A DNA stretch of 64,000 nt from Clostridia bacterium (lineage in GTDB: Bacteria > Bacillota > Clostridia > Oscillospirales > Acutalibacteraceae), in contig JAFXAK010000017.1 in assembly GCA_017517135.1 (NCBI GenBank), positions 1 through 64,000 on the forward strand, written 5' to 3'. Positions 1 to 64,000 of this stretch are shown in pieces (positions within the stretch are counted from its first letter, which is position 1; each line of letters begins with the position of its first letter). A model generated the notes under the pieces. The model worked only from the letters and a program-made list of their open reading frames with translations. It was not told where the DNA came from and searched no databases. The position numbers and the translations under genes were made by a program.

Positions 1-1590
1 AATTACCCAATATGCAAATTCGGGCATTGTGTATTCCATAACGATTGTGTCGCCTGTTCTGATTGTTGCGGTATGGCCGGAATTGCCGTTTACCGTGAAG
101 GGCATTGAGCTTGTGTTTGCAACCTTAATATGTCTCACGGGGTTAACGGTGATTGACCATAAAGCGGAAGCAGGAATGAAATAATCATTTTCAACAGGAT
201 TATACTTTGTTGTGATTTCATAAGTGCCGCCTGCATCTGTATAAACCTCACAGTCAAACGCAACACCGCGTTTTACTTCGGCAATTTCCTCACCGTTGCA
301 ATATACGGTAAATGTGCCCTGAGGGTTATAGCTTCCGCAGTCAATAGAGAATTTATTCTGGCCTGAGCCTATTGAGCTTTTTACTGTAGGAGTAAATTCA
401 ACATCCTTGAAAACAATTTTGATATAAGCTTCGGTTCCTGTGTAATTTGTATTTGTATAATTGAGAACAGTTACCTTATATACTTTTCCGTTTTCAGCAG
501 GAGAATTTGCATCTTCAATTGAGCGTACAGAGGGCGTGGGATAGTTGAGAGCTCCACCCTCAACATAAGACAACACATCTCTCATCATTGTTCCGGGAGC
601 AACTTCATATTCAAAAGCATCATCAACTGTTGTTCCCTTATAATCTTCCCCGAAAGAAATGGGAAGAGCATTAACTGTTACAGGAATATTAAACGAATAC
701 GTGAGTGCAACTTCTGCTTCATAAGGTGTAAAAACCACGGGAACATTATTCAAGCCAACAGTAGGAACCCAATCCTTTACATTATCAGCAACCGAAAAAA
801 CTCCTTCAACTATTGTTTCTGTTCCTTTTATTACTGCTTTACCACCGTTAATCTTTACATCTTTCCATGTAAGATTTTCATCATAGACAAAATCAGAAAT
901 AGTCGGATTTTCAAGAATTTCTGTTTCGGGAACATCACTTGCTATTTTTACATAAACCTGTACTGTCGTTTTTTCATATCCGACAGGCACAAATATAGCT
1001 TCATAGTATCCGCTCTCGTTTATCACTGTATCAGGATTACTCCATTCCCAGCTTCTTGCGGCAATCTTTGCTTCATCAGCATTGTATGGATTAACCATTT
1101 TTCCGCCTGAAAGAATTGAGGTTGAAAGCTTTGCTCCTGCTTCAACCTCTGAGGCAACAAGAGGATCATTTTCAGCATCAACAAAAACAGGTGTAGTTTT
1201 GCTGACAGTATAAGTTACATAGCGACATCTTTTATATTCAAAACCTGAATATAAAGTTGTGTCGTCGGGAATAAACTTAATGTCCGCTCTTTGTGTTCCT
1301 GTTGATGTAGGAACCGTATTCATATCTACAGGCTCAAAATGCCCGGGAACTGTTTCGCCGTTATATTGCACTTCGCCACCTGAAAAAGATATAGCATCGC
1401 CAACTTTTTGCCCAAAATAAATTGCACCATTATTTATATATTCTGCAGTTGGATATGTAACAATATTTGATGTTGTTAATGTAATTGTTTCTGCAGCAAA
1501 ACAAAACATTGCTGATGGTAATAGAATAATAAAACTTAAACAAATTGACAACAATTGCTTGATATGATTCTTTTTGCTACTTTTTATCAT
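1..1590 (-). CDS. Exported surface protein with Ig-like/glue-type repeats (3' end outside window)
   Basis: An open frame runs from about 1590 to the left edge without a stop, so the C-terminus is missing. It starts with a signal peptide (MIKSSKKN, then a hydrophobic run ending in FCFA) and continues with repeated modules in which a Trp/Ser-rich segment is followed by a 'FTP' or 'FVP' strand and an alternating 'VxVxV' strand. Such modules are typical of clostridial cell-surface or adhesin proteins. A GAGAGG ribosome binding site fits the ATG at 1590 (9 nt) better than the ATG at 1596 (3 nt). No enzymatic motif is visible in this part. A C-terminal anchor such as SLH or dockerin would lie outside the window. 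Export is well supported; function is unknown. Confidence 0.8.
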   Translation of the reverse strand, partial: MIKSSKKNHIKQLLSICLSFIILLPSAMFCFAAETITLTTSNIVTYPTAEYINNGAIYFGQKVGDAISFSGGEVQYNGETVPGHFEPVDMNTVPTSTGTQRADIKFIPDDTTLYSGFEYKRCRYVTYTVSKTTPVFVDAENDPLVASEVEAGAKLSTSILSGGKMVNPYNADEAKIAARSWEWSNPDTVINESGYYEAIFVPVGYEKTTVQVYVKIASDVPETEILENPTISDFVYDENLTWKDVKINGGKAVIKGTETIVEGVFSVADNVKDWVPTVGLNNVPVVFTPYEAEVALTYSFNIPVTVNALPISFGEDYKGTTVDDAFEYEVAPGTMMRDVLSYVEGGALNYPTPSVRSIEDANSPAENGKVYKVTVLNYTNTNYTGTEAYIKIVFKDVEFTPTVKSSIGSGQNKFSIDCGSYNPQGTFTVYCNGEEIAEVKRGVAFDCEVYTDAGGTYEITTKYNPVENDYFIPASALWSITVNPVRHIKVANTSSMPFTVNGNSGHTATIRTGDTIVMEYTMPEFAYWVI

Positions 1591-1769
1591 AAACATATTC
1601 CTCTCAAAATAAAATATCAATATTAAATTGCAAAAACAACTTGCTCTGCTCAAATATACCTATATATTTGATTATATATTTTAACTCCTCCTTTTCAGTT
1701 TTCTGTTTTTTCACAATATACTTAGCCGGCTATACAAACCATTATAGTCAAATTTTGAGTAATGTCAAT

Positions 1770-1784
1770 AGACAATAATTGTCT
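1770..1784. promoter_or_regulatory. 15-bp palindrome, candidate operator of the XRE gene
   Basis: AGACAAT-A-ATTGTCT is a perfect inverted repeat lying 36 nt before the ATG of the small XRE gene, where a promoter would be expected. XRE repressors commonly bind such palindromes next to their own promoter. Autoregulation is inference. Confidence 0.45.
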
Positions 1785-1820
1785 GTGCTATATTTAACAA
1801 AAACTGAAAGGAAAATTTTT

Positions 1821-2024
1821 ATGCAATTTCATGAAAGGTTAAGAAATGAAAGAGAAGACAGAGATATGACTCAAACAGACTTGGGGAATGCACTATTTAT
1901 GTCACAACGAAAAATATCCCGTTTGGAATGTAAAGCTACAGAACCAACAACGGATGAAATCATTGCATTTTGCAAATTTTTTAATAAGTCTGCAGATTAT
2001 ATGTTAGGACTTACAAATGAATAA
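1821..2024 (+). CDS. Small XRE-family helix-turn-helix regulator
   Basis: A 67-residue protein made almost entirely of one XRE/Cro-C1 DNA-binding domain. The helix-turn-helix covers roughly residues 12-35 (MTQTDLGNALFMSQRKISRLE), and the end (FFNKSADYMLGL) matches the usual closing helix of the family. The ATG at 1821 is preceded by GAAAGGA; the frame opens slightly upstream at a TTG, but that codon lies inside the palindrome and has no ribosome binding site. There is no sensor domain, so it probably acts as a simple repressor of itself or a neighbour. A strong terminator follows at once, so it is monocistronic. It diverges from the surface-protein gene to its left and may share that control region. 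Confidence 0.85.
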   Translation: MQFHERLRNEREDRDMTQTDLGNALFMSQRKISRLECKATEPTTDEIIAFCKFFNKSADYMLGLTNE

Positions 2025-2034
2025 ATACTTTTGT

Positions 2035-2069
2035 AACACTGCCGTTATAGGCAGTGTTTTTGTTTTTTC
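2035..2069 (+). terminator. Rho-independent terminator of the XRE gene
   Basis: A 9-bp stem AACACTGCC/GGCAGTGTT with a 6-nt loop is followed by a T-rich tract (TTTGTTTTTT). Confidence 0.9.
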
Positions 2070-2150
2070 AAACAATAATACATAAAAAATGAACGTTAAT
2101 GTGCTCACCTATACATCTAATATCATTCAAAACCTTTTATTTATCAAATA

Positions 2151-2213
2151 TGCCACATGGAGTAAAATTATATACTCCATGTGGCAGAGAAAGAGTCTAA
2201 AAGACTCCTTCTC
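2151..2213 (-). terminator. Paired hairpins downstream of the dockerin-protein gene
   Basis: Two hairpins follow the stop of the minus-strand gene. The nearer one (2187-2213) pairs GAGAA-GAGTC with one mismatch; the farther one is a perfect 14-bp stem (2151-2164 with 2173-2186, TGCCACATGGAGTA). No long T-tract follows on the minus strand, so they may stabilise the 3' end rather than act as a classic terminator. Confidence 0.55.
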
Positions 2214-2224
2214 TTATTTTTAAT

Positions 2225-5200
2225 TTAGGGAAGAAGATCAACATCTTCCATGGTTATTGTGCCATTACCGTCTACATCAGCTGCCAAAAATGCCAGTGTA
2301 TCTTCTTCAATAACTGTAGTATCAAATCCTGTTGCATGATCTTCGATTGTCCACAGTTCTTCGTTAGAAACAGTTCCATCACCATCTAAATCACCAAACA
2401 CAATAACTGTATAAGTTGCTATAGGTGTTGTTGATGTGCCTGCTGTGATAGTAACAGTTGAACCGGTACCAATGTAATCACCAGATTTATTACAAGTAGC
2501 AACAAATCCTGATGTTGCTGTAACTACATCAGCTAATGCTGTTGTATCTGCTGGAGCACCCAGAATAAGCATATTTGCTTCATCAATAACAACATTTAAA
2601 CCGGAAGCGGCAACAATATATGTTGCTTTAACAAGATCATTCATCTTCTTCATAAGTTCAATGCGAGCATCATTGACTTCTGTCTGAAGTGCGGTATTGC
2701 TTTCAATCAAATCATTTGCCGCATTAAGTGCAAGCTCGAAAGCTGCCCATGATTCTGCGGTATATGCTGCTTCAATTAAATCTTCTGCTTCATCAACAAG
2801 ATTAATTAATTGTGTCTTGTTTGTTGTTTTCTGAATAAGGCGAGCGCCCCAAAGGTTAAGCTGCTGAGTTGCATAAACAAGGTCAAATACGGGGATTGAG
2901 GGAGCTACAAATGTATCTTCTTCACCCTCGGGAGCAACCTGTGAATTTGCAAGAGAAGCGGCTCTGTCATAAGCGTCCTCAAAACGGTCATAAGTAAAGA
3001 GGATATAGTTATCACTGTCAACTGCTTCATATTCTGCGATTTCAGCATTGAGTGCTGCAAGCTTTGCAGAATCTGTTGCCTTTGCCTTTGCATCAAGAGC
3101 TGCAACTGCGGCATTGATAGCTTCAACCTTTACATAGTAGTCGTTCTGTACGCCTTCAAGCTCTGCATCTACATCAGTAAACATCTTTTCGTGGTCGGGA
3201 TTGCCGTCTATGAGAGCAAAACCGGCAGATACTGCACCCAGATAGTTATTCCATTCTGTTGTTGCGTCATCAGCGAAATCAACTCTCTGTCTGTTTGCAT
3301 CCATTACATCACCGAGAACACCGGGAAGACCGAAATCGTTATAAATAACAATCTTATGATTTCTTGCTTCTGATGTGCCTGTTGTGGTGTTACCGAACAA
3401 GCCCTTACCCTGAACTTCAAACTGAATGTTTACATCATAAATTCCGTAAGGCTGTTCAGCATCGGGATCGGTTATTGTGGAAATATAGGGATTTACAGTA
3501 CCGTAGGTTGCACTTGTTGCGGAAGAATCGTCAATGTGAACGATAGAACCGTCAGCAGGAGCATGTGCGGCAATACCTGCGGGCAATGTACCTGTAACAA
3601 TGGCTCTCTTAACATCAACCGCACTTGTAACAAGACCGCTCTTGTTAGTAGCAAGAATTGAGAACAATGAAACATTGTAAACATCGGTTGTGTAAAGATA
3701 AGTTGAGAAGTCTTCGAAAGTTACATTGTTTGCAGTAACTTCTGCACTTGTAAGGTCATAGTTACTTGAAGCGGTGTAAAGATGTGTATAAACGGACTTA
3801 ACGAGAGGAGTACCGTTGTTGATTCTTGCACCGTCTTCATCAAGGATATAGTATGAAAGGTCAAATCTTGCTTCGGTTGCACTTGTAACGGCACCTGAAA
3901 CCGTAACATCATAATAAGCGTTTGCGGCTATCTTTGTGCCTGCAGGAACGGAAGCTGTGAGACCTGCATTGTTTGTGAGTGCTACAAGCTCAATTTCATA
4001 CATCTTATCCTGATCAATAGCAGTTGCACCAACGGGCAGCCAGCCGGAGTTAATACCGTCAGAGTAATTTGTAATTCTCATCTTGGTATCCGAGGGCACG
4101 GAACCTGATGTGCAGTTAATTCTGCTTGCAAGGTCAATTTCAAGGTCACCGAGGCTCTGAGGATCAGCAAGCCCCATCAGCATAACAACAAGATTAAGAG
4201 TTGTTTCCTGAAGCTCGGGACGCTGAGCAAGAGATTTCAGAAGACCGCTTATAATATCGTTTGCATTTGAAACGGGATTAATAATGTCTTCAAAGACTGT
4301 AATTTCATTGAGGTCAACAATACCTTCCTTGTTGCCGTTTGAATCAGTTACATAGAATGCCGTATTGAGAACACCGCCTACGAAATCAATAAGAACATCG
4401 CGAAGAGGAGCATTAAGTGCACCGCCCTCGATGTGGTCAAAGAATACGAAGAGACCGTTTATATCCATTGCAAATACGGTATCAAAAATGTAATTGATAA
4501 GGGATTTAACAGTAAGGTCAGTGGCTGTACCGTTACCGTTATTGAACATTGCCGTGTAATTTATCCATTCCTTGGGAATAAACTGCCAGAAAATAGCATC
4601 AAGCTTATCCCAACCGTTTTCTGCCTCATCAAATTCGGCATCATCAAAGAGACCGTTTATATAAGGCATACACCAGTCAATAAATGCAGAGATAAATTCA
4701 TCAGCAGTGGAGCTTATGGGGCAGTTGAGACCGAGATTGGCGTTAAGATAATAGCAAGCTATATCCGCACCCATTTCGATAACAGCATCACGGTACTGAG
4801 CTGATGTTGTACCGGAAGGCATATCGGGATAGTTTGCTTCGGGAATAAATCTTATAACAAGCTCACGAAGGCCTTCGTATGCTATCTTTTCCATTGTATC
4901 GCCCACCTCAAAATCGAGGTGCTTTACAAACTGTTCAACAGCAACACGGGCAATGTAGTCACCGAGTTCCTTAAGCGAATACTGGGAAACATTCTCAACC
5001 TCGCCGCCGGCTTCGATAATCGTTCTGAGAAGACCGACAAGATTATCTGTCAATGTCTGAACATTGGTTTTGCCCAGTTGAGCACCCTCAGCATTGCTGA
5101 GCCAATCAAACTGGTCGGGAAGAAGCATTTCATCAACAGCATGCTTTAATACATCGTTGATCTGCTCCATAAGTCCGAGGTCTTCGTCAAACTCATATCT

Positions 5201-6085
5201 TGTGATAACATAGTTAACATCAATGAGCTGATAAAGCTCGCCGCCGTCTGCCTGATTGGATTCAACAGCTTCTCTTATAACGGTTTTAAGGTCACCGTTC
5301 AATACAGGGATAATAAATGCATTAAGAGCTTCATAAATACCTTCTTCGATTATGCTGTAAGCAGAATCGCTTTCGATATTTACTTCAAAGCCTTCCATAA
5401 CACCTTCAAAGCCCATAATTTCTGTTCTGTTGCCTGCAAGCTGATTATCGCAAAGGAACTGAACAAAGTAATCAAGGGTGGGGTTATCAGGCATTGTTTC
5501 ATCATTTACAGGGTGAATAAGATCCCAGATAAGTTCATCAAGCCAACCGTTGAAATCGTCGATAATCATACGGAATTCGGGAGGCAGGAAACCGTGAACA
5601 ATACCCCAGTTGAAATCATCCTCAAACATTCCGAGGAGTGTGGGAGCACAGTTTGAAAGATAAGTAACAAGACTTGCTATAACATCAAGGTCTGTTTTAT
5701 CTGCAGATGCTCTTCTTACAGAAGCAATAGCAGATCTGTTGTTTTCAAGCACAACAAGGTCACCGACAGTAAGGCTTCCGAAAAGCCAGTTGCCTGTAAT
5801 GTCGTAAATAGAATCAAGGGCTGCATCAATGGATGTTAAATCTATTGTGCCGATAACGGGGATATCAAGCAGGATATCCTCTTTTTCAAGCATATCGTCA
5901 AGGTCATCAAGAATAAGCGATGCCTTCTGTGCGCTTGTCAATTCAGCTTTATCAATAGTGTTATACTGTCCTGTGATTGCATTGTCGAGATAAGGGCTGT
6001 AAGCAGCCGTAGCGGCAACGGAAACACTTCCGAATACCATAACAACCGATAAAAGAACAGCCATCATTTTTTTGAACTTCTTCAT
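2225..6085 (-). CDS. Large exported protein with FIVAR module and C-terminal dockerin-like domain
   Basis: A 1286-residue protein with a signal peptide (residues 1-28, ending VAATAA). The long middle region has no catalytic motif I recognise. Around residues 1090-1150 there is a helical FIVAR-type module (YTAESWAAFELAL signature). The last ~58 residues hold two EF-hand-like calcium loops, DLDGDGTVSNEE and DVDGNGTITMED, as in type I dockerins, although the intervening helix is shorter than usual. The family role is attachment to cohesin-bearing scaffolds, so this is probably a cell-surface or cellulosome-like component; no cohesin or scaffoldin is in the window. The start is fixed by AATGGAGGA before the ATG. 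A structured leader with a short upstream ORF precedes it. Confidence 0.85.
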   Translation of the reverse strand: MKKFKKMMAVLLSVVMVFGSVSVAATAAYSPYLDNAITGQYNTIDKAELTSAQKASLILDDLDDMLEKEDILLDIPVIGTIDLTSIDAALDSIYDITGNWLFGSLTVGDLVVLENNRSAIASVRRASADKTDLDVIASLVTYLSNCAPTLLGMFEDDFNWGIVHGFLPPEFRMIIDDFNGWLDELIWDLIHPVNDETMPDNPTLDYFVQFLCDNQLAGNRTEIMGFEGVMEGFEVNIESDSAYSIIEEGIYEALNAFIIPVLNGDLKTVIREAVESNQADGGELYQLIDVNYVITRYEFDEDLGLMEQINDVLKHAVDEMLLPDQFDWLSNAEGAQLGKTNVQTLTDNLVGLLRTIIEAGGEVENVSQYSLKELGDYIARVAVEQFVKHLDFEVGDTMEKIAYEGLRELVIRFIPEANYPDMPSGTTSAQYRDAVIEMGADIACYYLNANLGLNCPISSTADEFISAFIDWCMPYINGLFDDAEFDEAENGWDKLDAIFWQFIPKEWINYTAMFNNGNGTATDLTVKSLINYIFDTVFAMDINGLFVFFDHIEGGALNAPLRDVLIDFVGGVLNTAFYVTDSNGNKEGIVDLNEITVFEDIINPVSNANDIISGLLKSLAQRPELQETTLNLVVMLMGLADPQSLGDLEIDLASRINCTSGSVPSDTKMRITNYSDGINSGWLPVGATAIDQDKMYEIELVALTNNAGLTASVPAGTKIAANAYYDVTVSGAVTSATEARFDLSYYILDEDGARINNGTPLVKSVYTHLYTASSNYDLTSAEVTANNVTFEDFSTYLYTTDVYNVSLFSILATNKSGLVTSAVDVKRAIVTGTLPAGIAAHAPADGSIVHIDDSSATSATYGTVNPYISTITDPDAEQPYGIYDVNIQFEVQGKGLFGNTTTGTSEARNHKIVIYNDFGLPGVLGDVMDANRQRVDFADDATTEWNNYLGAVSAGFALIDGNPDHEKMFTDVDAELEGVQNDYYVKVEAINAAVAALDAKAKATDSAKLAALNAEIAEYEAVDSDNYILFTYDRFEDAYDRAASLANSQVAPEGEEDTFVAPSIPVFDLVYATQQLNLWGARLIQKTTNKTQLINLVDEAEDLIEAAYTAESWAAFELALNAANDLIESNTALQTEVNDARIELMKKMNDLVKATYIVAASGLNVVIDEANMLILGAPADTTALADVVTATSGFVATCNKSGDYIGTGSTVTITAGTSTTPIATYTVIVFGDLDGDGTVSNEELWTIEDHATGFDTTVIEEDTLAFLAADVDGNGTITMEDVDLLP

Positions 6086-6182
6086 GGCATTTCCTCCATT
6101 TATTATTTTTTTCCGAAATTATAAACTGTTTTATTTTCCCCTTTCGGAGAGTTAAATTTCAACTTCATAATTTTCGGACATT

Positions 6183-6268
6183 GGGTATGGAGTTATGTGA
6201 GAACGGTCAGCGTGAGCAGGCTTTTATCAAACCATACCCTTAATCATTTTTGATATTCACCTGCCCAC
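6183..6268 (-). promoter_or_regulatory. Structured 5' leader with two interlocking helices
   Basis: On the minus-strand transcript the segments occur in the order A5' (6268-6260), B5' (6239-6232), A3' (6220-6212), B3' (6190-6183). A5'/A3' form 9 bp with one G-U (GUGGGCAGG with CCUGCUCAC) and B5'/B3' form 8 bp (GGGUAUGG with CCAUACCC). This is pseudoknot topology, or two mutually exclusive helices. A5' lies inside the upstream ORF at 6244-6285. It matches no riboswitch I can name. Confidence 0.45.
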
Positions 6269-6285
6269 TCGCACATACTTGCCAT
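6244..6285 (-). CDS. 13-codon upstream ORF in the leader of the dockerin-protein gene
   Basis: MASMCEWAGEYQK, stop TGA. It is preceded by AGGATGTGAT at 4 nt, which differs from the full anti-Shine-Dalgarno complement at one position, so translation is plausible. Its codons for Glu-Trp-Ala-Gly overlap helix strand A5' of the leader, so a ribosome here would block that helix. It sits about 160 nt upstream of the dockerin-protein ATG. Whether it is a leader peptide or chance is not known. Confidence 0.4.
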   Translation of the reverse strand: MASMCEWAGEYQK

Positions 6286-6399
6286 TGGTATCACATCCTT
6301 TCCTTAAAAAATATATCTACAAATCAAACTATATGATTCATATACGATGCATAAAAAAAGGTATAATCATACGCAGTTCAATTTATATCCCTGATATTA

Positions 6400-7143
6400 T
6401 TAGTAATTCTGAAAATCAATTTCTTCCACAAATTTATCGGCAGAAGCAACATCGTCAAGTCCGCCGTCTTTTGAGGTAAGAGTTATCATAAGAACCTTAT
6501 TATTAATACTCAGAAAATAAACATAGGAATCAAGAGCTTCACCCTCATCATTTGTCATTGCCATTGCAAAGCGTTTCATCGGAATATCTTTAATTGTTAT
6601 ATCTTCTATATTGCTTTCGGCTATACCTGAAGCTTCTGCAACCTTATATGTATCGGCAACATAAGCATCAAAGTCTTTTACAACTTTTGTTTTATCCATT
6701 ATATTGAACTGTATGGTTCCTTGCTTATTTTCAAGCAGAGGAGCATTACCATCGGTTTTTACTTCAAAATCTTCAGGAATTTCAAGACTGTAATCAGGGG
6801 CAATTATTTTGTTATCTGTTACAGTCACAGGCTCTTCGTTAACAGTAGTTTCTTCCGCCGGAGTTTCGTTAGTGAAAATTTCAGTTGTTTCGCTTTCAAT
6901 TTTCTCTGTTACGGTATCTGAAACTTCAGAGGTACTTTGTTCTTCCAAAGTGCTCGTTTCAACACTGCCGACAGTTTCGGAAACAGTTTCACTTGTTTCT
7001 TCCGATTCCGTTGTTTGGAAAGCATTTTCTTCTGTTAAGGTAGTTTCCTCTGATAAGGTTGTTTCTTCATTTTCTGTTGCCCTGCAAGAAACAAAAACAA
7101 AAACCAAACTTAAAATCAATAAAAGTACAGTTGCTTTTTTCAC
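6400..7143 (-). CDS. Lipoprotein with Thr/Glu-rich linker and PsbP-like C-terminal domain
   Basis: A 247-residue predicted lipoprotein. The signal peptide ends in a lipobox (VFVSC, Cys about residue 20). Residues 21-100 are a low-complexity linker of ETT/EET/TVSE units that would hold the domain away from the membrane. The C-terminal ~140 residues (from DYSLEIPEDF) alternate strand and helix like PsbP/Mog1-type folds found in small bacterial lipoproteins; this fold call is tentative. GTG start with AAAGGAGGA 6-7 nt upstream. It is transcribed toward the dockerin protein, with a 314-bp leader between. A similar linker occurs in the lipoprotein at 60244-60843, but the C-terminal domains differ. 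Confidence 0.75.
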   Translation of the reverse strand: MKKATVLLLILSLVFVFVSCRATENEETTLSEETTLTEENAFQTTESEETSETVSETVGSVETSTLEEQSTSEVSDTVTEKIESETTEIFTNETPAEETTVNEEPVTVTDNKIIAPDYSLEIPEDFEVKTDGNAPLLENKQGTIQFNIMDKTKVVKDFDAYVADTYKVAEASGIAESNIEDITIKDIPMKRFAMAMTNDEGEALDSYVYFLSINNKVLMITLTSKDGGLDDVASADKFVEEIDFQNY

Positions 7144-7252
7144 TTCTAATCCTCCTTTTATATCTTTATTCTAAAGATATTAATTTCTTAACAATTTTTC
7201 AATAATTTATGACAAGTGCAGAAAAATTGGGAATAAATGTAGGAACATTTTG

Positions 7253-7307
7253 CAAAAAAAAGAGAACAACTCCCGTAATCAGCCTAAAAACTGAATACGG
7301 GAGTTGT
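7253..7307 (-). terminator. Terminator of the agrA-agrC-xre operon
   Basis: A perfect 12-bp stem (ACAACTCCCGTA/TACGGGAGTTGT, 7266-7307) is followed on the minus strand by TTCTCTTTTTTTT. Confidence 0.93.
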
Positions 7308-7320
7308 GTCTGTTTTACTT

Positions 7321-7632
7321 TTATTTGTCGGGGAATGAATCAATTATTTTTGATATTATTTCTTTATTCTCTTCCGATTTTCTGTTGAGTTTCTCTGCAA
7401 TTTCACTGTCAACAGAATACACACTTCCGTCAATAAGATAAGATGGATTGACATTAAGCGCAGAACATATATCAAGAAATATCGAGAAGCTGGGTGCCGC
7501 TTTGCCGTTTTCAATATTTGACAGATGATTGTTTGAAATATTGATTTTTGCTGCAAGCTCTTTTTGTCTTATTCCAAGTTCTCTTCTTCGTCTGTATACT
7601 CTTTTCCCGAAAGACTTAAGTTTGTATGCCAT
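7321..7632 (-). CDS. XRE-family regulator, last gene of the agr operon
   Basis: A 103-residue protein with an N-terminal XRE helix-turn-helix (residues ~8-62; core RQKELAAKINISNNHLSNIE) and a 40-residue acidic/basic helical tail (SEIAEKLNRKSEENKEIISK). Its first codons overlap the end of the kinase gene by 17 nt, and AAAGGAAAGAG lies before the ATG, so it is translationally linked to agrC and ends at the operon terminator. A helix-turn-helix regulator as third member of an Agr two-component operon is not part of the classical staphylococcal arrangement. It may add a second output or damp the circuit; that is inference. Confidence 0.85.
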   Translation of the reverse strand: MAYKLKSFGKRVYRRRRELGIRQKELAAKINISNNHLSNIENGKAAPSFSIFLDICSALNVNPSYLIDGSVYSVDSEIAEKLNRKSEENKEIISKIIDSFPDK

Positions 7633-8941
7633 TGTTGCTCTTTCCTTTTCTATGCTGTATTGGAATTGCTATATCTGTTTCAAAAATCTTACTTTCGCTG
7701 TTATATTTCCAATCATATAAGGCATCATATTTTTTTATTATTTTTTTCACTATATTAAGCCCCAATCCGTGATATACCTTATTTGCTTTTGATGTTATAA
7801 GTTTATTCCCGATAGTTTCAGGCGGAGTTGTACAAGTATTTCGTATAATTACTCCGTCATATCTGCTGTTTTTTGAAAACACATACAATTCAATTTCTGA
7901 ATTTTCTGATTTTTCTGCCGCATCAACAGAATTATCAAGTAAATTGTTTAGCAATGTAGATAAATCCACATCATTGATGTAACTTAAATTTGCAAGTTTA
8001 ACCGAAGGAGTAAATTTTATTCCTTTTTTATCGCAAATTGATATGTATTTGCTGACAATGAGATTCAGCATTTTATTATCACTTATTCCGACATATGATA
8101 TATTTTCAACATCTGAAATTAACCTGTCAAGATATTTATGTGTTTCTTCAATGTCGTCAATATACCTAACCTGCAGTAAATGATTCTTTATGTCATGAGA
8201 AAAATGCCTGATTTCATCATTTGTCTGTTCAATTACTTCAAAATACTTTTTATCAAGCTCTTGTTGAAAAGTAATAGCCTTGAGATCATACAGTTCATCA
8301 AGATTTTTTTGAGCTCGCTCGTAAATGATGAAAACTATAATATTGGCAAATAAAAGTAATATTGAAACTACTGATATAAAAATGCTCACTAAATCAGATA
8401 TATCATTATCACTGGCAATATAACTAAACAAAAAAATAGTAATAACACTTGTCAACGGAAACAAAAATAGTATCCAAAAAAAGCGATCATTCTTTTCGTT
8501 AGTCTTTTTGTTAGCAAAAAAGCGTTTAATGGCTAACATAACAGCAAAATATAATAATTTACTGGATACAACAACAAATACATAAGCATTAATATTTGAA
8601 TGCATTGCATTAAAATCGTCAAAAAGAAAAGTACAAAAACTTATTGCCGGCAATTCCGTTGCAGACATAATTCCCATAAATATAATTGAATGAAATATGG
8701 CATTTTTTAATTTAGCATCAAATATTTTACTAAAAATCAGCGTATACATTGAAAGCATTGCAATAAAATTTAAATTGCTTATTTCAATCTGATACACAAA
8801 AAACAAAATGGTAATTACAAAAATGACTGAGAGAATTCTTATTTTTCGCGGTTTACTGCTATAAAAAAGATTATTTGCGTAATTATACAACAACAACGCT
8901 TCAAAACAATACATTAAAAAATCAATACATATTTTATACAT
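7616..8941 (-). CDS. agrC: AgrC-like sensor histidine kinase
   Basis: A polytopic N-terminal half (about six membrane helices, residues ~10-215) precedes a cytoplasmic kinase of the HPK10/AgrC class. The phospho-acceptor is in RHFSHDIKNH, the N-box in LLNNLLDNSVDAAE and the G-box in GLGLNIVKKI. Known role of the family: binding of a cyclic autoinducing peptide to the membrane domain and phosphotransfer to a LytTR regulator. The frame opens at a TTG at 8959, but the ATG at 8941 has GAGGG 8-9 nt upstream inside the end of agrA and is the better start. It overlaps agrA and the downstream xre, so all three are coupled. Confidence 0.9.
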   Translation of the reverse strand: MYKICIDFLMYCFEALLLYNYANNLFYSSKPRKIRILSVIFVITILFFVYQIEISNLNFIAMLSMYTLIFSKIFDAKLKNAIFHSIIFMGIMSATELPAISFCTFLFDDFNAMHSNINAYVFVVVSSKLLYFAVMLAIKRFFANKKTNEKNDRFFWILFLFPLTSVITIFLFSYIASDNDISDLVSIFISVVSILLLFANIIVFIIYERAQKNLDELYDLKAITFQQELDKKYFEVIEQTNDEIRHFSHDIKNHLLQVRYIDDIEETHKYLDRLISDVENISYVGISDNKMLNLIVSKYISICDKKGIKFTPSVKLANLSYINDVDLSTLLNNLLDNSVDAAEKSENSEIELYVFSKNSRYDGVIIRNTCTTPPETIGNKLITSKANKVYHGLGLNIVKKIIKKYDALYDWKYNSESKIFETDIAIPIQHRKGKSNNGIQT

Positions 8942-9650
8942 TTGTCTGTCCCTCGCCAATAAATTCCAAAAATCTTCTCTTGAATTCAGGTTGCTTTCTG
9001 TTTGAAATCTGAATATTTATTTCTCCTTTCGGACTTTCAAGTATAATTTCTTCTCTCTTGAAATTAGAAATATAATTCATATTTACAATAAAACTGTTAT
9101 GAGGGACAGCAAATATTGAAGCTGTAAGCATTTCTTTAATTTTTTTAAGACTTTCTCTTACAGTATATGTTTTTTTGTTTGTACACACCGTAACCGCTTT
9201 GAGGTTTGCTTCAACATAAATTATGTCACGGCTTCTCACTCTTATTATCCGATTATCCTTAGTTGAAAACATAATAAGATTTTCTTTCATTTCCTGCAAT
9301 GCTTTTTCAAGTGCAGAATAAACCCTTTTCTGCTCGACAGGCTTTTTAAGAAACCGTATCACATGAAGATCCATTGCGGCATCAAGATAATCTGTATAAG
9401 AGGTCACTACAATTATAATACAATTATTATTTTTCTCTTTCAGTTTTTCCGCAATCTGAATTCCGCTCATATCCCCCAATTCAATGTCCAAAAAAACTAT
9501 ATCGAATTTTTCTTCACAGTTAAGAATATCAGCACCTGATGAAAAATCTTCAATTTCTATCTGAATTTCTTTACTGCGAAAAAATTCAAATACATAAGGT
9601 CTTAAAGTATCTCTGTGAGATAACACATCATCACATATTGCTATTTTCAT
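8934..9650 (-). CDS. agrA: AgrA-like LytTR response regulator
   Basis: A 238-residue protein with a receiver domain (residues 1-120; acidic pair D7/D8, phosphorylation site D55 in FLDIELGD, conserved Lys in FLKKPVE) and a C-terminal LytTR DNA-binding domain (residues ~140-235; IIYVEANLK, HNSFIVNMNYI). LytTR regulators of this class activate agr promoters by binding paired 9-bp direct repeats. It is the first gene leftward from the shared intergenic region and diverges from agrD-agrB. The ATG is preceded by a weak GAGGTGG-like sequence. Confidence 0.9.
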   Translation of the reverse strand: MKIAICDDVLSHRDTLRPYVFEFFRSKEIQIEIEDFSSGADILNCEEKFDIVFLDIELGDMSGIQIAEKLKEKNNNCIIIVVTSYTDYLDAAMDLHVIRFLKKPVEQKRVYSALEKALQEMKENLIMFSTKDNRIIRVRSRDIIYVEANLKAVTVCTNKKTYTVRESLKKIKEMLTASIFAVPHNSFIVNMNYISNFKREEIILESPKGEINIQISNRKQPEFKRRFLEFIGEGQTNV

Positions 9651-9818
9651 TTAACCACCTCATTAAAATTCTTTTATTTTATATACAGCAAAATATTTTC
9701 GCTGAAAAATTACATTTCTTCTGATATTATTGTTTTCTCTGCATTTATCACACTTAATTGTAAAAAAGCACAAAATTATTTAAATTTAAAACAAATCTAT
9801 GAAAGGAGAAAATGCTTT
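9651..9818. promoter_or_regulatory. Divergent agr control region
   Basis: The 168-bp AT-rich gap holds promoters for both arms of the agr locus. One sequence, CTTAATTGT at 9753-9761, differs by one base from the reverse of the AgrA half-site ACAGTTAAG; I found no clear second half-site at the usual spacing, so an AgrA site is only suggested. Confidence 0.45.
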
Positions 9819-9968
9819 ATGCAAAATAATGCAAAAAAAATAATGGACAAGCTTTCTGTTAATATATTGAAAGCAAACTTGAACGGAATTACAAGTTTAT
9901 TAGCATATCAGCCTGAAGTTCCCGAAAAAGCGCTGCAGTATTTGAACAAAAAGAAAAATGATAAGTAA
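9819..9968 (+). CDS. agrD: AgrD-like autoinducer precursor without cysteine (probable serine lactone)
   Basis: A 49-codon gene directly before agrB. It has the three AgrD parts: a basic amphipathic N-terminus (MQNNAKKIMDKLSVNILKAN), a short core (GITSLLAY) and a C-terminal recognition tail (QPEVPEKALQ) carrying the conserved P-E-x-P-E pattern. There is no cysteine. Ser26 lies five residues before the expected cut after Tyr30, so Ser-Leu-Leu-Ala-Tyr could close as a five-residue lactone, as in the serine-lactone peptides GBAP of Enterococcus and the S. intermedius AIP. AAAGGAG lies about 10 nt before the ATG, and the gene overlaps agrB by 11 nt. The ring assignment is inference. Confidence 0.85.
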   Translation: MQNNAKKIMDKLSVNILKANLNGITSLLAYQPEVPEKALQYLNKKKNDK

Positions 9969-10566
9969 ATTTTCTTGTTATTTAACAGATTGGCTTATGA
10001 AAAATTCTGAAAATGCAGAAGACCTACAATACCGGGAAGTGTATCAGTATGTATTATTTTTAATACTCAATTATCTACTTTTCTTTGGGTATTCATTAAT
10101 ACTCGGAACACTTCTCGGTGTTCCCTTTCAAAGCTTGGTGTTTTTTGTATGTATTGCTATTCTTCGCCGATATGCCGGAGGCTACCACGCAAATACAGAA
10201 AAACGCTGTCTTATAATTTCATCCGTATATTTTTTGACCGGGATAATATTAATTAAAATAATGAATCTCTATGCCGATAGCATAAATTTCAATATCATTT
10301 TGAGTATTTCTGTTATATGTTCATTAATTATTTTATTTCTATGTCCCTGTGATTCTCCGTCAAAACCTGTAGCAAAAGAAAAAAGAAAAGGTATCAGAAT
10401 TAAATGTATAACAATAATAGTGATGATATTTACAGCAATGCTGTCACTTTTAAGATTTAACAAACCACAATTCATGAGTTTATTCTTTTCTGCCTTTATC
10501 ATTGAAACTGTGCTGATAATTGCAGGAAAAATAAAAACGAAAACTACTTGTCACATTGAACAATAA
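9958..10566 (+). CDS. agrB: AgrB-like membrane protease for autoinducer maturation
   Basis: A 202-residue polytopic membrane protein. The segment RRYAGGYHANTEKRC is the AgrB active-site signature, with the catalytic pair at His77 and Cys84, the same residue numbers as in S. aureus AgrB. AgrB enzymes remove the C-terminal tail of AgrD and join the new end to the ring residue. The overlap with the precursor gene makes agrD the likely substrate. Nothing in the sequence shows whether this enzyme prefers a Ser nucleophile. A terminator overlaps the stop codon. Confidence 0.93.
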   Translation: MISKFSCYLTDWLMKNSENAEDLQYREVYQYVLFLILNYLLFFGYSLILGTLLGVPFQSLVFFVCIAILRRYAGGYHANTEKRCLIISSVYFLTGIILIKIMNLYADSINFNIILSISVICSLIILFLCPCDSPSKPVAKEKRKGIRIKCITIIVMIFTAMLSLLRFNKPQFMSLFFSAFIIETVLIIAGKIKTKTTCHIEQ

Positions 10567-10590
10567 AATTCAATCGTGACAAGTTTTTTA
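10546..10590 (+). terminator. Terminator overlapping the agrB stop codon
   Basis: A 15-nt left arm (10546-10560) pairs with 10569-10584 (ACTTGTCAC... with ...GTGACAAGT, one bulge), followed by TTTTTTAA. The stop codon is in the loop. Confidence 0.88.
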
Positions 10591-10831
10591 ATATATAGGA
10601 AATTGCTCGCGTTGTGAGCAATTTTGCTTATATCAAAAAACACCTTTTCGCCCTCAAGATTGGAGGACGGGGGGGTGAAGCAGAATGCTTTTTTATAATT
10701 TGACTAAATGAAAAAAACTGGTAAAAATTGTTCCTTATAATATATAGTGTCGAAATCACAAAAAAGTAACACAAAAAAATTTATTTTTTCAAAAAAACAC
10801 AAAAATTATTACTGTGATTTTTCACAAATAA
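10591..10831. other. Gene-poor stretch after agrB
   Basis: No coding frame with a credible start is visible. A second hairpin (AAATTGCTC/GAGCAATTT, 10600-10624) may be a backup terminator. The rest is AT-rich with an isolated G-run near 10670. Confidence 0.5.
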
Positions 10832-10866
10832 ACAAAAAAGAGCGATACACAATAATGTATCAGCTC
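10832..10866 (-). terminator. Terminator of the coiled-coil membrane gene
   Basis: GAGC-GATACA pairs with TGTATC-GCTC (one bulged A); on the minus strand it is followed by TTTTTTG. Confidence 0.8.
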
Positions 10867-10909
10867 CATTTTATATCTATTCACAAAGGTCAATTAGACC
10901 TTCATCTAA

Positions 10910-11437
10910 TTAATTCTTTTCTAATTTGTCAGCAATTTGCTTTTGTTTTTCCGCTTTTCGCTCTTCTAATTTATTAATGTCTTCATCAATCTTATTAATT
11001 AAATCAAAAAAGTCCTCAATTTTTCCAGTCTTTATTCTATATAACAAAAGCTTTTCTGCTAAACCTTCTTTCTTTTGTTTGATTGCACTTGAGATATCTC
11101 TTCCGAAGACTACAAAAAAGGCCACACAAACAGCACTTATAATTATGCTTACCAAATCACCGTGTTCATCAAATAGAGAAGTTTTGCAATTTAAGAAAAT
11201 AATAGCTAAAACTATACAACAACAAATGAAAACAGCAATGAAATTAAATAATTTAATAATTCCTCTTTTCTCGTTTTCCTTTCGTTGTTTTAATTTACAT
11301 ATTTGCTTATGTTTATCGTCTAATGATGAATCTATTTCATCAATTGAAAATTGAATATTATCAATTATTTCTTTATCTATCTTTATTGCAATAAAGATGT
11401 TACTACTACCAGTAAAGGCTATAAATAGATTGAACAT
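10910..11437 (-). CDS. Two-helix membrane protein flanked by coiled coils, beside the STAND NTPase
   Basis: About 175 residues from the ATG at 11437. There is a charged coiled-coil-like N-terminal segment (IDEIDSSLDDKHKQICKLKQ), two membrane helices (LFNFIAVFICCCIVLAIIF and VSIIISAVCVAFFVVF) separated by ~20 residues, and a second charged coiled coil (KIDEDINKLEERKAEKQKQ) at the C-terminus. No family is recognised. The frame is open further upstream (to 11635), but that part overlaps the NTPase gene on the other strand and reads as non-coding. No clear Shine-Dalgarno precedes the ATG. The 3-nt gap to the divergent NTPase start suggests they belong to one module; a membrane effector or regulator is conceivable but unproven. 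Confidence 0.6.
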   Translation of the reverse strand: MFNLFIAFTGSSNIFIAIKIDKEIIDNIQFSIDEIDSSLDDKHKQICKLKQRKENEKRGIIKLFNFIAVFICCCIVLAIIFLNCKTSLFDEHGDLVSIIISAVCVAFFVVFGRDISSAIKQKKEGLAEKLLLYRIKTGKIEDFFDLINKIDEDINKLEERKAEKQKQIADKLEKN

Positions 11438-11440
11438 ATT

Positions 11441-14400
11441 TTGAAAGAAAAAGACATTGAGATTATCCCTATTAATAATCAAGAGATTCTTGAACAAGTT
11501 ATGAAAAATGAAACAATTGCGTGGCAATACTTCAATTGCTGTTCGCTTTCTCAAAATTGGTTCATCAAACAACTTGAATCCAGTTTGGCATCGTTGGGTC
11601 CAAGATATAATGAAGAGTTTAATGTTGTTACTCAATCTGAAAGACTTTTAAACCACTTTCTTTGTAATTCAGAAGCTGCAAATGAGATTAATAACGCAAA
11701 AGATAATGTAATCCAAAAACTAAAGAAAGAGCATTACAAATATAGCGAGTGCAAGGATACGCTTGAAACTATTTTAAAAGCGATATACAACATAGAGGAT
11801 GTAACAAAAAGCTCCATATCTGATAGCCTAGCTTGGTCTGATATAATTAAAAGTAATTGTTTTGAAGAATTTGAATTCATTCAAAACTTAATTGAAAAGA
11901 AAGAAAAAGATAAAGAAAAGACTTATGAAGAAAACAAACTAGATGAGTTTTATGAATTATCAAGAAATATTCAAAATCTAACTTATTTATATGATGTTCC
12001 TTCTTTGATTTCTCCTGATGTTCACAAACAGTCATTAATTAAAAATCAAGTGTTAATAGTTAAAGGTGATGCAGGAGTAGGTAAATCACAAATGTTTGCT
12101 GTGGCTACGGAAAAGATAGTTGCAGAAAATCGTGGAGCTGTTTTGTTGCTTGGAGGTAATTTTTTTAGCAACTATTCTATAAACAAACAGATTATAGATG
12201 TATTGTCATTAAATATTTCACTTGACGCACTGTTTCATAAATTAGAAGCTCAAGGTCTTGAAAAGAATACATATTCCTATATTTTCTTTGATGCTATAAA
12301 TGAAAGCACATATAAAGATATTTGGAAAATCGGACTATTTGATTTAATTGCAAATTTGAGAAAATATCCGCATATTAAAATGGCTATATCTGTGAGAAGC
12401 GGGTATGAACCATTAGTATTAAGTGATGCTATAAATAAAGCTATTTCTAATGGCGAGATATCAAATATAGTTCATACTGGTTTTCGAGAAGAATCTATAT
12501 TCGCCACATCCACATTTCTCAATTATTATGGTATACCGTTTTCGCCTGCTTATTTTTTGCAGTCCGAAATGACGAACCCTCTTTTTCTTAAACTGTTTTG
12601 TAAAACTTACGATGGTGAGAATTATGATTTGTTTTCCCTGTTTGATAATTTGATTGAAAAAGCTGACGAAGAAGTTCAGAAAGCTATAGGTATGCAAGGC
12701 AGTGTACCTGTATTGCAATACCTTGTTGATGAAATAGCAAGTATTCGTCTTATGAACAAATCGTTCGCTATATCTCAATCCAATTTGTTTGAACTTAAGT
12801 TTTGGGGAAAATATGGATTAAGTTCACAAAAACTGCCATTTGTTGCTTCATTGATAAAATCGGGATTGTTAATAGAAAATGCGTATGATGGTGTAGAATC
12901 ATATAATTTGGCTTATAATTTATTAGACGATTTTGTTTGTGCAAAATCAATTATAAATCGTTTTTGCAAAGAATCAGATATGGTTAATTATCTTCAACAT
13001 GAACTTCTTGAAATTGAAAGTGGAAAAATAACAAATTACAGCAATATCGATATATTTATTATTGTGTGCGGATTGTTTGCCGATAAATATCAAAAAGAAT
13101 GTTTTATTAGTATTAATGAACTTGTTACTGATGATTATGACAATAGCTATATTTGTAGAAGATACATCGAGTCTTTTTTGTGGAGAAAAGCAAGTTCAGT
13201 TAATGCTACATACTTTTTAGAGTTTATCAAAAGCCATTTAATTGATCATAAAACTGTTTTTCGCATGTTGATAGAAAACAGTTCAAAAGAAAATCATCCT
13301 TTAAATTCACTCTTTTTGCATGATATTTTAATCAATAGAACTATATCTAACCGTGATGCTTTATGGACTACATATATAAATGGATTGTATAATGAAGATG
13401 AACGGCTATATCAGCTTATAAATTATTTTGATGAAGGAAAAGAATTGGACGGATTATCAACCTTTAACACTGAGCTTATTCTTGTTTTATTTGCTTGGCT
13501 ATTAACATCGTCTAATCGATTTTTACGAGATAAAGCATCAAAAGCTATGATAGAGCTGTTGAAAAGGAATTTCTCTCTTTGTGAAAAAATATTGAAACGC
13601 TTTGAAACAGTTAGCGATCCGTATGTGTTACAAAGATTATACGGAATTGTTTTCGGTGCATGCGTGAAGCGAATAGAAAACCAAAAAGAAACTTATCGTT
13701 CGTTAGTAAAATATATTTATTGCGAAATCTTTGATAAAGAATATGTTTATCCGGATGTATTGCTTCGCGATTATGCACGTTTAATTATAGAACGATGGAA
13801 ATGTGAGTATCCTGCCGAATGTGATTTTTTGGATCATTCAAAAGTATCTCCTCCGTATAAATCTGAAAAAATTCCTATTGTTGAAAAACAAGAATACTAT
13901 GATGATACACGCAAAAACATGGGATTTAATAGTATAGTTTCTTCTATGATGATTGATCATTCAGAGGTAGAAAGTATGTACGGAGATTTTGAAAGATATG
14001 TATTCCAAGCTGCATTGGGACATTTCAAAGATGTTGATGTTGTCAACTTATACCATTATGCTATGAAGCACATCAGGGATGAATTAAATTATAATGATGC
14101 TTTGGATAACTATGATAGTTCTTATGTACATTCTGGCTATTATCGCCACGACACTAAAAAAAAAGAACGCATCGGTAAAAAGTATGAGTGGATTACTTTA
14201 TATAATATTTTAGCAAGGGTAGCAGATACTCACGAGTTGAAAAATTGGAATGAACCTTCGTATCCTTTTGAAGGACCTTGGGAGCCATATGTTCGAGATT
14301 TTGATCCAACACTTAATACACACTTTTTAAATTATGAGAATACCCCATCTATTAATATGCCTGTAATTCAGTCAGAGATGTTGTCAATCGAACCGTATCC

Positions 14401-15313
14401 ATCAATGTGTGATATTCAAAAATGGACACATAAGAATACTTCTTTTTTTGAATCGATACCATCACAGTTGTCATTAAAAGATGCTGATGGTAAAAATTGG
14501 ATAGCTTTATATTTATATAAAAATCTTAAAAATGCAGAGAGTTTTGAGAAGATAAATTCGATAGGGTTCTCTAAAGGTTCACAAGAAATATGGCACATAA
14601 CCCAGGCAAGTTTTATAAGCATTCCCAATCTTTCAATTCTAAAAGAGCACCAAGAAGCATATTTGAATTCTGATTTTCCGAAAGGCGAAGATGTTTATCA
14701 ATTGTTTAATAGAGAGTATGCTTGGTCCCCTGGATACAATAGCTTTTTCAGAGAATTATGGATTGATCATGAATTTGCAAGCAAAAATTGTCATGTTGTA
14801 AAAGAAGCATATGAAATTCCTGATTATGAGAATATTGAATATGATGGAGAGGGAGTTGTTAAAATTCCATATGCAACAAAAGAATTCGAAAAACGCATTC
14901 TTGAAAACACAATACATATAGACATTATGCCTTCGTATTCAAGGTTGGTTTGGGAAGAGCAATATGATGCATCTCAGGATGAAGTAACATCTTTTTTTGT
15001 ACCATGCAAAAAAATTATTGAGCATCTTAATTTAGAGCAAAAACTGTCAGATGGATATTATTTCACCAAAGACGGTGAACTTGTTTGTTTTGACGGAAAT
15101 CTTAATGAAATATGTGATGGGTTGCTTATCAGGGAAGATTATCTGAAAATGTTTTTGAAAGACAATGATTTAGAAATATTCTGTACAAGTATCGGAGAGA
15201 AACAATTCTTCACAAGTGATATGAGCCAAGAGTGGAGTACATGGAAAGGTTTATATTTTTTAGAAAACAAAAATATTGTGGGCGATATTAAACAGTACAA
15301 AGAAAAAGAATAA
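11441..15313 (+). CDS. Avs-like STAND NTPase, candidate antiphage sensor
   Basis: Up to 1290 residues. Residues ~50-62 (SLGPRYNEEFNVV) match the segment that follows the effector domain in Avs-type proteins. A P-loop NTPase follows: Walker A GDAGVGKS at 209-216, Walker B IFFDAINES at 281-289 (the STAND-type D-A-x-N-E form), AISVRSGYE at 315-323, HTGF at 345-348 and MTNPLFLKLFC at 377-387. The C-terminal ~850 residues are mostly helical and fit a repeat-based sensor region. Known Avs proteins recognise phage terminase or portal and then fire an N-terminal effector. No nuclease, protease or TIR/SIR2 domain fits in the ~45 residues before the LGPRY segment. The start is uncertain: TTG 11441 or ATG 11501, neither with a good ribosome binding site. 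Confidence 0.8.
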   Translation: MKEKDIEIIPINNQEILEQVMKNETIAWQYFNCCSLSQNWFIKQLESSLASLGPRYNEEFNVVTQSERLLNHFLCNSEAANEINNAKDNVIQKLKKEHYKYSECKDTLETILKAIYNIEDVTKSSISDSLAWSDIIKSNCFEEFEFIQNLIEKKEKDKEKTYEENKLDEFYELSRNIQNLTYLYDVPSLISPDVHKQSLIKNQVLIVKGDAGVGKSQMFAVATEKIVAENRGAVLLLGGNFFSNYSINKQIIDVLSLNISLDALFHKLEAQGLEKNTYSYIFFDAINESTYKDIWKIGLFDLIANLRKYPHIKMAISVRSGYEPLVLSDAINKAISNGEISNIVHTGFREESIFATSTFLNYYGIPFSPAYFLQSEMTNPLFLKLFCKTYDGENYDLFSLFDNLIEKADEEVQKAIGMQGSVPVLQYLVDEIASIRLMNKSFAISQSNLFELKFWGKYGLSSQKLPFVASLIKSGLLIENAYDGVESYNLAYNLLDDFVCAKSIINRFCKESDMVNYLQHELLEIESGKITNYSNIDIFIIVCGLFADKYQKECFISINELVTDDYDNSYICRRYIESFLWRKASSVNATYFLEFIKSHLIDHKTVFRMLIENSSKENHPLNSLFLHDILINRTISNRDALWTTYINGLYNEDERLYQLINYFDEGKELDGLSTFNTELILVLFAWLLTSSNRFLRDKASKAMIELLKRNFSLCEKILKRFETVSDPYVLQRLYGIVFGACVKRIENQKETYRSLVKYIYCEIFDKEYVYPDVLLRDYARLIIERWKCEYPAECDFLDHSKVSPPYKSEKIPIVEKQEYYDDTRKNMGFNSIVSSMMIDHSEVESMYGDFERYVFQAALGHFKDVDVVNLYHYAMKHIRDELNYNDALDNYDSSYVHSGYYRHDTKKKERIGKKYEWITLYNILARVADTHELKNWNEPSYPFEGPWEPYVRDFDPTLNTHFLNYENTPSINMPVIQSEMLSIEPYPSMCDIQKWTHKNTSFFESIPSQLSLKDADGKNWIALYLYKNLKNAESFEKINSIGFSKGSQEIWHITQASFISIPNLSILKEHQEAYLNSDFPKGEDVYQLFNREYAWSPGYNSFFRELWIDHEFASKNCHVVKEAYEIPDYENIEYDGEGVVKIPYATKEFEKRILENTIHIDIMPSYSRLVWEEQYDASQDEVTSFFVPCKKIIEHLNLEQKLSDGYYFTKDGELVCFDGNLNEICDGLLIREDYLKMFLKDNDLEIFCTSIGEKQFFTSDMSQEWSTWKGLYFLENKNIVGDIKQYKEKE

Positions 15314-15434
15314 ATATCAACTCTCACATTCGACAAAACACAGACCTTCTTGTAAAATGATATTACAAAACACAACGAGGTCGTTTTTATGAGCCAAAAG
15401 GTAAAAATTAAGTTTACGGATTTTGAGTGTAATT

Positions 15435-15659
15435 ATGAATAAGTTTCGTAATATTCTTTTGGCTGAGGATTTACCCACAGAGGATGTTGATGAGTTATTG
15501 CTGAAAGTCATTGATAAGAGTGAAAATAAGGAGTTTGTTATTATACCAAACAAAAATTCTACAAGTTACCGCAAAGTTGGTGATTATCTCATCCCCAAAC
15601 CTCATATTATCACACGAAAAAGCAAATATCACTATCGAAAAATAGTACATATTACATAA
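15435..15659 (+). pseudogene. Short remnant frame leading into tnpV debris
   Basis: The frame begins MNKFRNILLAEDLP and is acidic for ~40 codons, then runs into a segment (SYRKVGDYLIP) that is the start of TnpV. The first part has no family I recognise. A further tiny frame (MSQKVKIKFTDFECNYE) lies just before it. The piece probably combines the end of one decayed gene with the beginning of another; I do not see evidence that it makes a functional protein. Confidence 0.4.
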
Positions 15660-15939
15660 GGATTATCTGCTTAAACACAAGAAAGTGGTATTTACAATAC
15701 TGCTTATTCATGGCAAACTTTATCAACACTGTGCTGATGTGGAAAGTTAGGCTCGTGTGATGTTTGATACTCTTGTTGAACAAATGAAAGAGGCAGAAAG
15801 TGTTACAGAGCAACTGAAAGAAGAAAATCAGTTGGAATGGTTGTGCCGTATACAAAATATTGAAGCAAGGGTAAAAGATATTGTTGAAAGTGATTTGATT
15901 TACACCTATTCTTATAACTGTATTAAACCGTTTTTATGA
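15558..15939 (+). pseudogene. tnpV: Decayed tnpV (mobile-element transposon protein)
   Basis: Read across two frames and one in-frame stop, this stretch rebuilds the TnpV family found in Firmicute mobile elements: KVGDYLIP at the start, then LLKHKKVVFTILLIHGKL, an in-frame TAG, then LVEQMKEAESVTEQLKEENQ and LEWLCRIQNIEARVKDIVES. The order and spacing match the ~115-residue family. A frameshift near 15655 and the stop near 15750 disrupt it. It marks this patch as debris of an integrated element. Confidence 0.75.
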
Positions 15940-16829
15940 ACATTTATAACATAAGAAAATCCGCCATCGGATTTTTGTGGACTAATCTTATTCTTATAAT
16001 CAACATAACTGATTCCCATCTGCAATAAACAAGCCCCAGTCTGTACAGCATAAGAAAAATCTTGCCCTATGTGTTCTGTTAACAAATTTCCTACAAAAGG
16101 AACCGCAATCAATGTACTCAAACTGCCTAAAATAAAATGCATTTTTGCATCTTTTAAAGCCTTATAATAGTCGTTAGTGCAATTTTGCCAACCTTCAATA
16201 AAACTGCTTTCATAATATTTTATTTCTTCAATACTCTGTGAGCGATAAATATTTTGTTCCAATTCGTGAATTTTCTGTCTGAAAGCAGTTAATTCATCAG
16301 CACGCCTGACTTTAAAATCGATAATTTCTTCAAAACTGACATTTCTTGAAGGCTGAGGCAGGCAGTTAATAATATTCAAATAACAGCATTGTGTGTCATG
16401 ACGATGTTTTGTTGAATGATAGATTTCTTGGCTATTTGTCACCTTATCTGATCCTAAAACAATATCTTTATCAGAACATTTTATGGAATATTCTGCAAGT
16501 GTTCTCATGTAAATCTGAGCTATTTTCTCATCAATTTCCATCCAACCATCAGTATTATAGTCGTTTATGTACTTTTTATATGTGAAATAGTCTAAAAGAT
16601 CATGAGAGAATTTTCTATAATGAATTAAAGTGTGCAGTACAGGTGCACATATTTTTTCTTTATGTATTCGAACTTTTTTGGCACTATCCATTGAAAAATT
16701 TTTATCTTGACCTTTTTCATATCTTGAAATTCTTTTTACAACGGCATTACAAAAATCATCAGCACATGTCTTTCGAGTGCTTTGCAGAAAAGCCAGAATA
16801 CTGTATAATACTTTTACGCTTTTAATCAA
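15912..16829 (-). CDS. Possible N-terminally truncated DUF6236-like protein
   Basis: The frame encodes up to 305 residues. From about residue 48 (KKVRIHKEKI, then WMEIDEKIAQIYMRTLAEY and VSFEEIIDFKVRRADELTAF) it resembles the middle and C-terminal parts of DUF6236-type proteins of unknown function; this is a memory-based match. The first family segment (normally with a Tyr-Trp-Asp motif) is absent, and the only codon that opens the frame is a TTG overlapping the stop of the upstream remnant. The first internal ATG (16691) has no ribosome binding site. A 5'-truncated gene in a decaying region fits best. Confidence 0.5.
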   Translation of the reverse strand: MIKSVKVLYSILAFLQSTRKTCADDFCNAVVKRISRYEKGQDKNFSMDSAKKVRIHKEKICAPVLHTLIHYRKFSHDLLDYFTYKKYINDYNTDGWMEIDEKIAQIYMRTLAEYSIKCSDKDIVLGSDKVTNSQEIYHSTKHRHDTQCCYLNIINCLPQPSRNVSFEEIIDFKVRRADELTAFRQKIHELEQNIYRSQSIEEIKYYESSFIEGWQNCTNDYYKALKDAKMHFILGSLSTLIAVPFVGNLLTEHIGQDFSYAVQTGACLLQMGISYVDYKNKISPQKSDGGFSYVINVHKNGLIQL

Positions 16830-17107
16830 TTCTTTTGAGTAGACATCATCATAAAATGCTCAACAACATAATAAAATCCTATAAATTTCACAAATGGATC
16901 TTCAGAAGAAATTGCCATATAATATTGTTCAGTTAATTCATGCTTATATAGCAGTTTAGGAGATTCTAACTCATTGCAGTTGCGGGAGTAATGTGAATCA
17001 TTGTGGTTTCTTTGTGGGAAAATATCGTCCAGTTCTTTTACATTTTTGAATACGCTATAGTCGATTTTTATAGAGTTTATACTAAAAATACTTACAAATA
17101 AATGCAT
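16826..17107 (-). pseudogene. Gene fragment with HEPN-like helix motif
   Basis: A 93-codon frame whose C-terminal part (YYMAISSEDPFVKFIGFYYV) resembles the conserved helix of a family of HEPN-like hypothetical proteins (pattern D-P-F-x-x-F-I-x-F-Y-x-V-x-E). In that family this helix is followed by ~100 further residues that are missing, and there is no credible start upstream. It appears truncated at both ends and abuts the DUF6236-like frame by a TTGA overlap. The family assignment is from pattern memory and is weak. Confidence 0.35.
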
Positions 17108-17534
17108 TTTACAAATTATATTTTACCTGTATTAAGTAAAATATTGCTTCACAATATTTATAGACTCAGTTGTCTGGCTACGGATTATTTTTGTCTTCCT
17201 TAAGTTCATATTGGACCATAATAACTTTAAATTGATTCAGCATAATTATATTTTCACTCTGAAATATTAGTATACACAATAACAACCAAGATTCAATAAC
17301 GATAGCACAAATAAAGAAAATTTGACAATAAATGTAGAATTTTATACTTCGAGTTAAATAAAAATTGCTTAAATTTGCAAACATTTTGCAAACATTCTAA
17401 GTTAAAATGGTGTAATAACAAATAAAACTACATAAGATAAAAAGGGAAGTTAAACACGCAAAACCGTTGATAACTAAGGGATTGTGGGAGATTTTATAAT
17501 ATCAGCAAAGAATACATAATATCTACACTTTTTT
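17108..17534. other. AT-rich non-coding stretch before the tRNA fragment
   Basis: A 68-codon minus-strand frame (17178-17384) lies here, but it has no family resemblance or ribosome binding site and very high A+T. I see no supported gene. It is the element-side sequence up to the tRNA-Arg fragment. Confidence 0.5.
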
Positions 17535-17579
17535 ACTCCTAAGGATTAGATATCGGTTCGATTCCGGTAGGGGGTGCCA
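17535..17579 (+). other. 3' part of a tRNA-Arg(CCT): probable attachment site (attR-like)
   Basis: From the anticodon loop onward this is tRNA-like: loop CTCCTAA (anticodon CCT at 17538-17540), 3' anticodon stem GGATT, short variable loop, T-arm ATCGG-TTCGATT-CCGGT, 3' acceptor strand AGGGGGT, discriminator G and encoded CCA. The 5' half is absent: the bases before the loop (TTTTA) do not pair with GGATT. A tRNA 3' half cut at the anticodon loop, with its native terminator behind it, is the usual footprint of a tyrosine-recombinase element integrated into a tRNA gene. Confidence 0.8.
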
Positions 17580-17580
17580 G

Positions 17581-17610
17581 AAAAAGCACTTGCTTTCGCA
17601 AGTGCTTTTT
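17581..17610 (+). terminator. tRNA-type terminator
   Basis: A perfect 13-bp stem (AAAAAGCACTTGC/GCAAGTGCTTTTT) with a TTTC loop lies directly behind the CCA of the tRNA fragment. Confidence 0.92.
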
Positions 17611-17785
17611 CAATGAAGCGTGCCTTACGGCACATGAAAAATGAAGCAGGACTTCGTCCTATGAAGCACACCTTCGGTGTATGATTATCTGATGGCACGA
17701 TTTGCTTCATATTGAACTTTAGTTCAATGCTTCGTGTTTGCGAAGCAAACGCTTCATGCGAGCGTCAGCGAGTGCTTCATTTTGA
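17611..17785. repeat. Cluster of short hairpins separated by ATGAAGC/GCTTCAT spacers
   Basis: Consecutive small stem-loops differ in sequence but keep the spacer: GTGCCTTACGGCAC, AGGACTTCGTCCT, ACACCTTCGGTGT, then TTGAACTTTAGTTCAA and GTTTGCGAAGCAAAC, and a GCGAGCGTCAGCGAG-type end. ATGAAGC precedes the hairpins in the left half and GCTTCAT follows them in the right half, so the whole cluster is itself an inverted repeat (ends AATGAAGC and GCTTCATT). There is no coding frame. It is not a CRISPR array. Confidence 0.8.
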
Positions 17786-17805
17786 TATAAAATTCTGATT
17801 TCAAA

Positions 17806-17850
17806 AAAACCGGGAAGTCTGACGATACAAAGCTCCCCGGTTTTTTCTTC
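17806..17850. terminator. Bidirectional hairpin with A/T flanks
   Basis: AAAAAACCGGG-AG pairs imperfectly with CT-CCCGGTTTTTT, closing the intergenic region before the sigma factor gene. Confidence 0.6.
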
Positions 17851-17946
17851 AGGAGAAGAAATATTGTATTCATCTGAAAATAATGCTAAAATTTATGTAA
17901 GATGAAGTATATAAAATCGGTTTATATAAGTGAGAGGAGGTTTTTT

Positions 17947-18513
17947 ATGGAAGATAAACAAATAATAAAGCTTTTATTTGCAAGAGCCGAAACGGCAATC
18001 GGGGCTTTGACGGTGCGATTCGGCAGTACCTTATACAAAATCGCAATGAATATTCTCGCAAATCACAACGATGCAGAAGAAACAACAAATGATACATATC
18101 TTGCCATTTGGAATGCTATACCACCTAAAGAACCTGACCCTTTGGCTCCTTATGTATATCGCACAGGAAGAAATATGGCGTTGAAACGCTTGGAGTATCT
18201 TTCAGCCGAAAAACGAAACAGCAGTTATGATTTATCGTTGGATGAGCTTGGTGCTTGTCTACCGGATGAAGATAATAACCCTGAGCAGGCTTTACTTATT
18301 CAGGAAATTGCAGATTCAATAAATGAGTTTTTGAAAAAAGACAGTGCTTTGAACAGATATATTTTTATTCGCAGGTATTGGTACGGAGATACTGTAGAAG
18401 ATATATCCCAAGAAGTCAAAATGAAAAGCGGTGCCGTATCGGTACGATTAACCCGTATCAGAACAAAATTAAAAGAGTATCTTATTAAGGAGGGTTACTA
18501 CTATGAAGCGTAA
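17947..18513 (+). CDS. ECF-type RNA polymerase sigma factor
   Basis: A 188-residue group IV sigma factor. Region 2 spans residues ~10-80 (MNILANHNDAEETTNDTYLAIWNAIP, then the YVYRTGRNMALKRL helix) and region 4 spans ~125-185, with its helix-turn-helix at VEDISQEVKMKSGAVSVRLTR. The ATG at 17947 follows GAGAGGAGG at about 7 nt; earlier in-frame codons have no such site. It overlaps the downstream anti-sigma/serpin gene by 11 nt, so the pair is translationally coupled. An extended -10 (TGCTAAAAT near 17884) lies upstream. By family logic it is held inactive by its partner and released by an envelope signal. Confidence 0.92.
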   Translation: MEDKQIIKLLFARAETAIGALTVRFGSTLYKIAMNILANHNDAEETTNDTYLAIWNAIPPKEPDPLAPYVYRTGRNMALKRLEYLSAEKRNSSYDLSLDELGACLPDEDNNPEQALLIQEIADSINEFLKKDSALNRYIFIRRYWYGDTVEDISQEVKMKSGAVSVRLTRIRTKLKEYLIKEGYYYEA

Positions 18514-19933
18514 GCAAGTATTGGAAATTATGGATAAGATAGACGGCAGATATATAGAAGAAGCCCAAAAAGCTCCGAAGAAAATGAAAAAAATACCATA
18601 TTGGATAGGTGCAGTTGCTGCTGTTTTAGCAGTTATAATTTGTATCAGCTCTTTCTTCAATACACCTGTAATTACAGCAGATGCCATTGCTCTTCCCGAG
18701 GCTGCACGCGTTATGGAGCATCCCGACCTTGATGATTATAACGATAGAGAAAGCTATATGGCAGATGTCGGAATATGGGAGGCAGAGTTAAATAACAGAC
18801 GAACAACAAGAGAAAATGCAGCTATTTCCCTGTCACCGTTTTTCACCAAAAGCTCTGCTGAATTCCTCACTTCACAGAACAATGAAAATGCCTTGTGGTC
18901 ACCTATAAATGCATATATCGGACTTTCTATGCTTGCAGAATTAACAGACTCTGACAGTCGCAAGGAAATTTTAGATTTATTCGGTGTCATGGATATTGAA
19001 ACACTCAGAAGTCAGGTCAGTGCAGTCTGGGAATCCGTTTATGAGGATGACAGAAATGAAATATCAACATTGGCTAATTCTCTTTGGCTTGAAGACGGAC
19101 TTAATTTTAATCAGGAGGCTATGGATAATCTTGCATATCATTATTATGCATCTGTATATCAATGTGACCTTGGCAATAAAAGTGCCGATAAAGCTATAGG
19201 CGAATGGCTTAATAAAAATACAGGCGGACTATTAAAGAACAATACCGATAACATCAATTTATCCCCCGATACCGTTCTTGCTCTCTATTCAACACTCTTT
19301 TTCCAAGCTAAATGGAGCGATGAATTTGACAGCAAAGATAATACTGACGGTATTTTTCACGGTGCTGACGGTAATTCAAATGTCACTTATATGAATAAAA
19401 AGCTCTGTCAGATGTATTATTATTGGCACGATGATTTCAGTGCGGTAGGCTTAACGCTCAAAAACGGCAGCACAATGTGGTTCATTCTTCCCGATGAAGG
19501 TAAAACTCCTGCCGATATATTAAACATCGGTGCTTACGGAGAAATGATTGCTACGGGAAGCAAGGAAGACGGCTGGCAAAACAAAAAGTATATGAAGGTC
19601 AATCTGTCTGTGCCTAAGTTTGATGTTTCTTCTACATTAAACTTAAAAGAGGGACTCAGCAGAATGGGCGTAACAAAGGTCTTTGATACGGAAAGCTCTG
19701 ATTTTACGGCAATCACTTCAGATACTCCCGTGTATATTTCAGCCGTTAATCAGTCCGCAAGAGTTGAAATTGATGAAAAAGGTGTAAAGGCGGCAACTTA
19801 TATAGAACTCCCCGGTGCAGGTGCAGCACAGCCTCCTGAAGAAATAATAGATTTTGTGCTTGACAGACCATTTGTATTTGTAATTTCTAAAGGCAATTTA
19901 CCTCTGTTTACGGGTGTGGTAAATAATCTTTAA
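18503..19933 (+). CDS. Membrane-anchored anti-sigma-like protein fused to an extracellular serpin
   Basis: 476 residues. The N-terminus (KQVLEIMDKIDGRYIEEA) and a single membrane helix (~33-51) match the short cytoplasmic-plus-TM part of Firmicute ECF partner proteins. Outside the membrane, from ~residue 100 on, lies a serpin fold: NALWSPINAYIGLSMLAEL, TLANSLWLEDGL, ALYSTLFFQAKW, a VPKFDVSSTLNL segment, and the C-terminal shutter/RCL region NQSARVEIDEKGVKAATYIE ending in DRPFVFVI. The reactive loop reads EKGVKAATYIELPGAGAAQ; counting from the hinge Gly427 puts P1 near Ala441, which would suit elastase-like proteases, as in serpins of Eubacterium siraeum. The serpin could sense protease attack and relay it to the sigma factor; that link is inference. 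Confidence 0.9.
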   Translation: MKRKQVLEIMDKIDGRYIEEAQKAPKKMKKIPYWIGAVAAVLAVIICISSFFNTPVITADAIALPEAARVMEHPDLDDYNDRESYMADVGIWEAELNNRRTTRENAAISLSPFFTKSSAEFLTSQNNENALWSPINAYIGLSMLAELTDSDSRKEILDLFGVMDIETLRSQVSAVWESVYEDDRNEISTLANSLWLEDGLNFNQEAMDNLAYHYYASVYQCDLGNKSADKAIGEWLNKNTGGLLKNNTDNINLSPDTVLALYSTLFFQAKWSDEFDSKDNTDGIFHGADGNSNVTYMNKKLCQMYYYWHDDFSAVGLTLKNGSTMWFILPDEGKTPADILNIGAYGEMIATGSKEDGWQNKKYMKVNLSVPKFDVSSTLNLKEGLSRMGVTKVFDTESSDFTAITSDTPVYISAVNQSARVEIDEKGVKAATYIELPGAGAAQPPEEIIDFVLDRPFVFVISKGNLPLFTGVVNNL

Positions 19934-19965
19934 GAGTTAATATAAGCTCAATAAAAAACAGCGAG

Positions 19966-20000
19966 GCCATCGGTTTAAGGCCGATGGCTTTGTGCTTTAC
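19966..20000 (+). terminator. Terminator after the serpin gene
   Basis: GCCATCGG/CCGATGGC stem (19966-19973 with 19981-19988) followed by TTTGTGCTTT. Confidence 0.75.
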
Positions 20001-20078
20001 ATATACCGTTTTTAATTACTTACAATGCAAATACTAACATTAAGGTATAAATATTTCAATAAAAAATGTCAAAAGTTC

Positions 20079-20106
20079 TTGACATTTTCATAAAATCACA
20101 TATAAT
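20079..20106 (+). promoter_or_regulatory. Sigma-A promoter
   Basis: TTGACA (20079-20084), 16-bp spacer, TATAAT (20101-20106), 43 bp before the DUF-type membrane gene. Confidence 0.8.
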
Positions 20107-20112
20107 ATAGAT

Positions 20113-20128
20113 GTAAAGAGTTCTTTAC
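20113..20128. promoter_or_regulatory. Palindromic operator candidate at the transcription start
   Basis: GTAAAGA-GT-TCTTTAC is an inverted repeat placed 6 bp after the -10 box, where a repressor would block initiation. The operon encodes an XRE regulator (20511-20705), the likely ligand. Confidence 0.5.
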
Positions 20129-20148
20129 TTTTTTTTGGAGGTGTTATT

Positions 20149-20514
20149 ATGAAAGACTTTTTAAAAAAATTAGGCTTTAGCAAACCTGATGAAATGGAAC
20201 AGCACATTGCTTTCAAAGCACAACGAAATGCTTTAATATTTCTTTGGTTTGCACTATTTATTTGGACCTTATATGAATCATATAAGGTTTATACTTTTCA
20301 TACTCAACTGAATCTTTTGCCTTGTCTTCTTCTTGTTACATCAACAATTATTCAGCTTGTATCGCAAGTGATTATGTCACACAATGCAGTTAAGGATGAT
20401 GAGGAAGCTCCAAAAATCCCCCCAATATTAAAACAAATCTTGTTATGCATAATCATCGTAGCCGTTATTGTTACAATCGGAAGTATAATAGTTGTTAAGG
20501 TTATAAGGTCATGA
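20149..20514 (+). CDS. Small membrane protein co-transcribed with an XRE regulator
   Basis: 121 residues with three predicted membrane helices (about 28-46, 60-82 and 95-117) and a short cytoplasmic start (KPDEMEQHIAFKAQRNA). Proteins of this size and layout next to YozG-like regulators are common in Firmicutes, but the function is unknown. TTTTTGGAGGTG precedes the ATG. The stop overlaps the start of the regulator gene (ATGA), so the two form a unit. Confidence 0.8.
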   Translation: MKDFLKKLGFSKPDEMEQHIAFKAQRNALIFLWFALFIWTLYESYKVYTFHTQLNLLPCLLLVTSTIIQLVSQVIMSHNAVKDDEEAPKIPPILKQILLCIIIVAVIVTIGSIIVVKVIRS

Positions 20515-20705
20515 AAAACAGAATAAAAGAATTAAGAAAAAAATATGGGTACCGGCAAGAAGATTTGGCTGAAGCTGTGAATGTATCAAGACAAACAATA
20601 ATTGCAATCGAAAATGATAAATATAATCCAACGCTTGAATTAGCAATGAAACTTGCAAGATATTTAAATACATGTGTTGAAGAACTCTTTATATTAGAAT
20701 CATAA
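20511..20705 (+). CDS. YozG-like XRE regulator
   Basis: A 64-residue helix-turn-helix protein. Core RQEDLAEAVNVSRQTIIAIE followed by NDKYNPTLELAMKLARYL and VEELF, the pattern of the small YozG/YvaO-type regulators. It is coupled to the upstream membrane protein gene by a 4-nt overlap. It probably represses its own operon through the palindrome at 20113-20128. Confidence 0.9.
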   Translation: MKNRIKELRKKYGYRQEDLAEAVNVSRQTIIAIENDKYNPTLELAMKLARYLNTCVEELFILES

Positions 20706-20762
20706 CAAAAAAAGAGGCTGCATCAAAACATCGAAAGCAGATGTTGTTGATGCAGCCTCTGT
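20705..20762 (-). terminator. Strong bidirectional terminator
   Basis: A 14-bp stem (AGAGGCTGCATCAA with its complement ending at 20760) is extended by ACATC/GATGT. On the minus strand it is followed by TTTTTTTG, so it best serves the leftward genes; it also closes the rightward operon. Confidence 0.88.
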
Positions 20763-20833
20763 GTTAATAGAATTATACAGCACCCAAACAAACCAAATCG
20801 ATTTGAATATCTGTGCTCTCTTTTAATAAGATA

Positions 20834-21022
20834 TCATTTATTATTCTCAATGGCGTGCAATATGAAAGCTCCCATTGAAATTACCACAAACACTATTGGC
20901 AGTATAATAGTAAAAATAAAAGCATCTGTACCATCAAACAACTCGTCAAATAATACTCCGATTACTAAACCTATGAAAGCTACAACCAAAGATACTAATA
21001 CGGATGTACGAATCTTTTTCAT
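20834..21022 (-). CDS. Small two-helix membrane protein
   Basis: 62 residues with two predicted membrane helices (about 7-26 and 36-57) separated by an acidic loop (DELFDGTDAF). AAAGGAGTGTG lies before the ATG. No family is recognised. It is the last gene of a leftward set with the lipoprotein and membrane-anchored protein upstream of it. Confidence 0.7.
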   Translation of the reverse strand: MKKIRTSVLVSLVVAFIGLVIGVLFDELFDGTDAFIFTIILPIVFVVISMGAFILHAIENNK

Positions 21023-21059
21023 ACAATCACACTCCTTTAAGCTTAATAATATAAATTAA

Positions 21060-21767
21060 TTACTGATTATATTTAGCATTATCTATCATTTCATCTATTT
21101 CAGCATCCATATCAGACATATTGCCTACTATCGTACTTGAAACGGGAGCGGCATTTGCTGTTTTGTAAAACAGCACCGCGGTATCACTTGCAGAAAATGA
21201 TGTTGTAACTGCCGGGGCAAGTATTTCCTGAATCTGCTCGGCATAGGTCCAATATGTAGCGAGAACAATACCGCCGTTTTCGTAATGGCTCATTATCTTA
21301 TCGGCTATAATTTCAGCCTCGCTGCTGATAACAAGCAAGCTTGAATCATCTGCATACTTTCCGTGATACTCTGTCGGCTTAAAAAATCGTGCAATATAAG
21401 CTCTGTCAAGCTCTCCGCTTGCAATAGAGTAAAAAGAACCGTCAAGCTCAAGCCAATCATTTACAGGGACAGAAATTATTTCAATTTCCTCCCCGTCAGT
21501 ATTACAGAAAATCAATTTATACTCAAGCACAGTAGGATCATTGTATTCCAGCTTCTTTAATTTTAACGCTTGAAGATTATCTGCAATATGATTAATATTT
21601 ACTGAATCTGTAACTGTTACTGTTGCTTTTTCAGCTCCGTCAGATACATCATACTGTATTATTTCAAGTTTAGCGGTATTATCAATATTGTTATTCAATT
21701 TATTCGAGCATCCTGCAAATGAAAACACAAAAACTAATACTAAAATTAAGGATATAGCTTTTTTCAT
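21060..21767 (-). CDS. Predicted lipoprotein of unknown function
   Basis: 235 residues from the ATG at 21767, chosen because AAGGAA precedes it and a signal peptide (KKAISLILVLVFVFSFAGC) follows at once; the frame opens 12 codons earlier without such a site. The lipobox is SFAGC. The mature part is mixed strand and helix (SVPVNDWLELDGSFYSIASG), with a low-complexity Ala/Ser/Thr segment near 200 and an acidic tail (DMDAEIDEMIDNA). It follows a membrane-anchored protein whose end overlaps its first open codons. Confidence 0.7.
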   Translation of the reverse strand: MKKAISLILVLVFVFSFAGCSNKLNNNIDNTAKLEIIQYDVSDGAEKATVTVTDSVNINHIADNLQALKLKKLEYNDPTVLEYKLIFCNTDGEEIEIISVPVNDWLELDGSFYSIASGELDRAYIARFFKPTEYHGKYADDSSLLVISSEAEIIADKIMSHYENGGIVLATYWTYAEQIQEILAPAVTTSFSASDTAVLFYKTANAAPVSSTIVGNMSDMDAEIDEMIDNAKYNQ

Positions 21768-21786
21768 ATAAATACATTCCTTTTGT

Positions 21787-22239
21787 TCAGATAAAATTTT
21801 CAATAATATAAAGCCTGTTCAATTCGTTATCCCATAAAAATATGATTTCGCTGTTATCATCCTGAGATTTACTCCAGGAACAACATTTTTCATAATCAGG
21901 TCTTTCTTCGGCAGGAACATCAATTTCATCAAGCCACGCTTGGGCTGCTTCACGGGTTGTGGGATAGAAATTAGTTTTATGCTCGTTAGGTGTCCACGCA
22001 AACATTAAATCTATGTAATCCTCATACTTATATGAAAAAATATGATATCTAACACCGTCACCGTGAAAGCTTGCACCTGAATCCTTTTCATAAATTTCGG
22101 TTAATACAGCCTTTATAGGAAGAGATATATCCCAATTTGATTTTATTGTAAAAGAATAGGACGGAAATAATCTCAGAATACCGATTACAACAAACAGCAT
22201 TATCAGAACTGCTACTGCTATTACAGCCTTCTTTTTCAC
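21787..22239 (-). CDS. Membrane-anchored protein of unknown function
   Basis: 150 residues: one N-terminal helix (residues 4-24) and an extracytoplasmic domain of ~125 residues rich in aromatic residues (YHIFSYKYEDYIDLMFAWTP, ending LYIIENFI). There is no catalytic motif. It ends just before the lipoprotein gene, so the two are probably co-transcribed and act together at the envelope. The ATG is preceded only by a weak AAGGTCG-like sequence. Confidence 0.65.
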   Translation of the reverse strand: MKKKAVIAVAVLIMLFVVIGILRLFPSYSFTIKSNWDISLPIKAVLTEIYEKDSGASFHGDGVRYHIFSYKYEDYIDLMFAWTPNEHKTNFYPTTREAAQAWLDEIDVPAEERPDYEKCCSWSKSQDDNSEIIFLWDNELNRLYIIENFI

Positions 22240-22399
22240 ACAATCACGACCTTGAAAAATAATACTTTTACATTAAAATTATATCATATGCATACTGATA
22301 ATTTCAACATACAATTTTACAACACTTTTGCGTTTTTCTTATCTTATAACTGAATGGGTGTTGAAGATTAAACTGAACAAAATTTACAGCCCGCGTTGA

Positions 22400-22428
22400 T
22401 TGACACAAAGACATCACCGTGCTAAAAT
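22400..22428 (+). promoter_or_regulatory. Sigma-A promoter
   Basis: TTGACA (22400-22405), 17-bp spacer, TAAAAT (22423-22428), 34 bp before the DUF2500-like gene. Confidence 0.75.
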
Positions 22429-22461
22429 CATTATATACCGTTTATTAAAGGAGCATTGAAT

Positions 22462-22842
22462 ATGGAAGATTACGGTGCAATTATTTTTCTTGTTTCAATT
22501 ATAGCCGTTATCATAGGAGCGGTAATTCTTATCAGATATCTTATTTCAATTTCCGCAAAATACAAGGATGACAATAAAAAAGACGAGCGTGTTGAAATAA
22601 TTGACGAATTTGAAAAAAGAGTGCTCGAGGTAACAGTTGTTGATATGCAATGTGCGGCAGTTGTCAAGGGGACAAAGAATCCTAAGGCGGCAAGTGAATA
22701 TATTGTATTTTTCAAAACTCAGGACGGCAGAATAATAGAACGCCATGTTGATGAAGAAATGTATTTCTGCTTTGATATCGGAATGCAGGGCAGACTGACA
22801 CTTTCGGATAATGTAATTTACAGCTTTGAAGCATACAATTAG
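22462..22842 (+). CDS. DUF2500-like membrane-anchored protein
   Basis: 126 residues from the ATG at 22462 (AAAGGAG at 9 nt). There is one membrane helix at ~8-30, a charged linker, and a C-terminal beta domain (VTVVDMQCAAV ... ASEYIVFFKTQDGRIIERHV ... DIGMQGRLTLSDNVIYSFE) with the strand order of DUF2500 proteins. The function is unknown. It is monocistronic between its own promoter and a terminator. Confidence 0.7.
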   Translation: MEDYGAIIFLVSIIAVIIGAVILIRYLISISAKYKDDNKKDERVEIIDEFEKRVLEVTVVDMQCAAVVKGTKNPKAASEYIVFFKTQDGRIIERHVDEEMYFCFDIGMQGRLTLSDNVIYSFEAYN

Positions 22843-22849
22843 TCTATAC

Positions 22850-22882
22850 ACTCACCCTTTTCAGGGTGGGTTTTATTTTTTT
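22850..22882 (+). terminator. Rho-independent terminator
   Basis: ACTCACCC/GGGTGGGT stem followed by TTTATTTTTTT. Confidence 0.85.
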
Positions 22883-22889
22883 CTGAAAA

Positions 22890-22900
22890 TATGCTATAAT
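22890..22900 (+). promoter_or_regulatory. Extended -10 promoter of the sigV-like operon
   Basis: TGCTATAAT (TATAAT at 22895-22900) with the TGn extension and no good -35 box, 54 bp before the GTG start. Confidence 0.55.
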
Positions 22901-22954
22901 TTTTGTAACGATTTTATGTTTTTCTTATCTTATAGCTGAAAGGGCGGTGAAAAT

Positions 22955-23431
22955 GTGACTGAGTTTGAAAAGCTTTTCAATGAAAACCGAGATTTTATTT
23001 TTAAGTACTTAATGAAATTATCCCGCAACGCTTCCCTTGCCGAGGAGCTGACACAGGAAACCTTTTTCCGCGCGTATATAAACTATCCGTCCCTGCGAAA
23101 TAAAGAAAAGACATCGGTATGGCTGTGTCAGATTGCGAAAAATACATACTTTGCGTATTTCAACGAGCAGAAAAAGTATACATCTGTTGAAGACAGCGTG
23201 GTAACCGCCACCGAACAGAATCCCGAAGAAAGCTTTGTACAAAAAGAGCTTTCCGAAAAAGCCTTAAAATGCTTACACGAATTGGAAGAGCCATATAAGG
23301 AAGTTTTTATGCTCTCTGTGTTCGGCGGTTTTTCACTAAAGGATATAAGCATTACATTCGGAAAAAGTGAGAGCTGGGCAAGAGTCACCTTTTACCGTGC
23401 CAGACAAAAGCTATCAGAAAAAATGAGGTAA
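22955..23431 (+). CDS. ECF sigma factor (SigV/SigM type)
   Basis: 158 residues. Region 2 (residues 5-70) has the ECF signature ASLAEELTQETFFRAYINY and a WLCQIAKNTYFAYF helix; region 4 (105-155) has LSVFGGFSLKDISITFGKSE and a recognition helix SWARVTFYRARQKL. GTG start 8 nt after GGGCGGTG. It is followed after 4 nt by a zinc-type anti-sigma gene, the usual operon for this class. Targets are likely envelope-stress genes, including its own promoter. Confidence 0.92.
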   Translation: MTEFEKLFNENRDFIFKYLMKLSRNASLAEELTQETFFRAYINYPSLRNKEKTSVWLCQIAKNTYFAYFNEQKKYTSVEDSVVTATEQNPEESFVQKELSEKALKCLHELEEPYKEVFMLSVFGGFSLKDISITFGKSESWARVTFYRARQKLSEKMR

Positions 23432-23435
23432 TAAT

Positions 23436-24065
23436 ATGAATTGCGAAGTTATTAAAGATTTAATCCCCTTGTATATTGACGGCTGCTGCAGTAAAGAAAG
23501 CCGTAAAATTGTTGAAGAGCATATCGGAAGCTGCAAAAAATGCCAACAGCATTTTGATGATATGAGCACTGCCCCCGATATTATCCCCGTTTGCGAGGCA
23601 CCGCAAAAGCTTAACAAAATAAATGATTGGAAAGCTTCTGTTTTGCAGTCGGTTTTATTGTTCATATCCTTTGCATTAATAACTGTCGGTGTGGCAATTG
23701 AAGCTAACACCCCTTTGGGACTCACAAACGGACTGTGTGCATTAAACCTCGTCGTTCCCGTAACGGGTTTTATGCTGTCGCTTACAAACTGGTATTTTAT
23801 AAGAATATATAAAAGCAGAAAAGTGTTTTCAAACTGCTCTCTTTTTATCACACTCGGTATCACACTTTGCGCCTATATATGGTCATTTGCTCACTATGAA
23901 TTAAATCTTTCCGACTTGTTTTCAGAAATTGATTTTATCGGCTTTTTGGATGTTATGCAAGGTATTCTTTTCTTTTACGGAATCGGTTTTTTGTTGACTT
24001 TGGTATTTTGCGTTTTGTCAAAAATACTCTCTGCACAATACGCAAAAATGCTTGGGAAAGACTGA
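23436..24065 (+). CDS. Zinc-finger anti-sigma factor, membrane bound
   Basis: 209 residues. The N-terminal ~40 residues carry the ZAS motif His29-x3-Cys33-x2-Cys36 (EEHIGSCKKC) with an upstream Cys3; this domain binds the sigma factor in related systems. Four to five membrane helices follow (from ~residue 66 to 200), more than the single helix of classical RsiW-type proteins, so the signal may come from within the membrane. Its gene starts 4 nt after the sigma gene and is followed within 9 nt by the interrupted third gene of the operon. Confidence 0.88.
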   Translation: MNCEVIKDLIPLYIDGCCSKESRKIVEEHIGSCKKCQQHFDDMSTAPDIIPVCEAPQKLNKINDWKASVLQSVLLFISFALITVGVAIEANTPLGLTNGLCALNLVVPVTGFMLSLTNWYFIRIYKSRKVFSNCSLFITLGITLCAYIWSFAHYELNLSDLFSEIDFIGFLDVMQGILFFYGIGFLLTLVFCVLSKILSAQYAKMLGKD

Positions 24066-24074
24066 GGTGTCACA

Positions 24075-24779
24075 ATGAAAAAAGCAATATCGGTTTTACC
24101 GTGCTTGCTATTTGCATTGACAATATTTTTTCCTGTGGGTGCCTTAGTAAGTGCTTGCTTCGGATATACATTTCAACTGACAAATGTTTTTGCAGCTTCT
24201 GTTGTCATTACAGTAACATCTGTTTTTACGGCAATTCTGAGTATTATCTCAAAAGACAAACTTTATAATAAGAGCATAATAATTCTGTCGTGTATTCTTT
24301 TCCCGTTATCCTTTATCAATGCTGTTATTTATATCTTTGAAAACATACAGCTGTCTGTTGCTATATGCATGCTTGTTTCCCTTTTCTGCTGTTTTTTCAT
24401 AATGATAAGAAACATCAAATCAAAAGTCAGAAAAGTCATTGTTTCTGTTTTGTTTCTTCTGATGACAGCATTTGTTATCTTCTTTGCTTTTATGATGCAG
24501 CTATTCGGAATTATAGGACAGAATACGGTTATACAAACTATAGAGTCACCCGACAAAAACCATTACGCTTAGATTATCGACAGCGACCAAGGTGCGCTTG
24601 GCGGCGATACTCTTGTTATTGTGTATGAAAAACGAGAAATAGATACTTTTATATTCAAACTGAAAGATAAGCCTCAAAGAGTGTATCTGGGTGAATGGGG
24701 TGAGTTTAAAAATATGCAGATGTACTGGAAAGATGATACTTGCTTAGTTATAAATTCGGTTGAATATGAGATATCATAA
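24075..24779 (+). pseudogene. Membrane protein with 'DSDQGALGGDT' domain, interrupted by an amber stop
   Basis: The frame is open for 234 codons except for one TAG at 24570-24572. Before it there are a signal-like helix and about four membrane helices; after it, in the same frame, the sequence continues as the conserved exported domain (IIDSDQGALGGDTLVIVYEK, then RVYLGEWGEFKNMQMYWKDD and VINSVEYEIS). Related proteins have a Glu codon at the stop position, so a single GAG-to-TAG change explains it. It is the third gene of the sigma/anti-sigma operon. The product is truncated to 165 residues unless the stop is read through. Confidence 0.8.
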
Positions 24780-24846
24780 TACAACAAATTATTAGTCTTG
24801 TTGGTAAATAAAGCTTAACAACAACATAAGAAATTGAAAAAAGCAC

Positions 24847-24932
24847 TTTACAAATTGCGATTTAGGGGTATAATAATAGTATAAAATTTGCGATTTTGAA
24901 TACAATCCAAATAACAGAATTTGCGATTTTGA
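24847..24932 (+). promoter_or_regulatory. Promoter with three evenly spaced direct repeats before the DUF4143 ATPase
   Basis: TTTACA (24847-24852), 16-bp spacer, TATAAT (24869-24874). Three copies of a TTGCGATTT core occur at 24855-24863, 24888-24896 and 24921-24929, exactly 33 bp apart; copies 2 and 3 share 15 bp (AATTTGCGATTTTGA). Copy 1 lies between -35 and -10, copy 3 just before the ribosome binding site. The regular spacing (about three helical turns) suggests cooperative protein binding on one DNA face. Confidence 0.6.
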
Positions 24933-24943
24933 GGTGTCAAAAA

Positions 24944-26272
24944 ATGTTTAAAAGAAAAATTTACGACAAATTATTGGAATGGAAAAGAGAATCCGACGGT
25001 AAAACAGCTCTGCTTATTGAAGGGGCAAGACGAATAGGTAAATCAACTGTTGCAGAAGAGTTCGCACGGAATGAGTATGAAACTTATATTCTCATAGATT
25101 TCTCAACCGCATCTAAAACCGTAAAGGATTTATTTGATGATGTTTGGGACCTTGATTACATTTTTCTTCAGCTACAGCTGCAATATAAAACAGATTTGAT
25201 TGAAAGAAAATCACTTATTATTTTCGATGAGGTTCAGCTTTGTCCGAAGGCCCGACAGGCCATCAAATCACTGGTAAAGGATCACAGATATGACTATATA
25301 GAAACAGGTTCGCTTATATCCATCAAAAAGAATGTAAAAGATATTCTTATTCCCAGTGAAGAACGGAAAATATCTATGTATCCTATGGATTATGAAGAAT
25401 TCCGTTGGGCTCTGAATGATACAACTACGGTTCCTCTTATGAAAAAATGCTTTGAAAGCAACAAGGGGGCAGGAGAACAGCTTAACAGAAGGCTTATGCG
25501 CGATTTCAGATTATATATGCTGGTTGGCGGTATGCCGCAAGCTGTCAATGAATATATACAAACAAACAATTTCAGAAAAGTGGATGCCGTAAAAAGAGAT
25601 ATTCTGAAGCTCTATACAGACGACTTTATGAAGATTGACCCCACAGGTAAGGCTTCTATGCTCTTTGATGCTATTCCTGCCCAGCTTAATAAAAACGCTG
25701 CAAGATATCAGGTGTCAAGTGTTTTGTCAACAGAACGGGCAGAAGGTCTTCTTGAGCTTATTGCTGAAATGAAGGATTCAAAAACTGTTCTGGTAGCATA
25801 TCACGCAAACGATCCGAATGTTGGACTTGCAAACAATAAAGACTTAAGTAAATTTAAGCTTTTCATCTGTGATACAGGACTTTTTACAACGCTTATGTTC
25901 AAGGATAGCGATTTTACCGAAAACACTATATACGAAAAGCTTTTAAGTGATAATTTAGGGACAAATCTCGGCTACTTATATGAAAATGTTGTAGCTCAGA
26001 TTTTAACAGCCAACGGTAACGAGTTGTTTTATCATACCATACAAAATGAAGCTTCAAGACACAGCTATGAAACAGATTTTTTAATAACGCGAAAAGGCAA
26101 AATCTGTCCTATTGAAGTAAAATCATCAAATTACAGAACACATAAATCAATAGATGCCTTCTGTGAAAAATATTCTTCAAGAATTTTGAACAAATATCTG
26201 ATTTACACTAAGGATTTCAGTAAAGATAAGGACATTTTTTGTTTACCTGTTTATTATTCTCAATTTATTTAA
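24944..26272 (+). CDS. AAA_14/DUF4143 ATP-binding protein
   Basis: 442 residues from the ATG at 24944, which has GAGGTG 7 nt upstream. N-terminal AAA domain: Walker A EGARRIGKST (about residues 25-34), Walker B SLIIFDEVQLCPKAR and an arginine-bearing ETGSLISIKKN segment; the C-terminal DUF4143 part (FKLFICDTGLFTTLMF, then HSYETDFLITRKGKICPIEV) has a nuclease-like E-x-D...E-V-K pattern (YETDF ... PIEVKSS) typical of the family. The cellular role of these ATPases is not settled; genome-defence and toxin-like functions have been suggested. Behind the repeat-bearing promoter it stands alone, 24 nt ahead of the GH29 gene. Confidence 0.9.
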   Translation: MFKRKIYDKLLEWKRESDGKTALLIEGARRIGKSTVAEEFARNEYETYILIDFSTASKTVKDLFDDVWDLDYIFLQLQLQYKTDLIERKSLIIFDEVQLCPKARQAIKSLVKDHRYDYIETGSLISIKKNVKDILIPSEERKISMYPMDYEEFRWALNDTTTVPLMKKCFESNKGAGEQLNRRLMRDFRLYMLVGGMPQAVNEYIQTNNFRKVDAVKRDILKLYTDDFMKIDPTGKASMLFDAIPAQLNKNAARYQVSSVLSTERAEGLLELIAEMKDSKTVLVAYHANDPNVGLANNKDLSKFKLFICDTGLFTTLMFKDSDFTENTIYEKLLSDNLGTNLGYLYENVVAQILTANGNELFYHTIQNEASRHSYETDFLITRKGKICPIEVKSSNYRTHKSIDAFCEKYSSRILNKYLIYTKDFSKDKDIFCLPVYYSQFI

Positions 26273-26296
26273 TATCAAATCAAAGGAAAACAGCTT

Positions 26297-27310
26297 ATGA
26301 ACAACAGAACATGGTTTAAGCAAGCCGAATACGGTATGATGGCTCACTGGGGCTTATATTCACTTCTCGGCGGTGAGTATAAGGGGCGCAGAGTGAAGGA
26401 TTATGCTGAGTGGATTCAGAGCTTTATGGCAATACCTAATAAGGAATACGAACAGTTAGCAAGTATTTTCAATCCGATTTATTTCAATGCAGACGAATGG
26501 ATAAGACTCGCCAAGGACTGCGGGATGAAATATTTTGTTTTCACCTCGAAGCATCACGACGGCTTTGCACTTTTTAAGTCTTATGCAGATAAATTCAATG
26601 TAGTGGATGCTACGCCTTACGGCAGAGATGTTGTTGCCGAGCTTGGGGAAGCCTGTTATAAGCACGGACTTAAATTCGGACTGTATTACTCTCAGGAGCT
26701 TGACTGGCATCATCCCCACGGCGGCGGATATACAAATCTTACGGGCTGTTCGGGTACATCCTGGGACAACAACTGGGATTTTCCCGACAGAAGCAAAAAG
26801 GATTTTTCTATATGCTTCGAAGAAAAAATCAAGCCGCAGGTAAAAGAGCTTCTCACAAATTACGGTGAGCTTTGCCTTATGTGGTTTGATGTTCCGCACA
26901 CTATAAGCAAAGAGCAAAGCCTTGAATTAAATAATCTTGTAAAAGAATATCAGCCCGACTGTCTTATAAATTCAAGAATAGGCAACGGAGCGTATGACTA
27001 TGTCTCTCTCGGAGACAATGAATACCCAACCGAAATCACACAGGAAGAAAATGCGGATATGAACAGTATCGGAGGCTTCAAGCACTCCCCCTACGGCTTG
27101 TATGAAACCGCAGGCACGCTCAATTCCTCCTGGGGCTATAAATATTACGATAACGACTGGATTTCTCCCGAGGAAATAGCCGCAAGAAAAAAACAGCTCA
27201 ACTCCTTAGGGATAAACTATCTTCTCAATATAGGCCCCGACGGTCTCGGACGAATCCCCTCTTTTTCCGTTGAAGCCTTACAGAAAGCCGCTGTACTTAT
27301 GAACAAGTAA
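26297..27310 (+). CDS. GH29 alpha-L-fucosidase, cytoplasmic
   Basis: 337 residues without a signal peptide. Family GH29 hydrolyses terminal alpha-L-fucose. Visible are YGMMAHWGLYSLLGGE near the N-terminus, FTSKHHDGFALF (residues 82-93, sugar-binding His-His-Asp) and LCLMWFDVP, where Asp198 is the catalytic nucleophile. It is shorter than many family members (about 450-600) and lacks the C-terminal beta domain. As an intracellular enzyme it would act on imported fucosylated oligosaccharides. AAAGGAAA precedes the ATG; a terminator follows. Confidence 0.92.
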   Translation: MNNRTWFKQAEYGMMAHWGLYSLLGGEYKGRRVKDYAEWIQSFMAIPNKEYEQLASIFNPIYFNADEWIRLAKDCGMKYFVFTSKHHDGFALFKSYADKFNVVDATPYGRDVVAELGEACYKHGLKFGLYYSQELDWHHPHGGGYTNLTGCSGTSWDNNWDFPDRSKKDFSICFEEKIKPQVKELLTNYGELCLMWFDVPHTISKEQSLELNNLVKEYQPDCLINSRIGNGAYDYVSLGDNEYPTEITQEENADMNSIGGFKHSPYGLYETAGTLNSSWGYKYYDNDWISPEEIAARKKQLNSLGINYLLNIGPDGLGRIPSFSVEALQKAAVLMNK

Positions 27311-27355
27311 AAAAAACATCGCATAGGGTAAAAAATATACCTTATGCGATATTTT
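27311..27355. terminator. Bidirectional terminator between convergent genes
   Basis: ATCGCATA-GGTA pairs with TACC-TATGCGAT (27318-27350) and is flanked by an A-run on the left and ATTTTCTTATTT on the right. Confidence 0.88.
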
Positions 27356-27356
27356 C

Positions 27357-27971
27357 TTATTTGATAGCGGAATAGTCTATTTTCTTGTCCTTGAAATAGT
27401 ATTCTCTGTCGTGCTCATTCACCTCTCGTAATACTCTGCAAGGATTACCGACTGCAACCACATTCGATGGGAGATCCTTTGTCACAACGCTTCCTGCACC
27501 TACAACAACATTGTCCCCTATAGTAATACCGGGCAATATTATTGCTCCTGCACCTATCCAGCAGTTTTTGCCTATACGCACACTGGCATTATACTGATAT
27601 GCTTTCTGTCTGAGCTCGGGAAGGATAGGATGTCCCGCAGTTGCAACGGTAACATTCGGTCCGAACATTGTGTAGTCTCCCACATAAATATGTGTATCAT
27701 CAACCATTGTAAGATTGAAATTTGCATAAACACATTTTCCGAAATGCACATGATGTCCGCCCCAGTTGGCGTGGAAAGGCGGCTCAATATAGCAGTCCTC
27801 CCCTATCTCGGCAAACATCTCTTTGAGCATTTGTGTTCTCTTTTGCATTTCAAGCGGTCTTGTTGCATTGAAATCATAGAGCTTTTCAAGACACAAAGCC
27901 TGTTCGCTCATAATTTCTTCCCCGCTCGGATAATAAAGCTCACAGGTGTGCATTTTTTCTTTATCTGTCAT
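27357..27971 (-). CDS. Maltose/galactoside O-acetyltransferase (LacA/Maa family)
   Basis: 204 residues from the ATG at 27971 (GCGAGGT at 6 nt); the frame opens earlier in an AT-rich part without a site. It has an N-terminal Mac domain (EKMHTCELYYPSGEEIMSEQ) and a left-handed beta-helix of hexapeptide repeats (GKCVYANFNLTMVDDTHIYV, GKNCWIGAGAIILPGITIGD) with the catalytic His in ATAGHPI. The family acetylates the 6-OH of sugars with acetyl-CoA, probably to detoxify or export excess non-metabolised sugars. It is convergent with the fucosidase gene. Confidence 0.93.
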   Translation of the reverse strand: MTDKEKMHTCELYYPSGEEIMSEQALCLEKLYDFNATRPLEMQKRTQMLKEMFAEIGEDCYIEPPFHANWGGHHVHFGKCVYANFNLTMVDDTHIYVGDYTMFGPNVTVATAGHPILPELRQKAYQYNASVRIGKNCWIGAGAIILPGITIGDNVVVGAGSVVTKDLPSNVVAVGNPCRVLREVNEHDREYYFKDKKIDYSAIK

Positions 27972-28036
27972 ATTTTTACCTCGCAACATCTTTTTTATCA
28001 TTATAAATATAAATACCGTACTTTGCAATATTAAAG

Positions 28037-28064
28037 TTGACAGCAATTTGTTTTATGCTATAAT
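28037..28064 (+). promoter_or_regulatory. Sigma-A promoter
   Basis: TTGACA (28037-28042), 16-bp spacer, TATAAT (28059-28064), 43 bp before the beta-propeller gene. Confidence 0.8.
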
Positions 28065-28107
28065 AAAACACATAAAAGTGCTTTAAGGCATTAACACGGA
28101 GGTTACT

Positions 28108-28968
28108 ATGAACATAATTGTAGGCTTTCCCTTTTACTTCATCTACCAAAAGCTCTCTGCTCTGATTGCGGCTCTCGTGCTTTTAGTTGTAAGCTGTGAC
28201 GAAATGAACATAGGCTCTCCCGAGGGGGCAGAAATTATCGATCAGCACAGATATGTTTTATTTGAATATGATGTCACCTCTCAGGGTGTTACAAACGACG
28301 GTGAATACTTCTATTTCAGCGGCTCAACAAATATGAGTAAGGCTTGTATGAAAACGGGAAGAATTTTCATCACATCAACAAATGCTATCCCCGAGGAGCT
28401 TGAAGAAAAGGGCTGTAACCACATAGGCGGTTTGAGCTACTACAACGGCTATATCTATGCCGCTATTGAAGACGGCCCCGATTACAACAATTCCTTTATC
28501 GCTCTTTACGATGCCGAAACTCTTGAATATTCGGGCATATATTACGAGGTTCCCCATGAACTGCACCTTGAGGGTGTTCCGTGGTGTGCGGTTGATGTTG
28601 AAAGAGGATATCTTTATACCGCAGAGTGGACAAATGCAACCGTTCTCAATGTATTTGACCTTGAAACTCTCGAGCTTGTGAAGCTCGTTCCCCTCTCTCA
28701 GCCTATTGACAGAATTCAGGGAGCAGAAATTTTTGACGGTATTCTCTATATGTCCTGTGACGAAGAAAACGATATGAAGCGTATTTTCACTCTCAACCCC
28801 GAAACAGGTGTTGTTGAAGAATGCTTCAAGAGAAACATCGGCAAGCAGTTTGAAGCCGAGGGACTTACAGTATTCACTGACGAAAACGGTGAGCCTGTTA
28901 TCTGTGTTCTTGACAGAGGCGAAAGAAGAGCAAGTGTAAATCTTACATACTATAAAATAGCTGAATAA
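28108..28968 (+). CDS. Exported beta-propeller-like protein
   Basis: 286 residues. The N-terminal hydrophobic stretch (SALIAALVLLVVSC) ends in a possible lipobox at Cys30. The mature part has repeated short strands with G-Y-L-Y and D-x-E-T-L-E turns (GLSYYNGYIYAAIED, LYDAETLEYSGIYY, VERGYLYTAEWTN, FDLETLELVKLV, ILYMSCDEEND), as in NHL/WD-type propellers of SdiA-regulated or esterase-like proteins. There are no catalytic residues that I can assign. CACGGAGG precedes the ATG. It lies between sugar-handling genes, but a role there is not shown. Confidence 0.7.
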   Translation: MNIIVGFPFYFIYQKLSALIAALVLLVVSCDEMNIGSPEGAEIIDQHRYVLFEYDVTSQGVTNDGEYFYFSGSTNMSKACMKTGRIFITSTNAIPEELEEKGCNHIGGLSYYNGYIYAAIEDGPDYNNSFIALYDAETLEYSGIYYEVPHELHLEGVPWCAVDVERGYLYTAEWTNATVLNVFDLETLELVKLVPLSQPIDRIQGAEIFDGILYMSCDEENDMKRIFTLNPETGVVEECFKRNIGKQFEAEGLTVFTDENGEPVICVLDRGERRASVNLTYYKIAE

Positions 28969-28977
28969 TGTATTTTT

Positions 28978-29020
28978 TTGAGGATACAGCCATAACGGGG
29001 CTTTGTATCCTCATTTTTAT
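28978..29020 (+). terminator. Rho-independent terminator
   Basis: GAGGATACA/TGTATCCTC stem with a 13-16 nt loop, followed by ATTTTTAT. Confidence 0.85.
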
Positions 29021-29044
29021 ATACATAAAAACTGCAATTGTACA

Positions 29045-29073
29045 TTGTTATCAAAGCGAAATAATAGTATAAT
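29045..29073 (+). promoter_or_regulatory. Sigma-A promoter of the GH30/transporter operon
   Basis: TTGTTA (29045-29050), 17-bp spacer, TATAAT (29068-29073). Confidence 0.65.
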
Positions 29074-29103
29074 TTTAAAAAATGGAAAACCGGAGAAGAG
29101 AAA

Positions 29104-30474
29104 ATGAAAATAAGTATTAACCCCCGAAAAGTATACAGCCAATTTGAGGGCTTCGGTGCCTCGGGTGCATGGTGGGCACAGGAGGTCGGCGACTGGACGC
29201 ATACCGACGAAAAAAGCGGGCTTGCCGTACGAGATGAAATTTCCCGCCTGCTGCACGATAAAAGCTACGGTATAGGTCTTCGTACATACCGCTATAACAT
29301 CGGTGCAGGCTCTGCCGACACTATGAACGGCAACATAGACAATCGACTTCGCCGTACCGAGAGCTTTGACAAGGGCGAGGGTAAATACGATTTCTCGAAG
29401 GACGGAAATGCCGTTTATATGATGCACAGGGCAGCAAAGGACGGAGCCGATGAAATTATACTTTTTGTCAATTCGCCTATAGAAAGACTTACAAAAAACG
29501 GCTGGTCACACCTTAAAAAAAGTCAGATAATGAGGGATAACCTCGCAAGAAAGAATTACAAGGCATTTGCAAGATACTGTCTTGATGTAACCGAGCATTT
29601 TGTGAAAGAGGGCTTGCCCGTAAAATATCTCTCCCCGATAAACGAGCCTATATGGATATGGACAGGCGGTCAGGAGGGCTGTCATTATTCCCCGTGGGCG
29701 GCGGCAAGGGTTTTAAAATGCTTTGCAGACGAGATGAATACCCGTCCCGCACTAAAGGAAGTGAAGCTTTCGGGTGTTGAATCGGGAGATATCCGTTGGT
29801 TCAATAAAAGCTACACAAGAGCTTTAATGAAGCATAAAAGTGTACGGGACAGAATTGATGCCGTTGACATACACTCATATTTTCTCAAATTCCCCCTCCC
29901 CGTCCCCTTCGGTCTTATGGATGACCGACACGCATTTCTGAGAAGATACAGAAAGTGGCTCGATAAAAAATATCCGTCTCTCCCCGTAAAAATGAGCGAA
30001 TGGTGCCATATGCAAGGCGGCAGAGATAAAACAATGAAATCCGCATTGGTTATGGCTGATGTTATATATAACGATATCACACTTCTTAATGTAACATCAT
30101 GGCAGCATTGGATTGCCGTATCAGAGGTTGACTACTGCGACGGACTTATTTACATAAACCTTGACACAAAGACCTATGAAATGACAAAACGCTACTATGC
30201 AATGGGCAACTTTTCAAAATACATCCCCTATAAAGCAAACAGAATTGATGTTTCCTGCGAGGACAACGACTTAAAGCTGTTAGCTTTCGAAAAGGACGGC
30301 AAAACAGTTGTAATCGTAATAAATGACACACAAAAGGAAAAGAACATAGATATCCCCTGTGACACTCCGGTAAAGCTTGTGGTGACAAACGAAAAAGAAA
30401 ATCTTAGCGAAAAAACAGTAAGCAGCAAAAATATCACAATATCTGCGAGAAGTGTCAACACAATTATTTTCTGA
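29104..30474 (+). CDS. GH30-family glycoside hydrolase, cytoplasmic
   Basis: 456 residues, no signal peptide. A (beta/alpha)8 barrel begins with FEGFGASGAWWAQEVGDW and GIGLRTYRYNIGAGS. The acid/base is Glu181 in SPINEPIWIW and the nucleophile is Glu299 in VKMSEWCHM, the GH30 arrangement. A small C-terminal beta domain (from ~residue 385) ends in SARSVNTIIF. GH30 includes glucosylceramidases, xylanases, beta-1,6-galactanases and fucosidases; the EFGxGA-type start and intracellular location suggest an oligosaccharide substrate, but it cannot be fixed here. GGAGAAGAG precedes the ATG. The transporter gene follows 11 nt later. Confidence 0.88.
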   Translation: MKISINPRKVYSQFEGFGASGAWWAQEVGDWTHTDEKSGLAVRDEISRLLHDKSYGIGLRTYRYNIGAGSADTMNGNIDNRLRRTESFDKGEGKYDFSKDGNAVYMMHRAAKDGADEIILFVNSPIERLTKNGWSHLKKSQIMRDNLARKNYKAFARYCLDVTEHFVKEGLPVKYLSPINEPIWIWTGGQEGCHYSPWAAARVLKCFADEMNTRPALKEVKLSGVESGDIRWFNKSYTRALMKHKSVRDRIDAVDIHSYFLKFPLPVPFGLMDDRHAFLRRYRKWLDKKYPSLPVKMSEWCHMQGGRDKTMKSALVMADVIYNDITLLNVTSWQHWIAVSEVDYCDGLIYINLDTKTYEMTKRYYAMGNFSKYIPYKANRIDVSCEDNDLKLLAFEKDGKTVVIVINDTQKEKNIDIPCDTPVKLVVTNEKENLSEKTVSSKNITISARSVNTIIF

Positions 30475-30485
30475 GGATGATTTGA

Positions 30486-32738
30486 TTGAATATTAAAAAT
30501 ACCGTAAAAAATGCTTTTGCATTATTAAAAAATAACTGGTCCACTCCTGCCGAGGGCAGATATATGAGTATAAAGGAAATTGCTTCTCTGTCGGGCGGCG
30601 GCATCGGTGTGAGATTTGTAACATACTGTATATCACAGATGGTAATTTCCGTCGGTAACACATTGCTCGGCAACACAATAGGCATTACCCCCGAAGCGCT
30701 TTACATAATTTATCTCATAAGCCTTGCAACAAGCTTCCCTCTCACAGCTCTCAGAGCAAATCTTATAGATAATACCCGAAGCATGAAGGGTAAATACCGT
30801 CCGTATCTGATAACTATGGGTATTCCGAGTGTCATTATAGGCATCGCCTTTATCTCGATGCCCTATGAGTCAATGACACTTCTCGGTAAAAGTATCACGG
30901 TATTGATTTTCAATATAGGTTTTCAGTTTTTCTATAATTTTTATGTTGATGCCTACGACTCTCTCATCAATGTCTTGTCACCTAACAGTATTGAACGCTC
31001 GGATGTGTTATCGGTAAGATGTATTGTTGAAAATCTGTCCCCCTCAATCGCAAGCATCTTTCTGCCCCTGATTGCAAAATTGATAACGGGAGACGATACT
31101 CTGTATGATTTAAGAATTTACAGAATCCTGTTCCCGGCTATGATTTTTGTGGGATTTTTAATCTCTCTTGTGGTTTATGTAAACACCGAAGAAAAAATTG
31201 TTCAGGCAAAAACCCATGTTGTTAATATAAAGTTCCGCGATGCTCTCAAAGCCGTTGCAAGAAATAAGTATTTCTGGATAATCTCCCTTGCAGGATGGCT
31301 CGGCTTCCTTGAGGGTGCTTTCGGCAATATTATGGGCTGGATGTATAACTATCAGAAAGCCTGTACTGCCGCACAGTATTCAATAATCACGGCAATAGCG
31401 GGCAATGCCTCCTTCTGGCCGAATATCGTAGCCCCTGTATTTATAAGAAAATACGGCAAAAAGAAAATTCTTATTTTCTCAAATCTTCTCAACATTGCTC
31501 TTATTGCATTTATGTTACCCGTTGTCCGTTCAACAGGCAGCAGTTATATTATATGGCTTCTTCTTATCTGTACATTCATAAATCAGTTTATAACCTCTCT
31601 CGGACATTTCCTTTCCCCTTGTGTAAATGCGGATATCAGAGATTATCAGCAGTATGTTTCGGGCGAGAGAATAGACGGTATGTTTGCCGCTGTGGGACTT
31701 ATAGGCAATGTGATTTCCATGGCAACAGCCGGTGTTCTGCCGATGATTTATTCAAAAGCAGGTCTTAATCAGGAAACTGCCGTAGCCTTAGGCTACAGCG
31801 CAAACAATGTATATGATGTACTTTTCAATCACGAATATTTTGTAAATATAAGCACTATTCTTATCGTTGCCTCAATCGTGGGTGCCGTGCTTAATGTTAT
31901 TCCCTATTTCTTCTATAATTTCACGGAAACAAATCAGAAGAGCGTTGTAAGGGTACTGAAAATCCGTGCATTCTTTGAGGATTTTGCAAACGGCAGCTAT
32001 AAAAAGGAAGACCTTGAGGAAACAGCAAAAATTATAAACGAAGCAAAGGCTCTTGCAGGAAAACAGAAAATCACTCCCGATAAATCGGCGATAAAGGCGG
32101 CTAAAAGGAGCAAGGATAAAGGGAAAATCCTTATTGCAAAAGAAAAATACAAGCAGCAGCTTATCGAAAATGAGAAAATTGAAATTGCAGATTTTGTTAA
32201 TGATGAGCTTAACCGCTACAATACCGAATACGGCAGACTGCAGATTGAAATTGCAACAAAGCTTGCCGCGGCAGGCTATAATTTCTCGGATGTTGAAATT
32301 TTCACAAAACAGGACATAAAGCGTATGCCTAAAAACACTCAGGCTGAAAAACAGGCAAGAAGCGACTGCTTTGCTCTGTTGAGAGATATAAAAACCGCCG
32401 AGAAAACAAGAAAAAAATACTTCCCCGACGGTATTGTTGAGTTTGATGCTTCTGTTTTCAATAAGCTGTTCACACTCGAAGACGAAACAGCACAGGCAAT
32501 TCACGATGCAATAAAAGCAAAAAAAACAGCCAACGAAAAAGGGCTTGATACATCTGTTTATAACGAGAGCATAAAAAATCTGCAGAGAAAGAAAAAGGAT
32601 ATACAAAAGCAGATAAAGAAGGCTACCGACGAAAACTCAATCTACTACAGAGCCGCAAAGCCCTATCTCGATGCAAAGAAAACTCTGCAGAGAAGAGATT
32701 GCTATAACAATATCAGTCAGTTGGAAAAAATCTTATGA
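30486..32738 (+). CDS. GPH/MFS sugar transporter with long cytoplasmic tail
   Basis: 750 residues. The first ~480 form a 12-helix glycoside-pentoside-hexuronide (GPH) type carrier, with the family's NTRSMKGKYRPYL loop (compare D-x-T-x-x-x-G-K-x-R-P). The last ~260 residues are soluble, rich in Lys/Glu and predicted helical (KIINEAKALAGKQK, IKNLQRKKKDIQKQI), far longer than usual. TTG start with GAGG 8 nt before it, reaching back to the GH30 stop, so the two genes are co-translated. The substrate is probably the glycan processed by the GH30 enzyme. The tail has no EIIA-like or other domain I recognise. Confidence 0.85.
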   Translation: MNIKNTVKNAFALLKNNWSTPAEGRYMSIKEIASLSGGGIGVRFVTYCISQMVISVGNTLLGNTIGITPEALYIIYLISLATSFPLTALRANLIDNTRSMKGKYRPYLITMGIPSVIIGIAFISMPYESMTLLGKSITVLIFNIGFQFFYNFYVDAYDSLINVLSPNSIERSDVLSVRCIVENLSPSIASIFLPLIAKLITGDDTLYDLRIYRILFPAMIFVGFLISLVVYVNTEEKIVQAKTHVVNIKFRDALKAVARNKYFWIISLAGWLGFLEGAFGNIMGWMYNYQKACTAAQYSIITAIAGNASFWPNIVAPVFIRKYGKKKILIFSNLLNIALIAFMLPVVRSTGSSYIIWLLLICTFINQFITSLGHFLSPCVNADIRDYQQYVSGERIDGMFAAVGLIGNVISMATAGVLPMIYSKAGLNQETAVALGYSANNVYDVLFNHEYFVNISTILIVASIVGAVLNVIPYFFYNFTETNQKSVVRVLKIRAFFEDFANGSYKKEDLEETAKIINEAKALAGKQKITPDKSAIKAAKRSKDKGKILIAKEKYKQQLIENEKIEIADFVNDELNRYNTEYGRLQIEIATKLAAAGYNFSDVEIFTKQDIKRMPKNTQAEKQARSDCFALLRDIKTAEKTRKKYFPDGIVEFDASVFNKLFTLEDETAQAIHDAIKAKKTANEKGLDTSVYNESIKNLQRKKKDIQKQIKKATDENSIYYRAAKPYLDAKKTLQRRDCYNNISQLEKIL

Positions 32739-32741
32739 TTT

Positions 32742-32785
32742 ATCCCCCCTACCCCAAAGAAGAGGGCGTAGGGGGGATTATTTGT
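32742..32785 (+). terminator. Terminator between convergent genes
   Basis: ATCCCCCCTAC/GTAGGGGGGAT stem (32742-32778) followed by TATTTGTTT. Confidence 0.85.
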
Positions 32786-33532
32786 TTACGGTGCAATATA
32801 TTCATCTAACGGTTTTCTGTTTGCATAATTCTCATCTTCACTCAGAAGTTCTTCTAATGTTTTCCACTTAACTTCATGAACAGTTGAATTAAATTCTTCG
32901 CAAATCTTTTCATTTATCGAGCCATCACCGAAATTCACATCAGCATATGCAAGATAATGCGGATATTCAATAGGCGGATCAACCTGATTTTTTACATATT
33001 GAACATATTCATTATAGATTTTTGTTTCCGTGTATTTTTCACCCGAATTACACACCCAAAGTGTTCCGTTTTCACCGCCGCCTGTAAGTGTACCGTCATA
33101 TTGTCCGTAACCTGTAAAAATATAAATATTATTTTTTTGAGGCATCAGATCATTTTCATAAATCTGAAAAACCTTTCCGTCACGACTGAACCCGCAGTCT
33201 TTATAAAAAGTAACAATTTCTCCCTCTTTGAGATTTCCTTTTATGTTTTTCAAAACCTTAACTACACATCTGGTCATCGGAGTATCAGCTTCAATTATTA
33301 AGTCGGGTAGCTTAACTTCAGAAATCTCTGTATTACAGTCTTTTACCTCTAAGACCTCACAAACAAAAACATAATCTTTTGCTCCGACAACCTGGGCAGG
33401 ATCATTGATATCTATAGCATAATTCCCAGTGATATAAGAAACCTTTGGCTGCTGATTTTTATATGATACTGCACCGATAGTACAAATACAAATTAATAAT
33501 ATAAACATAACAAAAATATAACTTTTTTTCAT
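32786..33532 (-). CDS. Exported protein, stand-alone paralog of the anti-sigma output domain
   Basis: 248 residues from the ATG at 33532 (AGGAGGTG at 6 nt). A signal peptide (SYIFVMFILLICICTIGAV) is followed by a ~190-residue domain: YAIDINDPAQVVGAKDYVF, TPMTRCVVKVLKNIKGNLKE, FTGYGQYDGTLTGGGENGT, YPHYLAYADVNFGDGSINEK. The same domain, with most residues conserved, forms the outer part of the anti-sigma-like protein at 34965-35840. Similar exported domains beginning 'DYVFVGKV' occur beside ECF sigma factors in Firmicutes. A C-terminal ~35-residue extension is unique to this copy. It lies 29 nt downstream of the metalloprotease gene. Confidence 0.78.
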   Translation of the reverse strand: MKKSYIFVMFILLICICTIGAVSYKNQQPKVSYITGNYAIDINDPAQVVGAKDYVFVCEVLEVKDCNTEISEVKLPDLIIEADTPMTRCVVKVLKNIKGNLKEGEIVTFYKDCGFSRDGKVFQIYENDLMPQKNNIYIFTGYGQYDGTLTGGGENGTLWVCNSGEKYTETKIYNEYVQYVKNQVDPPIEYPHYLAYADVNFGDGSINEKICEEFNSTVHEVKWKTLEELLSEDENYANRKPLDEYIAP

Positions 33533-33561
33533 AATAGCACCTCCTGAACTAAACATTCTCA

Positions 33562-34575
33562 TCACCATTTAAGATTATATGATGCAACATCATCCAAACT
33601 AATCGATGTTCTGTATGCCCAACCGCCCTGTTTCATTATGTTTCCAAGTTGTCCACTCTCAAACAGTCCTAAACAATGGCCTAACTCATGTGTTACAGTG
33701 TGCATTCTGACTACATCAGCAGGAAGAATATCCATTGCCGCTGTAAAAAAAGTTACCTGTTTAGTCGTGGAATTCGTATTTGCAATAGCTTGGGTACTTG
33801 AAAGACTTTGGTTACTATCAACAATTTTTACATCTTCCAATGTAGTCAATGAATCTTTTCTGAAAATTGTTTTATTTAATCTATTATTCCACGCGGAAGC
33901 CGCTTCTGTAACCATATCTGTATATTTTGACGACGAGTTCCAATCGCAATGACCACCGCTATCAACAAAATCATGTTCCCATAAAGCTGTTGTTCGGCTT
34001 GTACTCTCTATAACCCAAAATTGGTTGTAAGCAACATCTATACCGGAATGTGCATCATAATTTACAATGTTTGTTCCATCGCTTGTAAAACCACCGTAAG
34101 CTTCCAACACTTTATTCATAGAATGTTCTTCTTTCGTGCTCTTATTCATTATATAAGTTATCCCCAATTCTGCATTGCTAACAAACTTAAATATAGCCCT
34201 TGAAGGTATTACCGAGCCCGATGCAAAATATTCAATAGTTAATTTTGCATCATTAGTTGAAGTGCTATCCTTAAGCGAAAGATAATAATTCAAATTAACT
34301 GCAGAACGTATAATACTGTAACCATCAGAATATGTATATACATGCCACCTTTGCGATGCAGTTTCGTTAGCACTGTAAATTTTTATTTCTTTGCCATTGG
34401 ATACTGTTCCGTTTGGTACAGTAATATATTTTCCACTTTTTACTGCACGAATATAGCAATAATCATTACTTGGTGCTGTTGGTCCATAGGCATATGAAAT
34501 AAGGGGAAATGTACAAGAACACATCACTACAATTACCAATACACACGACAATACCTTTAACCAACTTAATTTCAT
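33562..34575 (-). CDS. Secreted ricin-type lectin plus matrixin-like metalloprotease
   Basis: 337 residues. Signal peptide ~1-29 (ending ISYAYG). Residues ~38-190 form a ricin-B-type beta-trefoil (YCYIRAVKSGKYITVPNGTV, SANETASQRWHVYTYSDGYS, AYNQFWVIES). The C-terminal part is a metzincin-like protease: HELGHCLGLFE at 296-306 and a Met-turn in NIMKQG. The third zinc ligand, normally His in HExxHxxGxxH, is Glu306 here; snapalysins have Asp at this place, so a carboxylate ligand is possible. No propeptide cysteine switch is seen. Likely a secreted protease targeted to glycans. The start is ATG, with GGAGGCAAG upstream. Confidence 0.82.
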   Translation of the reverse strand: MKLSWLKVLSCVLVIVVMCSCTFPLISYAYGPTAPSNDYCYIRAVKSGKYITVPNGTVSNGKEIKIYSANETASQRWHVYTYSDGYSIIRSAVNLNYYLSLKDSTSTNDAKLTIEYFASGSVIPSRAIFKFVSNAELGITYIMNKSTKEEHSMNKVLEAYGGFTSDGTNIVNYDAHSGIDVAYNQFWVIESTSRTTALWEHDFVDSGGHCDWNSSSKYTDMVTEAASAWNNRLNKTIFRKDSLTTLEDVKIVDSNQSLSSTQAIANTNSTTKQVTFFTAAMDILPADVVRMHTVTHELGHCLGLFESGQLGNIMKQGGWAYRTSISLDDVASYNLKW

Positions 34576-34964
34576 TATTAAACTTGCCTCCTATCACGAT
34601 AATTTGTTTCTCCTATTCATCTAAGAAACTATCATAAACATAAAATTGCAACAAAACCATTACGCTAAACTAAACTAATGTTTTTCTGCCAATAGTACAC
34701 TTTAATGATTGAACTATCAATTGTGAGTATAACATATTTTTGATAAAAATTTAACTTAGCCCATCGGACTCACCTCTTATTTATTTTAAGAAAAAAACAA
34801 ATCTTTCCTTTCATTATTATAGTCTTGCAAACATTTAAATCTTACAAAAGCAAATTTACCAAATATCACATATTTCTTTTGTGCATTTTTACCGCAAATT
34901 ACGAAATAAAATATCCCTCTTCCCGATATGTATCAACTATCGGAAAGAGGGATATTTTCATATA
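34576..34964. other. Intergenic region upstream of the metalloprotease gene
   Basis: 389 bp without a supported gene. It holds the terminator of the sigma/anti-sigma operon at its right end and, by position, the promoter of the leftward metalloprotease gene; I could not fix -35/-10 boxes with confidence. Confidence 0.5.
34908..34958 (-). terminator. Terminator of the sigma/anti-sigma operon
   Basis: A long stem (ATATCCCTCTT-CCGATA with its complement, 34911-34955) followed on the minus strand by TTTATTTC. Confidence 0.88.
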
Positions 34965-35840
34965 TTATTTAATTAAATCCTCATATATCTTTTTATTTAT
35001 TGAACCGTCACCGAAATTCACATCGGCATACGCAAGATAATGAGGATATTCAATAGGCGGTGCAACCTGATTTTTTACATATTCAACATATTCCTTATAG
35101 ACTTCGGTTTCCTCATATTTTTCACCCGAATTACACACCCAATGCGTTCCGTTTTCACCTCCGCCTGTAAGTGTGCCGTCATATTGTCCGTAGCCTGTAA
35201 AAATATAAATATTATCTTCTTGGGGCATCAGATCGTTTTCATAAATATAAAAAAACCTTCCGTTACGGCTTAAACCGCAGTCCTTATAAAAAGTAACAGC
35301 TTCTCCCTCCTTGAGATTTCCCTTTATGTTTTTCAGAACCTTAACCACACATCTTGTCATCGGGGTATCGGCTTCAGTTATCAGTTCGGGAAGTTCATTC
35401 TCTGAAAGCTGTGTATTACAGTCCTTTACCTCTAAAACCTCACAGACAAAAACATAATCCTTTGAACCGACAACCTGAGCAGGATCATTGATATCTATAG
35501 CATAATTCCCGACAATATAGGAAACGGTCGGCTGCCGATTTTCATATACTACCGCTGCAACAGCAAAAATACAAATTACTGCCGCTACAGCAATAAGCCT
35601 TTTAAGATTAAATTTTATACGCTTACCGTTAAAACCAGTATTGCTTTTTGTTTCTTCTGTTCTTTCAGTCCTGTTATTGTGTTCATTTAATTTATCCAAG
35701 CAATACTCAATAAGTTCTGTATCCATTTCTTCTTCGGACTTTTCCATCTCTTCATCAATTATTCTGTTAAGGTTTTCTTCTAATGAACCATTAAGTGATT
35801 TGTCATTGATGAAAGATAAAAACTCTTTATCTGTAAGCAT
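34965..35840 (-). CDS. Anti-sigma-like membrane protein with exported 'YVFVCEV' domain
   Basis: 291 residues from the ATG at 35840 (MLTDKEFLSF). Residues 1-75 are acidic and cytoplasmic (FINDKSLNGSLEENLNRIID, ELIEYCLDKLNEH), residues ~81-100 form one membrane helix (LIAVAAVICIFAVAAVVY), and the outer ~190 residues are the same domain as in the protein at 32786-33532. The arrangement after an ECF sigma gene (63 nt upstream) fits an anti-sigma role, although no ZAS motif is present. The outer domain probably receives the signal; ligand unknown. Confidence 0.8.
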   Translation of the reverse strand: MLTDKEFLSFINDKSLNGSLEENLNRIIDEEMEKSEEEMDTELIEYCLDKLNEHNNRTERTEETKSNTGFNGKRIKFNLKRLIAVAAVICIFAVAAVVYENRQPTVSYIVGNYAIDINDPAQVVGSKDYVFVCEVLEVKDCNTQLSENELPELITEADTPMTRCVVKVLKNIKGNLKEGEAVTFYKDCGLSRNGRFFYIYENDLMPQEDNIYIFTGYGQYDGTLTGGGENGTHWVCNSGEKYEETEVYKEYVEYVKNQVAPPIEYPHYLAYADVNFGDGSINKKIYEDLIK

Positions 35841-35902
35841 TATTTGTTCTACCTCCAACTATATAGTCTGACATTTTCAGATTCCTTACAAAAAATAAAT
35901 TT

Positions 35903-36448
35903 TTATTCATTTAATACTTTTTCAATTAACATCTTTGTCTTTTGTTTTAATCTGAATAGTTTCTGATAAATGTTATTCTCTGTAGTATTGTGTTCTTTAG
36001 CAATTATGGAAATGGATTTATTTAATGTATATCTGTCATATAATAATTGCTGTTCTTTATCATCAAGCATATTAACAACTTTTTCTTTAAGAACCGGAAT
36101 TTGCTCATCCTCAATTGAAAAATATTCATCGTGAACAACACCTGAGTATGTGTTGTCGAGATTTTGAGATTCAAAAAAAACATTTTTTTCTGCTTTTCTT
36201 TTTGCTTGAGCATAAATATCTTTAATTTTATTATTTGCGACCATTGTTAACCAGGCTTTGGGATATTCTATATTCTTTCCGTTATTCAATGCCTCGGCAA
36301 AGACAAGAAAAACATCCTGTATACAGTCATCAATGTAATCAGGTAAACTTTTCAGCTTATAGGAACAAAGTTTACGGATGTATGGCTCATATTCTTGCCA
36401 TAAATCACCCGCATTTTTTTTATTATCATCAAAAATCATTGTCCGCAT
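35903..36448 (-). CDS. ECF-type sigma factor
   Basis: 181 residues. Region 2: YIRKLCSYKLKSLPDYIDDC and IQDVFLVFAEAL, then YPKAWLTMVANNKIKDIYAQ; region 4: LDDKEQQLLYDRYTLNKSIS and IIAKEHNTTENNIYQKLFRL. AAGGAG lies 4 nt before the ATG at 36448; a second in-frame ATG at 36439 is an alternative. It is the first gene of the leftward operon with the anti-sigma-like membrane protein. Confidence 0.88.
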   Translation of the reverse strand: MRTMIFDDNKKNAGDLWQEYEPYIRKLCSYKLKSLPDYIDDCIQDVFLVFAEALNNGKNIEYPKAWLTMVANNKIKDIYAQAKRKAEKNVFFESQNLDNTYSGVVHDEYFSIEDEQIPVLKEKVVNMLDDKEQQLLYDRYTLNKSISIIAKEHNTTENNIYQKLFRLKQKTKMLIEKVLNE

Positions 36449-36613
36449 ACTACTCCTTGATTTTCACATATTATAAATATCTACTCCATAAAAAAACAAC
36501 AAAAAGTAAAATTTATTTATAAAATTTTCATAGTTAAATCAATTTTAACATATTTTTATATCATTACAACACAATTTTGAAATAAATTCCGTAATTTTGT
36601 TAAAATACAAACC

Positions 36614-36660
36614 GAAAAAAAACAGGGCATTGTGCTATCTTACTTCTGCACAATCCCTGT
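36614..36660 (-). terminator. Terminator of the nucleotidyltransferase gene
   Basis: ACAGGG-ATTGTGC pairs with GCACAAT-CCCTGT (36622-36660); on the minus strand it is followed by TTTTTTTTC. Confidence 0.88.
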
Positions 36661-36715
36661 ATTTTTTTACTATTCAGTTTTTTATATGCACGGCAAAAAC
36701 GGCTTTTTGAGTGCA

Positions 36716-37624
36716 TTACCAGAGCTTCTCAGGGTATATACCGTCTGTTACCTTCTGTTTAAGGGCGGCAACAACGGTCTGCTTGTCTTCCTTATATGTA
36801 ACACCGTACCACTTTTCCGATGTACCCATTACCTTTACGCTGACTTTACCTTCTTTCAGCAAATCGTCAACAACAAAGGGCAGGAAATATTCACACTTGA
36901 GCATATTGTCCTTGTTTCTCTCAAGGCAAGCGGCGAAACGGTTTCTGAGCTCAGTCATCATCATACCGCTGAAGCCCCAGCAGTTCATTGACACGATACT
37001 GCCTTTTTCAAGCTGAGTAAAGGTTTCACCGTCATCCTCGGTAAATACAATTTTACCGTCCTTTACACCGATTTTTGTTCTTTCAACAATATCGGTAAGA
37101 TATCCGTCATTGTTGGTCTGACATACACCTCTTGCAACAAAGCCGTTCTCTGTAAGAGTGTTTTCAACCTTAAAACCAACCATACAGAATTCGTTTTCAT
37201 TGTCATTATTTTTCAGTTCATTATAAATAAGTCTGAAAGCTTCCTTGCCGTAGTAGTCATCGGCATTGATAACTGCAAATGGACCGTCTATCATACCGTC
37301 ACAGGACAAAACTGCATGACCTGTTCCCCACGGCTTTACCCTACCCTCGGGGACTTTATAGCCCTCGGGAAGATTGTTTATATCCTGAAAGGCATATTCA
37401 ACCTTTATTTTTCCGTCATATTTACCGTGAACAATTTTCTTGAAATCTTCTTCAATTTCGTGCTTGATAACGAAAATAACCTTGTCAAAGCCCGCTTCGG
37501 CTGCATCGTATACAGAATAATCAAGTATAATTTCACCGTTTGCACCAACGGGATCAATCTGCTTGAGACCGCCGTATCTGCTGCCCATACCTGCAGCCAT
37601 AATAACTAAAGTAATTTCTTTCAT
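36716..37624 (-). CDS. Sugar-phosphate nucleotidyltransferase-like protein
   Basis: 302 residues from the ATG at 37624 (AAGGGG upstream). The N-terminal Rossmann-type fold has the nucleotide-binding loop LVIMAAGMGSRYGGLKQIDP, metal Asp residues in AVINADDYYG, and WGTGHAVLSC, as in NTP_transferase enzymes that make nucleotide sugars. The C-terminal third (KWYGVTYKEDKQTVVAALKQ) is typical of a subgroup beside kinases such as homoserine kinase-like enzymes, none of which is here. The sugar substrate cannot be told. Monocistronic. Confidence 0.85.
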   Translation of the reverse strand: MKEITLVIMAAGMGSRYGGLKQIDPVGANGEIILDYSVYDAAEAGFDKVIFVIKHEIEEDFKKIVHGKYDGKIKVEYAFQDINNLPEGYKVPEGRVKPWGTGHAVLSCDGMIDGPFAVINADDYYGKEAFRLIYNELKNNDNENEFCMVGFKVENTLTENGFVARGVCQTNNDGYLTDIVERTKIGVKDGKIVFTEDDGETFTQLEKGSIVSMNCWGFSGMMMTELRNRFAACLERNKDNMLKCEYFLPFVVDDLLKEGKVSVKVMGTSEKWYGVTYKEDKQTVVAALKQKVTDGIYPEKLW

Positions 37625-37719
37625 AACCAAAGCCCCTTAAGTGTATATTTTATAATAAGTATAACAGAAAAAATCGCCCTGTTCAACAAATATCGGATAA
37701 TTAAAGAAAATTTAAAAAG

Positions 37720-37748
37720 AAAAAACCGGGCATCAATGATACCCGGTG
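37720..37748 (-). terminator. Rho-independent terminator
   Basis: ACCGGG-TAT pairs with ATG-CCCGGT; on the minus strand it is followed by TTTTTTC. Confidence 0.8.
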
Positions 37749-37765
37749 AAAATACAATTTTTTTA

Positions 37766-39271
37766 TTAATCTTTATATTCGTCCTCAATGGCCTTTGCGA
37801 TATCCTCTGCGGAAGCGTTTGTCATAACCTGAGCTTTGAGGCTTCTTCTTTCCTGAAGCTCTTTATACATTTTTTCTCTTGTTTTTGCATCAAGAGGATA
37901 GAAGAACTTGGGAACAATACCGAGAGCAGATGAAATTATCGGAACACCTGTACCGAGAGCGAATATCCACCATTTGGTAAGGTCAGTCTGTGTGCCGATT
38001 TCAAGTCCCTGAACATAACCTATCTTGCCCATTACGATATTGGTAATAAAGCTCATAACTGCAGACTGAAGCTTTGAAATAATAGACATAGAAACACCTG
38101 TCATAGCCTCTGTTCTGTAGCCGTTTATCCATTCACAGTAGTCAAGCGACTCGTTCTGGATTTCGGCAGGAATAACTCGCCTTAAGCCGTAAACACACAT
38201 TTCGAAAATTTCTTCAAGTCCCATAAGCGGCAGGATAATTGCCTTTTTCTTGAAGTTTCCGTTTATTGAGCCTATAGCGAAAACTGTCAACCACAGCATA
38301 TCCGTCCAGAAGTCCTCGAATATCCACAGCGCCTTTGTTGAGAATCTCTTTCTCAGAGGATTTACAAAGCTGTAGCTTATAAACTTTACGGGGAATGCAG
38401 GAATACCTACTATTGTTTTCCAGGTAATCGAACCGATAACATCTATATAGAAGTTCGTTCTGCTCGTACCTATGCTGAAGCCGGAGAAAAACTGCGATAG
38501 CAGAGATATCATCATCGGCTTGTTGTTTATAATTGATTTCATTGAGTGCTTTACGGTTGGCTTTCTTACGGTCTGAATTACTCGTTCTCTTGAAACAAAG
38601 AAGAAGTAGAACGCCATACAAGCTGTAACCATAGCACAGGCAATACCGAAGGTAGCAAACAGCTTTGAAAGCTGGATTTTAAGCACCTTATTTATAACAA
38701 GGTCATAGATAATACCGAATACCTGCTTGGGCACATCCTCGAAAATATGTGTCACAACATTTGCTAAAGCAATGAGCCTCGATCGCTCTATCGGCGACGG
38801 GGTTATGGTTGACAAAAATCCCGTGTGTGCAACAGCGGTGAAAGTATTTGCAGTTTCGGTAATAATTGACATTGCCGTATAGAAAATAAGCTTCGGCAGA
38901 TAATTACCCGGAGTGTTCGGGAAAATAAAGGGAATCAGCCAATACCACATACCGAGAACGGTAAGCGGGAACTGCCCCAGCATAAGATAGGGCTTGAACT
39001 TACCCCAACGGGTTCTTGTTTTCTCAACAATAACACCTATAAAGGTATCGTTTATTGTGTCCCAGACTGTTGCAAGACCGTTATGGAAAGCAAGATAATT
39101 GAAATCGATTTTAACAACATCGTATATGTAACGCTCTTTGAAGTCATTGATATTAAGACTTGCAGCAGCATCATTAAGAACATATGCGACGGTTTCCTTC
39201 TTGCTTACAAAACGACGGTTTTCAAAGTCATTTGAATGATAAACCGCAGTTGCCAGATTTTTTTCAGACAT
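37766..39271 (-). CDS. GPH-type sugar transporter
   Basis: 501 residues with about 12 membrane helices. The NDTFIGVIVEKTRTRWGKFK loop followed by PYL is the GPH/MFS_2 signature (D-x-x-x-G-x-x-x-x-x-T-R-x-x-G-K-x-x-P). A second, shorter relative lies at 30486-32738; this one has the usual length with only a ~40-residue tail (EELQERRSLKAQVMTNAS). It likely imports an oligosaccharide or glycoside with a cation. It is monocistronic between terminators, so the substrate cannot be inferred from an operon. Confidence 0.85.
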   Translation of the reverse strand: MSEKNLATAVYHSNDFENRRFVSKKETVAYVLNDAAASLNINDFKERYIYDVVKIDFNYLAFHNGLATVWDTINDTFIGVIVEKTRTRWGKFKPYLMLGQFPLTVLGMWYWLIPFIFPNTPGNYLPKLIFYTAMSIITETANTFTAVAHTGFLSTITPSPIERSRLIALANVVTHIFEDVPKQVFGIIYDLVINKVLKIQLSKLFATFGIACAMVTACMAFYFFFVSRERVIQTVRKPTVKHSMKSIINNKPMMISLLSQFFSGFSIGTSRTNFYIDVIGSITWKTIVGIPAFPVKFISYSFVNPLRKRFSTKALWIFEDFWTDMLWLTVFAIGSINGNFKKKAIILPLMGLEEIFEMCVYGLRRVIPAEIQNESLDYCEWINGYRTEAMTGVSMSIISKLQSAVMSFITNIVMGKIGYVQGLEIGTQTDLTKWWIFALGTGVPIISSALGIVPKFFYPLDAKTREKMYKELQERRSLKAQVMTNASAEDIAKAIEDEYKD

Positions 39272-39355
39272 ATTTATACACCGCCTTTATGTAAATTATA
39301 CACTATAAACCACTCTCTTTGCAAGTAGCAGAAATAACCTTTTTTATAATATTTG

Positions 39356-39384
39356 TTGAATAAGATAAAAAAGTCTGTTAAAAT
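39356..39384 (+). promoter_or_regulatory. Sigma-A promoter
   Basis: TTGAAT (39356-39361), 17-bp spacer, TAAAAT (39379-39384), 21 bp before the phosphatase ATG. Confidence 0.7.
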
Positions 39385-39405
39385 ACCCTCAAAGGGGGCT
39401 ATAAA

Positions 39406-39990
39406 ATGAGAAATGATGATGTTTATCTGCAGTTATATATTATCCGTCACGCCGAGAGTATGGGCAATATAAATCCCGAAAATGAATCCATACAGAGCAA
39501 TCCTGCTTTGAGTGAGCACGGCAAGGCTCAGGCGAAAGCCTTAGGAAAACGGTTTAAGAATTTCAAGCCCGATTTTATATATTCAAGTCCTCTTAAAAGG
39601 GCAAGGGATACGGCACAGGAAATTTCTCTTGCAACTGAAACTCCGATTATTTTTTGGAATGAGCTGGTTGAGGCAAATACCCTTATCGTAAACGGTGAAT
39701 TTTTCAAAAAAGACGAAAGTGACGAAAGTCTTGAAGCAAGGGCAAAATATATTATAGACACATTAAAAACCAAACACCGTAATCACGAAAGTGTTATTAT
39801 AGTTTCCCACGGTACATTTATGAGCTACCTTTGCAATGCGGCTCTTAATATAAGCAATGTTGATTTCTGTTCATACAATGCGTGTGTCACAAAGATAAAT
39901 TTCAGAGAGGGACGAAATCCCAAGCTTGCATTACAAAACGATATTTCACATCTTTTACAAACAGATGCCGATAAACTCTTTTGGATGTAA
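39406..39990 (+). CDS. Histidine phosphatase superfamily protein (PhoE/GpmB-like)
   Basis: 194 residues. The catalytic signature LYIIRHAESMGN holds the phosphorylated His; SSPLKRARDTAQEI supplies the Arg pocket and VIIVSHGTFMSYL the second His. Family members are broad phosphatases or cofactor-dependent mutases; here the length and motifs suit a phosphatase acting on small sugar phosphates or nucleotides. AAAGGGGG lies 8 nt before the ATG. Own promoter and terminator. Confidence 0.9.
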   Translation: MRNDDVYLQLYIIRHAESMGNINPENESIQSNPALSEHGKAQAKALGKRFKNFKPDFIYSSPLKRARDTAQEISLATETPIIFWNELVEANTLIVNGEFFKKDESDESLEARAKYIIDTLKTKHRNHESVIIVSHGTFMSYLCNAALNISNVDFCSYNACVTKINFREGRNPKLALQNDISHLLQTDADKLFWM

Positions 39991-39996
39991 TAATAA

Positions 39997-40040
39997 GCCC
40001 GTACATCATTTTTGCAAGTGATGTACGGGCAATATTTTTT
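39997..40040. terminator. Terminator between convergent genes
   Basis: A perfect 12-bp stem (GCCCGTACATCA/TGATGTACGGGC) followed by AATATTTTTT. Confidence 0.92.
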
Positions 40041-41463
40041 ATTTCTTGAACTGTTCGGCAAGTTTTTTGCCGTATTCTCTTATTTCGAGAACGAAGTCAC
40101 CGTTTGTTTCAACAAGACAGCCTCTCTTTTCGAGGAACTTCTTTTCACCTGCTTTGAGCAGCATAATAACAAAGCCGCCTATTATTGCAGAGCCTATTAT
40201 TATAAAAAACAGAGGAATTCTGCAGGTAAGAAAATCACCCGAGCGCAAAGGAAGCGTGAAGCTCATATAAATTTCACCGCGTTCAAAAAGCTGGGCATAT
40301 GTATAGTCCACCGCACCGTAGGTATAATTGCCTGTTGCATATCTCGGCAGAGAGCCGTCTGTATAGGCGGTGTTTACTATACCGAAAAGTGCCGTAAGCA
40401 GTCCGCCGACAGCGGAGCCTGCCATAAGTCCCGGAATTACGGTGAACGGACTTCTCATTGCAAGAGGCATTGAAAAGGCAGTTGTGAGCTTTATATTTTC
40501 AAAAAATGCATTGATAGGTCCCGAGGTTGCAAGATTCATGTCGTCCGTGTCTGTGTGTCCCTTTTTAAAAATCTTGCTGAGAAGAATACCGAAGAAGGCA
40601 GTCCAGCCCACACAAATGAAGCATACGCTGTAAATCGTGATAAGCTGAGCGTCTCCCGTTGCAAGGAAGGATGCGGTTGCAACCGAAAAAGCGGCAAGGG
40701 AAACGGGGCCTATAAGGTCGAAGCCTACCATAAGTCCCATAACAACTGCGGCAATAACAATATTTGAGGATGCGACGGAGGTAAGTATTTCCGAAAGCTT
40801 ATCGGCAAGGGCGGCAAACGGAAGCTCAATACCGTATTTCACAAGCACAAAGGTAGTTGCGGCAGCGGCAACGGGAATAATAAGTATCATTACAATAAGG
40901 TCAACCCCCTCAACGAGAGTGAGCCCCTTGAGGTCTGCGGGGATAAGCTTTATCTTTTTTCTGAGAGTTTCAAAAAGAGAATCAATCTTTCTGCCGATTA
41001 CGGGCTTAAGCTCAGTCCAGCCTATATACAAAAGCTTTATAAGTAACGACAATACTACCGCCATAATGAGATAGCCCATATAGCCTATTGCCGTTGCAGA
41101 CGAATAATTTGAGGGAGTTGCAAAAAAACATGGATACATATTCACCGCATCTGCCGTGGGTGTGGCAAAATGAGCAAAATATATACTAAGCGCCAATGAC
41201 GGGGCTACCGCAGGTAAGCCTGCAATAAGATAAGACACAATAAGTGCAGTTACTATGAAGAAAAAGTCGGTTGCCCAGAACAGTACAAACCAGAGAGTCG
41301 GTTCATTTTCAGCACCCGTAAGCCCGAAAATGTGATACTGCTGAAACAGATTCTGAACAACGAAAAAGAAGCCTGCCCCCAGAGCACCGAAGAGCTGTAC
41401 AATAAATGTAATCGCGGTTGCTCTGTATATCTTACTTTTCACATCTGTATAAAGCTTTTTCAT
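40039..41463 (-). CDS. PTS EIIC-like (fructose-type) permease without EIIA/EIIB
   Basis: 474 residues, about ten membrane helices. IVIAAVVMGLMVGFDLIGPV and the SLAAFSVA that follows resemble the conserved G-P-V-x-K-A-A segment of fructose-type EIIC proteins, and GLMAGSAVGGLLTALFGI resembles their second half. There is no EIIA or EIIB domain in the gene or nearby, so it may depend on distant PTS partners or work as a non-PTS carrier. GGGGGATATG precedes the ATG. It is followed in the same direction by no gene before the convergent phosphatase; the YhcH gene lies 29 nt upstream and is probably co-transcribed. Confidence 0.78.
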   Translation of the reverse strand: MKKLYTDVKSKIYRATAITFIVQLFGALGAGFFFVVQNLFQQYHIFGLTGAENEPTLWFVLFWATDFFFIVTALIVSYLIAGLPAVAPSLALSIYFAHFATPTADAVNMYPCFFATPSNYSSATAIGYMGYLIMAVVLSLLIKLLYIGWTELKPVIGRKIDSLFETLRKKIKLIPADLKGLTLVEGVDLIVMILIIPVAAAATTFVLVKYGIELPFAALADKLSEILTSVASSNIVIAAVVMGLMVGFDLIGPVSLAAFSVATASFLATGDAQLITIYSVCFICVGWTAFFGILLSKIFKKGHTDTDDMNLATSGPINAFFENIKLTTAFSMPLAMRSPFTVIPGLMAGSAVGGLLTALFGIVNTAYTDGSLPRYATGNYTYGAVDYTYAQLFERGEIYMSFTLPLRSGDFLTCRIPLFFIIIGSAIIGGFVIMLLKAGEKKFLEKRGCLVETNGDFVLEIREYGKKLAEQFKK

Positions 41464-41492
41464 AACATATCCCCCACCAATTTTTTACGGTA

Positions 41493-41948
41493 TCAGAGTC
41501 TGATTTTTGCAACAGCCTTTTTAACGGTCATAGGCTTTTCGTCGTATGCTCTCATAGGTCTGTGTGCTTCCTCGGGGAAAATTATAACGAAATCACCGTC
41601 AAAAAGTGTGGCAACGGAATATTTTTCGGGATTTTCATAGAAAGCTATGTCGCCTTCTGCCATATTATCCTCAGTAACGGTCATTGCGGCATTGTCCTCA
41701 CAGTCAATGCATTCCTTGCCCTTTACCATAAACTGAATGTCAATATATTTAGCGTGCGCTTCGTATTTACATTCTGCTTCAACCTTGTTTTCATATTCAG
41801 CCAGGTTTACAAAGCACTTGTCGCCGTTTATGTCATATCTCTTGTTTTCGCTGTTCTCGTCAAGTGAAGCAAGACACTCAAATGCTGCCTTGAATTCGGG
41901 ATGAAGCGAGTAGTAAAGCTTTGCGTTTTTAATGTTATCAACTATCAT
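41493..41948 (-). CDS. YhcH/YjgK/YiaL family protein
   Basis: 151 residues of a single cupin-like domain (DUF386). Key parts: EAHAKYIDIQFMVKGKECID, a metal/ligand-binding strand set, and FVIIFPEEAHRPMRA, with the conserved His. Members such as TabA/NanQ act on sialic acid or other sugar anomers or are linked to biofilm traits. Position between the EIIC-like permease and trxB suggests a sugar-processing partner of the permease. AAAGGAAAAG precedes the ATG. Confidence 0.9.
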   Translation of the reverse strand: MIVDNIKNAKLYYSLHPEFKAAFECLASLDENSENKRYDINGDKCFVNLAEYENKVEAECKYEAHAKYIDIQFMVKGKECIDCEDNAAMTVTEDNMAEGDIAFYENPEKYSVATLFDGDFVIIFPEEAHRPMRAYDEKPMTVKKAVAKIRL

Positions 41949-41976
41949 TTTTATCTTTTCCTTTTCTTTTTATTTT

Positions 41977-42879
41977 TTATCCGATGTATTTACAAGCCGC
42001 AAGTGCTGCTGCGGCACCGTCTGAAATAGCCGTGCTTATCTGACGGATAGCCTTAGTACGGCAGTCACCCGCGGTGAAAACACCGGGAATATTTGTAAGA
42101 CAGCTTTCGTCTGCCTTTACATAACCGTAGGAATCAAGCTCAATTACATCCCTGAACGGAGCTGTGTCGGGAATGAGGCCTATTGCAACAAACACACCCT
42201 CACAGGGAATAATCTGCTCCTCACCGTTTTCGGTGTTCTTTATCTTAACACCCTTAAGTGCTGTGTCGGCTTCAAAGCCCGTAACAACGCTGTTAAATAT
42301 AACCTCAATGTTGTCCGTAGCGAGTACCTTATCCACGCTTGTCTGCTCGCCTGTAAGAACGGAGAGATTCTGAACAATAATAACCCTTGATGATGTCTTT
42401 GAAAGAAGCAATGCCTCCTGTAAAGCGGAATTGCCGCCGCCGATAACGGCAACCGGCTGTCCCTTATAAAAATCTCCGTCACAGACTGCACAGAAGGAAA
42501 TACCGTTTCCGATAAGCGCCTCCTCACCCTCAACACCGAGGTGACGGTGTGCGGCACCCGTAGCAATAATAACTGCCTTTGCTTCAAAATGTCCGTTTTC
42601 GGTGATAACCTTTTTTGTCTCCCCTACTGTTTCAAGAGCGGTTACGGTTTCCATTTCAAGCTCTGCACCGTGAGAGAGCACCTGCTCCATCATCTTATCG
42701 GCAAGCTCGTTGCCCGAAATTTCAAGAAAGCCCGGATAGTTTTCAAGCTTCGGAGAATATGTCATCTGTCCGCCAAAAACACCCTTTTCGAGAACAGTAA
42801 CCGTTTTTCCCGCTCTTAATGCATATAATGCGGCTGTAAGTCCCGCAGGACCTGCACCTATAACAATCAAATCTACCAT
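41977..42879 (-). CDS. trxB: Thioredoxin reductase
   Basis: 300 residues from the ATG at 42879 (GGTCGGTG at 5 nt; the frame opens 17 codons earlier without a site). FAD-binding GAGPAGLTAALYALRAG, the redox-active pair in GNGISFCAVCDGDF, NADPH-binding VIGGGNSALQEALLL, and the FAD tail GVFTAGDCRTKAIRQISTAI. It moves electrons from NADPH to thioredoxin in the cytoplasm. The gene is 28 nt upstream of the YhcH gene in the same direction. No thioredoxin gene is in the window. Confidence 0.95.
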   Translation of the reverse strand: MVDLIVIGAGPAGLTAALYALRAGKTVTVLEKGVFGGQMTYSPKLENYPGFLEISGNELADKMMEQVLSHGAELEMETVTALETVGETKKVITENGHFEAKAVIIATGAAHRHLGVEGEEALIGNGISFCAVCDGDFYKGQPVAVIGGGNSALQEALLLSKTSSRVIIVQNLSVLTGEQTSVDKVLATDNIEVIFNSVVTGFEADTALKGVKIKNTENGEEQIIPCEGVFVAIGLIPDTAPFRDVIELDSYGYVKADESCLTNIPGVFTAGDCRTKAIRQISTAISDGAAAALAACKYIG

Positions 42880-42948
42880 AAATACACCGACCTTTACATA
42901 CTTATGTAAATATTTTATTACATAAAGCACCCAAGGTCAAGAAAATAA

Positions 42949-42977
42949 TTGAAACACAGCAGATAAATTGATATAAT
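42949..42977 (+). promoter_or_regulatory. Sigma-A promoter of cca
   Basis: TTGAAA (42949-42954), 17-bp spacer, TATAAT (42972-42977). The expected transcription start falls beside the Shine-Dalgarno, leaving a very short 5' leader. Confidence 0.75.
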
Positions 42978-42997
42978 ACCCATTGGAGGTGACAAAA

Positions 42998-44167
42998 GTG
43001 TTTATACCCGATTATGCAAAAGAACTTCTGACGGTGCTTGAAGACAACGGCTTCGAGGGCTTTATCGTGGGCGGTTGTGTACGCGATGCACTCCTCGGCA
43101 GGAAGCCTGATGACTATGATATTGCGGTTTCCGCCACTCCCGAAGAAACAAAAATGTGCTTTTCTGCTTTCAGAACAATAAGCACGGGGGAAAAGCACGG
43201 AACAGTCACCGTTGTAAACAAGGGGAAAAATCTTGAGCTTACCTCTTTCAGGGTAGACGGTGAATATAAGGATAACCGCCGTCCCGAAAATGTTGAGTTT
43301 ACCCGTTCCATTGAAGCCGATTTAGCAAGACGGGACTTTACGATAAATGCAATAGCTTTCAATGAAAAAAGAGGACTTGTTGATATTTTCGGCGGTCAAA
43401 AGGACCTTGAAAATAAAATCATCCGCTGTGTGCGCGATGCCGACACCCGTTTCAACGAGGATGCTCTGAGAATTATGAGAGCTGTCCGCTTTGCTTCTCA
43501 GCTCGGCTTCGGTATTGAAAAGCATACGGCAGACAGTATACACAAAAACAAGGCTTTGCTTGAAAATATAAGTGTTGAAAGAATTTTTGTTGAACTCAAA
43601 AAATTGCTGACGGGTAAAAATGCAACCGATATATTAATTCAATACCGCGATGTGTTTGAAACGGTATTACCCGAATTAAAAAAGCTGACACAGGAAAAAT
43701 ACCTTGAAAACGCAAAAGCCGTCAGCAAGGCATCAGACGAAATAACGGCATTTGCGGCAATGCTTGTCTCCTTACCCCGTGAAAACGCAGAGGAAATATG
43801 CTCAAGACTAAAAACAGACAAGCATTTCAGAAATACGGTATCGGTATTGACTGAATATGTTTATGAGGATTTTAACGATAGGCTGAGTGCCGTACATTTC
43901 ATAAAAAATCACTCTGTTGAAACAGCAGAAATGCTTATTTCTCTGAAAGACTGCTTTTCACTTGATACACGGGTAATAAAAAACACCGTCAGTGAAATCA
44001 CCAACGGCGCAGTTTATACCCTTTCTCAGCTTGACATAAACGGAAACGATTTGTCGCTTCTCGGTGTCAGAGGAAAGGAAATTTCCGAAAAACTGAATAT
44101 GCTGCTCGATAAGGTTATCCTGGGAGAGGTTACGAACAGTAAAGAAGAACTGAAGAAACTGCTGTAA
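42998..44167 (+). CDS. cca: CCA tRNA nucleotidyltransferase
   Basis: 389 residues from the GTG at 42998, chosen because GGAGGTGA lies 5 nt upstream. Class II enzyme adding or repairing the CCA end of tRNAs: FIVGGCVRDALLGRKPDDYD with the catalytic Asp pair, LTSFRVDGEY, RRDFTINAIAF and the RFNEDALRIMRAVRFASQLG segment that reads the incoming nucleotide. The C-terminal half has helices but no HD domain motif. It converges with the MATE gene; the stop codons are adjacent and no clear terminator separates them. Confidence 0.93.
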   Translation: MFIPDYAKELLTVLEDNGFEGFIVGGCVRDALLGRKPDDYDIAVSATPEETKMCFSAFRTISTGEKHGTVTVVNKGKNLELTSFRVDGEYKDNRRPENVEFTRSIEADLARRDFTINAIAFNEKRGLVDIFGGQKDLENKIIRCVRDADTRFNEDALRIMRAVRFASQLGFGIEKHTADSIHKNKALLENISVERIFVELKKLLTGKNATDILIQYRDVFETVLPELKKLTQEKYLENAKAVSKASDEITAFAAMLVSLPRENAEEICSRLKTDKHFRNTVSVLTEYVYEDFNDRLSAVHFIKNHSVETAEMLISLKDCFSLDTRVIKNTVSEITNGAVYTLSQLDINGNDLSLLGVRGKEISEKLNMLLDKVILGEVTNSKEELKKLL

Positions 44168-45562
44168 TTATGCCGACTGCTCGGCGTATTCTTTGTTTTT
44201 TGCACTTGCGTGAAGCCTCAGGCTCTTCATAACCGAGAAATAGCACGGCACAAGGAAAAGGTTTGCGGCAAACCATGCGGCTGGATTTGCAAAAACAACC
44301 GCACCGAAGGCAAAATGAGGAACTAAAAGCAAGGCTACCGTACTTCTTGCAAGCATCTCGAAGCCTCCCGCAAAAATTGCAACTCTCGAGAAGCCGAGTC
44401 CCTGAATTGTAAAACGCAGAGCGTGAAGAAGAACAAGAACAATATAGAAGGCTCCGTTTGTGATAAGGAATTTTTCTGCATTTTTAAGAACATCACCAAC
44501 AATAGAGGCATCTGTTGTATCAAGGAAAAGTGCGGCAATATCGTAGCCGAAGAAAATTATAACCACTATTGCTATAACGCAGAAAACAGCACCGAGTATC
44601 ATACTTGCAGAGATACCCTTTTTTATTCTGTCAAGCTTTCCTGCCCCCATATTCTGACCTGCAAAGGTGGCAGTTGTGGCACCGAGTGCATCAAAAAAGC
44701 ACATAAACAGCTGATTTACCTTACCGCCTGCGGTAACTGCGGCAACAGCAACAGTACCAAGGCCGTTTACGGCAGTCTGCAGAACAATACTGCCTATTGC
44801 CGTTACGGAATACTGCAAGCCCATAGGCACACCCATTGCACACAAGGTTTTGATTGCAGAAATATCAATTTTAAGGTCTTCTCTTTTAAGCCTTAAAATA
44901 TCAAACTTCTTCATCATATATATAAAGCACAGTATACCCGAAACACCCTGGGAAACAACAGTTGCAAGAGCAGGTCCCTCAACACCCATACCTAAAACCG
45001 TAACGGTGAGAAGGTCAAGCACAATATTGAGAACGGAGGAAATCAGAAGAAAAAATACGGGAGATTTAGAGTCCCCTAAAGAACGCATTATACACGAGAG
45101 CATATTATAGAGAATTATTGCGGGAATTCCTAAGAAGATATAAAAAATATAGTTATATGCCTCGTTGAAAATATCCTCACCCGTATTCATAAGCCGGAGA
45201 ATATTTTTGCACAAAAGAGTGGTTAAAAGAGTGAGAACAACTGAGAAAGCGGCAGAAAGCAGAAAGATGTTTGCTGTGTATACCTTTAAGCCCTCAAAGT
45301 CCTTCTGACCGAATTTCTGAGCTATAGGAATTGCAAAGCCCGCACATATACCCGTACAGAAACCGATAACCAAAAAGTTGATACTACCCGTTGAGCCTAC
45401 ACCCGCAAGTGCATTTACACCGAGAAACTTTCCTACAATAACAGTATCGACCATATTATAAAACTGCTGAAACAGCAGTCCGCACAGAAGCGGCAGCATA
45501 AAGGCAATAAACAGCTTTAAGGGATTACCCGAGGTCATATCCTTTGCGGTGCTTTTTTTCAT
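44168..45562 (-). CDS. MATE-family efflux transporter
   Basis: 464 residues, twelve membrane helices in two halves. N-terminal PLLCGLLFQQFYNMVDTVIV and GVNALAGVGSTGSI, then the second-half repeat VPMGLQYSVTAIGSIVLQTA and FAGQNMGAGKLDRI, are characteristic of the NorM/DinF-type multidrug and toxin exporters using Na+ or H+. AAAGGAGATGAG precedes the ATG. It stands alone, with 190 bp before the next upstream gene. Confidence 0.93.
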   Translation of the reverse strand: MKKSTAKDMTSGNPLKLFIAFMLPLLCGLLFQQFYNMVDTVIVGKFLGVNALAGVGSTGSINFLVIGFCTGICAGFAIPIAQKFGQKDFEGLKVYTANIFLLSAAFSVVLTLLTTLLCKNILRLMNTGEDIFNEAYNYIFYIFLGIPAIILYNMLSCIMRSLGDSKSPVFFLLISSVLNIVLDLLTVTVLGMGVEGPALATVVSQGVSGILCFIYMMKKFDILRLKREDLKIDISAIKTLCAMGVPMGLQYSVTAIGSIVLQTAVNGLGTVAVAAVTAGGKVNQLFMCFFDALGATTATFAGQNMGAGKLDRIKKGISASMILGAVFCVIAIVVIIFFGYDIAALFLDTTDASIVGDVLKNAEKFLITNGAFYIVLVLLHALRFTIQGLGFSRVAIFAGGFEMLARSTVALLLVPHFAFGAVVFANPAAWFAANLFLVPCYFSVMKSLRLHASAKNKEYAEQSA

Positions 45563-45696
45563 TTTCTCATCTCCTTTTTTACCGCAAAAAGAATACCCCT
45601 TTTTAACAAAGTTTTCAATATGGTAAATTGCCGATTTTTGGGCACTTTGTTAGAAAAATAACAGTAATTTTGATGAACATTGCACAAAATAAGAAT

Positions 45697-45731
45697 AAAA
45701 AAAGAGCCCCCTCAGCAAAAACCGAAGGGGC
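45697..45731 (-). terminator. Rho-independent terminator
   Basis: GCCCC-TC with GA-GGGGC pairing; on the minus strand it is followed by TCTTTTTTT. Confidence 0.8.
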
Positions 45732-45751
45732 AAAAATATATCTGCCTGATA

Positions 45752-47047
45752 TCAGATTTTAATTATCTTGTTTTTCTTGTTGAGTATGTATGCAATAGCG
45801 GTAAGAATTGCGGTTACAACTGCAATGATGATAATTGAAACCGGCACGGAGGCTGTTTCAAAGAAATCACCTGCAGCGGCAGCTATTCCGCCTACAAAGC
45901 CGAATTCAAGGCAATACATAAGCATCGGATTCTTGCCCCACCAGCTGAGAGGATCGAATGAGAGCTTATAGAAATTGAACAAATCAAAAATTGTGAATGC
46001 CACAAGTGACATAAATGTTGCTATGATTATAAATCCGGGGCTGACGCTGCCCTTGTTTATTGCGAGAATTGAGCCCATCTGACCTGCAAGAGAGGTATAA
46101 CCCTCGGGCAGACTCATAAAGGAAGCAACGATGAAAGCAACTGCGGGAACTGCAAACACACCTAACGCTATGTAATAATTCTTTTTGCTCTTGTAGTAGA
46201 GGTCTGCGAAGAACATAAACAGCACAAGCATTGCACCCCAGCCGAAGCCGCCTATAAAGCCGCCGTCTGCAACGGCATCAATAAGCTCCATATTACTATT
46301 GAACAAATCGTTGGGAAGATTGCCCTCGTGGAATAATGTATACACACCGAACAGCACAAGACCGCCGACAAGACGGAGGACGGAAGCGAACTTACCCTTG
46401 ATAAGCACAAACGGCAAAGCCACAAGACCTGCAAAGCCGATGTGATGAAGAACGAGCCAATGTCCGTAAGAATCAGCTGTCTTTCCGAGAACAAGCATAA
46501 CTGCATTTACAAGTGCTAAAATAACACCGTATGCACCGAACGCAACAAGCAGAACACCTGCCGCCTTGCCGATAACACTTGCAACCTTTTTGACTTTTGC
46601 AACCTTAAGCACAAGCCAGAGAATAAAGAGAACAAGAATCAGAATGGTGGGTATTATAAAGGTCAGACAGAGCGTATCATCAAACTTTCCGTCGAGTATA
46701 TCATTCACACCGTTCATAAACACACCGATACCGATAAACAGCATATAACGCTGTACACAATGAATTACGGCTGCTTTGACACCGTCTCTTTCCATTCGTT
46801 TATATAAGGACGGTAAGAAAGTAAGTCCTATTGCAAGAATGAACATCGGGGCAACAAGGTCTGCCACAGCAAAGTTCGGAAAAATATAAATTGCGTTTTC
46901 ATCGGGAGCGTGCGAGCTTATATCCGCAAAAACTCCGAGATTTTTGAAATGTGCGGCAAACTGGAAAAATATCATAGAGAAGATAACCGTACCTCTGAAA
47001 CGGTCTATCGATGCATTTCTGTTTGTCAATGAGCTTGCCTTAGTCAT
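45752..47047 (-). CDS. Polytopic acyltransferase of the HGSNAT/DUF5009 type
   Basis: 431 residues from the ATG at 47047 (AAAGGAGAG at 6 nt). N-terminal RNASIDRFRGTVIFSMIFFQ and the following helices, then PMFILAIGLTFLPSLYKRME, resemble the D-x-x-R-G start of heparan-alpha-glucosaminide N-acetyltransferase-like membrane proteins; about ten helices follow. These enzymes move acetyl groups across the membrane onto sugars. The next gene downstream of it in the cell's reading order is the end of the operon; upstream is a ChbG-type deacetylase, so the pair may add and remove acetyl groups on amino sugars. Confidence 0.75.
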   Translation of the reverse strand: MTKASSLTNRNASIDRFRGTVIFSMIFFQFAAHFKNLGVFADISSHAPDENAIYIFPNFAVADLVAPMFILAIGLTFLPSLYKRMERDGVKAAVIHCVQRYMLFIGIGVFMNGVNDILDGKFDDTLCLTFIIPTILILVLFILWLVLKVAKVKKVASVIGKAAGVLLVAFGAYGVILALVNAVMLVLGKTADSYGHWLVLHHIGFAGLVALPFVLIKGKFASVLRLVGGLVLFGVYTLFHEGNLPNDLFNSNMELIDAVADGGFIGGFGWGAMLVLFMFFADLYYKSKKNYYIALGVFAVPAVAFIVASFMSLPEGYTSLAGQMGSILAINKGSVSPGFIIIATFMSLVAFTIFDLFNFYKLSFDPLSWWGKNPMLMYCLEFGFVGGIAAAAGDFFETASVPVSIIIIAVVTAILTAIAYILNKKNKIIKI

Positions 47048-47073
47048 TGTAACTCTCCTTTCACACATATATA

Positions 47074-47946
47074 TTATTTTGTTTTCATTTTTATAAGCTC
47101 ACGGTAGCTTACAAGCTCAACACCGTGCTCGTTTAATATCTTTTCTGTTTCGGGATCATTCATAAGCTGATATTCCCATACTCTCTGCCACCAGTTGCCT
47201 GTAATGGATTTAAGCTCATCACTCTCTTTTGCGGGATGTACAAAGGTTTCTGTGACACCCTCGGGAATATCGCACCATATACGGAGAATTTCTTTTCTGT
47301 ACTCCTCATAGCTGCCCTTGGGCATAACACCCCAGTCGGGGAATAAAAGATAATCGGGCATTATAACATTATATTTCTTACCCCATTTTGCCGACATTCC
47401 TGCACCTAACTTATACGCAAAATAAGGTATTCCTCTCGGACATATTCTCTTATCGTGCTTATCGAAAAGACGGTAAGCATACTTATATTCACCGCATACT
47501 CTGAGTGTCATTTTAAGAAGAGAAAATCTGCCCGTCTGATGACCGTATAAAGAGCCCATATGATTATCAAGGTGTGACGGCTTCATTCCCAACGAATGTG
47601 CATAGTCTATCTGAGCACGCATTTCTGCTTCTATTTCCTTTATGTCACCGTTCTTTGCAACATCCTTGCTCGAATGCCACATAAAGCCCTCTTCGTCAAG
47701 CAATGTTTTACCGTCTGTAAGGGGCTTCCAGCGATATGTATTCCACTCACTTGTGAGAGTAAGATGCACACCTATTGCATATTCGGGATGAGCCTTTGAA
47801 AACTCAACCGCCTCTATTGCCGCAGGACAGGGCATCATAATTGTTGCTGATTTAAGTCTGCCGTTCTTAAACAAATCAAACACGGCTTCATTTGCTGATT
47901 TACACATACCGAAGTCATCGGCATTTACTAAAAGATACTTTCCCAT
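47074..47946 (-). CDS. ChbG/YdjC-type carbohydrate deacetylase
   Basis: 290 residues from the ATG at 47946 (GGAGGTGG at 6 nt). The YdjC barrel carries metal-binding residues in LVNADDFGMCKSANEAVF, GVHLTLTSEW and SHLDNHMGSLYGHQ (His-x3-His), with a C-terminal VHPAKESDEL. Members remove acetyl groups from chitooligosaccharides or related amino sugars, usually in the cytoplasm. Co-transcribed with the acyltransferase 26 nt downstream. Confidence 0.9.
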   Translation of the reverse strand: MGKYLLVNADDFGMCKSANEAVFDLFKNGRLKSATIMMPCPAAIEAVEFSKAHPEYAIGVHLTLTSEWNTYRWKPLTDGKTLLDEEGFMWHSSKDVAKNGDIKEIEAEMRAQIDYAHSLGMKPSHLDNHMGSLYGHQTGRFSLLKMTLRVCGEYKYAYRLFDKHDKRICPRGIPYFAYKLGAGMSAKWGKKYNVIMPDYLLFPDWGVMPKGSYEEYRKEILRIWCDIPEGVTETFVHPAKESDELKSITGNWWQRVWEYQLMNDPETEKILNEHGVELVSYRELIKMKTK

Positions 47947-48052
47947 AGGAACCACCTCCAAAAATATATCTGCAAGTTGATATTAGCATATATTATAAAT
48001 TTTTTCAACTTTTAATTGCAAATTTTATATACTTTTTATTAAAATGCGTTAA

Positions 48053-48092
48053 TAAAAGCCATTGGTCGGACAAATAACCAATGGCTTTTATA
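48053..48092 (-). terminator. Rho-independent terminator
   Basis: AAAAGCCATTGGT/ACCAATGGCTTTTA perfect stem (48055-48090), T-rich on the minus side. Confidence 0.88.
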
Positions 48093-48100
48093 ATTTCAAG

Positions 48101-49438
48101 CTATTTAACAACACAAAGAGTATCAATATTATAATATTTAAAACATTCTGTAAGCTCTTTGGTTATAACATCTCCGCAGACGGCTATCGGCACGGCAGGG
48201 GGACAGGAAACGCAGGGGGATGCCAGTATTTTTCCCTCACATTCTTGAGTGGGCAGATATTCGGAAACAGAAAAAAGTGCTTCTTTCATAGAAATACGGC
48301 TTTTTCCCTCGGGAATTTCGGGAGGCAAAGCTTTTATTTCTTCCTTTTTCGGTACAGAGCAAAGAATTTTTTCAAGCTCTGCAATACCCTCTTTCCCGTT
48401 TTGTACACTCAGCATCAGCACACAGAAGTCCTTATCGTAAAACTCGCACACCGCGTTTTTTTCTTTAAGAATATTGCCCAATTCCTCACCCGTGTAGCCG
48501 TAGGGCTTTGTTCTGATACATATTTTAAGCGGTTCTGCACCTGTAAGAGAATATCCGTTTTCTTGGAGCTTCTTTTTCAGCTGTAAAACAGACCTCACAA
48601 ATTCATTGAGTTTTTGTTTATATCCGTCTGCAAGATATTCATTGACCTTATCGAGGGACTGCAGAATAAGATATGACGGACTTGTTGACGAGAACATACT
48701 CAACGCATTTTCCGCATTTTCAGAGAAAAAGACGGGAGCATTTTCCCCTATGTGAAGATATGCCCCTCCCGTGAGTGCGGGCAGGGTTTTATGTGCGGAA
48801 TCACAGCACATATGCGCCCCGAGGTGCAAGGGATGCTTGTTTTCGTCAAGAAAATTGAGATATGCCCCGTGGGCGTTATCAACTATCAGCAAAACAGAAT
48901 GTCTGCCGCAAACCTCGGCAAGTCCCTTTATATCACTTAAATTGCCGAGATAATCGGGACTTGTGATATAAACCGCCGCGGGCTTTTCGTCTGCCGACTG
49001 CAAATATCTGTCAAGATATTCTGCCGTTATTTCACAGGACAAAATTTCTCGGCTGTTACCTTTAAGCCACCGTACATCTATATCGAGCAGAGCAGCAGCT
49101 GTCATAAACACCTTATGAGCATTTCTGCCCGCGGCAATGACAGCTCCCCTGCCGTTTTTCACAGCATAGGCTTTCACAAGAAACAGCATTGCCCTTATGC
49201 AAAGAGACGAGCCCTCGGTTGAATAAAGGGTTTTTTTACTGCCGAAAAGCACACTTGCATTTTTCTGACTTTCGGCTATGATGCCGTTTGCACGGTACAG
49301 CACATCCGCACCGTCTATTTCGGTAATATCGTATTTTTCAGGACCTAAAAGCTCTTCACCCTTGTGTCCGGGCATATGAAGCCGCAAAGTATGTTTTTTT
49401 TCATATTCCCGCACAAAATCGCAAATCGGAGTGTTCAT
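48101..49438 (-). CDS. Orn/Lys/Arg decarboxylase-family PLP enzyme
   Basis: 445 residues from the ATG at 49438. N-terminal RLHMPGHKGEELLG and TEIDGADVLY, then YSTEGSSLCIRAMLFL, and the PLP lysine in CDSAHKTLPALTGGAYLHIG. This is the short (YaaO/Cad-like) type of basic amino acid decarboxylase, about 450-490 residues, lacking the N-terminal wing of the large inducible enzymes. It would make a polyamine such as cadaverine, putrescine or agmatine; substrate unclear. The ATG shares one base with the stop of the SCIFF maturase gene, so the two are coupled. Confidence 0.88.
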   Translation of the reverse strand: MNTPICDFVREYEKKHTLRLHMPGHKGEELLGPEKYDITEIDGADVLYRANGIIAESQKNASVLFGSKKTLYSTEGSSLCIRAMLFLVKAYAVKNGRGAVIAAGRNAHKVFMTAAALLDIDVRWLKGNSREILSCEITAEYLDRYLQSADEKPAAVYITSPDYLGNLSDIKGLAEVCGRHSVLLIVDNAHGAYLNFLDENKHPLHLGAHMCCDSAHKTLPALTGGAYLHIGENAPVFFSENAENALSMFSSTSPSYLILQSLDKVNEYLADGYKQKLNEFVRSVLQLKKKLQENGYSLTGAEPLKICIRTKPYGYTGEELGNILKEKNAVCEFYDKDFCVLMLSVQNGKEGIAELEKILCSVPKKEEIKALPPEIPEGKSRISMKEALFSVSEYLPTQECEGKILASPCVSCPPAVPIAVCGDVITKELTECFKYYNIDTLCVVK

Positions 49439-50823
49439 CAATCCTCATCACCCATCATTTTAGCGGCTTCAAGCATTATTGCACATTCCATACGCTTTCT
49501 GAAAAGCTTACAGCCGTATTCATACACGCCCTTGACGCTTCCGGTAGCGTGGTAAGCATTAGCCGCACAGCCGCCCGAGCAGTAAAGTCTTGCCCAGCAG
49601 GTCTTACATTCTTCTCTTGAATATACATTGCAGGACAGAAATTCGTCCTGAATGGCTGTATTGTCAACACCGTTGAAGATGTCGCCTAACTTGAATTTTT
49701 CCTCGCCTACAAACTGATGACAGGGATACAAGTCTCCCCACGGTGTTACTGCCATATATTCCGTACCCGAGCCGCAGCCCGAGATACGCTTATATATACA
49801 AGGTCCGCCTTTAAGGTCTATCATATAATGATAGAATGTAAAGGGCTTGCCCTCTTTATGTCTTTTCAGCATAAGCTCGGCTAATTTTTCATACTGTTCA
49901 ACCACAACGGGGAAATCCTCGTCCGTAAGTGCCGATTCGTCTCCGGGAGCACACACAACAGGCTCCATACTAAGCTCTGTAAAGCCGAGGTCGAGCATCT
50001 GCTCAATGTCTTTAAGAAAATCAGGGTTGTGATGTGTGAAGGTGCCTCGCATATAGTAGTTTTTATGCTCACGAGCTTCAACCAGCTTCTGAAATTTCGG
50101 AACAATTTTTTCCCAGCTGCCGTTGCCTGCGTAGTCTACTCTGAAACGGTCGTGTACTTCTTTTCTGCCGTCAAGGCTTAAAACAACATTGCTCATTTCA
50201 CGGTTCGCAAAATCTATCACATCATCGTCAATAAGTACACCGTTTGTTGTTAGAGTGAAACGGAAATTCTTTCCCGTCTCCTTCTCCCGTTTACGGGCAT
50301 ATTCAACCGTCTTTTTTACGACATCAAAATTCATAAGCGGCTCACCGCCGAAGAAGTCTACCTCAAGATTTGTTCTGCTGCCCGAATTTTCAATGAGGAA
50401 ATCCATTGCTCTTTTTGCAACCTCTTCACTCATAAGGCTTCTCTCGCCGTGGTACTTGCCCTGACTTGCAAAGCAATATGAGCAGTTGAGATTACAGGTG
50501 TGTGCTATGTGCAGACACAAAGCCTTTACAACACCCGAGGTTTTCTTTTTAAGGTAATCTGCCTTGTCACTGAAGGTATCCTCAGAGAAAAGCTTTCCTG
50601 CCGCTTTTAGCTGTTCAATCTGTTCAAAGCATTCTGTAAGCTCCTCTTTTGTGACATCCTCACGCTCAGAATACTTATCGAGCAGATCATCTATAATTTC
50701 ATCCTTTGACTTGCTTTCATACATTTCTATCATATCGTAAGCCGCCTCGTCCACAATATGAACGCTGCCCGAACAGATATCAAGAACTATGTTAAGTCCG
50801 CCGAGTTTATAACAATGTACCAT
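49438..50823 (-). CDS. scfB: SCIFF peptide maturase (radical SAM/SPASM)
   Basis: 461 residues from the ATG at 50823. The radical SAM cluster motif is HTCNLNCSYCFASQG (Cys-x3-Cys-x2-Cys near residue 105), and the SPASM part has CGSGTEYMAVTPWGDLYPCH and CSREEC-type cysteines through YCSGGCAANAYHATG. The N-terminal ~90 residues form the peptide-binding (RRE-like) domain. The family installs thioether bonds on the six-cysteine SCIFF peptide encoded directly upstream (50890-51045). A hairpin between the two genes probably lowers maturase expression relative to the peptide. Confidence 0.95.
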   Translation of the reverse strand: MVHCYKLGGLNIVLDICSGSVHIVDEAAYDMIEMYESKSKDEIIDDLLDKYSEREDVTKEELTECFEQIEQLKAAGKLFSEDTFSDKADYLKKKTSGVVKALCLHIAHTCNLNCSYCFASQGKYHGERSLMSEEVAKRAMDFLIENSGSRTNLEVDFFGGEPLMNFDVVKKTVEYARKREKETGKNFRFTLTTNGVLIDDDVIDFANREMSNVVLSLDGRKEVHDRFRVDYAGNGSWEKIVPKFQKLVEAREHKNYYMRGTFTHHNPDFLKDIEQMLDLGFTELSMEPVVCAPGDESALTDEDFPVVVEQYEKLAELMLKRHKEGKPFTFYHYMIDLKGGPCIYKRISGCGSGTEYMAVTPWGDLYPCHQFVGEEKFKLGDIFNGVDNTAIQDEFLSCNVYSREECKTCWARLYCSGGCAANAYHATGSVKGVYEYGCKLFRKRMECAIMLEAAKMMGDED

Positions 50824-50839
50824 ATTTTCACCCATATCA

Positions 50840-50872
50840 AAAATGCCGCCAACACTTCTACCGTTGGCGGCA
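50840..50872 (-). terminator. Attenuator hairpin between the SCIFF peptide and maturase genes
   Basis: GCCGCCAAC/GTTGGCGGC (50845-50871) followed on the minus strand by ATTTTTGAT. Positioned to let most transcripts end after the peptide gene. Confidence 0.75.
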
Positions 50873-50889
50873 TCTTCTTTAATCTTTAA

Positions 50890-51045
50890 TTATGCGTTTT
50901 CCTTGTTCTTGCTTTCACATTTCTGATTTGCAATACCGCAGCTGGTCTTGCAAGCAGACTGACAGGAAGTCTGGCATTCACCGCAACCGCCGTTAACAGC
51001 GCTGTTGCAAAGATTCTTTGTTTCTAATGTTTTGATATGCTTCAT
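50890..51045 (-). CDS. scfA: SCIFF ranthipeptide precursor
   Basis: 51 codons, too short for routine gene calling, beginning MKHIKTLETKNLCNSAV and continuing with Cys21, 24, 28, 32, 36 and 43 plus Cys13 (GGCGECQTSC, ACKTSCGIANQKC). This is the near-universal clostridial SCIFF peptide (six cysteines in forty-five residues). GCGGAGGA lies 7 nt before the ATG. In the characterised Thermoanaerobacter peptide the thioether joins Cys32 to Thr37; here residue 37 is Gly. The function of mature SCIFF is not settled. Confidence 0.95.
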   Translation of the reverse strand: MKHIKTLETKNLCNSAVNGGCGECQTSCQSACKTSCGIANQKCESKNKENA

Positions 51046-51125
51046 TTTTTTATCCTCCGCATCATTTGATATATTAAATCGAAACTATTTTATCACGACT
51101 TATTATATAAGTCAATATTTTATTA

Positions 51126-52067
51126 TCATATCTTTACAGCTTTAAGCCTATTTTTTCTCAATAAGCCTCTTAGTGTGTCAACGGGACACAATAGCATAAC
51201 AAAAGCGGGAACGATATTGAACAGCATATTCACAAATGCAATCTGTGTTTTTATGTCCGTTCTTACACTTATCTCAACAAGGCTTACTATATCAAACGGC
51301 ACACATAAAACAACAAAGAGAAGAGCCGAAAAAATATTGAAAAGCAGATGAAAGAGGGCTACCTTTTTTGCCGTCTGATTAACACTCACGGCACTTATAA
51401 GACTGGTAAGACAGGTGCCTATATTTGAGCCTAAGGATATGAAAAATGCTTCCTGAAGGCCAATAAGACCGCCTGCAGCCATAGTCTGCAAAAGAGCCGT
51501 TATTGCCGCAGAGGACTGCAGAATTGCCGTCAGAGCCGCACCGCAGACTATCCCCGAAGCAGGATTACTGCAGCCGCCTAACATATTAATTATTCTTTTG
51601 TCGCTTTTAAGTCCCGAAACAGCAGAAGACATTGTGTTCATCCCTACAAACAAAAGCCCGAAGCCGAGTAAAGCGAAAGCTTTATTATGAGTGCTTTCTT
51701 TTTTTGAAATACCCAGAAGCAGCACTCCCGCACAGCAGAAAAGCGGTGCTATATCCGAAAACTCTATTGCCGTGAGAAAGTTTGTAAAAACAGAGCCGAT
51801 GTTCGCGCCCACTATTATCCAGAAAGCTCCCGTAACAGACATTTTTCCCGCATCAACCAAGCTTACGGTCATAACTGACGAAGCAGACGAGGACTGCATA
51901 AGTGCCGTAAATACCGTACCCGTCAGCACCGCCGAAAATCGGTTTGAGGTAAAACGGGCAAGCTTTTTTGTAAGTTTTTCGGAGAAGCCCCGTTTCATAG
52001 AATCCGAAAGAAGCAGTAAGCCGTAAACGAAAATAGCTATACCGCTCAGAAGTGCGACCGCTGACAT
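51126..52067 (-). CDS. Na/Pi-cotransporter family protein
   Basis: 313 residues with two inverted halves, each holding the substrate motif: VFTALMQSSSASSVMTVSLV and ALTAILQSSAAITALLQTMA, and the paired GANIGSVFTNF / GSNIGTCLTSL segments. Members import phosphate with Na+. It lacks the C-terminal PhoU-like domain of the long form (about 550 residues), so it is the short transporter-only type. GGAGGTAAAA precedes the ATG. Monocistronic, divergent from rpsU. Confidence 0.92.
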   Translation of the reverse strand: MSAVALLSGIAIFVYGLLLLSDSMKRGFSEKLTKKLARFTSNRFSAVLTGTVFTALMQSSSASSVMTVSLVDAGKMSVTGAFWIIVGANIGSVFTNFLTAIEFSDIAPLFCCAGVLLLGISKKESTHNKAFALLGFGLLFVGMNTMSSAVSGLKSDKRIINMLGGCSNPASGIVCGAALTAILQSSAAITALLQTMAAGGLIGLQEAFFISLGSNIGTCLTSLISAVSVNQTAKKVALFHLLFNIFSALLFVVLCVPFDIVSLVEISVRTDIKTQIAFVNMLFNIVPAFVMLLCPVDTLRGLLRKNRLKAVKI

Positions 52068-52131
52068 TTTTTACCTCCTGAAAATATATTTTTTTATTGC
52101 AAAAAAATAGAAAAATACTCGAAAAAATGTA

Positions 52132-52160
52132 TTGACACAGTAGCAAGTGTGTTGTATAAT
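52132..52160 (+). promoter_or_regulatory. Consensus sigma-A promoter of rpsU
   Basis: TTGACA (52132-52137), 17-bp spacer, TATAAT (52155-52160): a perfect consensus, fitting strong expression. Confidence 0.92.
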
Positions 52161-52215
52161 GTCAAGGTGTCAAACAGATGTTGACCCACGCAAATGCGGA
52201 GGGAGGGAATATATA

Positions 52216-52392
52216 ATGAGTCAGGTAAAAGTTAAAGAAAACGAATCTCTTGATAGTGCACTCAGACGCTTTAAGCGCCAGACTTCTCGTGACGGTGTTA
52301 TCCAGGAAGTACGCAAAAGAGAACACTACGAGAAACCCTCTGTAAAGAGAAAGAAAAAGTCTGAAGCTGCTCGTAAACGCAAATACAAATAA
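52216..52392 (+). CDS. rpsU: Ribosomal protein bS21
   Basis: 58 residues. [20 protein letters not shown] and [20 protein letters not shown] are the bS21 signature. A small-subunit protein near the platform, involved in mRNA binding during initiation. The ATG is preceded by GGAGGGAGGG-like purines. A terminator follows, but the YqeG-like gene starts within 96 bp, so partial readthrough is possible. Confidence 0.97.
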
Positions 52393-52402
52393 GAGTTTGT
52401 TT

Positions 52403-52442
52403 CGCAGTGGGCCTTTCATTGAAAGGTCCGCTTTTGTTTTTT
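52403..52442 (+). terminator. Terminator of rpsU
   Basis: AGTGGGCCTTTC pairs with GAAAGGTCCGCT (two G-U pairs), followed by TTTTGTTTTTTT. Confidence 0.82.
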
Positions 52443-52487
52443 TCCGCATTAATATATATGCAGAAAAAATACGGAGATAATAACCCT

Positions 52488-53051
52488 ATGAACGAAAACA
52501 ATTTTAATGCAATCCCTAAATATGAATATGAAAAGATAAGCGATATAAGTATCCAAGACCTGAAAGAAATGGGTGTTAAGGCGGTGGGAATTGATATCGA
52601 CAACACCACGGCTTATGATTCAAGCTTTACTGTTTTATCGGGAGTTCGCTCCTGGATAAAAAATGTGCAGGAGGCGGGCTTCAAGGTTATAATCATAACC
52701 AACACTTATTCCTTGCGTGCAAAGCATTTCAGCCGTAAAATGGGGCATATTCCTTATATCGCAATGGCAAGAAAGCCTTTAACAAAGAATTTCTTTGTTG
52801 CGGCAAAAAAGCTCGGTGTGGATGTGTCGGAGCTTGCCATGATAGGCGACCAGCTTTTTACCGACATACAGGGGGCTAATGCCGCGGGAGCCGTATCGGT
52901 TTTAGTGCATTACGCAAAGCCCGAGGTACTGTTCGGTTCAAGGTTCAGGAGACTGAGAGAAAGAGAACGCAATTATCTCAAAAACAAAGGTTATATCAGA
53001 AAGAAATGGGGCACAAAGGCTAATGACAGAGAAAACAAAAATCTTAAATGA
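52488..53051 (+). CDS. YqeG-family HAD phosphatase
   Basis: 187 residues from the ATG at 52488 (CGGAGAT upstream). HAD motif I GIDIDNTTAY, motif II ITNTYS, motif III around ARKPLTKNFF and motif IV MIGDQLFTDIQGANAAG. The YqeG type (IIIA HAD) acts as phosphatidylglycerophosphatase or an uncharacterised phosphatase. The C-terminal tail is strongly basic (RFRRLRERERNYLKNKGY). It overlaps the peptidase gene by 29 nt. Confidence 0.93.
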   Translation: MNENNFNAIPKYEYEKISDISIQDLKEMGVKAVGIDIDNTTAYDSSFTVLSGVRSWIKNVQEAGFKVIIITNTYSLRAKHFSRKMGHIPYIAMARKPLTKNFFVAAKKLGVDVSELAMIGDQLFTDIQGANAAGAVSVLVHYAKPEVLFGSRFRRLRERERNYLKNKGYIRKKWGTKANDRENKNLK

Positions 53052-54093
53052 AAAAATTTCATCCTTTTGTGATGCCGCTCTGATTTTTTCAGAGGCAAAC
53101 CGCAGATACTTCACGGATTTTCCGAGCTCTGACGGTGTGTTGTTTGTAAGCGAAAAAGAAACAATATTCTTTACCGATTCCCGCTACACGGAAGCCGCCG
53201 CACAGACGATCGGTGCTCAATTTGTAAAGGATTCATATAATTTATATGATACACTCAACGAAATCTTTAATTTGAACGGCATAAAAAAGGTGGCTGTTGA
53301 AAATTCTTATGTTTCATTGGCATTCTTTGAAACACTCAAGGAAAAGCTTCCCGACACAGAATTTGAAACATCCGCTGCTCTTTGCTGTGCTATAGACGAA
53401 ATGCGTGAAATAAAAACCTCCTCAGAGGTTTCCAAAATAGTAAAGGCACAGCAGATTGCAGAAGCTGCCTTCAATCACATTTTAGGCTTTATCTCCACGG
53501 ATAAGACCGAAAAGGAAGTAGCCCTTGAGCTTGATTACTTTATGCTTAAAAACGGGGCAGATGCACTTTCCTTTGAAACAATTGCCGTAAGCGGAGAAAA
53601 TTCCTCCAAGCCTCACGGTGTTCCGGGCAATAAAAAAATTCAGTCGGGCGACTTTGTCACTCTCGATTTCGGTGCAACGGTTGACGGCTATCATTCGGAT
53701 ATGACAAGAACCGTCTGTGTGGGCAAGCCCACAAAAAAGCAGAGAGAGGTATATAACACCGTGCTTGATGCACAGAAAAAATGCCTGTCCGTTCTTAAAG
53801 AAGGCGTTTCCTGCTTCGATGCCGATAAGGCGGCAAGAGATGTTATAGTGTCTGCCGGCTACGGAGACAATTTCGGTCACGGAACAGGTCACGGCGTAGG
53901 AGTTGAAATTCACGAATTCCCCTCCGTTTCTCCCAAATCAAAAAGCACACTCAAGGAGGGCAATGTTGTTACGGTTGAGCCCGGAATTTATCTGCCCGGA
54001 CTTTTCGGTGTGCGTATTGAGGATATGGCACTTATCACAAAAGACGGACATAAAAATCTCACCTGCAGCCCCAAGGAGCTTATAATATTGTAA
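53023..54093 (+). CDS. Xaa-Pro aminopeptidase (M24B)
   Basis: 356 residues. A creatinase-like N-terminal domain (~1-125) is followed by a pita-bread catalytic domain with the five metal ligands in VTLDFGATVDGYHSDMTRTV (two Asp), GHGTGHGVGVEIHEFP (His, Glu nearby), VTVEPGIYLPG (Glu) and GVRIEDMALIT (Glu). It removes an N-terminal residue preceding proline in peptides. The position directly before efp is common in Firmicutes. The start overlaps the YqeG gene. Confidence 0.95.
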   Translation: MTEKTKILNEKISSFCDAALIFSEANRRYFTDFPSSDGVLFVSEKETIFFTDSRYTEAAAQTIGAQFVKDSYNLYDTLNEIFNLNGIKKVAVENSYVSLAFFETLKEKLPDTEFETSAALCCAIDEMREIKTSSEVSKIVKAQQIAEAAFNHILGFISTDKTEKEVALELDYFMLKNGADALSFETIAVSGENSSKPHGVPGNKKIQSGDFVTLDFGATVDGYHSDMTRTVCVGKPTKKQREVYNTVLDAQKKCLSVLKEGVSCFDADKAARDVIVSAGYGDNFGHGTGHGVGVEIHEFPSVSPKSKSTLKEGNVVTVEPGIYLPGLFGVRIEDMALITKDGHKNLTCSPKELIIL

Positions 54094-54216
54094 AAATATT
54101 TGTTTTTTCTGTAAAAAGTTCCTGTTTTTGCATTTAGGTACTTGAAAAACAAACAATTATATTATATTATATTTAAGAATGGTAATCACCACTACTCACA
54201 GAAAGGATTGATATTT

Positions 54217-54774
54217 ATGGTATCAGCCGGCGATTTCAGAAACGGCGTTACTTTTGAAATGGAAGGCAATGTATGGCAGATCATTGAATTCCAGCATGTA
54301 AAACCCGGTAAGGGTGCTGCTTTCGTGCGTACAAAGATAAGAAATGTTATCGCAGGAAGCGTTGTTGAAAAAACATTCAGCCCCACCGACAAGTTCCCCA
54401 CAGCATACATTGAAAGAAAAGAAATGCAGTATTCCTACAACGATGGTGATCTCTACTACTTTATGGATCCCGAATCCTATGAGCTTGTTCCCATCGGTCA
54501 GTCCGAGCTTGATGATAACTTCAAGTTCGTTAAGGAAGATATGACTTGCCGTGTTCTTTCCTATAAGGGCAAGGTATTCGGTGTTGAGCCTCCCAACTTT
54601 GTTGACCTTCAGGTTGTTAAGACCGATCCCGGTTTCAAGGGCGACACAGCAACAAACACTCTCAAGCCTGCTACTCTTGAAACAGGTGTTGAGGTTAAGG
54701 TTCCCCTTTTCATTGACGAGGGTGAAATGATCCAGATTGATACCCGTACAGGCGAATATCTCGGCCGTGCGTAA
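54217..54774 (+). CDS. efp: Elongation factor P
   Basis: 185 residues in three beta-barrel domains: [20 protein letters not shown], the loop [17 protein letters not shown] with the Lys that contacts the P-site tRNA (modified in many bacteria), [16 protein letters not shown] and the conserved end [12 protein letters not shown]. It relieves ribosome stalling at polyproline. AGAAAGGATTG lies before the ATG at 54217; earlier in-frame codons have no site. It follows the peptidase gene by 123 bp with an AT-rich promoter region. Confidence 0.97.
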
Positions 54775-54786
54775 TTAATTTGCAAT

Positions 54787-54815
54787 AAAAGCGGCTGAAA
54801 CAAGCCGCTTTTTTG
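54787..54815 (+). terminator. Terminator of efp
   Basis: AGCGGCT/AGCCGCT stem followed by TTTTTTG. Confidence 0.85.
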
Positions 54816-54840
54816 ATAAACATACAGGAGGACTGTAAAA

Positions 54841-55248
54841 ATGACTATAACAGAAAAAGTTGCATATCTCAAAGGTCTTGCAGAAGGTCTTAACCTCAGC
54901 AAGGAAACTCCCGAGGGCAAGGTTATTGCCGCTATGATGGATATTCTTGACGATATGGCTCTCACAGTTGCCGATCTGTGCGATCAGGTTGACGCCATTG
55001 ACGAAGACCTTGAATTAGTTGAAGAAATCGTTTATGAAGACGAGGACGACAACGGCTGCGAAGGCTGCAGCGGCTGTGACGGCTTTGATTATGACGAGGA
55101 CGCAGGCTCTTATGAATTTGAGTGTCCCAACTGTCACGAAACAATTTTCTTTGATGAATCTCTCTTTGAAGATGATGAATATGACCTTGAATGTCCCGCT
55201 TGCGGCGTAAAGCTCGCACTTGACGAGGTTTTTGAGGACGAAGAATAA
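54841..55248 (+). CDS. CD1247-N-terminal-domain zinc-ribbon protein
   Basis: 135 residues. The helical N-terminus (TEKVAYLKGLAEGLNLSKET, ... DMALTVADLCDQVDAIDEDL) matches a small clostridial family; the acidic linker with clustered Cys (CEGCSGCDG) is followed by a zinc ribbon (ECPNCHETI ... ECPACGVKL). The function is unknown; it usually sits after efp, as here. AGGAGGAC lies before the ATG. Confidence 0.9.
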   Translation: MTITEKVAYLKGLAEGLNLSKETPEGKVIAAMMDILDDMALTVADLCDQVDAIDEDLELVEEIVYEDEDDNGCEGCSGCDGFDYDEDAGSYEFECPNCHETIFFDESLFEDDEYDLECPACGVKLALDEVFEDEE

Positions 55249-55261
55249 TACAAAACAGAAT

Positions 55262-55302
55262 CGGCGGTATCGGAATTTTTCCGATACCGCCTTTGCTTTT
55301 GT
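55262..55302. terminator. Terminator between convergent genes
   Basis: GGCGGTATCGG/CCGATACCGCC perfect stem followed by TTTGCTTTTG. Confidence 0.92.
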
Positions 55303-55314
55303 TGTTTATAATTT

Positions 55315-57129
55315 TTAAGACTTATATTTATCAGCCTGAAGTCTGAACATATATGCATACTTGCCGTTTTTTGCCATAAGCTCATCGTGTGAGCCGCTTT
55401 CAACGATTTCTCCGTTTTCGAGCATATATATCACATCCGCCATAACCGTTGTTGAGAGACGGTGAGATATAAATATAACACTCTTTTCCTTTGCAGCTCT
55501 TACCATAGCTTCATTGAGAGCATATTCGGAAACGGGATCGAGATTTGCACTCGGCTCGTCAAGAATTGCAAAGGGGCAATCCTTATAAAATACTCTTGCA
55601 ACGGCAACCTTCTGAGCCTCACCGCCCGAGAGAGAAGCACCGTTATCGTCAAATTCTCTCAGAAGAATGGTATCTGTGCCGTTTTCAAGTGTCTTGGTGA
55701 AATTACTTTCTTTCAGAGCTGCTTCAACTCTTTTTGCATCGGGAGCAGCATCCATTGAAACATTCTCACCCAAGGTTGCACCGAAAAGTGCAAAATCCTG
55801 AAAAACTGCCGCAAAATTTCTGTGATATGCTTTTTTATCCCATTCTCTTATGTCCTTACCGCCAACGGTGATTGAGCCTTCCGTAACATCATACAAACGA
55901 AGCAACAGATTTGTAAGAGTGGTTTTTCCCGCTCCGTTGTAGCCTACCAGAGCAATTTTCTGATAGGGCTTTATTTCAAAATTGATGTTTTTAAGAGTGG
56001 GCTTATCGTTGCCGGGATATGTAAAGGATACATTATTGAATTTAATGCTGACGGGCTTTTCGTGTTTTGTTGTGCCCGTGCCGTCCTTTATTGTTTCCTC
56101 AGCATTCATAAAACGGCGGAATTTTTCAATCTGATAGCCGTTTTCTCTGAAACGGATAGTAAACCAGCTTGTGAGGAAAAATACGCTTGAGCTTACTGTG
56201 GAAACACCGTTGAAGGTAGCAACGAAGTCTCCCAGAGAAACCTCTTTTTTTACTATAGCCTGATAACCCATATACATACACACACCGAAGTTTATGATAA
56301 GTGTCATCGGCAGGCTTTCCTGACAGAAATATAACTGCCACTGCTTTCTGAGAAACGGAGAGATTGTTTGCAGACGGTCAATTATATTCTTTTTATAACG
56401 GCGGTCTATCATTTCTCCGTAGGGGTTAAGTCTTAATTCCTTTGCATAGTCCTGAAGATAAAATACTCGCTGGAAATAAAGATTTTTTCTGTCAAGAGGT
56501 GTCATAGCCTCTTTTCTTTTTACATCTATCTTAGATATAACTCTGCCCATAGGCACCATAATAACAATACAGGCAACCACAAACAGAAGACAAACGGGGT
56601 CTATTGACACTATAACAGATATTATTGTTGTAAGACTAACAAAATTTGTGACAAGTCTTTGGGTATCTTCAATAACAGTTTCTGCTCTGGACTCCATCAT
56701 ATTCATTGCAAGAACAAAATCGTTGTAGAATTTCGGATCATCATAAGAGGATATATCCATTCTTGCTGCTTTTTCATATATCATTGAATATATTTTATGG
56801 TAAAGCTTCTGCTTCTGCTTATGATAGTTAAGCTCATAAAATGAAGTATTGATAATATTCAGAACAAACACAAAAACAGAGAAAACAACGCATACAAGCG
56901 CAATTCTGTAAAGGTCGGTGCCCTCGGTTACAACATCTATAACATATTTGAGAACAACAACATTAAAAAGTGTCCACGGTAAATTCATAAGTGCATCAAG
57001 CACTACCATAAGAACAACCAACACGGGGGAAACCTTAAAGACGAGCTTTAACATAAAGAAATAGTTTCTCACGCTGTGAGCCTTTTCCTTTTCCTTATCC
57101 TTGCTCTTTTTATTCAAAGTATCATTCAT
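55315..57129 (-). CDS. ABC exporter subunit (TMD-NBD fusion), second of pair
   Basis: 604 residues from the ATG at 57129, the start that overlaps the stop of the upstream partner (ATGA). Six-helix type I exporter domain (~25-330), then an ATPase: Walker A ALVGYNGAGKTTLTN, signature LSGGEAQKVAVAR, Walker B CPFAILDEPSANLDP and switch His in FISHRL. With the 57122-58969 product it most likely forms a heterodimeric exporter for peptides, lipids or drugs. N-terminal KSKDKEKEKAHSVRNYFFML closely parallels the partner. Confidence 0.93.
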   Translation of the reverse strand: MNDTLNKKSKDKEKEKAHSVRNYFFMLKLVFKVSPVLVVLMVVLDALMNLPWTLFNVVVLKYVIDVVTEGTDLYRIALVCVVFSVFVFVLNIINTSFYELNYHKQKQKLYHKIYSMIYEKAARMDISSYDDPKFYNDFVLAMNMMESRAETVIEDTQRLVTNFVSLTTIISVIVSIDPVCLLFVVACIVIMVPMGRVISKIDVKRKEAMTPLDRKNLYFQRVFYLQDYAKELRLNPYGEMIDRRYKKNIIDRLQTISPFLRKQWQLYFCQESLPMTLIINFGVCMYMGYQAIVKKEVSLGDFVATFNGVSTVSSSVFFLTSWFTIRFRENGYQIEKFRRFMNAEETIKDGTGTTKHEKPVSIKFNNVSFTYPGNDKPTLKNINFEIKPYQKIALVGYNGAGKTTLTNLLLRLYDVTEGSITVGGKDIREWDKKAYHRNFAAVFQDFALFGATLGENVSMDAAPDAKRVEAALKESNFTKTLENGTDTILLREFDDNGASLSGGEAQKVAVARVFYKDCPFAILDEPSANLDPVSEYALNEAMVRAAKEKSVIFISHRLSTTVMADVIYMLENGEIVESGSHDELMAKNGKYAYMFRLQADKYKS

Positions 57130-58969
57130 AATCCGGCTCACTCTCCTCTCCGTCCTTGTAGCCCGAAGCCTGCAAGGTGAACATCTCGGCATAGGCACCG
57201 TTCTTTTCCATAAGCTGTGAATGGCTGCCGCGTTCAATAATTTCTCCCTTTTCAAAAACAAGAATATTGTCACTTCTTGTTGCACTTGAAAGACGGTGTG
57301 AAATATAAATTACTGTCTTGTCCCTTGTGCCCTCCATAATGGAATCATACATCTTCGATTCCGCAACGGGGTCTAAGGCAGATGACGGCTCGTCGAGAAC
57401 GGCAACCTCAAAATCGTCATTCGCAAAAAGCTTGGAAATTGAAACCTTTTGCGCCTGACCGCCCGAAAGCAGAACACCGTTATTGTCAAATTCTCTTGTA
57501 AGCAGAGTGTTTGCCTTCTTTTCAAGGGAATTTATTTTGTCGGCAACTCCGCCCATTTCAAGTGCCCTTTCGGCAATATGTATATTTTCCCCGTCCGTTT
57601 CCTTTACGAGTACATTTTCCGCAACCGTCATTGCGAAAATCTTGTAATCCTGGAAAACGGAGCAGAATTTTTTTCTGTAGCTTGAGAGTGAATATTCCTT
57701 TATATTTCTGCCGTTATAGAGTATCTCGCCATCTTTTACATCATAAAGACGCATAATAAGCTTTGAAAGTGTTGTTTTGCCGGCTCCGTTATGTCCCACT
57801 ACAGCAATACTTTCGCCTCTGTTTATCTTGAAAGAAACATTTTTCAGAACGGGCGGCTTATCCTCACCGTAAGAGAAGGTAACATTTCTGAATTCAAGGC
57901 TTCTGAAATCATCGGCTTCGAGTGCACCGTCCGTGATTTTCGGCTCATAGTTCAGGAAATTTCTTAAATTCTGTACCCATAAACAGTGCTTTTGCTGCAT
58001 TGCAAAATAGCGTGCAAAGTTATTGAGCTTGTTCTTTGATGTCATAATGGCGGAAACAAGCACGGAAAATTCGGAGATTTCAAGATTCTGTGAATAAATA
58101 AGTCTGTAGCTTCCGTAACCCAAGCCCCCTATAACGGGCAGGACATTACCGAAAATATCGCCTGCAACATTAATAAAAACCAGCTTCCAGCCGTATTTTC
58201 TTATAATCTTAATATTTTCATCTATAGCAGACTTAAAACGGATTTTGAGAACATCAAAAATATCGGTAGTCTTTATATCCTTTGCAAAGTCCTTTAAGAG
58301 CACTGTTCTGCGGATATATTCCTTCTGCCTTTCATAAGGTGTCATTTCCTTTTCTTTTTCGAAGGTAACCTTGTTTTCAACAACTCTTAAAACCATAAGC
58401 ACGGCAGGACAGGCAACTAAAAGCAAAAGGAAGGGATCTATTTTCACAAGATATACTATAATGAAAATAAAGCTTATAAGTGAGCCTATAGTCCAGGCAG
58501 AGCCTTCTATGATACGCTTGAAGCCGCCCTTATCCACAACCCAGGTAGCACGGTTATAGTTATCGAAGAAATCGGGAGCCTCATAACAGCCCAGCTCCAC
58601 CTGCTGTGCCTTTTCAAAGATAAGATTGTTTATATAGCTTTCAACCTTTATTTCAAACTTTGTTCTTATTGTATACATATCTATATATGCAAACAGATCG
58701 ACAGCCAATTTACCCGCAATTATTATTGTGATTTTGGTTGCAAATTCTTCCCATGTGCCGTTGCCCTCAATGATAGACATTGCAGTTTCAAGAAACATTA
58801 CATTGAAAACCACGGAATAGTAAACATTTTCCAGTATGTATGCAAGATATATAAGCACCAGAGAAACAGGTGCGCACTTAAAAGCACATTTCAGCATAAA
58901 AAAGGTGTTTCTGAAAATATGTGCTTCTTCTTTCTGTTTATCTTTTTTTATTTTTCCTGTTTTTTTCAT
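57122..58969 (-). CDS. ABC exporter subunit (TMD-NBD fusion), first of pair
   Basis: 615 residues. Six-helix domain (~20-330) followed by ATPase: Walker A AVVGHNGAGKTTLSK, signature LSGGQAQKVSISK, Walker B FEVAVLDEPSSALDP and ISHRLSSATR. The Glu after the Walker B Asp is present, so this site is likely competent. TTGGAGAAG precedes the ATG. No substrate-specific gene adjoins the pair; an ECF sigma gene diverges on the right. Confidence 0.93.
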   Translation of the reverse strand: MKKTGKIKKDKQKEEAHIFRNTFFMLKCAFKCAPVSLVLIYLAYILENVYYSVVFNVMFLETAMSIIEGNGTWEEFATKITIIIAGKLAVDLFAYIDMYTIRTKFEIKVESYINNLIFEKAQQVELGCYEAPDFFDNYNRATWVVDKGGFKRIIEGSAWTIGSLISFIFIIVYLVKIDPFLLLLVACPAVLMVLRVVENKVTFEKEKEMTPYERQKEYIRRTVLLKDFAKDIKTTDIFDVLKIRFKSAIDENIKIIRKYGWKLVFINVAGDIFGNVLPVIGGLGYGSYRLIYSQNLEISEFSVLVSAIMTSKNKLNNFARYFAMQQKHCLWVQNLRNFLNYEPKITDGALEADDFRSLEFRNVTFSYGEDKPPVLKNVSFKINRGESIAVVGHNGAGKTTLSKLIMRLYDVKDGEILYNGRNIKEYSLSSYRKKFCSVFQDYKIFAMTVAENVLVKETDGENIHIAERALEMGGVADKINSLEKKANTLLTREFDNNGVLLSGGQAQKVSISKLFANDDFEVAVLDEPSSALDPVAESKMYDSIMEGTRDKTVIYISHRLSSATRSDNILVFEKGEIIERGSHSQLMEKNGAYAEMFTLQASGYKDGEESEPDYE

Positions 58970-59128
58970 AAATCTTCTCCAAAGAAAAAAATATATTCAA
59001 TATTTTACCATAAAAAGCTGTTTATGTCTACTTTAAGTTAAAACTCCCTATGGAAAAATTGTAAATAATATGTTAAAATAGTATTTGTATGCGAAAAAAA
59101 ATATTTTTTTATTTTTTTCAAAAAAAAA

Positions 59129-59147
59129 AATGTGACCTATTCACATT
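59129..59147. promoter_or_regulatory. 19-bp palindrome upstream of the fourth sigma operon
   Basis: AATGTGA-CCTAT-TCACATT lies 33 bp before the GTG start. It resembles a CRP-type site but has a 5-bp rather than 6-bp centre. Could bind a regulator or form a hairpin in the leader. Confidence 0.4.
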
Positions 59148-59179
59148 CTGAATCGTTTTATTAACAGGAGGGCAAATCA

Positions 59180-59674
59180 GTGCGTATAGTCAGGCTCCGC
59201 AAAAATGATATTTCTGCGGTTTATGAACTTTACTCAGATATGCTGTACCGTCTTGCACTTTCTCATTTACAAAACAGCGAAGATGCAATGGATGCTGTTC
59301 AGGATGTTTTTCTGAAATACACAGAAGCTTCCCCCGAATTCAAGGATGACAATCACAAAAAGGCATGGCTAATCAGAACAACCGTAAACCGTTGCTATGA
59401 TATGCTGCGTCACAAAAAAATCAGAAATCACTATTCTCTTGATGAGATATCCGAGTTTTCACACTATGAGGACATTCCGAGAGACGGTGAAGATGTTTTT
59501 TCAATGTTATCTTCTCTTCCCGTAAAACTAAGAACCGTTATGACGCTTCATTACCTTGAAGGTTTTTCCGTGGAGGAGGTTGCAAAGCAGCTCGTTATCA
59601 CAGAGTCGGCAGTAAAAATGCGGCTCAAGAGAGGCAGAGAGCTTTTGCAAGGCTTATTGAAAGAGGTGGATTGA
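59180..59674 (+). CDS. ECF-type sigma factor
   Basis: 164 residues. Region 2: LYSDMLYRLALSHLQNSEDA then MDAVQDVFLKYTEASPEF and KAWLIRTTVNRCYDMLR; region 4: MTLHYLEGFSVEEVAKQL and VITESAVKMRLKRGRELL. GTG start 6-7 nt after CAGGAGGG. Followed after 6 nt by a membrane partner gene and then a lipoprotein gene; all three appear to be one operon. Confidence 0.92.
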   Translation: MRIVRLRKNDISAVYELYSDMLYRLALSHLQNSEDAMDAVQDVFLKYTEASPEFKDDNHKKAWLIRTTVNRCYDMLRHKKIRNHYSLDEISEFSHYEDIPRDGEDVFSMLSSLPVKLRTVMTLHYLEGFSVEEVAKQLVITESAVKMRLKRGRELLQGLLKEVD

Positions 59675-59680
59675 AGAAAG

Positions 59681-60217
59681 ATGTTCAACGAAAAACAAAC
59701 TAACGCTTACAAAAACATAACCGCTCCCATGGAGCTTCGGGAAAGAGTTCTGAATACAGAAAAACAGCCGACAGTCTCCGGGAAAACATCTTCTCTTAAA
59801 GTAATCCGCAATATAACAACACTTGCGGCGTGCGTATGCTTAATTGTTGCAGTAGGCTTTGGTTTGAATTCAAACAAGTCCTTTACTGTTTCAATGAACG
59901 GCACGAATCTTTCACAGGAAGCAATGCCTCTCAGCACGGCAAGAGCTTCATATTCTGTGGCAGCAGCAAATGAGAAAGAATTACTCGAAATCCCCTTGGA
60001 GATTACTCTCTCAGGTGAAGCCGATGTTACTGCAAACGGAGGAACAATTCAGAATTACTCTTCTGAAAACGGCAAAACGAGTGTTGTCTGGCTCATTGAT
60101 GCAGACTGCGAAGAAACATACACGCTTGAAATAAAGTCGGGAAAAGACAGCTGTACTGTAATGCTCATCTTCAATAATGCAGAAAATTTATGGAAAATTT
60201 CCTGCACAAACAAATAA
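59681..60217 (+). CDS. Anti-sigma-like single-helix membrane protein
   Basis: 178 residues. A cytoplasmic start (NEKQTNAYKNITAPMELRER, as in anti-sigma partners of this sigma class), one membrane helix at ~45-62 (ITTLAACVCLIVAVGFGL) and an outer beta-rich domain (LLEIPLEITLSGEADVTANG, VVWLIDADCEETYTLEIKSG). No zinc motif. The outer domain is not one I recognise. It overlaps no gene but is tightly spaced after the sigma gene and 26 nt before the lipoprotein start. Confidence 0.8.
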   Translation: MFNEKQTNAYKNITAPMELRERVLNTEKQPTVSGKTSSLKVIRNITTLAACVCLIVAVGFGLNSNKSFTVSMNGTNLSQEAMPLSTARASYSVAAANEKELLEIPLEITLSGEADVTANGGTIQNYSSENGKTSVVWLIDADCEETYTLEIKSGKDSCTVMLIFNNAENLWKISCTNK

Positions 60218-60243
60218 AATTTATTTTTAAGGAGAAACTACCA

Positions 60244-60843
60244 ATGAAAAAGTCACTTATTTTTGTTCTCGTTGCTATTCTCGCAGCATCCATCGCTCTC
60301 GTTGCTTGCACAGGCAACACAACTGAAGAAACAACTACAGGCACAGAAGAAACAACTGTTACAGAAGAAACAACTGTTGCAGAAGGCGAAGAAACAACTG
60401 AAGGCGAAGAAACAACTGCAAGCGAAGGCACAACAGAAGGCTCAGTAGCTACAACACTCGTTGCTGCTTTCAAGGATATCGTTGCTAACGGCACAGACCT
60501 CACAGCTTTAGCTATCGGTGAAGAGCTCGCTCAGAACGAAGCTGTTTCTGCAGTAGGTATGGGCGCTATGGAAGTTGAAGCAGGCTTCCTTTCAGGTTTT
60601 GACAACGCTGAAATCACAGGCTTCAAGTCCGGTGTTATGGTTGCTCCTATGATCGGCTCAATCGCTTTCGTTTCCTATGTTTTCGAGCTTGAAGAAGGCG
60701 CAGATGCAGATGCTTTCGTTAAGACTCTTAAAGACAACGCTAACCTCAGATGGAACATCTGTGTTACAGCTGACGAAATGGCAGATGCAACAGAAGGCAA
60801 CTTCGTATACTTCGTAATGGCTCCCATGAGCTTCGAAGCTTAA
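60244..60843 (+). CDS. Lipoprotein with ETT linker
   Basis: 199 residues from the ATG at 60244 (AAGGAGAAA at 8 nt). Signal peptide with lipobox ALVAC, a Thr/Glu-rich linker (about residues 23-65), then a globular domain (ATTLVAAFKDIVANGTDLTA, VSAVGMGAMEVEAGFLSGFD, IAFVSYVFELEEGADADAFV, FVYFVMAPMSFEA). It belongs with lipoproteins found beside ECF sigma factors in this bacterial group; no enzyme motif. The linker is like that of the lipoprotein at 6400-7143. Confidence 0.8.
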   Translation: MKKSLIFVLVAILAASIALVACTGNTTEETTTGTEETTVTEETTVAEGEETTEGEETTASEGTTEGSVATTLVAAFKDIVANGTDLTALAIGEELAQNEAVSAVGMGAMEVEAGFLSGFDNAEITGFKSGVMVAPMIGSIAFVSYVFELEEGADADAFVKTLKDNANLRWNICVTADEMADATEGNFVYFVMAPMSFEA

Positions 60844-60885
60844 TCCGAAATATCCGTTTATAAATTGATATTTTGATGAATACGG

Positions 60886-60926
60886 GCAGGTATATGTCAC
60901 TTGCGGCATATACCTGCTATTTTTAA
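60886..60926 (+). terminator. Terminator of the fourth sigma operon
   Basis: GCAGGTATATG/CATATACCTGC stem followed by TATTTTTAAC. Confidence 0.9.
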
Positions 60927-60954
60927 CAAATGTTTTTGAAACAGAGGTACTGAT

Positions 60955-62355
60955 ATGTTATTTTCAAGTATTCCGTTTTTATATTACTTTCTTCCTATAG
61001 TAATACTGCTTTATACTGTGGCTCCCAAGAAGCTTAAAAATACAGTATTACTGCTGTCCAGTCTGTTTTTCTACGGTTGGGGCGAGCCTAAGTATGTTTT
61101 CCTTATGTTAGGAACAATTTTCATAGGATATGTATTGGGACTTCTCACAGAAAAGCATCGCGGCACCTTTCTTGCAAAGCTGTGGGTAACTCTTTCTGCA
61201 GTTGTAAGCCTCGGTATGCTGGGTTATTTCAAATATGCGGACTTCTTCATTGAAAATTTCAATGCAGTAACCTCACTTTCCGTACCGCTTCTGAAAATCG
61301 CTCTGCCTATAGGCATAAGCTTTTATACCTTCCAGCTTCTCAGCTACACAATAGATGTATACCGCGGAGATGTTCCCGCTCAGAAAAACTTTATAACTCT
61401 TGCGGCTTATGTATCTCTCTTCCCTCAGCTCATAGCAGGCCCCATTGTCCGCTACTCCGATGTTGAAAAACAACTCATAGAAAGAAAACACTCCTTTGAA
61501 TATGCCGCAGCAGGTATCCGCCGTTTTATTATAGGTCTTTCAAAGAAGGTGCTTATTGCAAACGCTTTGGGCGAGGTTTGCGATATATTCAGAGCAAGTG
61601 ATGATAAGTCGGTTCTTTTCTACTGGCTTTACGCTATCTGCTTTACACTTCACATCTATTTCGATTTCTCCGGTTATTCCGATATGGCAATAGGTCTTGG
61701 CAAGCTCTTCGGCTTTGACTTTATGGAAAACTTCCGTCATCCCTTTGTTTCAAAGAGCATTACCGAGTTCTGGAGAAGATGGCATATTTCTCTCGGCTCC
61801 TGGTTCAGAGATTATGTATATATTCCCTTAGGCGGCAACAGAGTTTCAAAAATAAAGGGCTTCAGAAATATTTTCGTAGTATGGATGCTCACAGGCTTCT
61901 GGCACGGTGCAGCCTGGAATTTCATAGTATGGGGACTTTATTTTGCGGTGCTTCTCATAATTGAAAAGCTCTGGCTTAAAAAGTATATTGAAAAATCAAA
62001 GCTTTTCTCACATATTTATGTTATGCTCCTTATAGTTATAAGCTTTGTTATCTTCAATGCAAGCGATATGTCACAGGCATTCGCAGATATTGCAGGTATG
62101 TTCGGTGCAGGCTCACTTCCCTTCTACTCCGACGAATGGCTGTACTATCTCAGAAGCTTTGCCGTTATTATTGTAATTGCAATAATCGGCTCAACCGAAT
62201 TACCCGTCAAGGCTATGGCTGCTCTTAAAAAGAACAGCAAAATCGAAAAATGCATAAATGTTATTGAGCCTGTTGCACTCGTTGTATTACTCGTACTGAT
62301 AACAGCATACCTCGTTGACGGCTCATTCAATCCGTTCTTATATTTCCGATTCTGA
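60955..62355 (+). CDS. MBOAT-family O-acyltransferase (AlgI/DltB-like)
   Basis: 466 residues, about ten helices. Start MLFSSIPFLYYFLPIVILLY, LLLSSLFFYGWGEPKYVFLM, LPIGISFYTFQLLSYTIDVY, and the catalytic region FWRRWHISLGSWFRDYVYIP with the active His in MLTGFWHGAAWNFIVWG. Such proteins pass acetyl groups across the membrane for O-acetylation of exopolysaccharide or wall polymers. It forms an operon with the DHHW protein 15 nt downstream. Confidence 0.95.
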   Translation: MLFSSIPFLYYFLPIVILLYTVAPKKLKNTVLLLSSLFFYGWGEPKYVFLMLGTIFIGYVLGLLTEKHRGTFLAKLWVTLSAVVSLGMLGYFKYADFFIENFNAVTSLSVPLLKIALPIGISFYTFQLLSYTIDVYRGDVPAQKNFITLAAYVSLFPQLIAGPIVRYSDVEKQLIERKHSFEYAAAGIRRFIIGLSKKVLIANALGEVCDIFRASDDKSVLFYWLYAICFTLHIYFDFSGYSDMAIGLGKLFGFDFMENFRHPFVSKSITEFWRRWHISLGSWFRDYVYIPLGGNRVSKIKGFRNIFVVWMLTGFWHGAAWNFIVWGLYFAVLLIIEKLWLKKYIEKSKLFSHIYVMLLIVISFVIFNASDMSQAFADIAGMFGAGSLPFYSDEWLYYLRSFAVIIVIAIIGSTELPVKAMAALKKNSKIEKCINVIEPVALVVLLVLITAYLVDGSFNPFLYFRF

Positions 62356-62370
62356 CAGGAGGCTGAAAAA

Positions 62371-63477
62371 ATGAAAAACAACATTAAAAATATTATTGTC
62401 AGTGCAGTATTGGCTGTTTTCCTTTTCGGCTTATCCGTTTTCACCTGGGTAAAGGCACCCGACGATTATTCGGAATCCGAAAGAAGAGCACTCGCATCCT
62501 TCCCCGAGCTTTCGGTTGAAACAATCCTTTCGGGTAAGTTTATGACCTCTTTTGAGGACTACACTCTCGACCAGTTCCCTCTTCGTGACCTTTTCAGAAG
62601 AATAAAGGCTCTCACGGAGTTCAACATCTTCAATAAAAAGGATAATAACGACCTCTATATTGCAGACGGTTATGTTTCAAAGCTTGAATATCCCTTAAGT
62701 GAGGATATGCTCACAAACTCTGCGGACAAATTCTCATATCTCTATGAAACCTATATGGCAGATAAAGGTATGAATGTATATTTCTCCGTAGTTCCCGATA
62801 AAAACTACTTTTTAGCAGAGGAAAACGGCTATCTCTCAATGGACTACGAGGCCCTCGTTTCATTTATGAAAGAAAAGACATCGTATATGGAATATATCGA
62901 CATTTTTGATTTACTTTCCGTTGAAGATTACTACCGCACAGACACTCATTGGAAGCAGGAAAGCATTGTTGATGTAGCACAGCGTCTTGCTCAAAAAATG
63001 GGCGTTGAAATTTCGGGCGAATACACAGAAAATACCGTTGACAGTCCTTTCTACGGTGTTTATTACGGACAGTCCGCTCTCCCCTTAGAGCCTGATACCC
63101 TTAAATATCTCACAAACGATACTCTCCTTAACTGCATTGTAACAAGCTACAACACAGGCATTGCGGTAGAAAAGGATATGTATGATATGGAAGCGGCAAC
63201 AGGCAGGGACCCTTACGAAATGTTCCTTTGCGGCTCGGATGCTCTGCTTACAATAGAAAATCCCGAAGCCGCAACAGACAAGGAGCTTATTATTTTCCGC
63301 GATTCCTTCGGAAGCTCTCTTACTCCTTTGCTGTGCGAGGGCTATGCAAAAATCTATGTTGTTGATATCCGTTATATACAGAGTGCAATGCTCGGAAATT
63401 TCATAGATTTCAACAATCAGGATGTACTTTTCATCTACAGCACACTGCTTCTTAACAGCTCAGCTGCTTTTAAATAA
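62371..63477 (+). CDS. DHHW/AlgJ-like protein partner of the MBOAT enzyme
   Basis: 368 residues. One N-terminal helix, then an extracytoplasmic SGNH-like domain: YSESERRALASFPELSVETI, SFEDYTLDQFPLRDLFRRIK, YYRTDTHWKQESIV (the D-x-H-W motif) and IIFRDSFGSSLTPLL (nucleophile Ser). In AlgI/AlgJ and similar systems this partner completes transfer of the acetyl group to the polysaccharide outside the cell. CAGGAGGC lies 9 nt before the ATG. Confidence 0.92.
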   Translation: MKNNIKNIIVSAVLAVFLFGLSVFTWVKAPDDYSESERRALASFPELSVETILSGKFMTSFEDYTLDQFPLRDLFRRIKALTEFNIFNKKDNNDLYIADGYVSKLEYPLSEDMLTNSADKFSYLYETYMADKGMNVYFSVVPDKNYFLAEENGYLSMDYEALVSFMKEKTSYMEYIDIFDLLSVEDYYRTDTHWKQESIVDVAQRLAQKMGVEISGEYTENTVDSPFYGVYYGQSALPLEPDTLKYLTNDTLLNCIVTSYNTGIAVEKDMYDMEAATGRDPYEMFLCGSDALLTIENPEAATDKELIIFRDSFGSSLTPLLCEGYAKIYVVDIRYIQSAMLGNFIDFNNQDVLFIYSTLLLNSSAAFK

Positions 63478-63485
63478 AAATTGAT

Positions 63486-63521
63486 AATCAGAGCTTGTTT
63501 TTTACAGGCTCTGATTTTTTT
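63486..63521 (+). terminator. Rho-independent terminator
   Basis: ATCAGAGC-TG pairs with CA-GGCTCTGAT, followed by TTTTTTTATT. Confidence 0.9.
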
Positions 63522-63580
63522 ATTGCTTTAATATCGGCAGTATGTTATTATTTTATCAGTTCGTTAATGGTGGTGTATAT

Positions 63581-64000
63581 ATGACGAAAATTATGTTTGT
63601 TTGCTTAGGAAACATCTGCCGTTCTCCTATGGCGGAATTTGTTTTCAAAAAAATGCTTGCCGATAAAGGGCTCCAAACAGAGTTTTTTGTCTGCTCCTCG
63701 GCAACAAGCACCGAAGAAATAGGAAATCCCGTATATCCTCCCGCAAGAAGAGAGCTCAAAAAACACTCAATCTCCTGCGAGGAAAAAAAGGCTGTACAGC
63801 TGAAAAAGAGCGATTACGATAAATACGATTTCTTTATCTGTATGGATGACAGCAATGTAAGAAACACTCTGCGTATTTTCGGTGACGATAAAAAACACAA
63901 GGTCACAAAGCTGCTTCAATGGGCAGGCAGCGAAAAAAGCGTTGCGGACCCGTGGTATACGGGGAATTTTGAGGTGACATATAATGACATTGTCACGGGA
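63581..64000 (+). CDS. Low-molecular-weight protein-tyrosine phosphatase (3' end outside window)
   Basis: 140 codons are present, no stop before the right edge. Active-site loop MFVCLGNICRSPMAEFVF (Cys-x5-Arg-Ser) at residues 5-22 and the general-acid Asp in VADPWYTGNF. Family enzymes dephosphorylate tyrosine on proteins and often regulate polysaccharide biosynthesis kinases, which would suit the adjacent O-acetylation pair; that link is inference. The ATG at 63581 has GGTGG 8 nt upstream. Usual length ~150, so only a few residues are missing. Confidence 0.93.
   Translation, partial: MTKIMFVCLGNICRSPMAEFVFKKMLADKGLQTEFFVCSSATSTEEIGNPVYPPARRELKKHSISCEEKKAVQLKKSDYDKYDFFICMDDSNVRNTLRIFGDDKKHKVTKLLQWAGSEKSVADPWYTGNFEVTYNDIVTG

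Follow-up and report, generated by a model that had tools for sequence, protein, structure and literature searches.

The window, the name used here for the whole 64,000-nucleotide stretch of DNA analysed, contains an ECF sigma factor gene that overlaps the gene for a putative membrane protein with a serpin ectodomain. The features of this gene pair and its boundaries are listed below.

17896..17924, + strand: putative ECF-type promoter (TGTAAGAT ... TCGGTTTA) just 5' of the sigma gene, with its function predicted
17947..18513, + strand: ECF sigma factor gene, 188 amino acids from the likely start (the ORF is listed from 17902)
18503..19933, + strand: anti-sigma-like membrane protein with a serpin ectodomain, 476 amino acids
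18503..18595, + strand: N-module covering residues 1-31, with a pair of short helices and a basic stretch; the putative sigma-binding part
18596..18658, + strand: transmembrane helix, residues 32-52, by prediction and structure model
18677..18685, + strand: A-D-A at residues 59-61, a putative site 1 for signal peptidase past the transmembrane helix, by analogy with RsiV
18815..19930, + strand: serpin domain, residues about 105-476, by profile and predicted fold
19775..19837, + strand: residues 425-445, the hinge plus the reactive loop (EKGVKAATYIELPGAGA|AQPP), with predicted P1 Ala441
19966..19988, + strand: hairpin past the stop codon, a possible end of the bicistronic unit, seen by eye and unflagged by the terminator scan
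20079-20106: sigma-70-type promoter of the next gene, 12/12, from the promoter scan

The coordinates (18503..19933 against 17947..18513) confirm the overlap of the two genes that had been read from the sequence alone. No conserved third gene or partner protease was seen near the pair among the ORF clusters present in at least six loci. Seven such clusters were judged by eye. Two are the serpin and sigma genes, four are their shadow frames, and one is an ABC transporter that turns up in 10 loci without a fixed position.

Elsewhere in the window, an AgrB-like protein (PF04647) adjoins a GHKL-domain protein at 7616-10566, possibly forming an agr-type quorum system. A 1290-amino-acid STAND-type ATPase (11441-15313, +) matches PADLOC Avs2 models at 3.6e-196; its two best Avs2 matches start at profile positions 132-136, and the effector part at its N-terminus may be short or missing. 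A second ECF sigma gene with a zf-HC2 zinc-type anti-sigma gene (23436-24065) lies at 22955-24065 (+), about 3 kb downstream of the serpin gene.

The serpin domain matches PF00079 at 226 bits (cut-off 27) over positions 14-369 of the 370-position profile. The predicted structure is a serpin fold, and among the structures that match it best are loop-inserted serpins, both cleaved and latent. Both results bear out the serpin ectodomain proposed in the sequence-only reading; a fold other than a serpin, which that reading had allowed for, was not what the prediction gave. The RsiV-type lysozyme-binding ectodomain family is absent from the Pfam matches of the protein, whose ectodomain is the serpin.

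By prediction only, the protein has a single transmembrane helix and a short basic cytoplasmic N-terminus, the topology being taken from the basic residues preceding the helix. The N-module is modelled with helices at residues 4-11 and 16-21 (low confidence). The zf-HC2 motif gives no match at E 0.1 in this protein, which by this motif is not a zinc-type anti-sigma factor. DUF4179 matches residues 29-61 below threshold (14.4 bits, cut-off 30.1) and reaches E 0.1 or better in 5 of 54 relatives, with a best E of 0.0054. This model is a weak test, because even the control genomes, B. subtilis included, gave nothing above the cut-off in the genome search.

Two serpins are encoded in the genome to which the window belongs (2.27 Mb in 42 contigs). 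An N-module profile of 85 distinct serpin N-termini was searched against the ORFs of its 18 sigma loci. The profile matched the window protein and two non-serpin neighbours of ECF sigma genes, L147 (233 amino acids, 5e-17) and L138 (382 amino acids, 1e-16). The next matches were L142 (8e-7) and L135 (4e-6), and all of these E-values apply to the small search set. Outside this genome, the N-module is also present in ECF-linked proteins at L043 and L158. At L075, a divergent second sigma gene lies beside the fused serpin and is followed by a module-like protein with a different ectodomain. Because of the matches in non-serpin ECF neighbours, the serpin N-terminus belongs, as judged by the profile, to a group of interchangeable modules that sit directly behind ECF sigma genes. 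The non-serpin proteins with the same N-module at L138 (1992-3140) and L147 (reverse strand) both lie behind ECF sigma genes, and the outer domain of L138 has no convincing match in Pfam.

The first 34 residues co-vary with the sigma factor. This comparison used 71 of 87 loci, with near-duplicates dropped and L032, L037, L089, and L091 excluded beforehand. Sigma distance correlates with the N-terminus at 0.64 (0.53 given the serpin) and with the serpin at 0.50 (0.30 given the N-terminus). The value of 0.64 was reached in 0 of 999 permutations, with shared history only partly removed. The anti-sigma-like N-terminus claimed earlier is borne out as a likeness, in that its module is common to non-serpin ECF neighbours and co-varies with sigma.

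A serpin is present in 53 of 99 genomes (the window's own and 98 relatives). Of the 76 serpin places listed for these genomes, 73 were fetched, and the fragments G062:C81, G019:C234, and G011:C242 were left out. The fetched regions cover a serpin in 23 of the 27 genomes of the genus and contain 72 serpin ORFs. Of these, 32 carry the N-module and adjoin a sigma gene. Within the genus, 19 of 27 genomes have at least one of these 32 linked fusions; among 72 others from its family and order, 5 do, and in two of these five the N-type is different (L032, L037). Two more ORFs have the module with no sigma gene in the distance set, one of which (L091) overlaps a sigma gene by 11 nucleotides. In two (L034, L046), a sigma gene is less than 900 bp away with a transmembrane protein gene between; two (L038, L043) follow the order sigma, separate module protein, serpin; and four have a sigma gene further upstream. 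No sigma gene was found upstream of the remaining 30, five of which are at a contig start.

For the named relatives, 84,980 species genomes were scanned and the best 80 of 264 relatives were kept. These 80 are mostly metagenome-assembled genomes (MAGs) labelled Oscillospiraceae, Lachnospiraceae, or Clostridia, and many come from ruminant, rabbit, and chicken gut. Flavonifractor sp. AGMB03687 (L199), a record without a MAG label, carries the same fusion junction. The best 80 of 264 contain 84 serpin ORFs: 72 fused with an adjacent sigma gene, three fused without one, one in a sigma/module/serpin series, and eight without sigma. Because the query was itself a fused protein, this set is biased towards fused forms. 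The genus and named counts are not to be summed because certain records occur in both, as with L149 and L058. A class-wide sample consisted of 40 regions chosen among the matches listed, mostly long ORFs and not a random draw. In these 40 chosen regions the N-module is present in 0 of 44 serpin ORFs; 41 of the 44 are unlinked, and three have a sigma gene nearby (operons at L257 and L262, plus L260).

Direct linkage of the serpin gene with an ECF sigma gene thus recurs across relatives, in line with what the sequence-only reading had described for the window. That reading had suggested looking for the same fusion beside sigma genes elsewhere, and it is found in 32 of the 72 ORFs; occurrence mostly without a sigma neighbour, the opposite outcome, did not hold for this serpin type. 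The linkage counts rule out the serpin as a chance neighbour of the sigma gene. The sigma/serpin gene unit is real and widespread among this group of gut Clostridia.

The promoter-like block 5' of the sigma gene, which reads TGTAAGAT-13-TCGGTTTATATAAGTGAGAGGAGG in the window, is conserved there and among eight close relatives. Of these nine rows, eight keep TGTAAGAT, the exception being L154. Similar blocks exist in some more distant groups, for example at L084 (TGTAACCTTT ... CGTCTA), which we take to resemble the AAC / CGTC type of ECF promoters. Other distant groups, for example L168-L175, have no clear block, and some sigma starts are misplaced in that comparison. The window has a single copy of the promoter pattern, with 0 expected. 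A looser pattern has one site in the 2.27 Mb genome and the reversed-pattern control likewise has one; since the count equals that of the control, no regulon beyond the operon is claimed. The single genomic site fits autoregulation of the operon alone. The promoter scan flagged no sigma-70-type promoter for the sigma gene.

The A59-D60-A61 sequence lies seven to nine residues past the transmembrane helix. Of 92 fused rows, some of which are one locus fetched twice, 66 have the motif [AV]xA no more than 20 residues past the helix. It is common by chance, being present in 63 of 87 distinct fused proteins and in 42 when the same stretch is shuffled. The longer motif A-x-A-[VIL], at up to 27 residues past the helix, is present in 50 of the 87 and in 5.9 (largest 15) over 500 shuffles, which ignore kinship among the proteins. 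The early [AV]xA is missing in 26 of 92 fused rows, many having long linkers, and site 1 may therefore differ between clades. Peptidases of the M50 and S26 families are encoded in the window's own genome.

The nearest known system is RsiV/sigma-V of B. subtilis (PMC5014341, PMC6066255; also the subject of PMC4183432). It resembles the window pair in having an ECF sigma factor and a membrane anti-sigma factor whose ectodomain binds and inhibits an attacker, which is the role proposed for the window protein. RsiV binds the active site of lysozyme and inhibits it (PMC5014341), and the same sources describe cutting by signal peptidase only when lysozyme is bound (PMC5014341, PMC6066255). The juxtamembrane DUF4179 region of RsiV contains the signal-peptidase site, which is shielded until lysozyme binding (PMC6066255); the window protein has a candidate site only. 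RsiV is a lysozyme binder, whereas the window ectodomain is a serpin, proposed to be aimed at proteases and to undergo an irreversible, cleavage-driven change. The receptor-inhibitor anti-sigma factor is known from RsiV, and what appears new is a serpin replacing the lysozyme binder in the same anatomy, with a putative alarm mechanism.

RsgI of the RsgI/SigI pairs of Clostridium thermocellum is likewise a modular membrane anti-sigma factor with an exchangeable outer sensor, although its sensors are carbohydrate-binding modules. SigI is not classed as an ECF factor. The serpins of C. thermocellum are described as separate cellulosomal proteins, unlike the window fusion. Siropins, the Bifidobacterium serpin, miropin, and tengpin are used in secreted or soluble form. 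In the sections of their descriptions consulted (Group T; PMC8233489, PMC5127057), they share the serpin fold with the window protein and have an inhibitory-type hinge, which the window protein fits in part; several come from gut bacteria, and no sigma-linked membrane form appears. The serpin of Bifidobacterium breve is protease-inducible and autoregulated under a two-component system (PMC8012564). That system is separate from the serpin, whereas in the window a single protein appears to serve as sensor, sigma brake, and inhibitor. In the searched papers that combine serpin, sigma factor, and anti-sigma factor (including PMC3990059, PMC10059941, and PMC12484212, and with subscription journals mostly outside the scope), no serpin-sigma unit was found.

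The favoured reading is an autoregulated ECF sigma/anti-sigma pair that is triggered by a protease, with an inhibitory serpin as the outer domain of the anti-sigma factor, and it is given a probability of about 0.5. Here we infer sigma binding, inhibition, the trigger, autoregulation, and the order of proteolysis. The cytoplasmic N-module would hold the sigma factor, and the serpin outside the cell would act as bait. An elastase-like serine protease favouring small residues would cut the loop at about Ala441-Ala442, and the cut serpin would snap into its loop-inserted form and trap the protease. The shape change, the attached protease, or both would make the juxtamembrane A-x-A accessible to signal peptidase (site 1), after which a site-2 protease would cut within the membrane. 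The freed sigma factor would transcribe its own operon, giving more serpin. The fuller version, a one-shot protease alarm in which one irreversible cleavage both captures the protease and frees the ECF sigma factor to renew the supply of inhibitor, with the fusion having arisen more than once in gut Clostridia, is more tentative and falls a little short of even odds.

The reactive loop bears on which protease would be the trigger. The earlier placement of P1 near Ala441 agrees with the present prediction of Ala441 in EKGVKAATYIELPGAGA|AQPP. In alignment A3 (54 proteins), P2 is Gly in 52, P1 is Ala in 31 or Ser in 19 (50 of 54), and P3' is Pro in 53. The wider count covers 195 ORFs, of which 24 were unanchored and dropped (two main-type, 22 other). 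P1 is Ala in 48, Ser in 25, and Gly in 18 of the 99 readable main-type loops (of 101), and is more mixed in the other serpins (72 of 94 readable), a more diverse set that is not strictly comparable. The P1 residues suggest a target protease with a preference for small residues, and the conserved small-residue loop argues for a shared target, elastase-like or possibly bacterial, and against a rapid arms race with the host. The same mechanism could be triggered by a protease of bacterial origin, made by the cell itself or by a neighbour (for example, subtilisin-like), in place of a host enzyme. The loop conservation counts for this because an arms race would favour change, and the C. thermocellum serpin PinA is described as inhibiting subtilisin-like proteases. 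However, a small P1 suits elastases too; human neutrophil elastase and proteinase 3 are among the enzymes that siropins inhibit (PMC8233489), and the best 80 of 264 named relatives are mainly from animal guts. A bacterial trigger is held to be rather doubtful.

The history of the fusion bears on whether the serpin senses at all. A quick tree was made from 130 of 200 serpin ORFs, with only 20 picked named loci and with fragments and some truncated or odd rows left out. The main fused type forms one 57-row clade (SH-aLRT 100) with nine non-fused rows inside. Three serpins fused to other N-types (L032, L037, L260) fall in another clade (98) outside it. A single clade for these three and the main type was rejected (p-AU 0.0025) in a 47-row subset with seven long branches removed and a simpler model, the groups and subset having been chosen after seeing the tree. 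A one-clade test of all fused rows (p-AU 1e-41) was not used because the nested non-fused rows alone force rejection. From the separate clades and the p-AU of 0.0025, serpins were probably joined to sigma-linked transmembrane N-termini at least twice. At L260 (1934-4003), the different fusion has its other transmembrane N-terminus behind a sigma-region-4-like ORF; by eye, that ORF starts with an XRE-like helix-turn-helix and ends like sigma region 4.

Serpins also occur as separate genes in sigma operons. The second serpin of the window's own genome, at L040 (G000:C18, 819-4875), is lipoprotein-like and is the fourth gene of a different ECF sigma operon, after the ECF sigma gene, a 200-amino-acid transmembrane protein, and a 544-amino-acid protein. 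Similar sigma/transmembrane protein/serpin operons are L034, L046, L257, and L262, and a second serpin stands in tandem behind the fused one at L214, L225, and L227. The serpin of the window might likewise be output only, a tethered or released protector, while the pair uses the N-module and transmembrane helix to sense another cue, such as stress at the membrane or envelope. The plain operon cargo (with L038 and L043) and the tandem copies favour this explanation. Against it, fusing cargo to an anti-sigma-like protein is unnecessary, yet it seemingly arose more than once, and the RsiV and RsgI ectodomains of the same architecture are described as sensors. Output alone is considered unlikely.

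The hinge bears on inhibition itself. The consensus of inhibitory serpins has Glu at P17, Gly at P15, Thr or Ser at P14, and small residues at P12-P9. The window loop fits at P17, P15, and P12-P10, whereas its Val at P14 and its Tyr at P9 deviate. All 54 proteins of alignment A3 have Glu at P17, Gly at P15, and Ala at P12, and 51 have Ala at P11; P14 is Val in 45 or Cys in nine, and P9 is Tyr in 43 or Phe in 11. These first four positions are quoted from A3 because the anchor of the wider count fixes P15 and limits P17, P12, and P11. In the 99 wider main-type loops, P14 is Val in 76, Cys in 19, and Ile in four, and P9 is Tyr or Phe in 94, while P14 is Thr in 45 of the 72 other serpins. With P14 not Thr or Ser and an aromatic P9, inhibition is not guaranteed, and the serpin could instead be a non-inhibitory, ligand-gated or substrate-type conformational sensor. 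This is quite unlikely, since P17, P15, P12, and P11 vary little or not at all among the 54 proteins and small non-polar residues are generally tolerated at P14. The hinge suggests a working loop-insertion machine.

Five relatives within the main clade (L164, L167, L191, L192, L197) are secreted or lipoprotein-like and free of the module. Four are lipoprotein-like (L164, L167, L191, L192; lipobox by eye) and do not keep the aligned A-x-A, although L191 has A-E-A nearby; L197 has an apparently ordinary signal peptide and keeps it. These five could mean that the N-terminus is a mere membrane anchor and the sigma linkage operon hitch-hiking with no contact. Their fetched loci, however, have no sigma-profile match, so module and sigma go together, and the N-module is common to non-serpin ECF neighbours and co-varies with sigma, making a mere anchor very unlikely. 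A chimeric MAG contig or other assembly or annotation artefact is dismissed with near certainty: the best 80 of 264 named relatives are mostly MAGs, but the identical junction occurs in dozens of assemblies and in the isolate Flavonifractor sp. AGMB03687.

If the protease-triggered reading is true, it would extend the RsiV idea, in which the receptor is also the inhibitor, from lysozyme to proteases. An encounter with a protease could both block that protease and switch on genes, and gut Clostridia would gain a means of sensing host or rival proteases.
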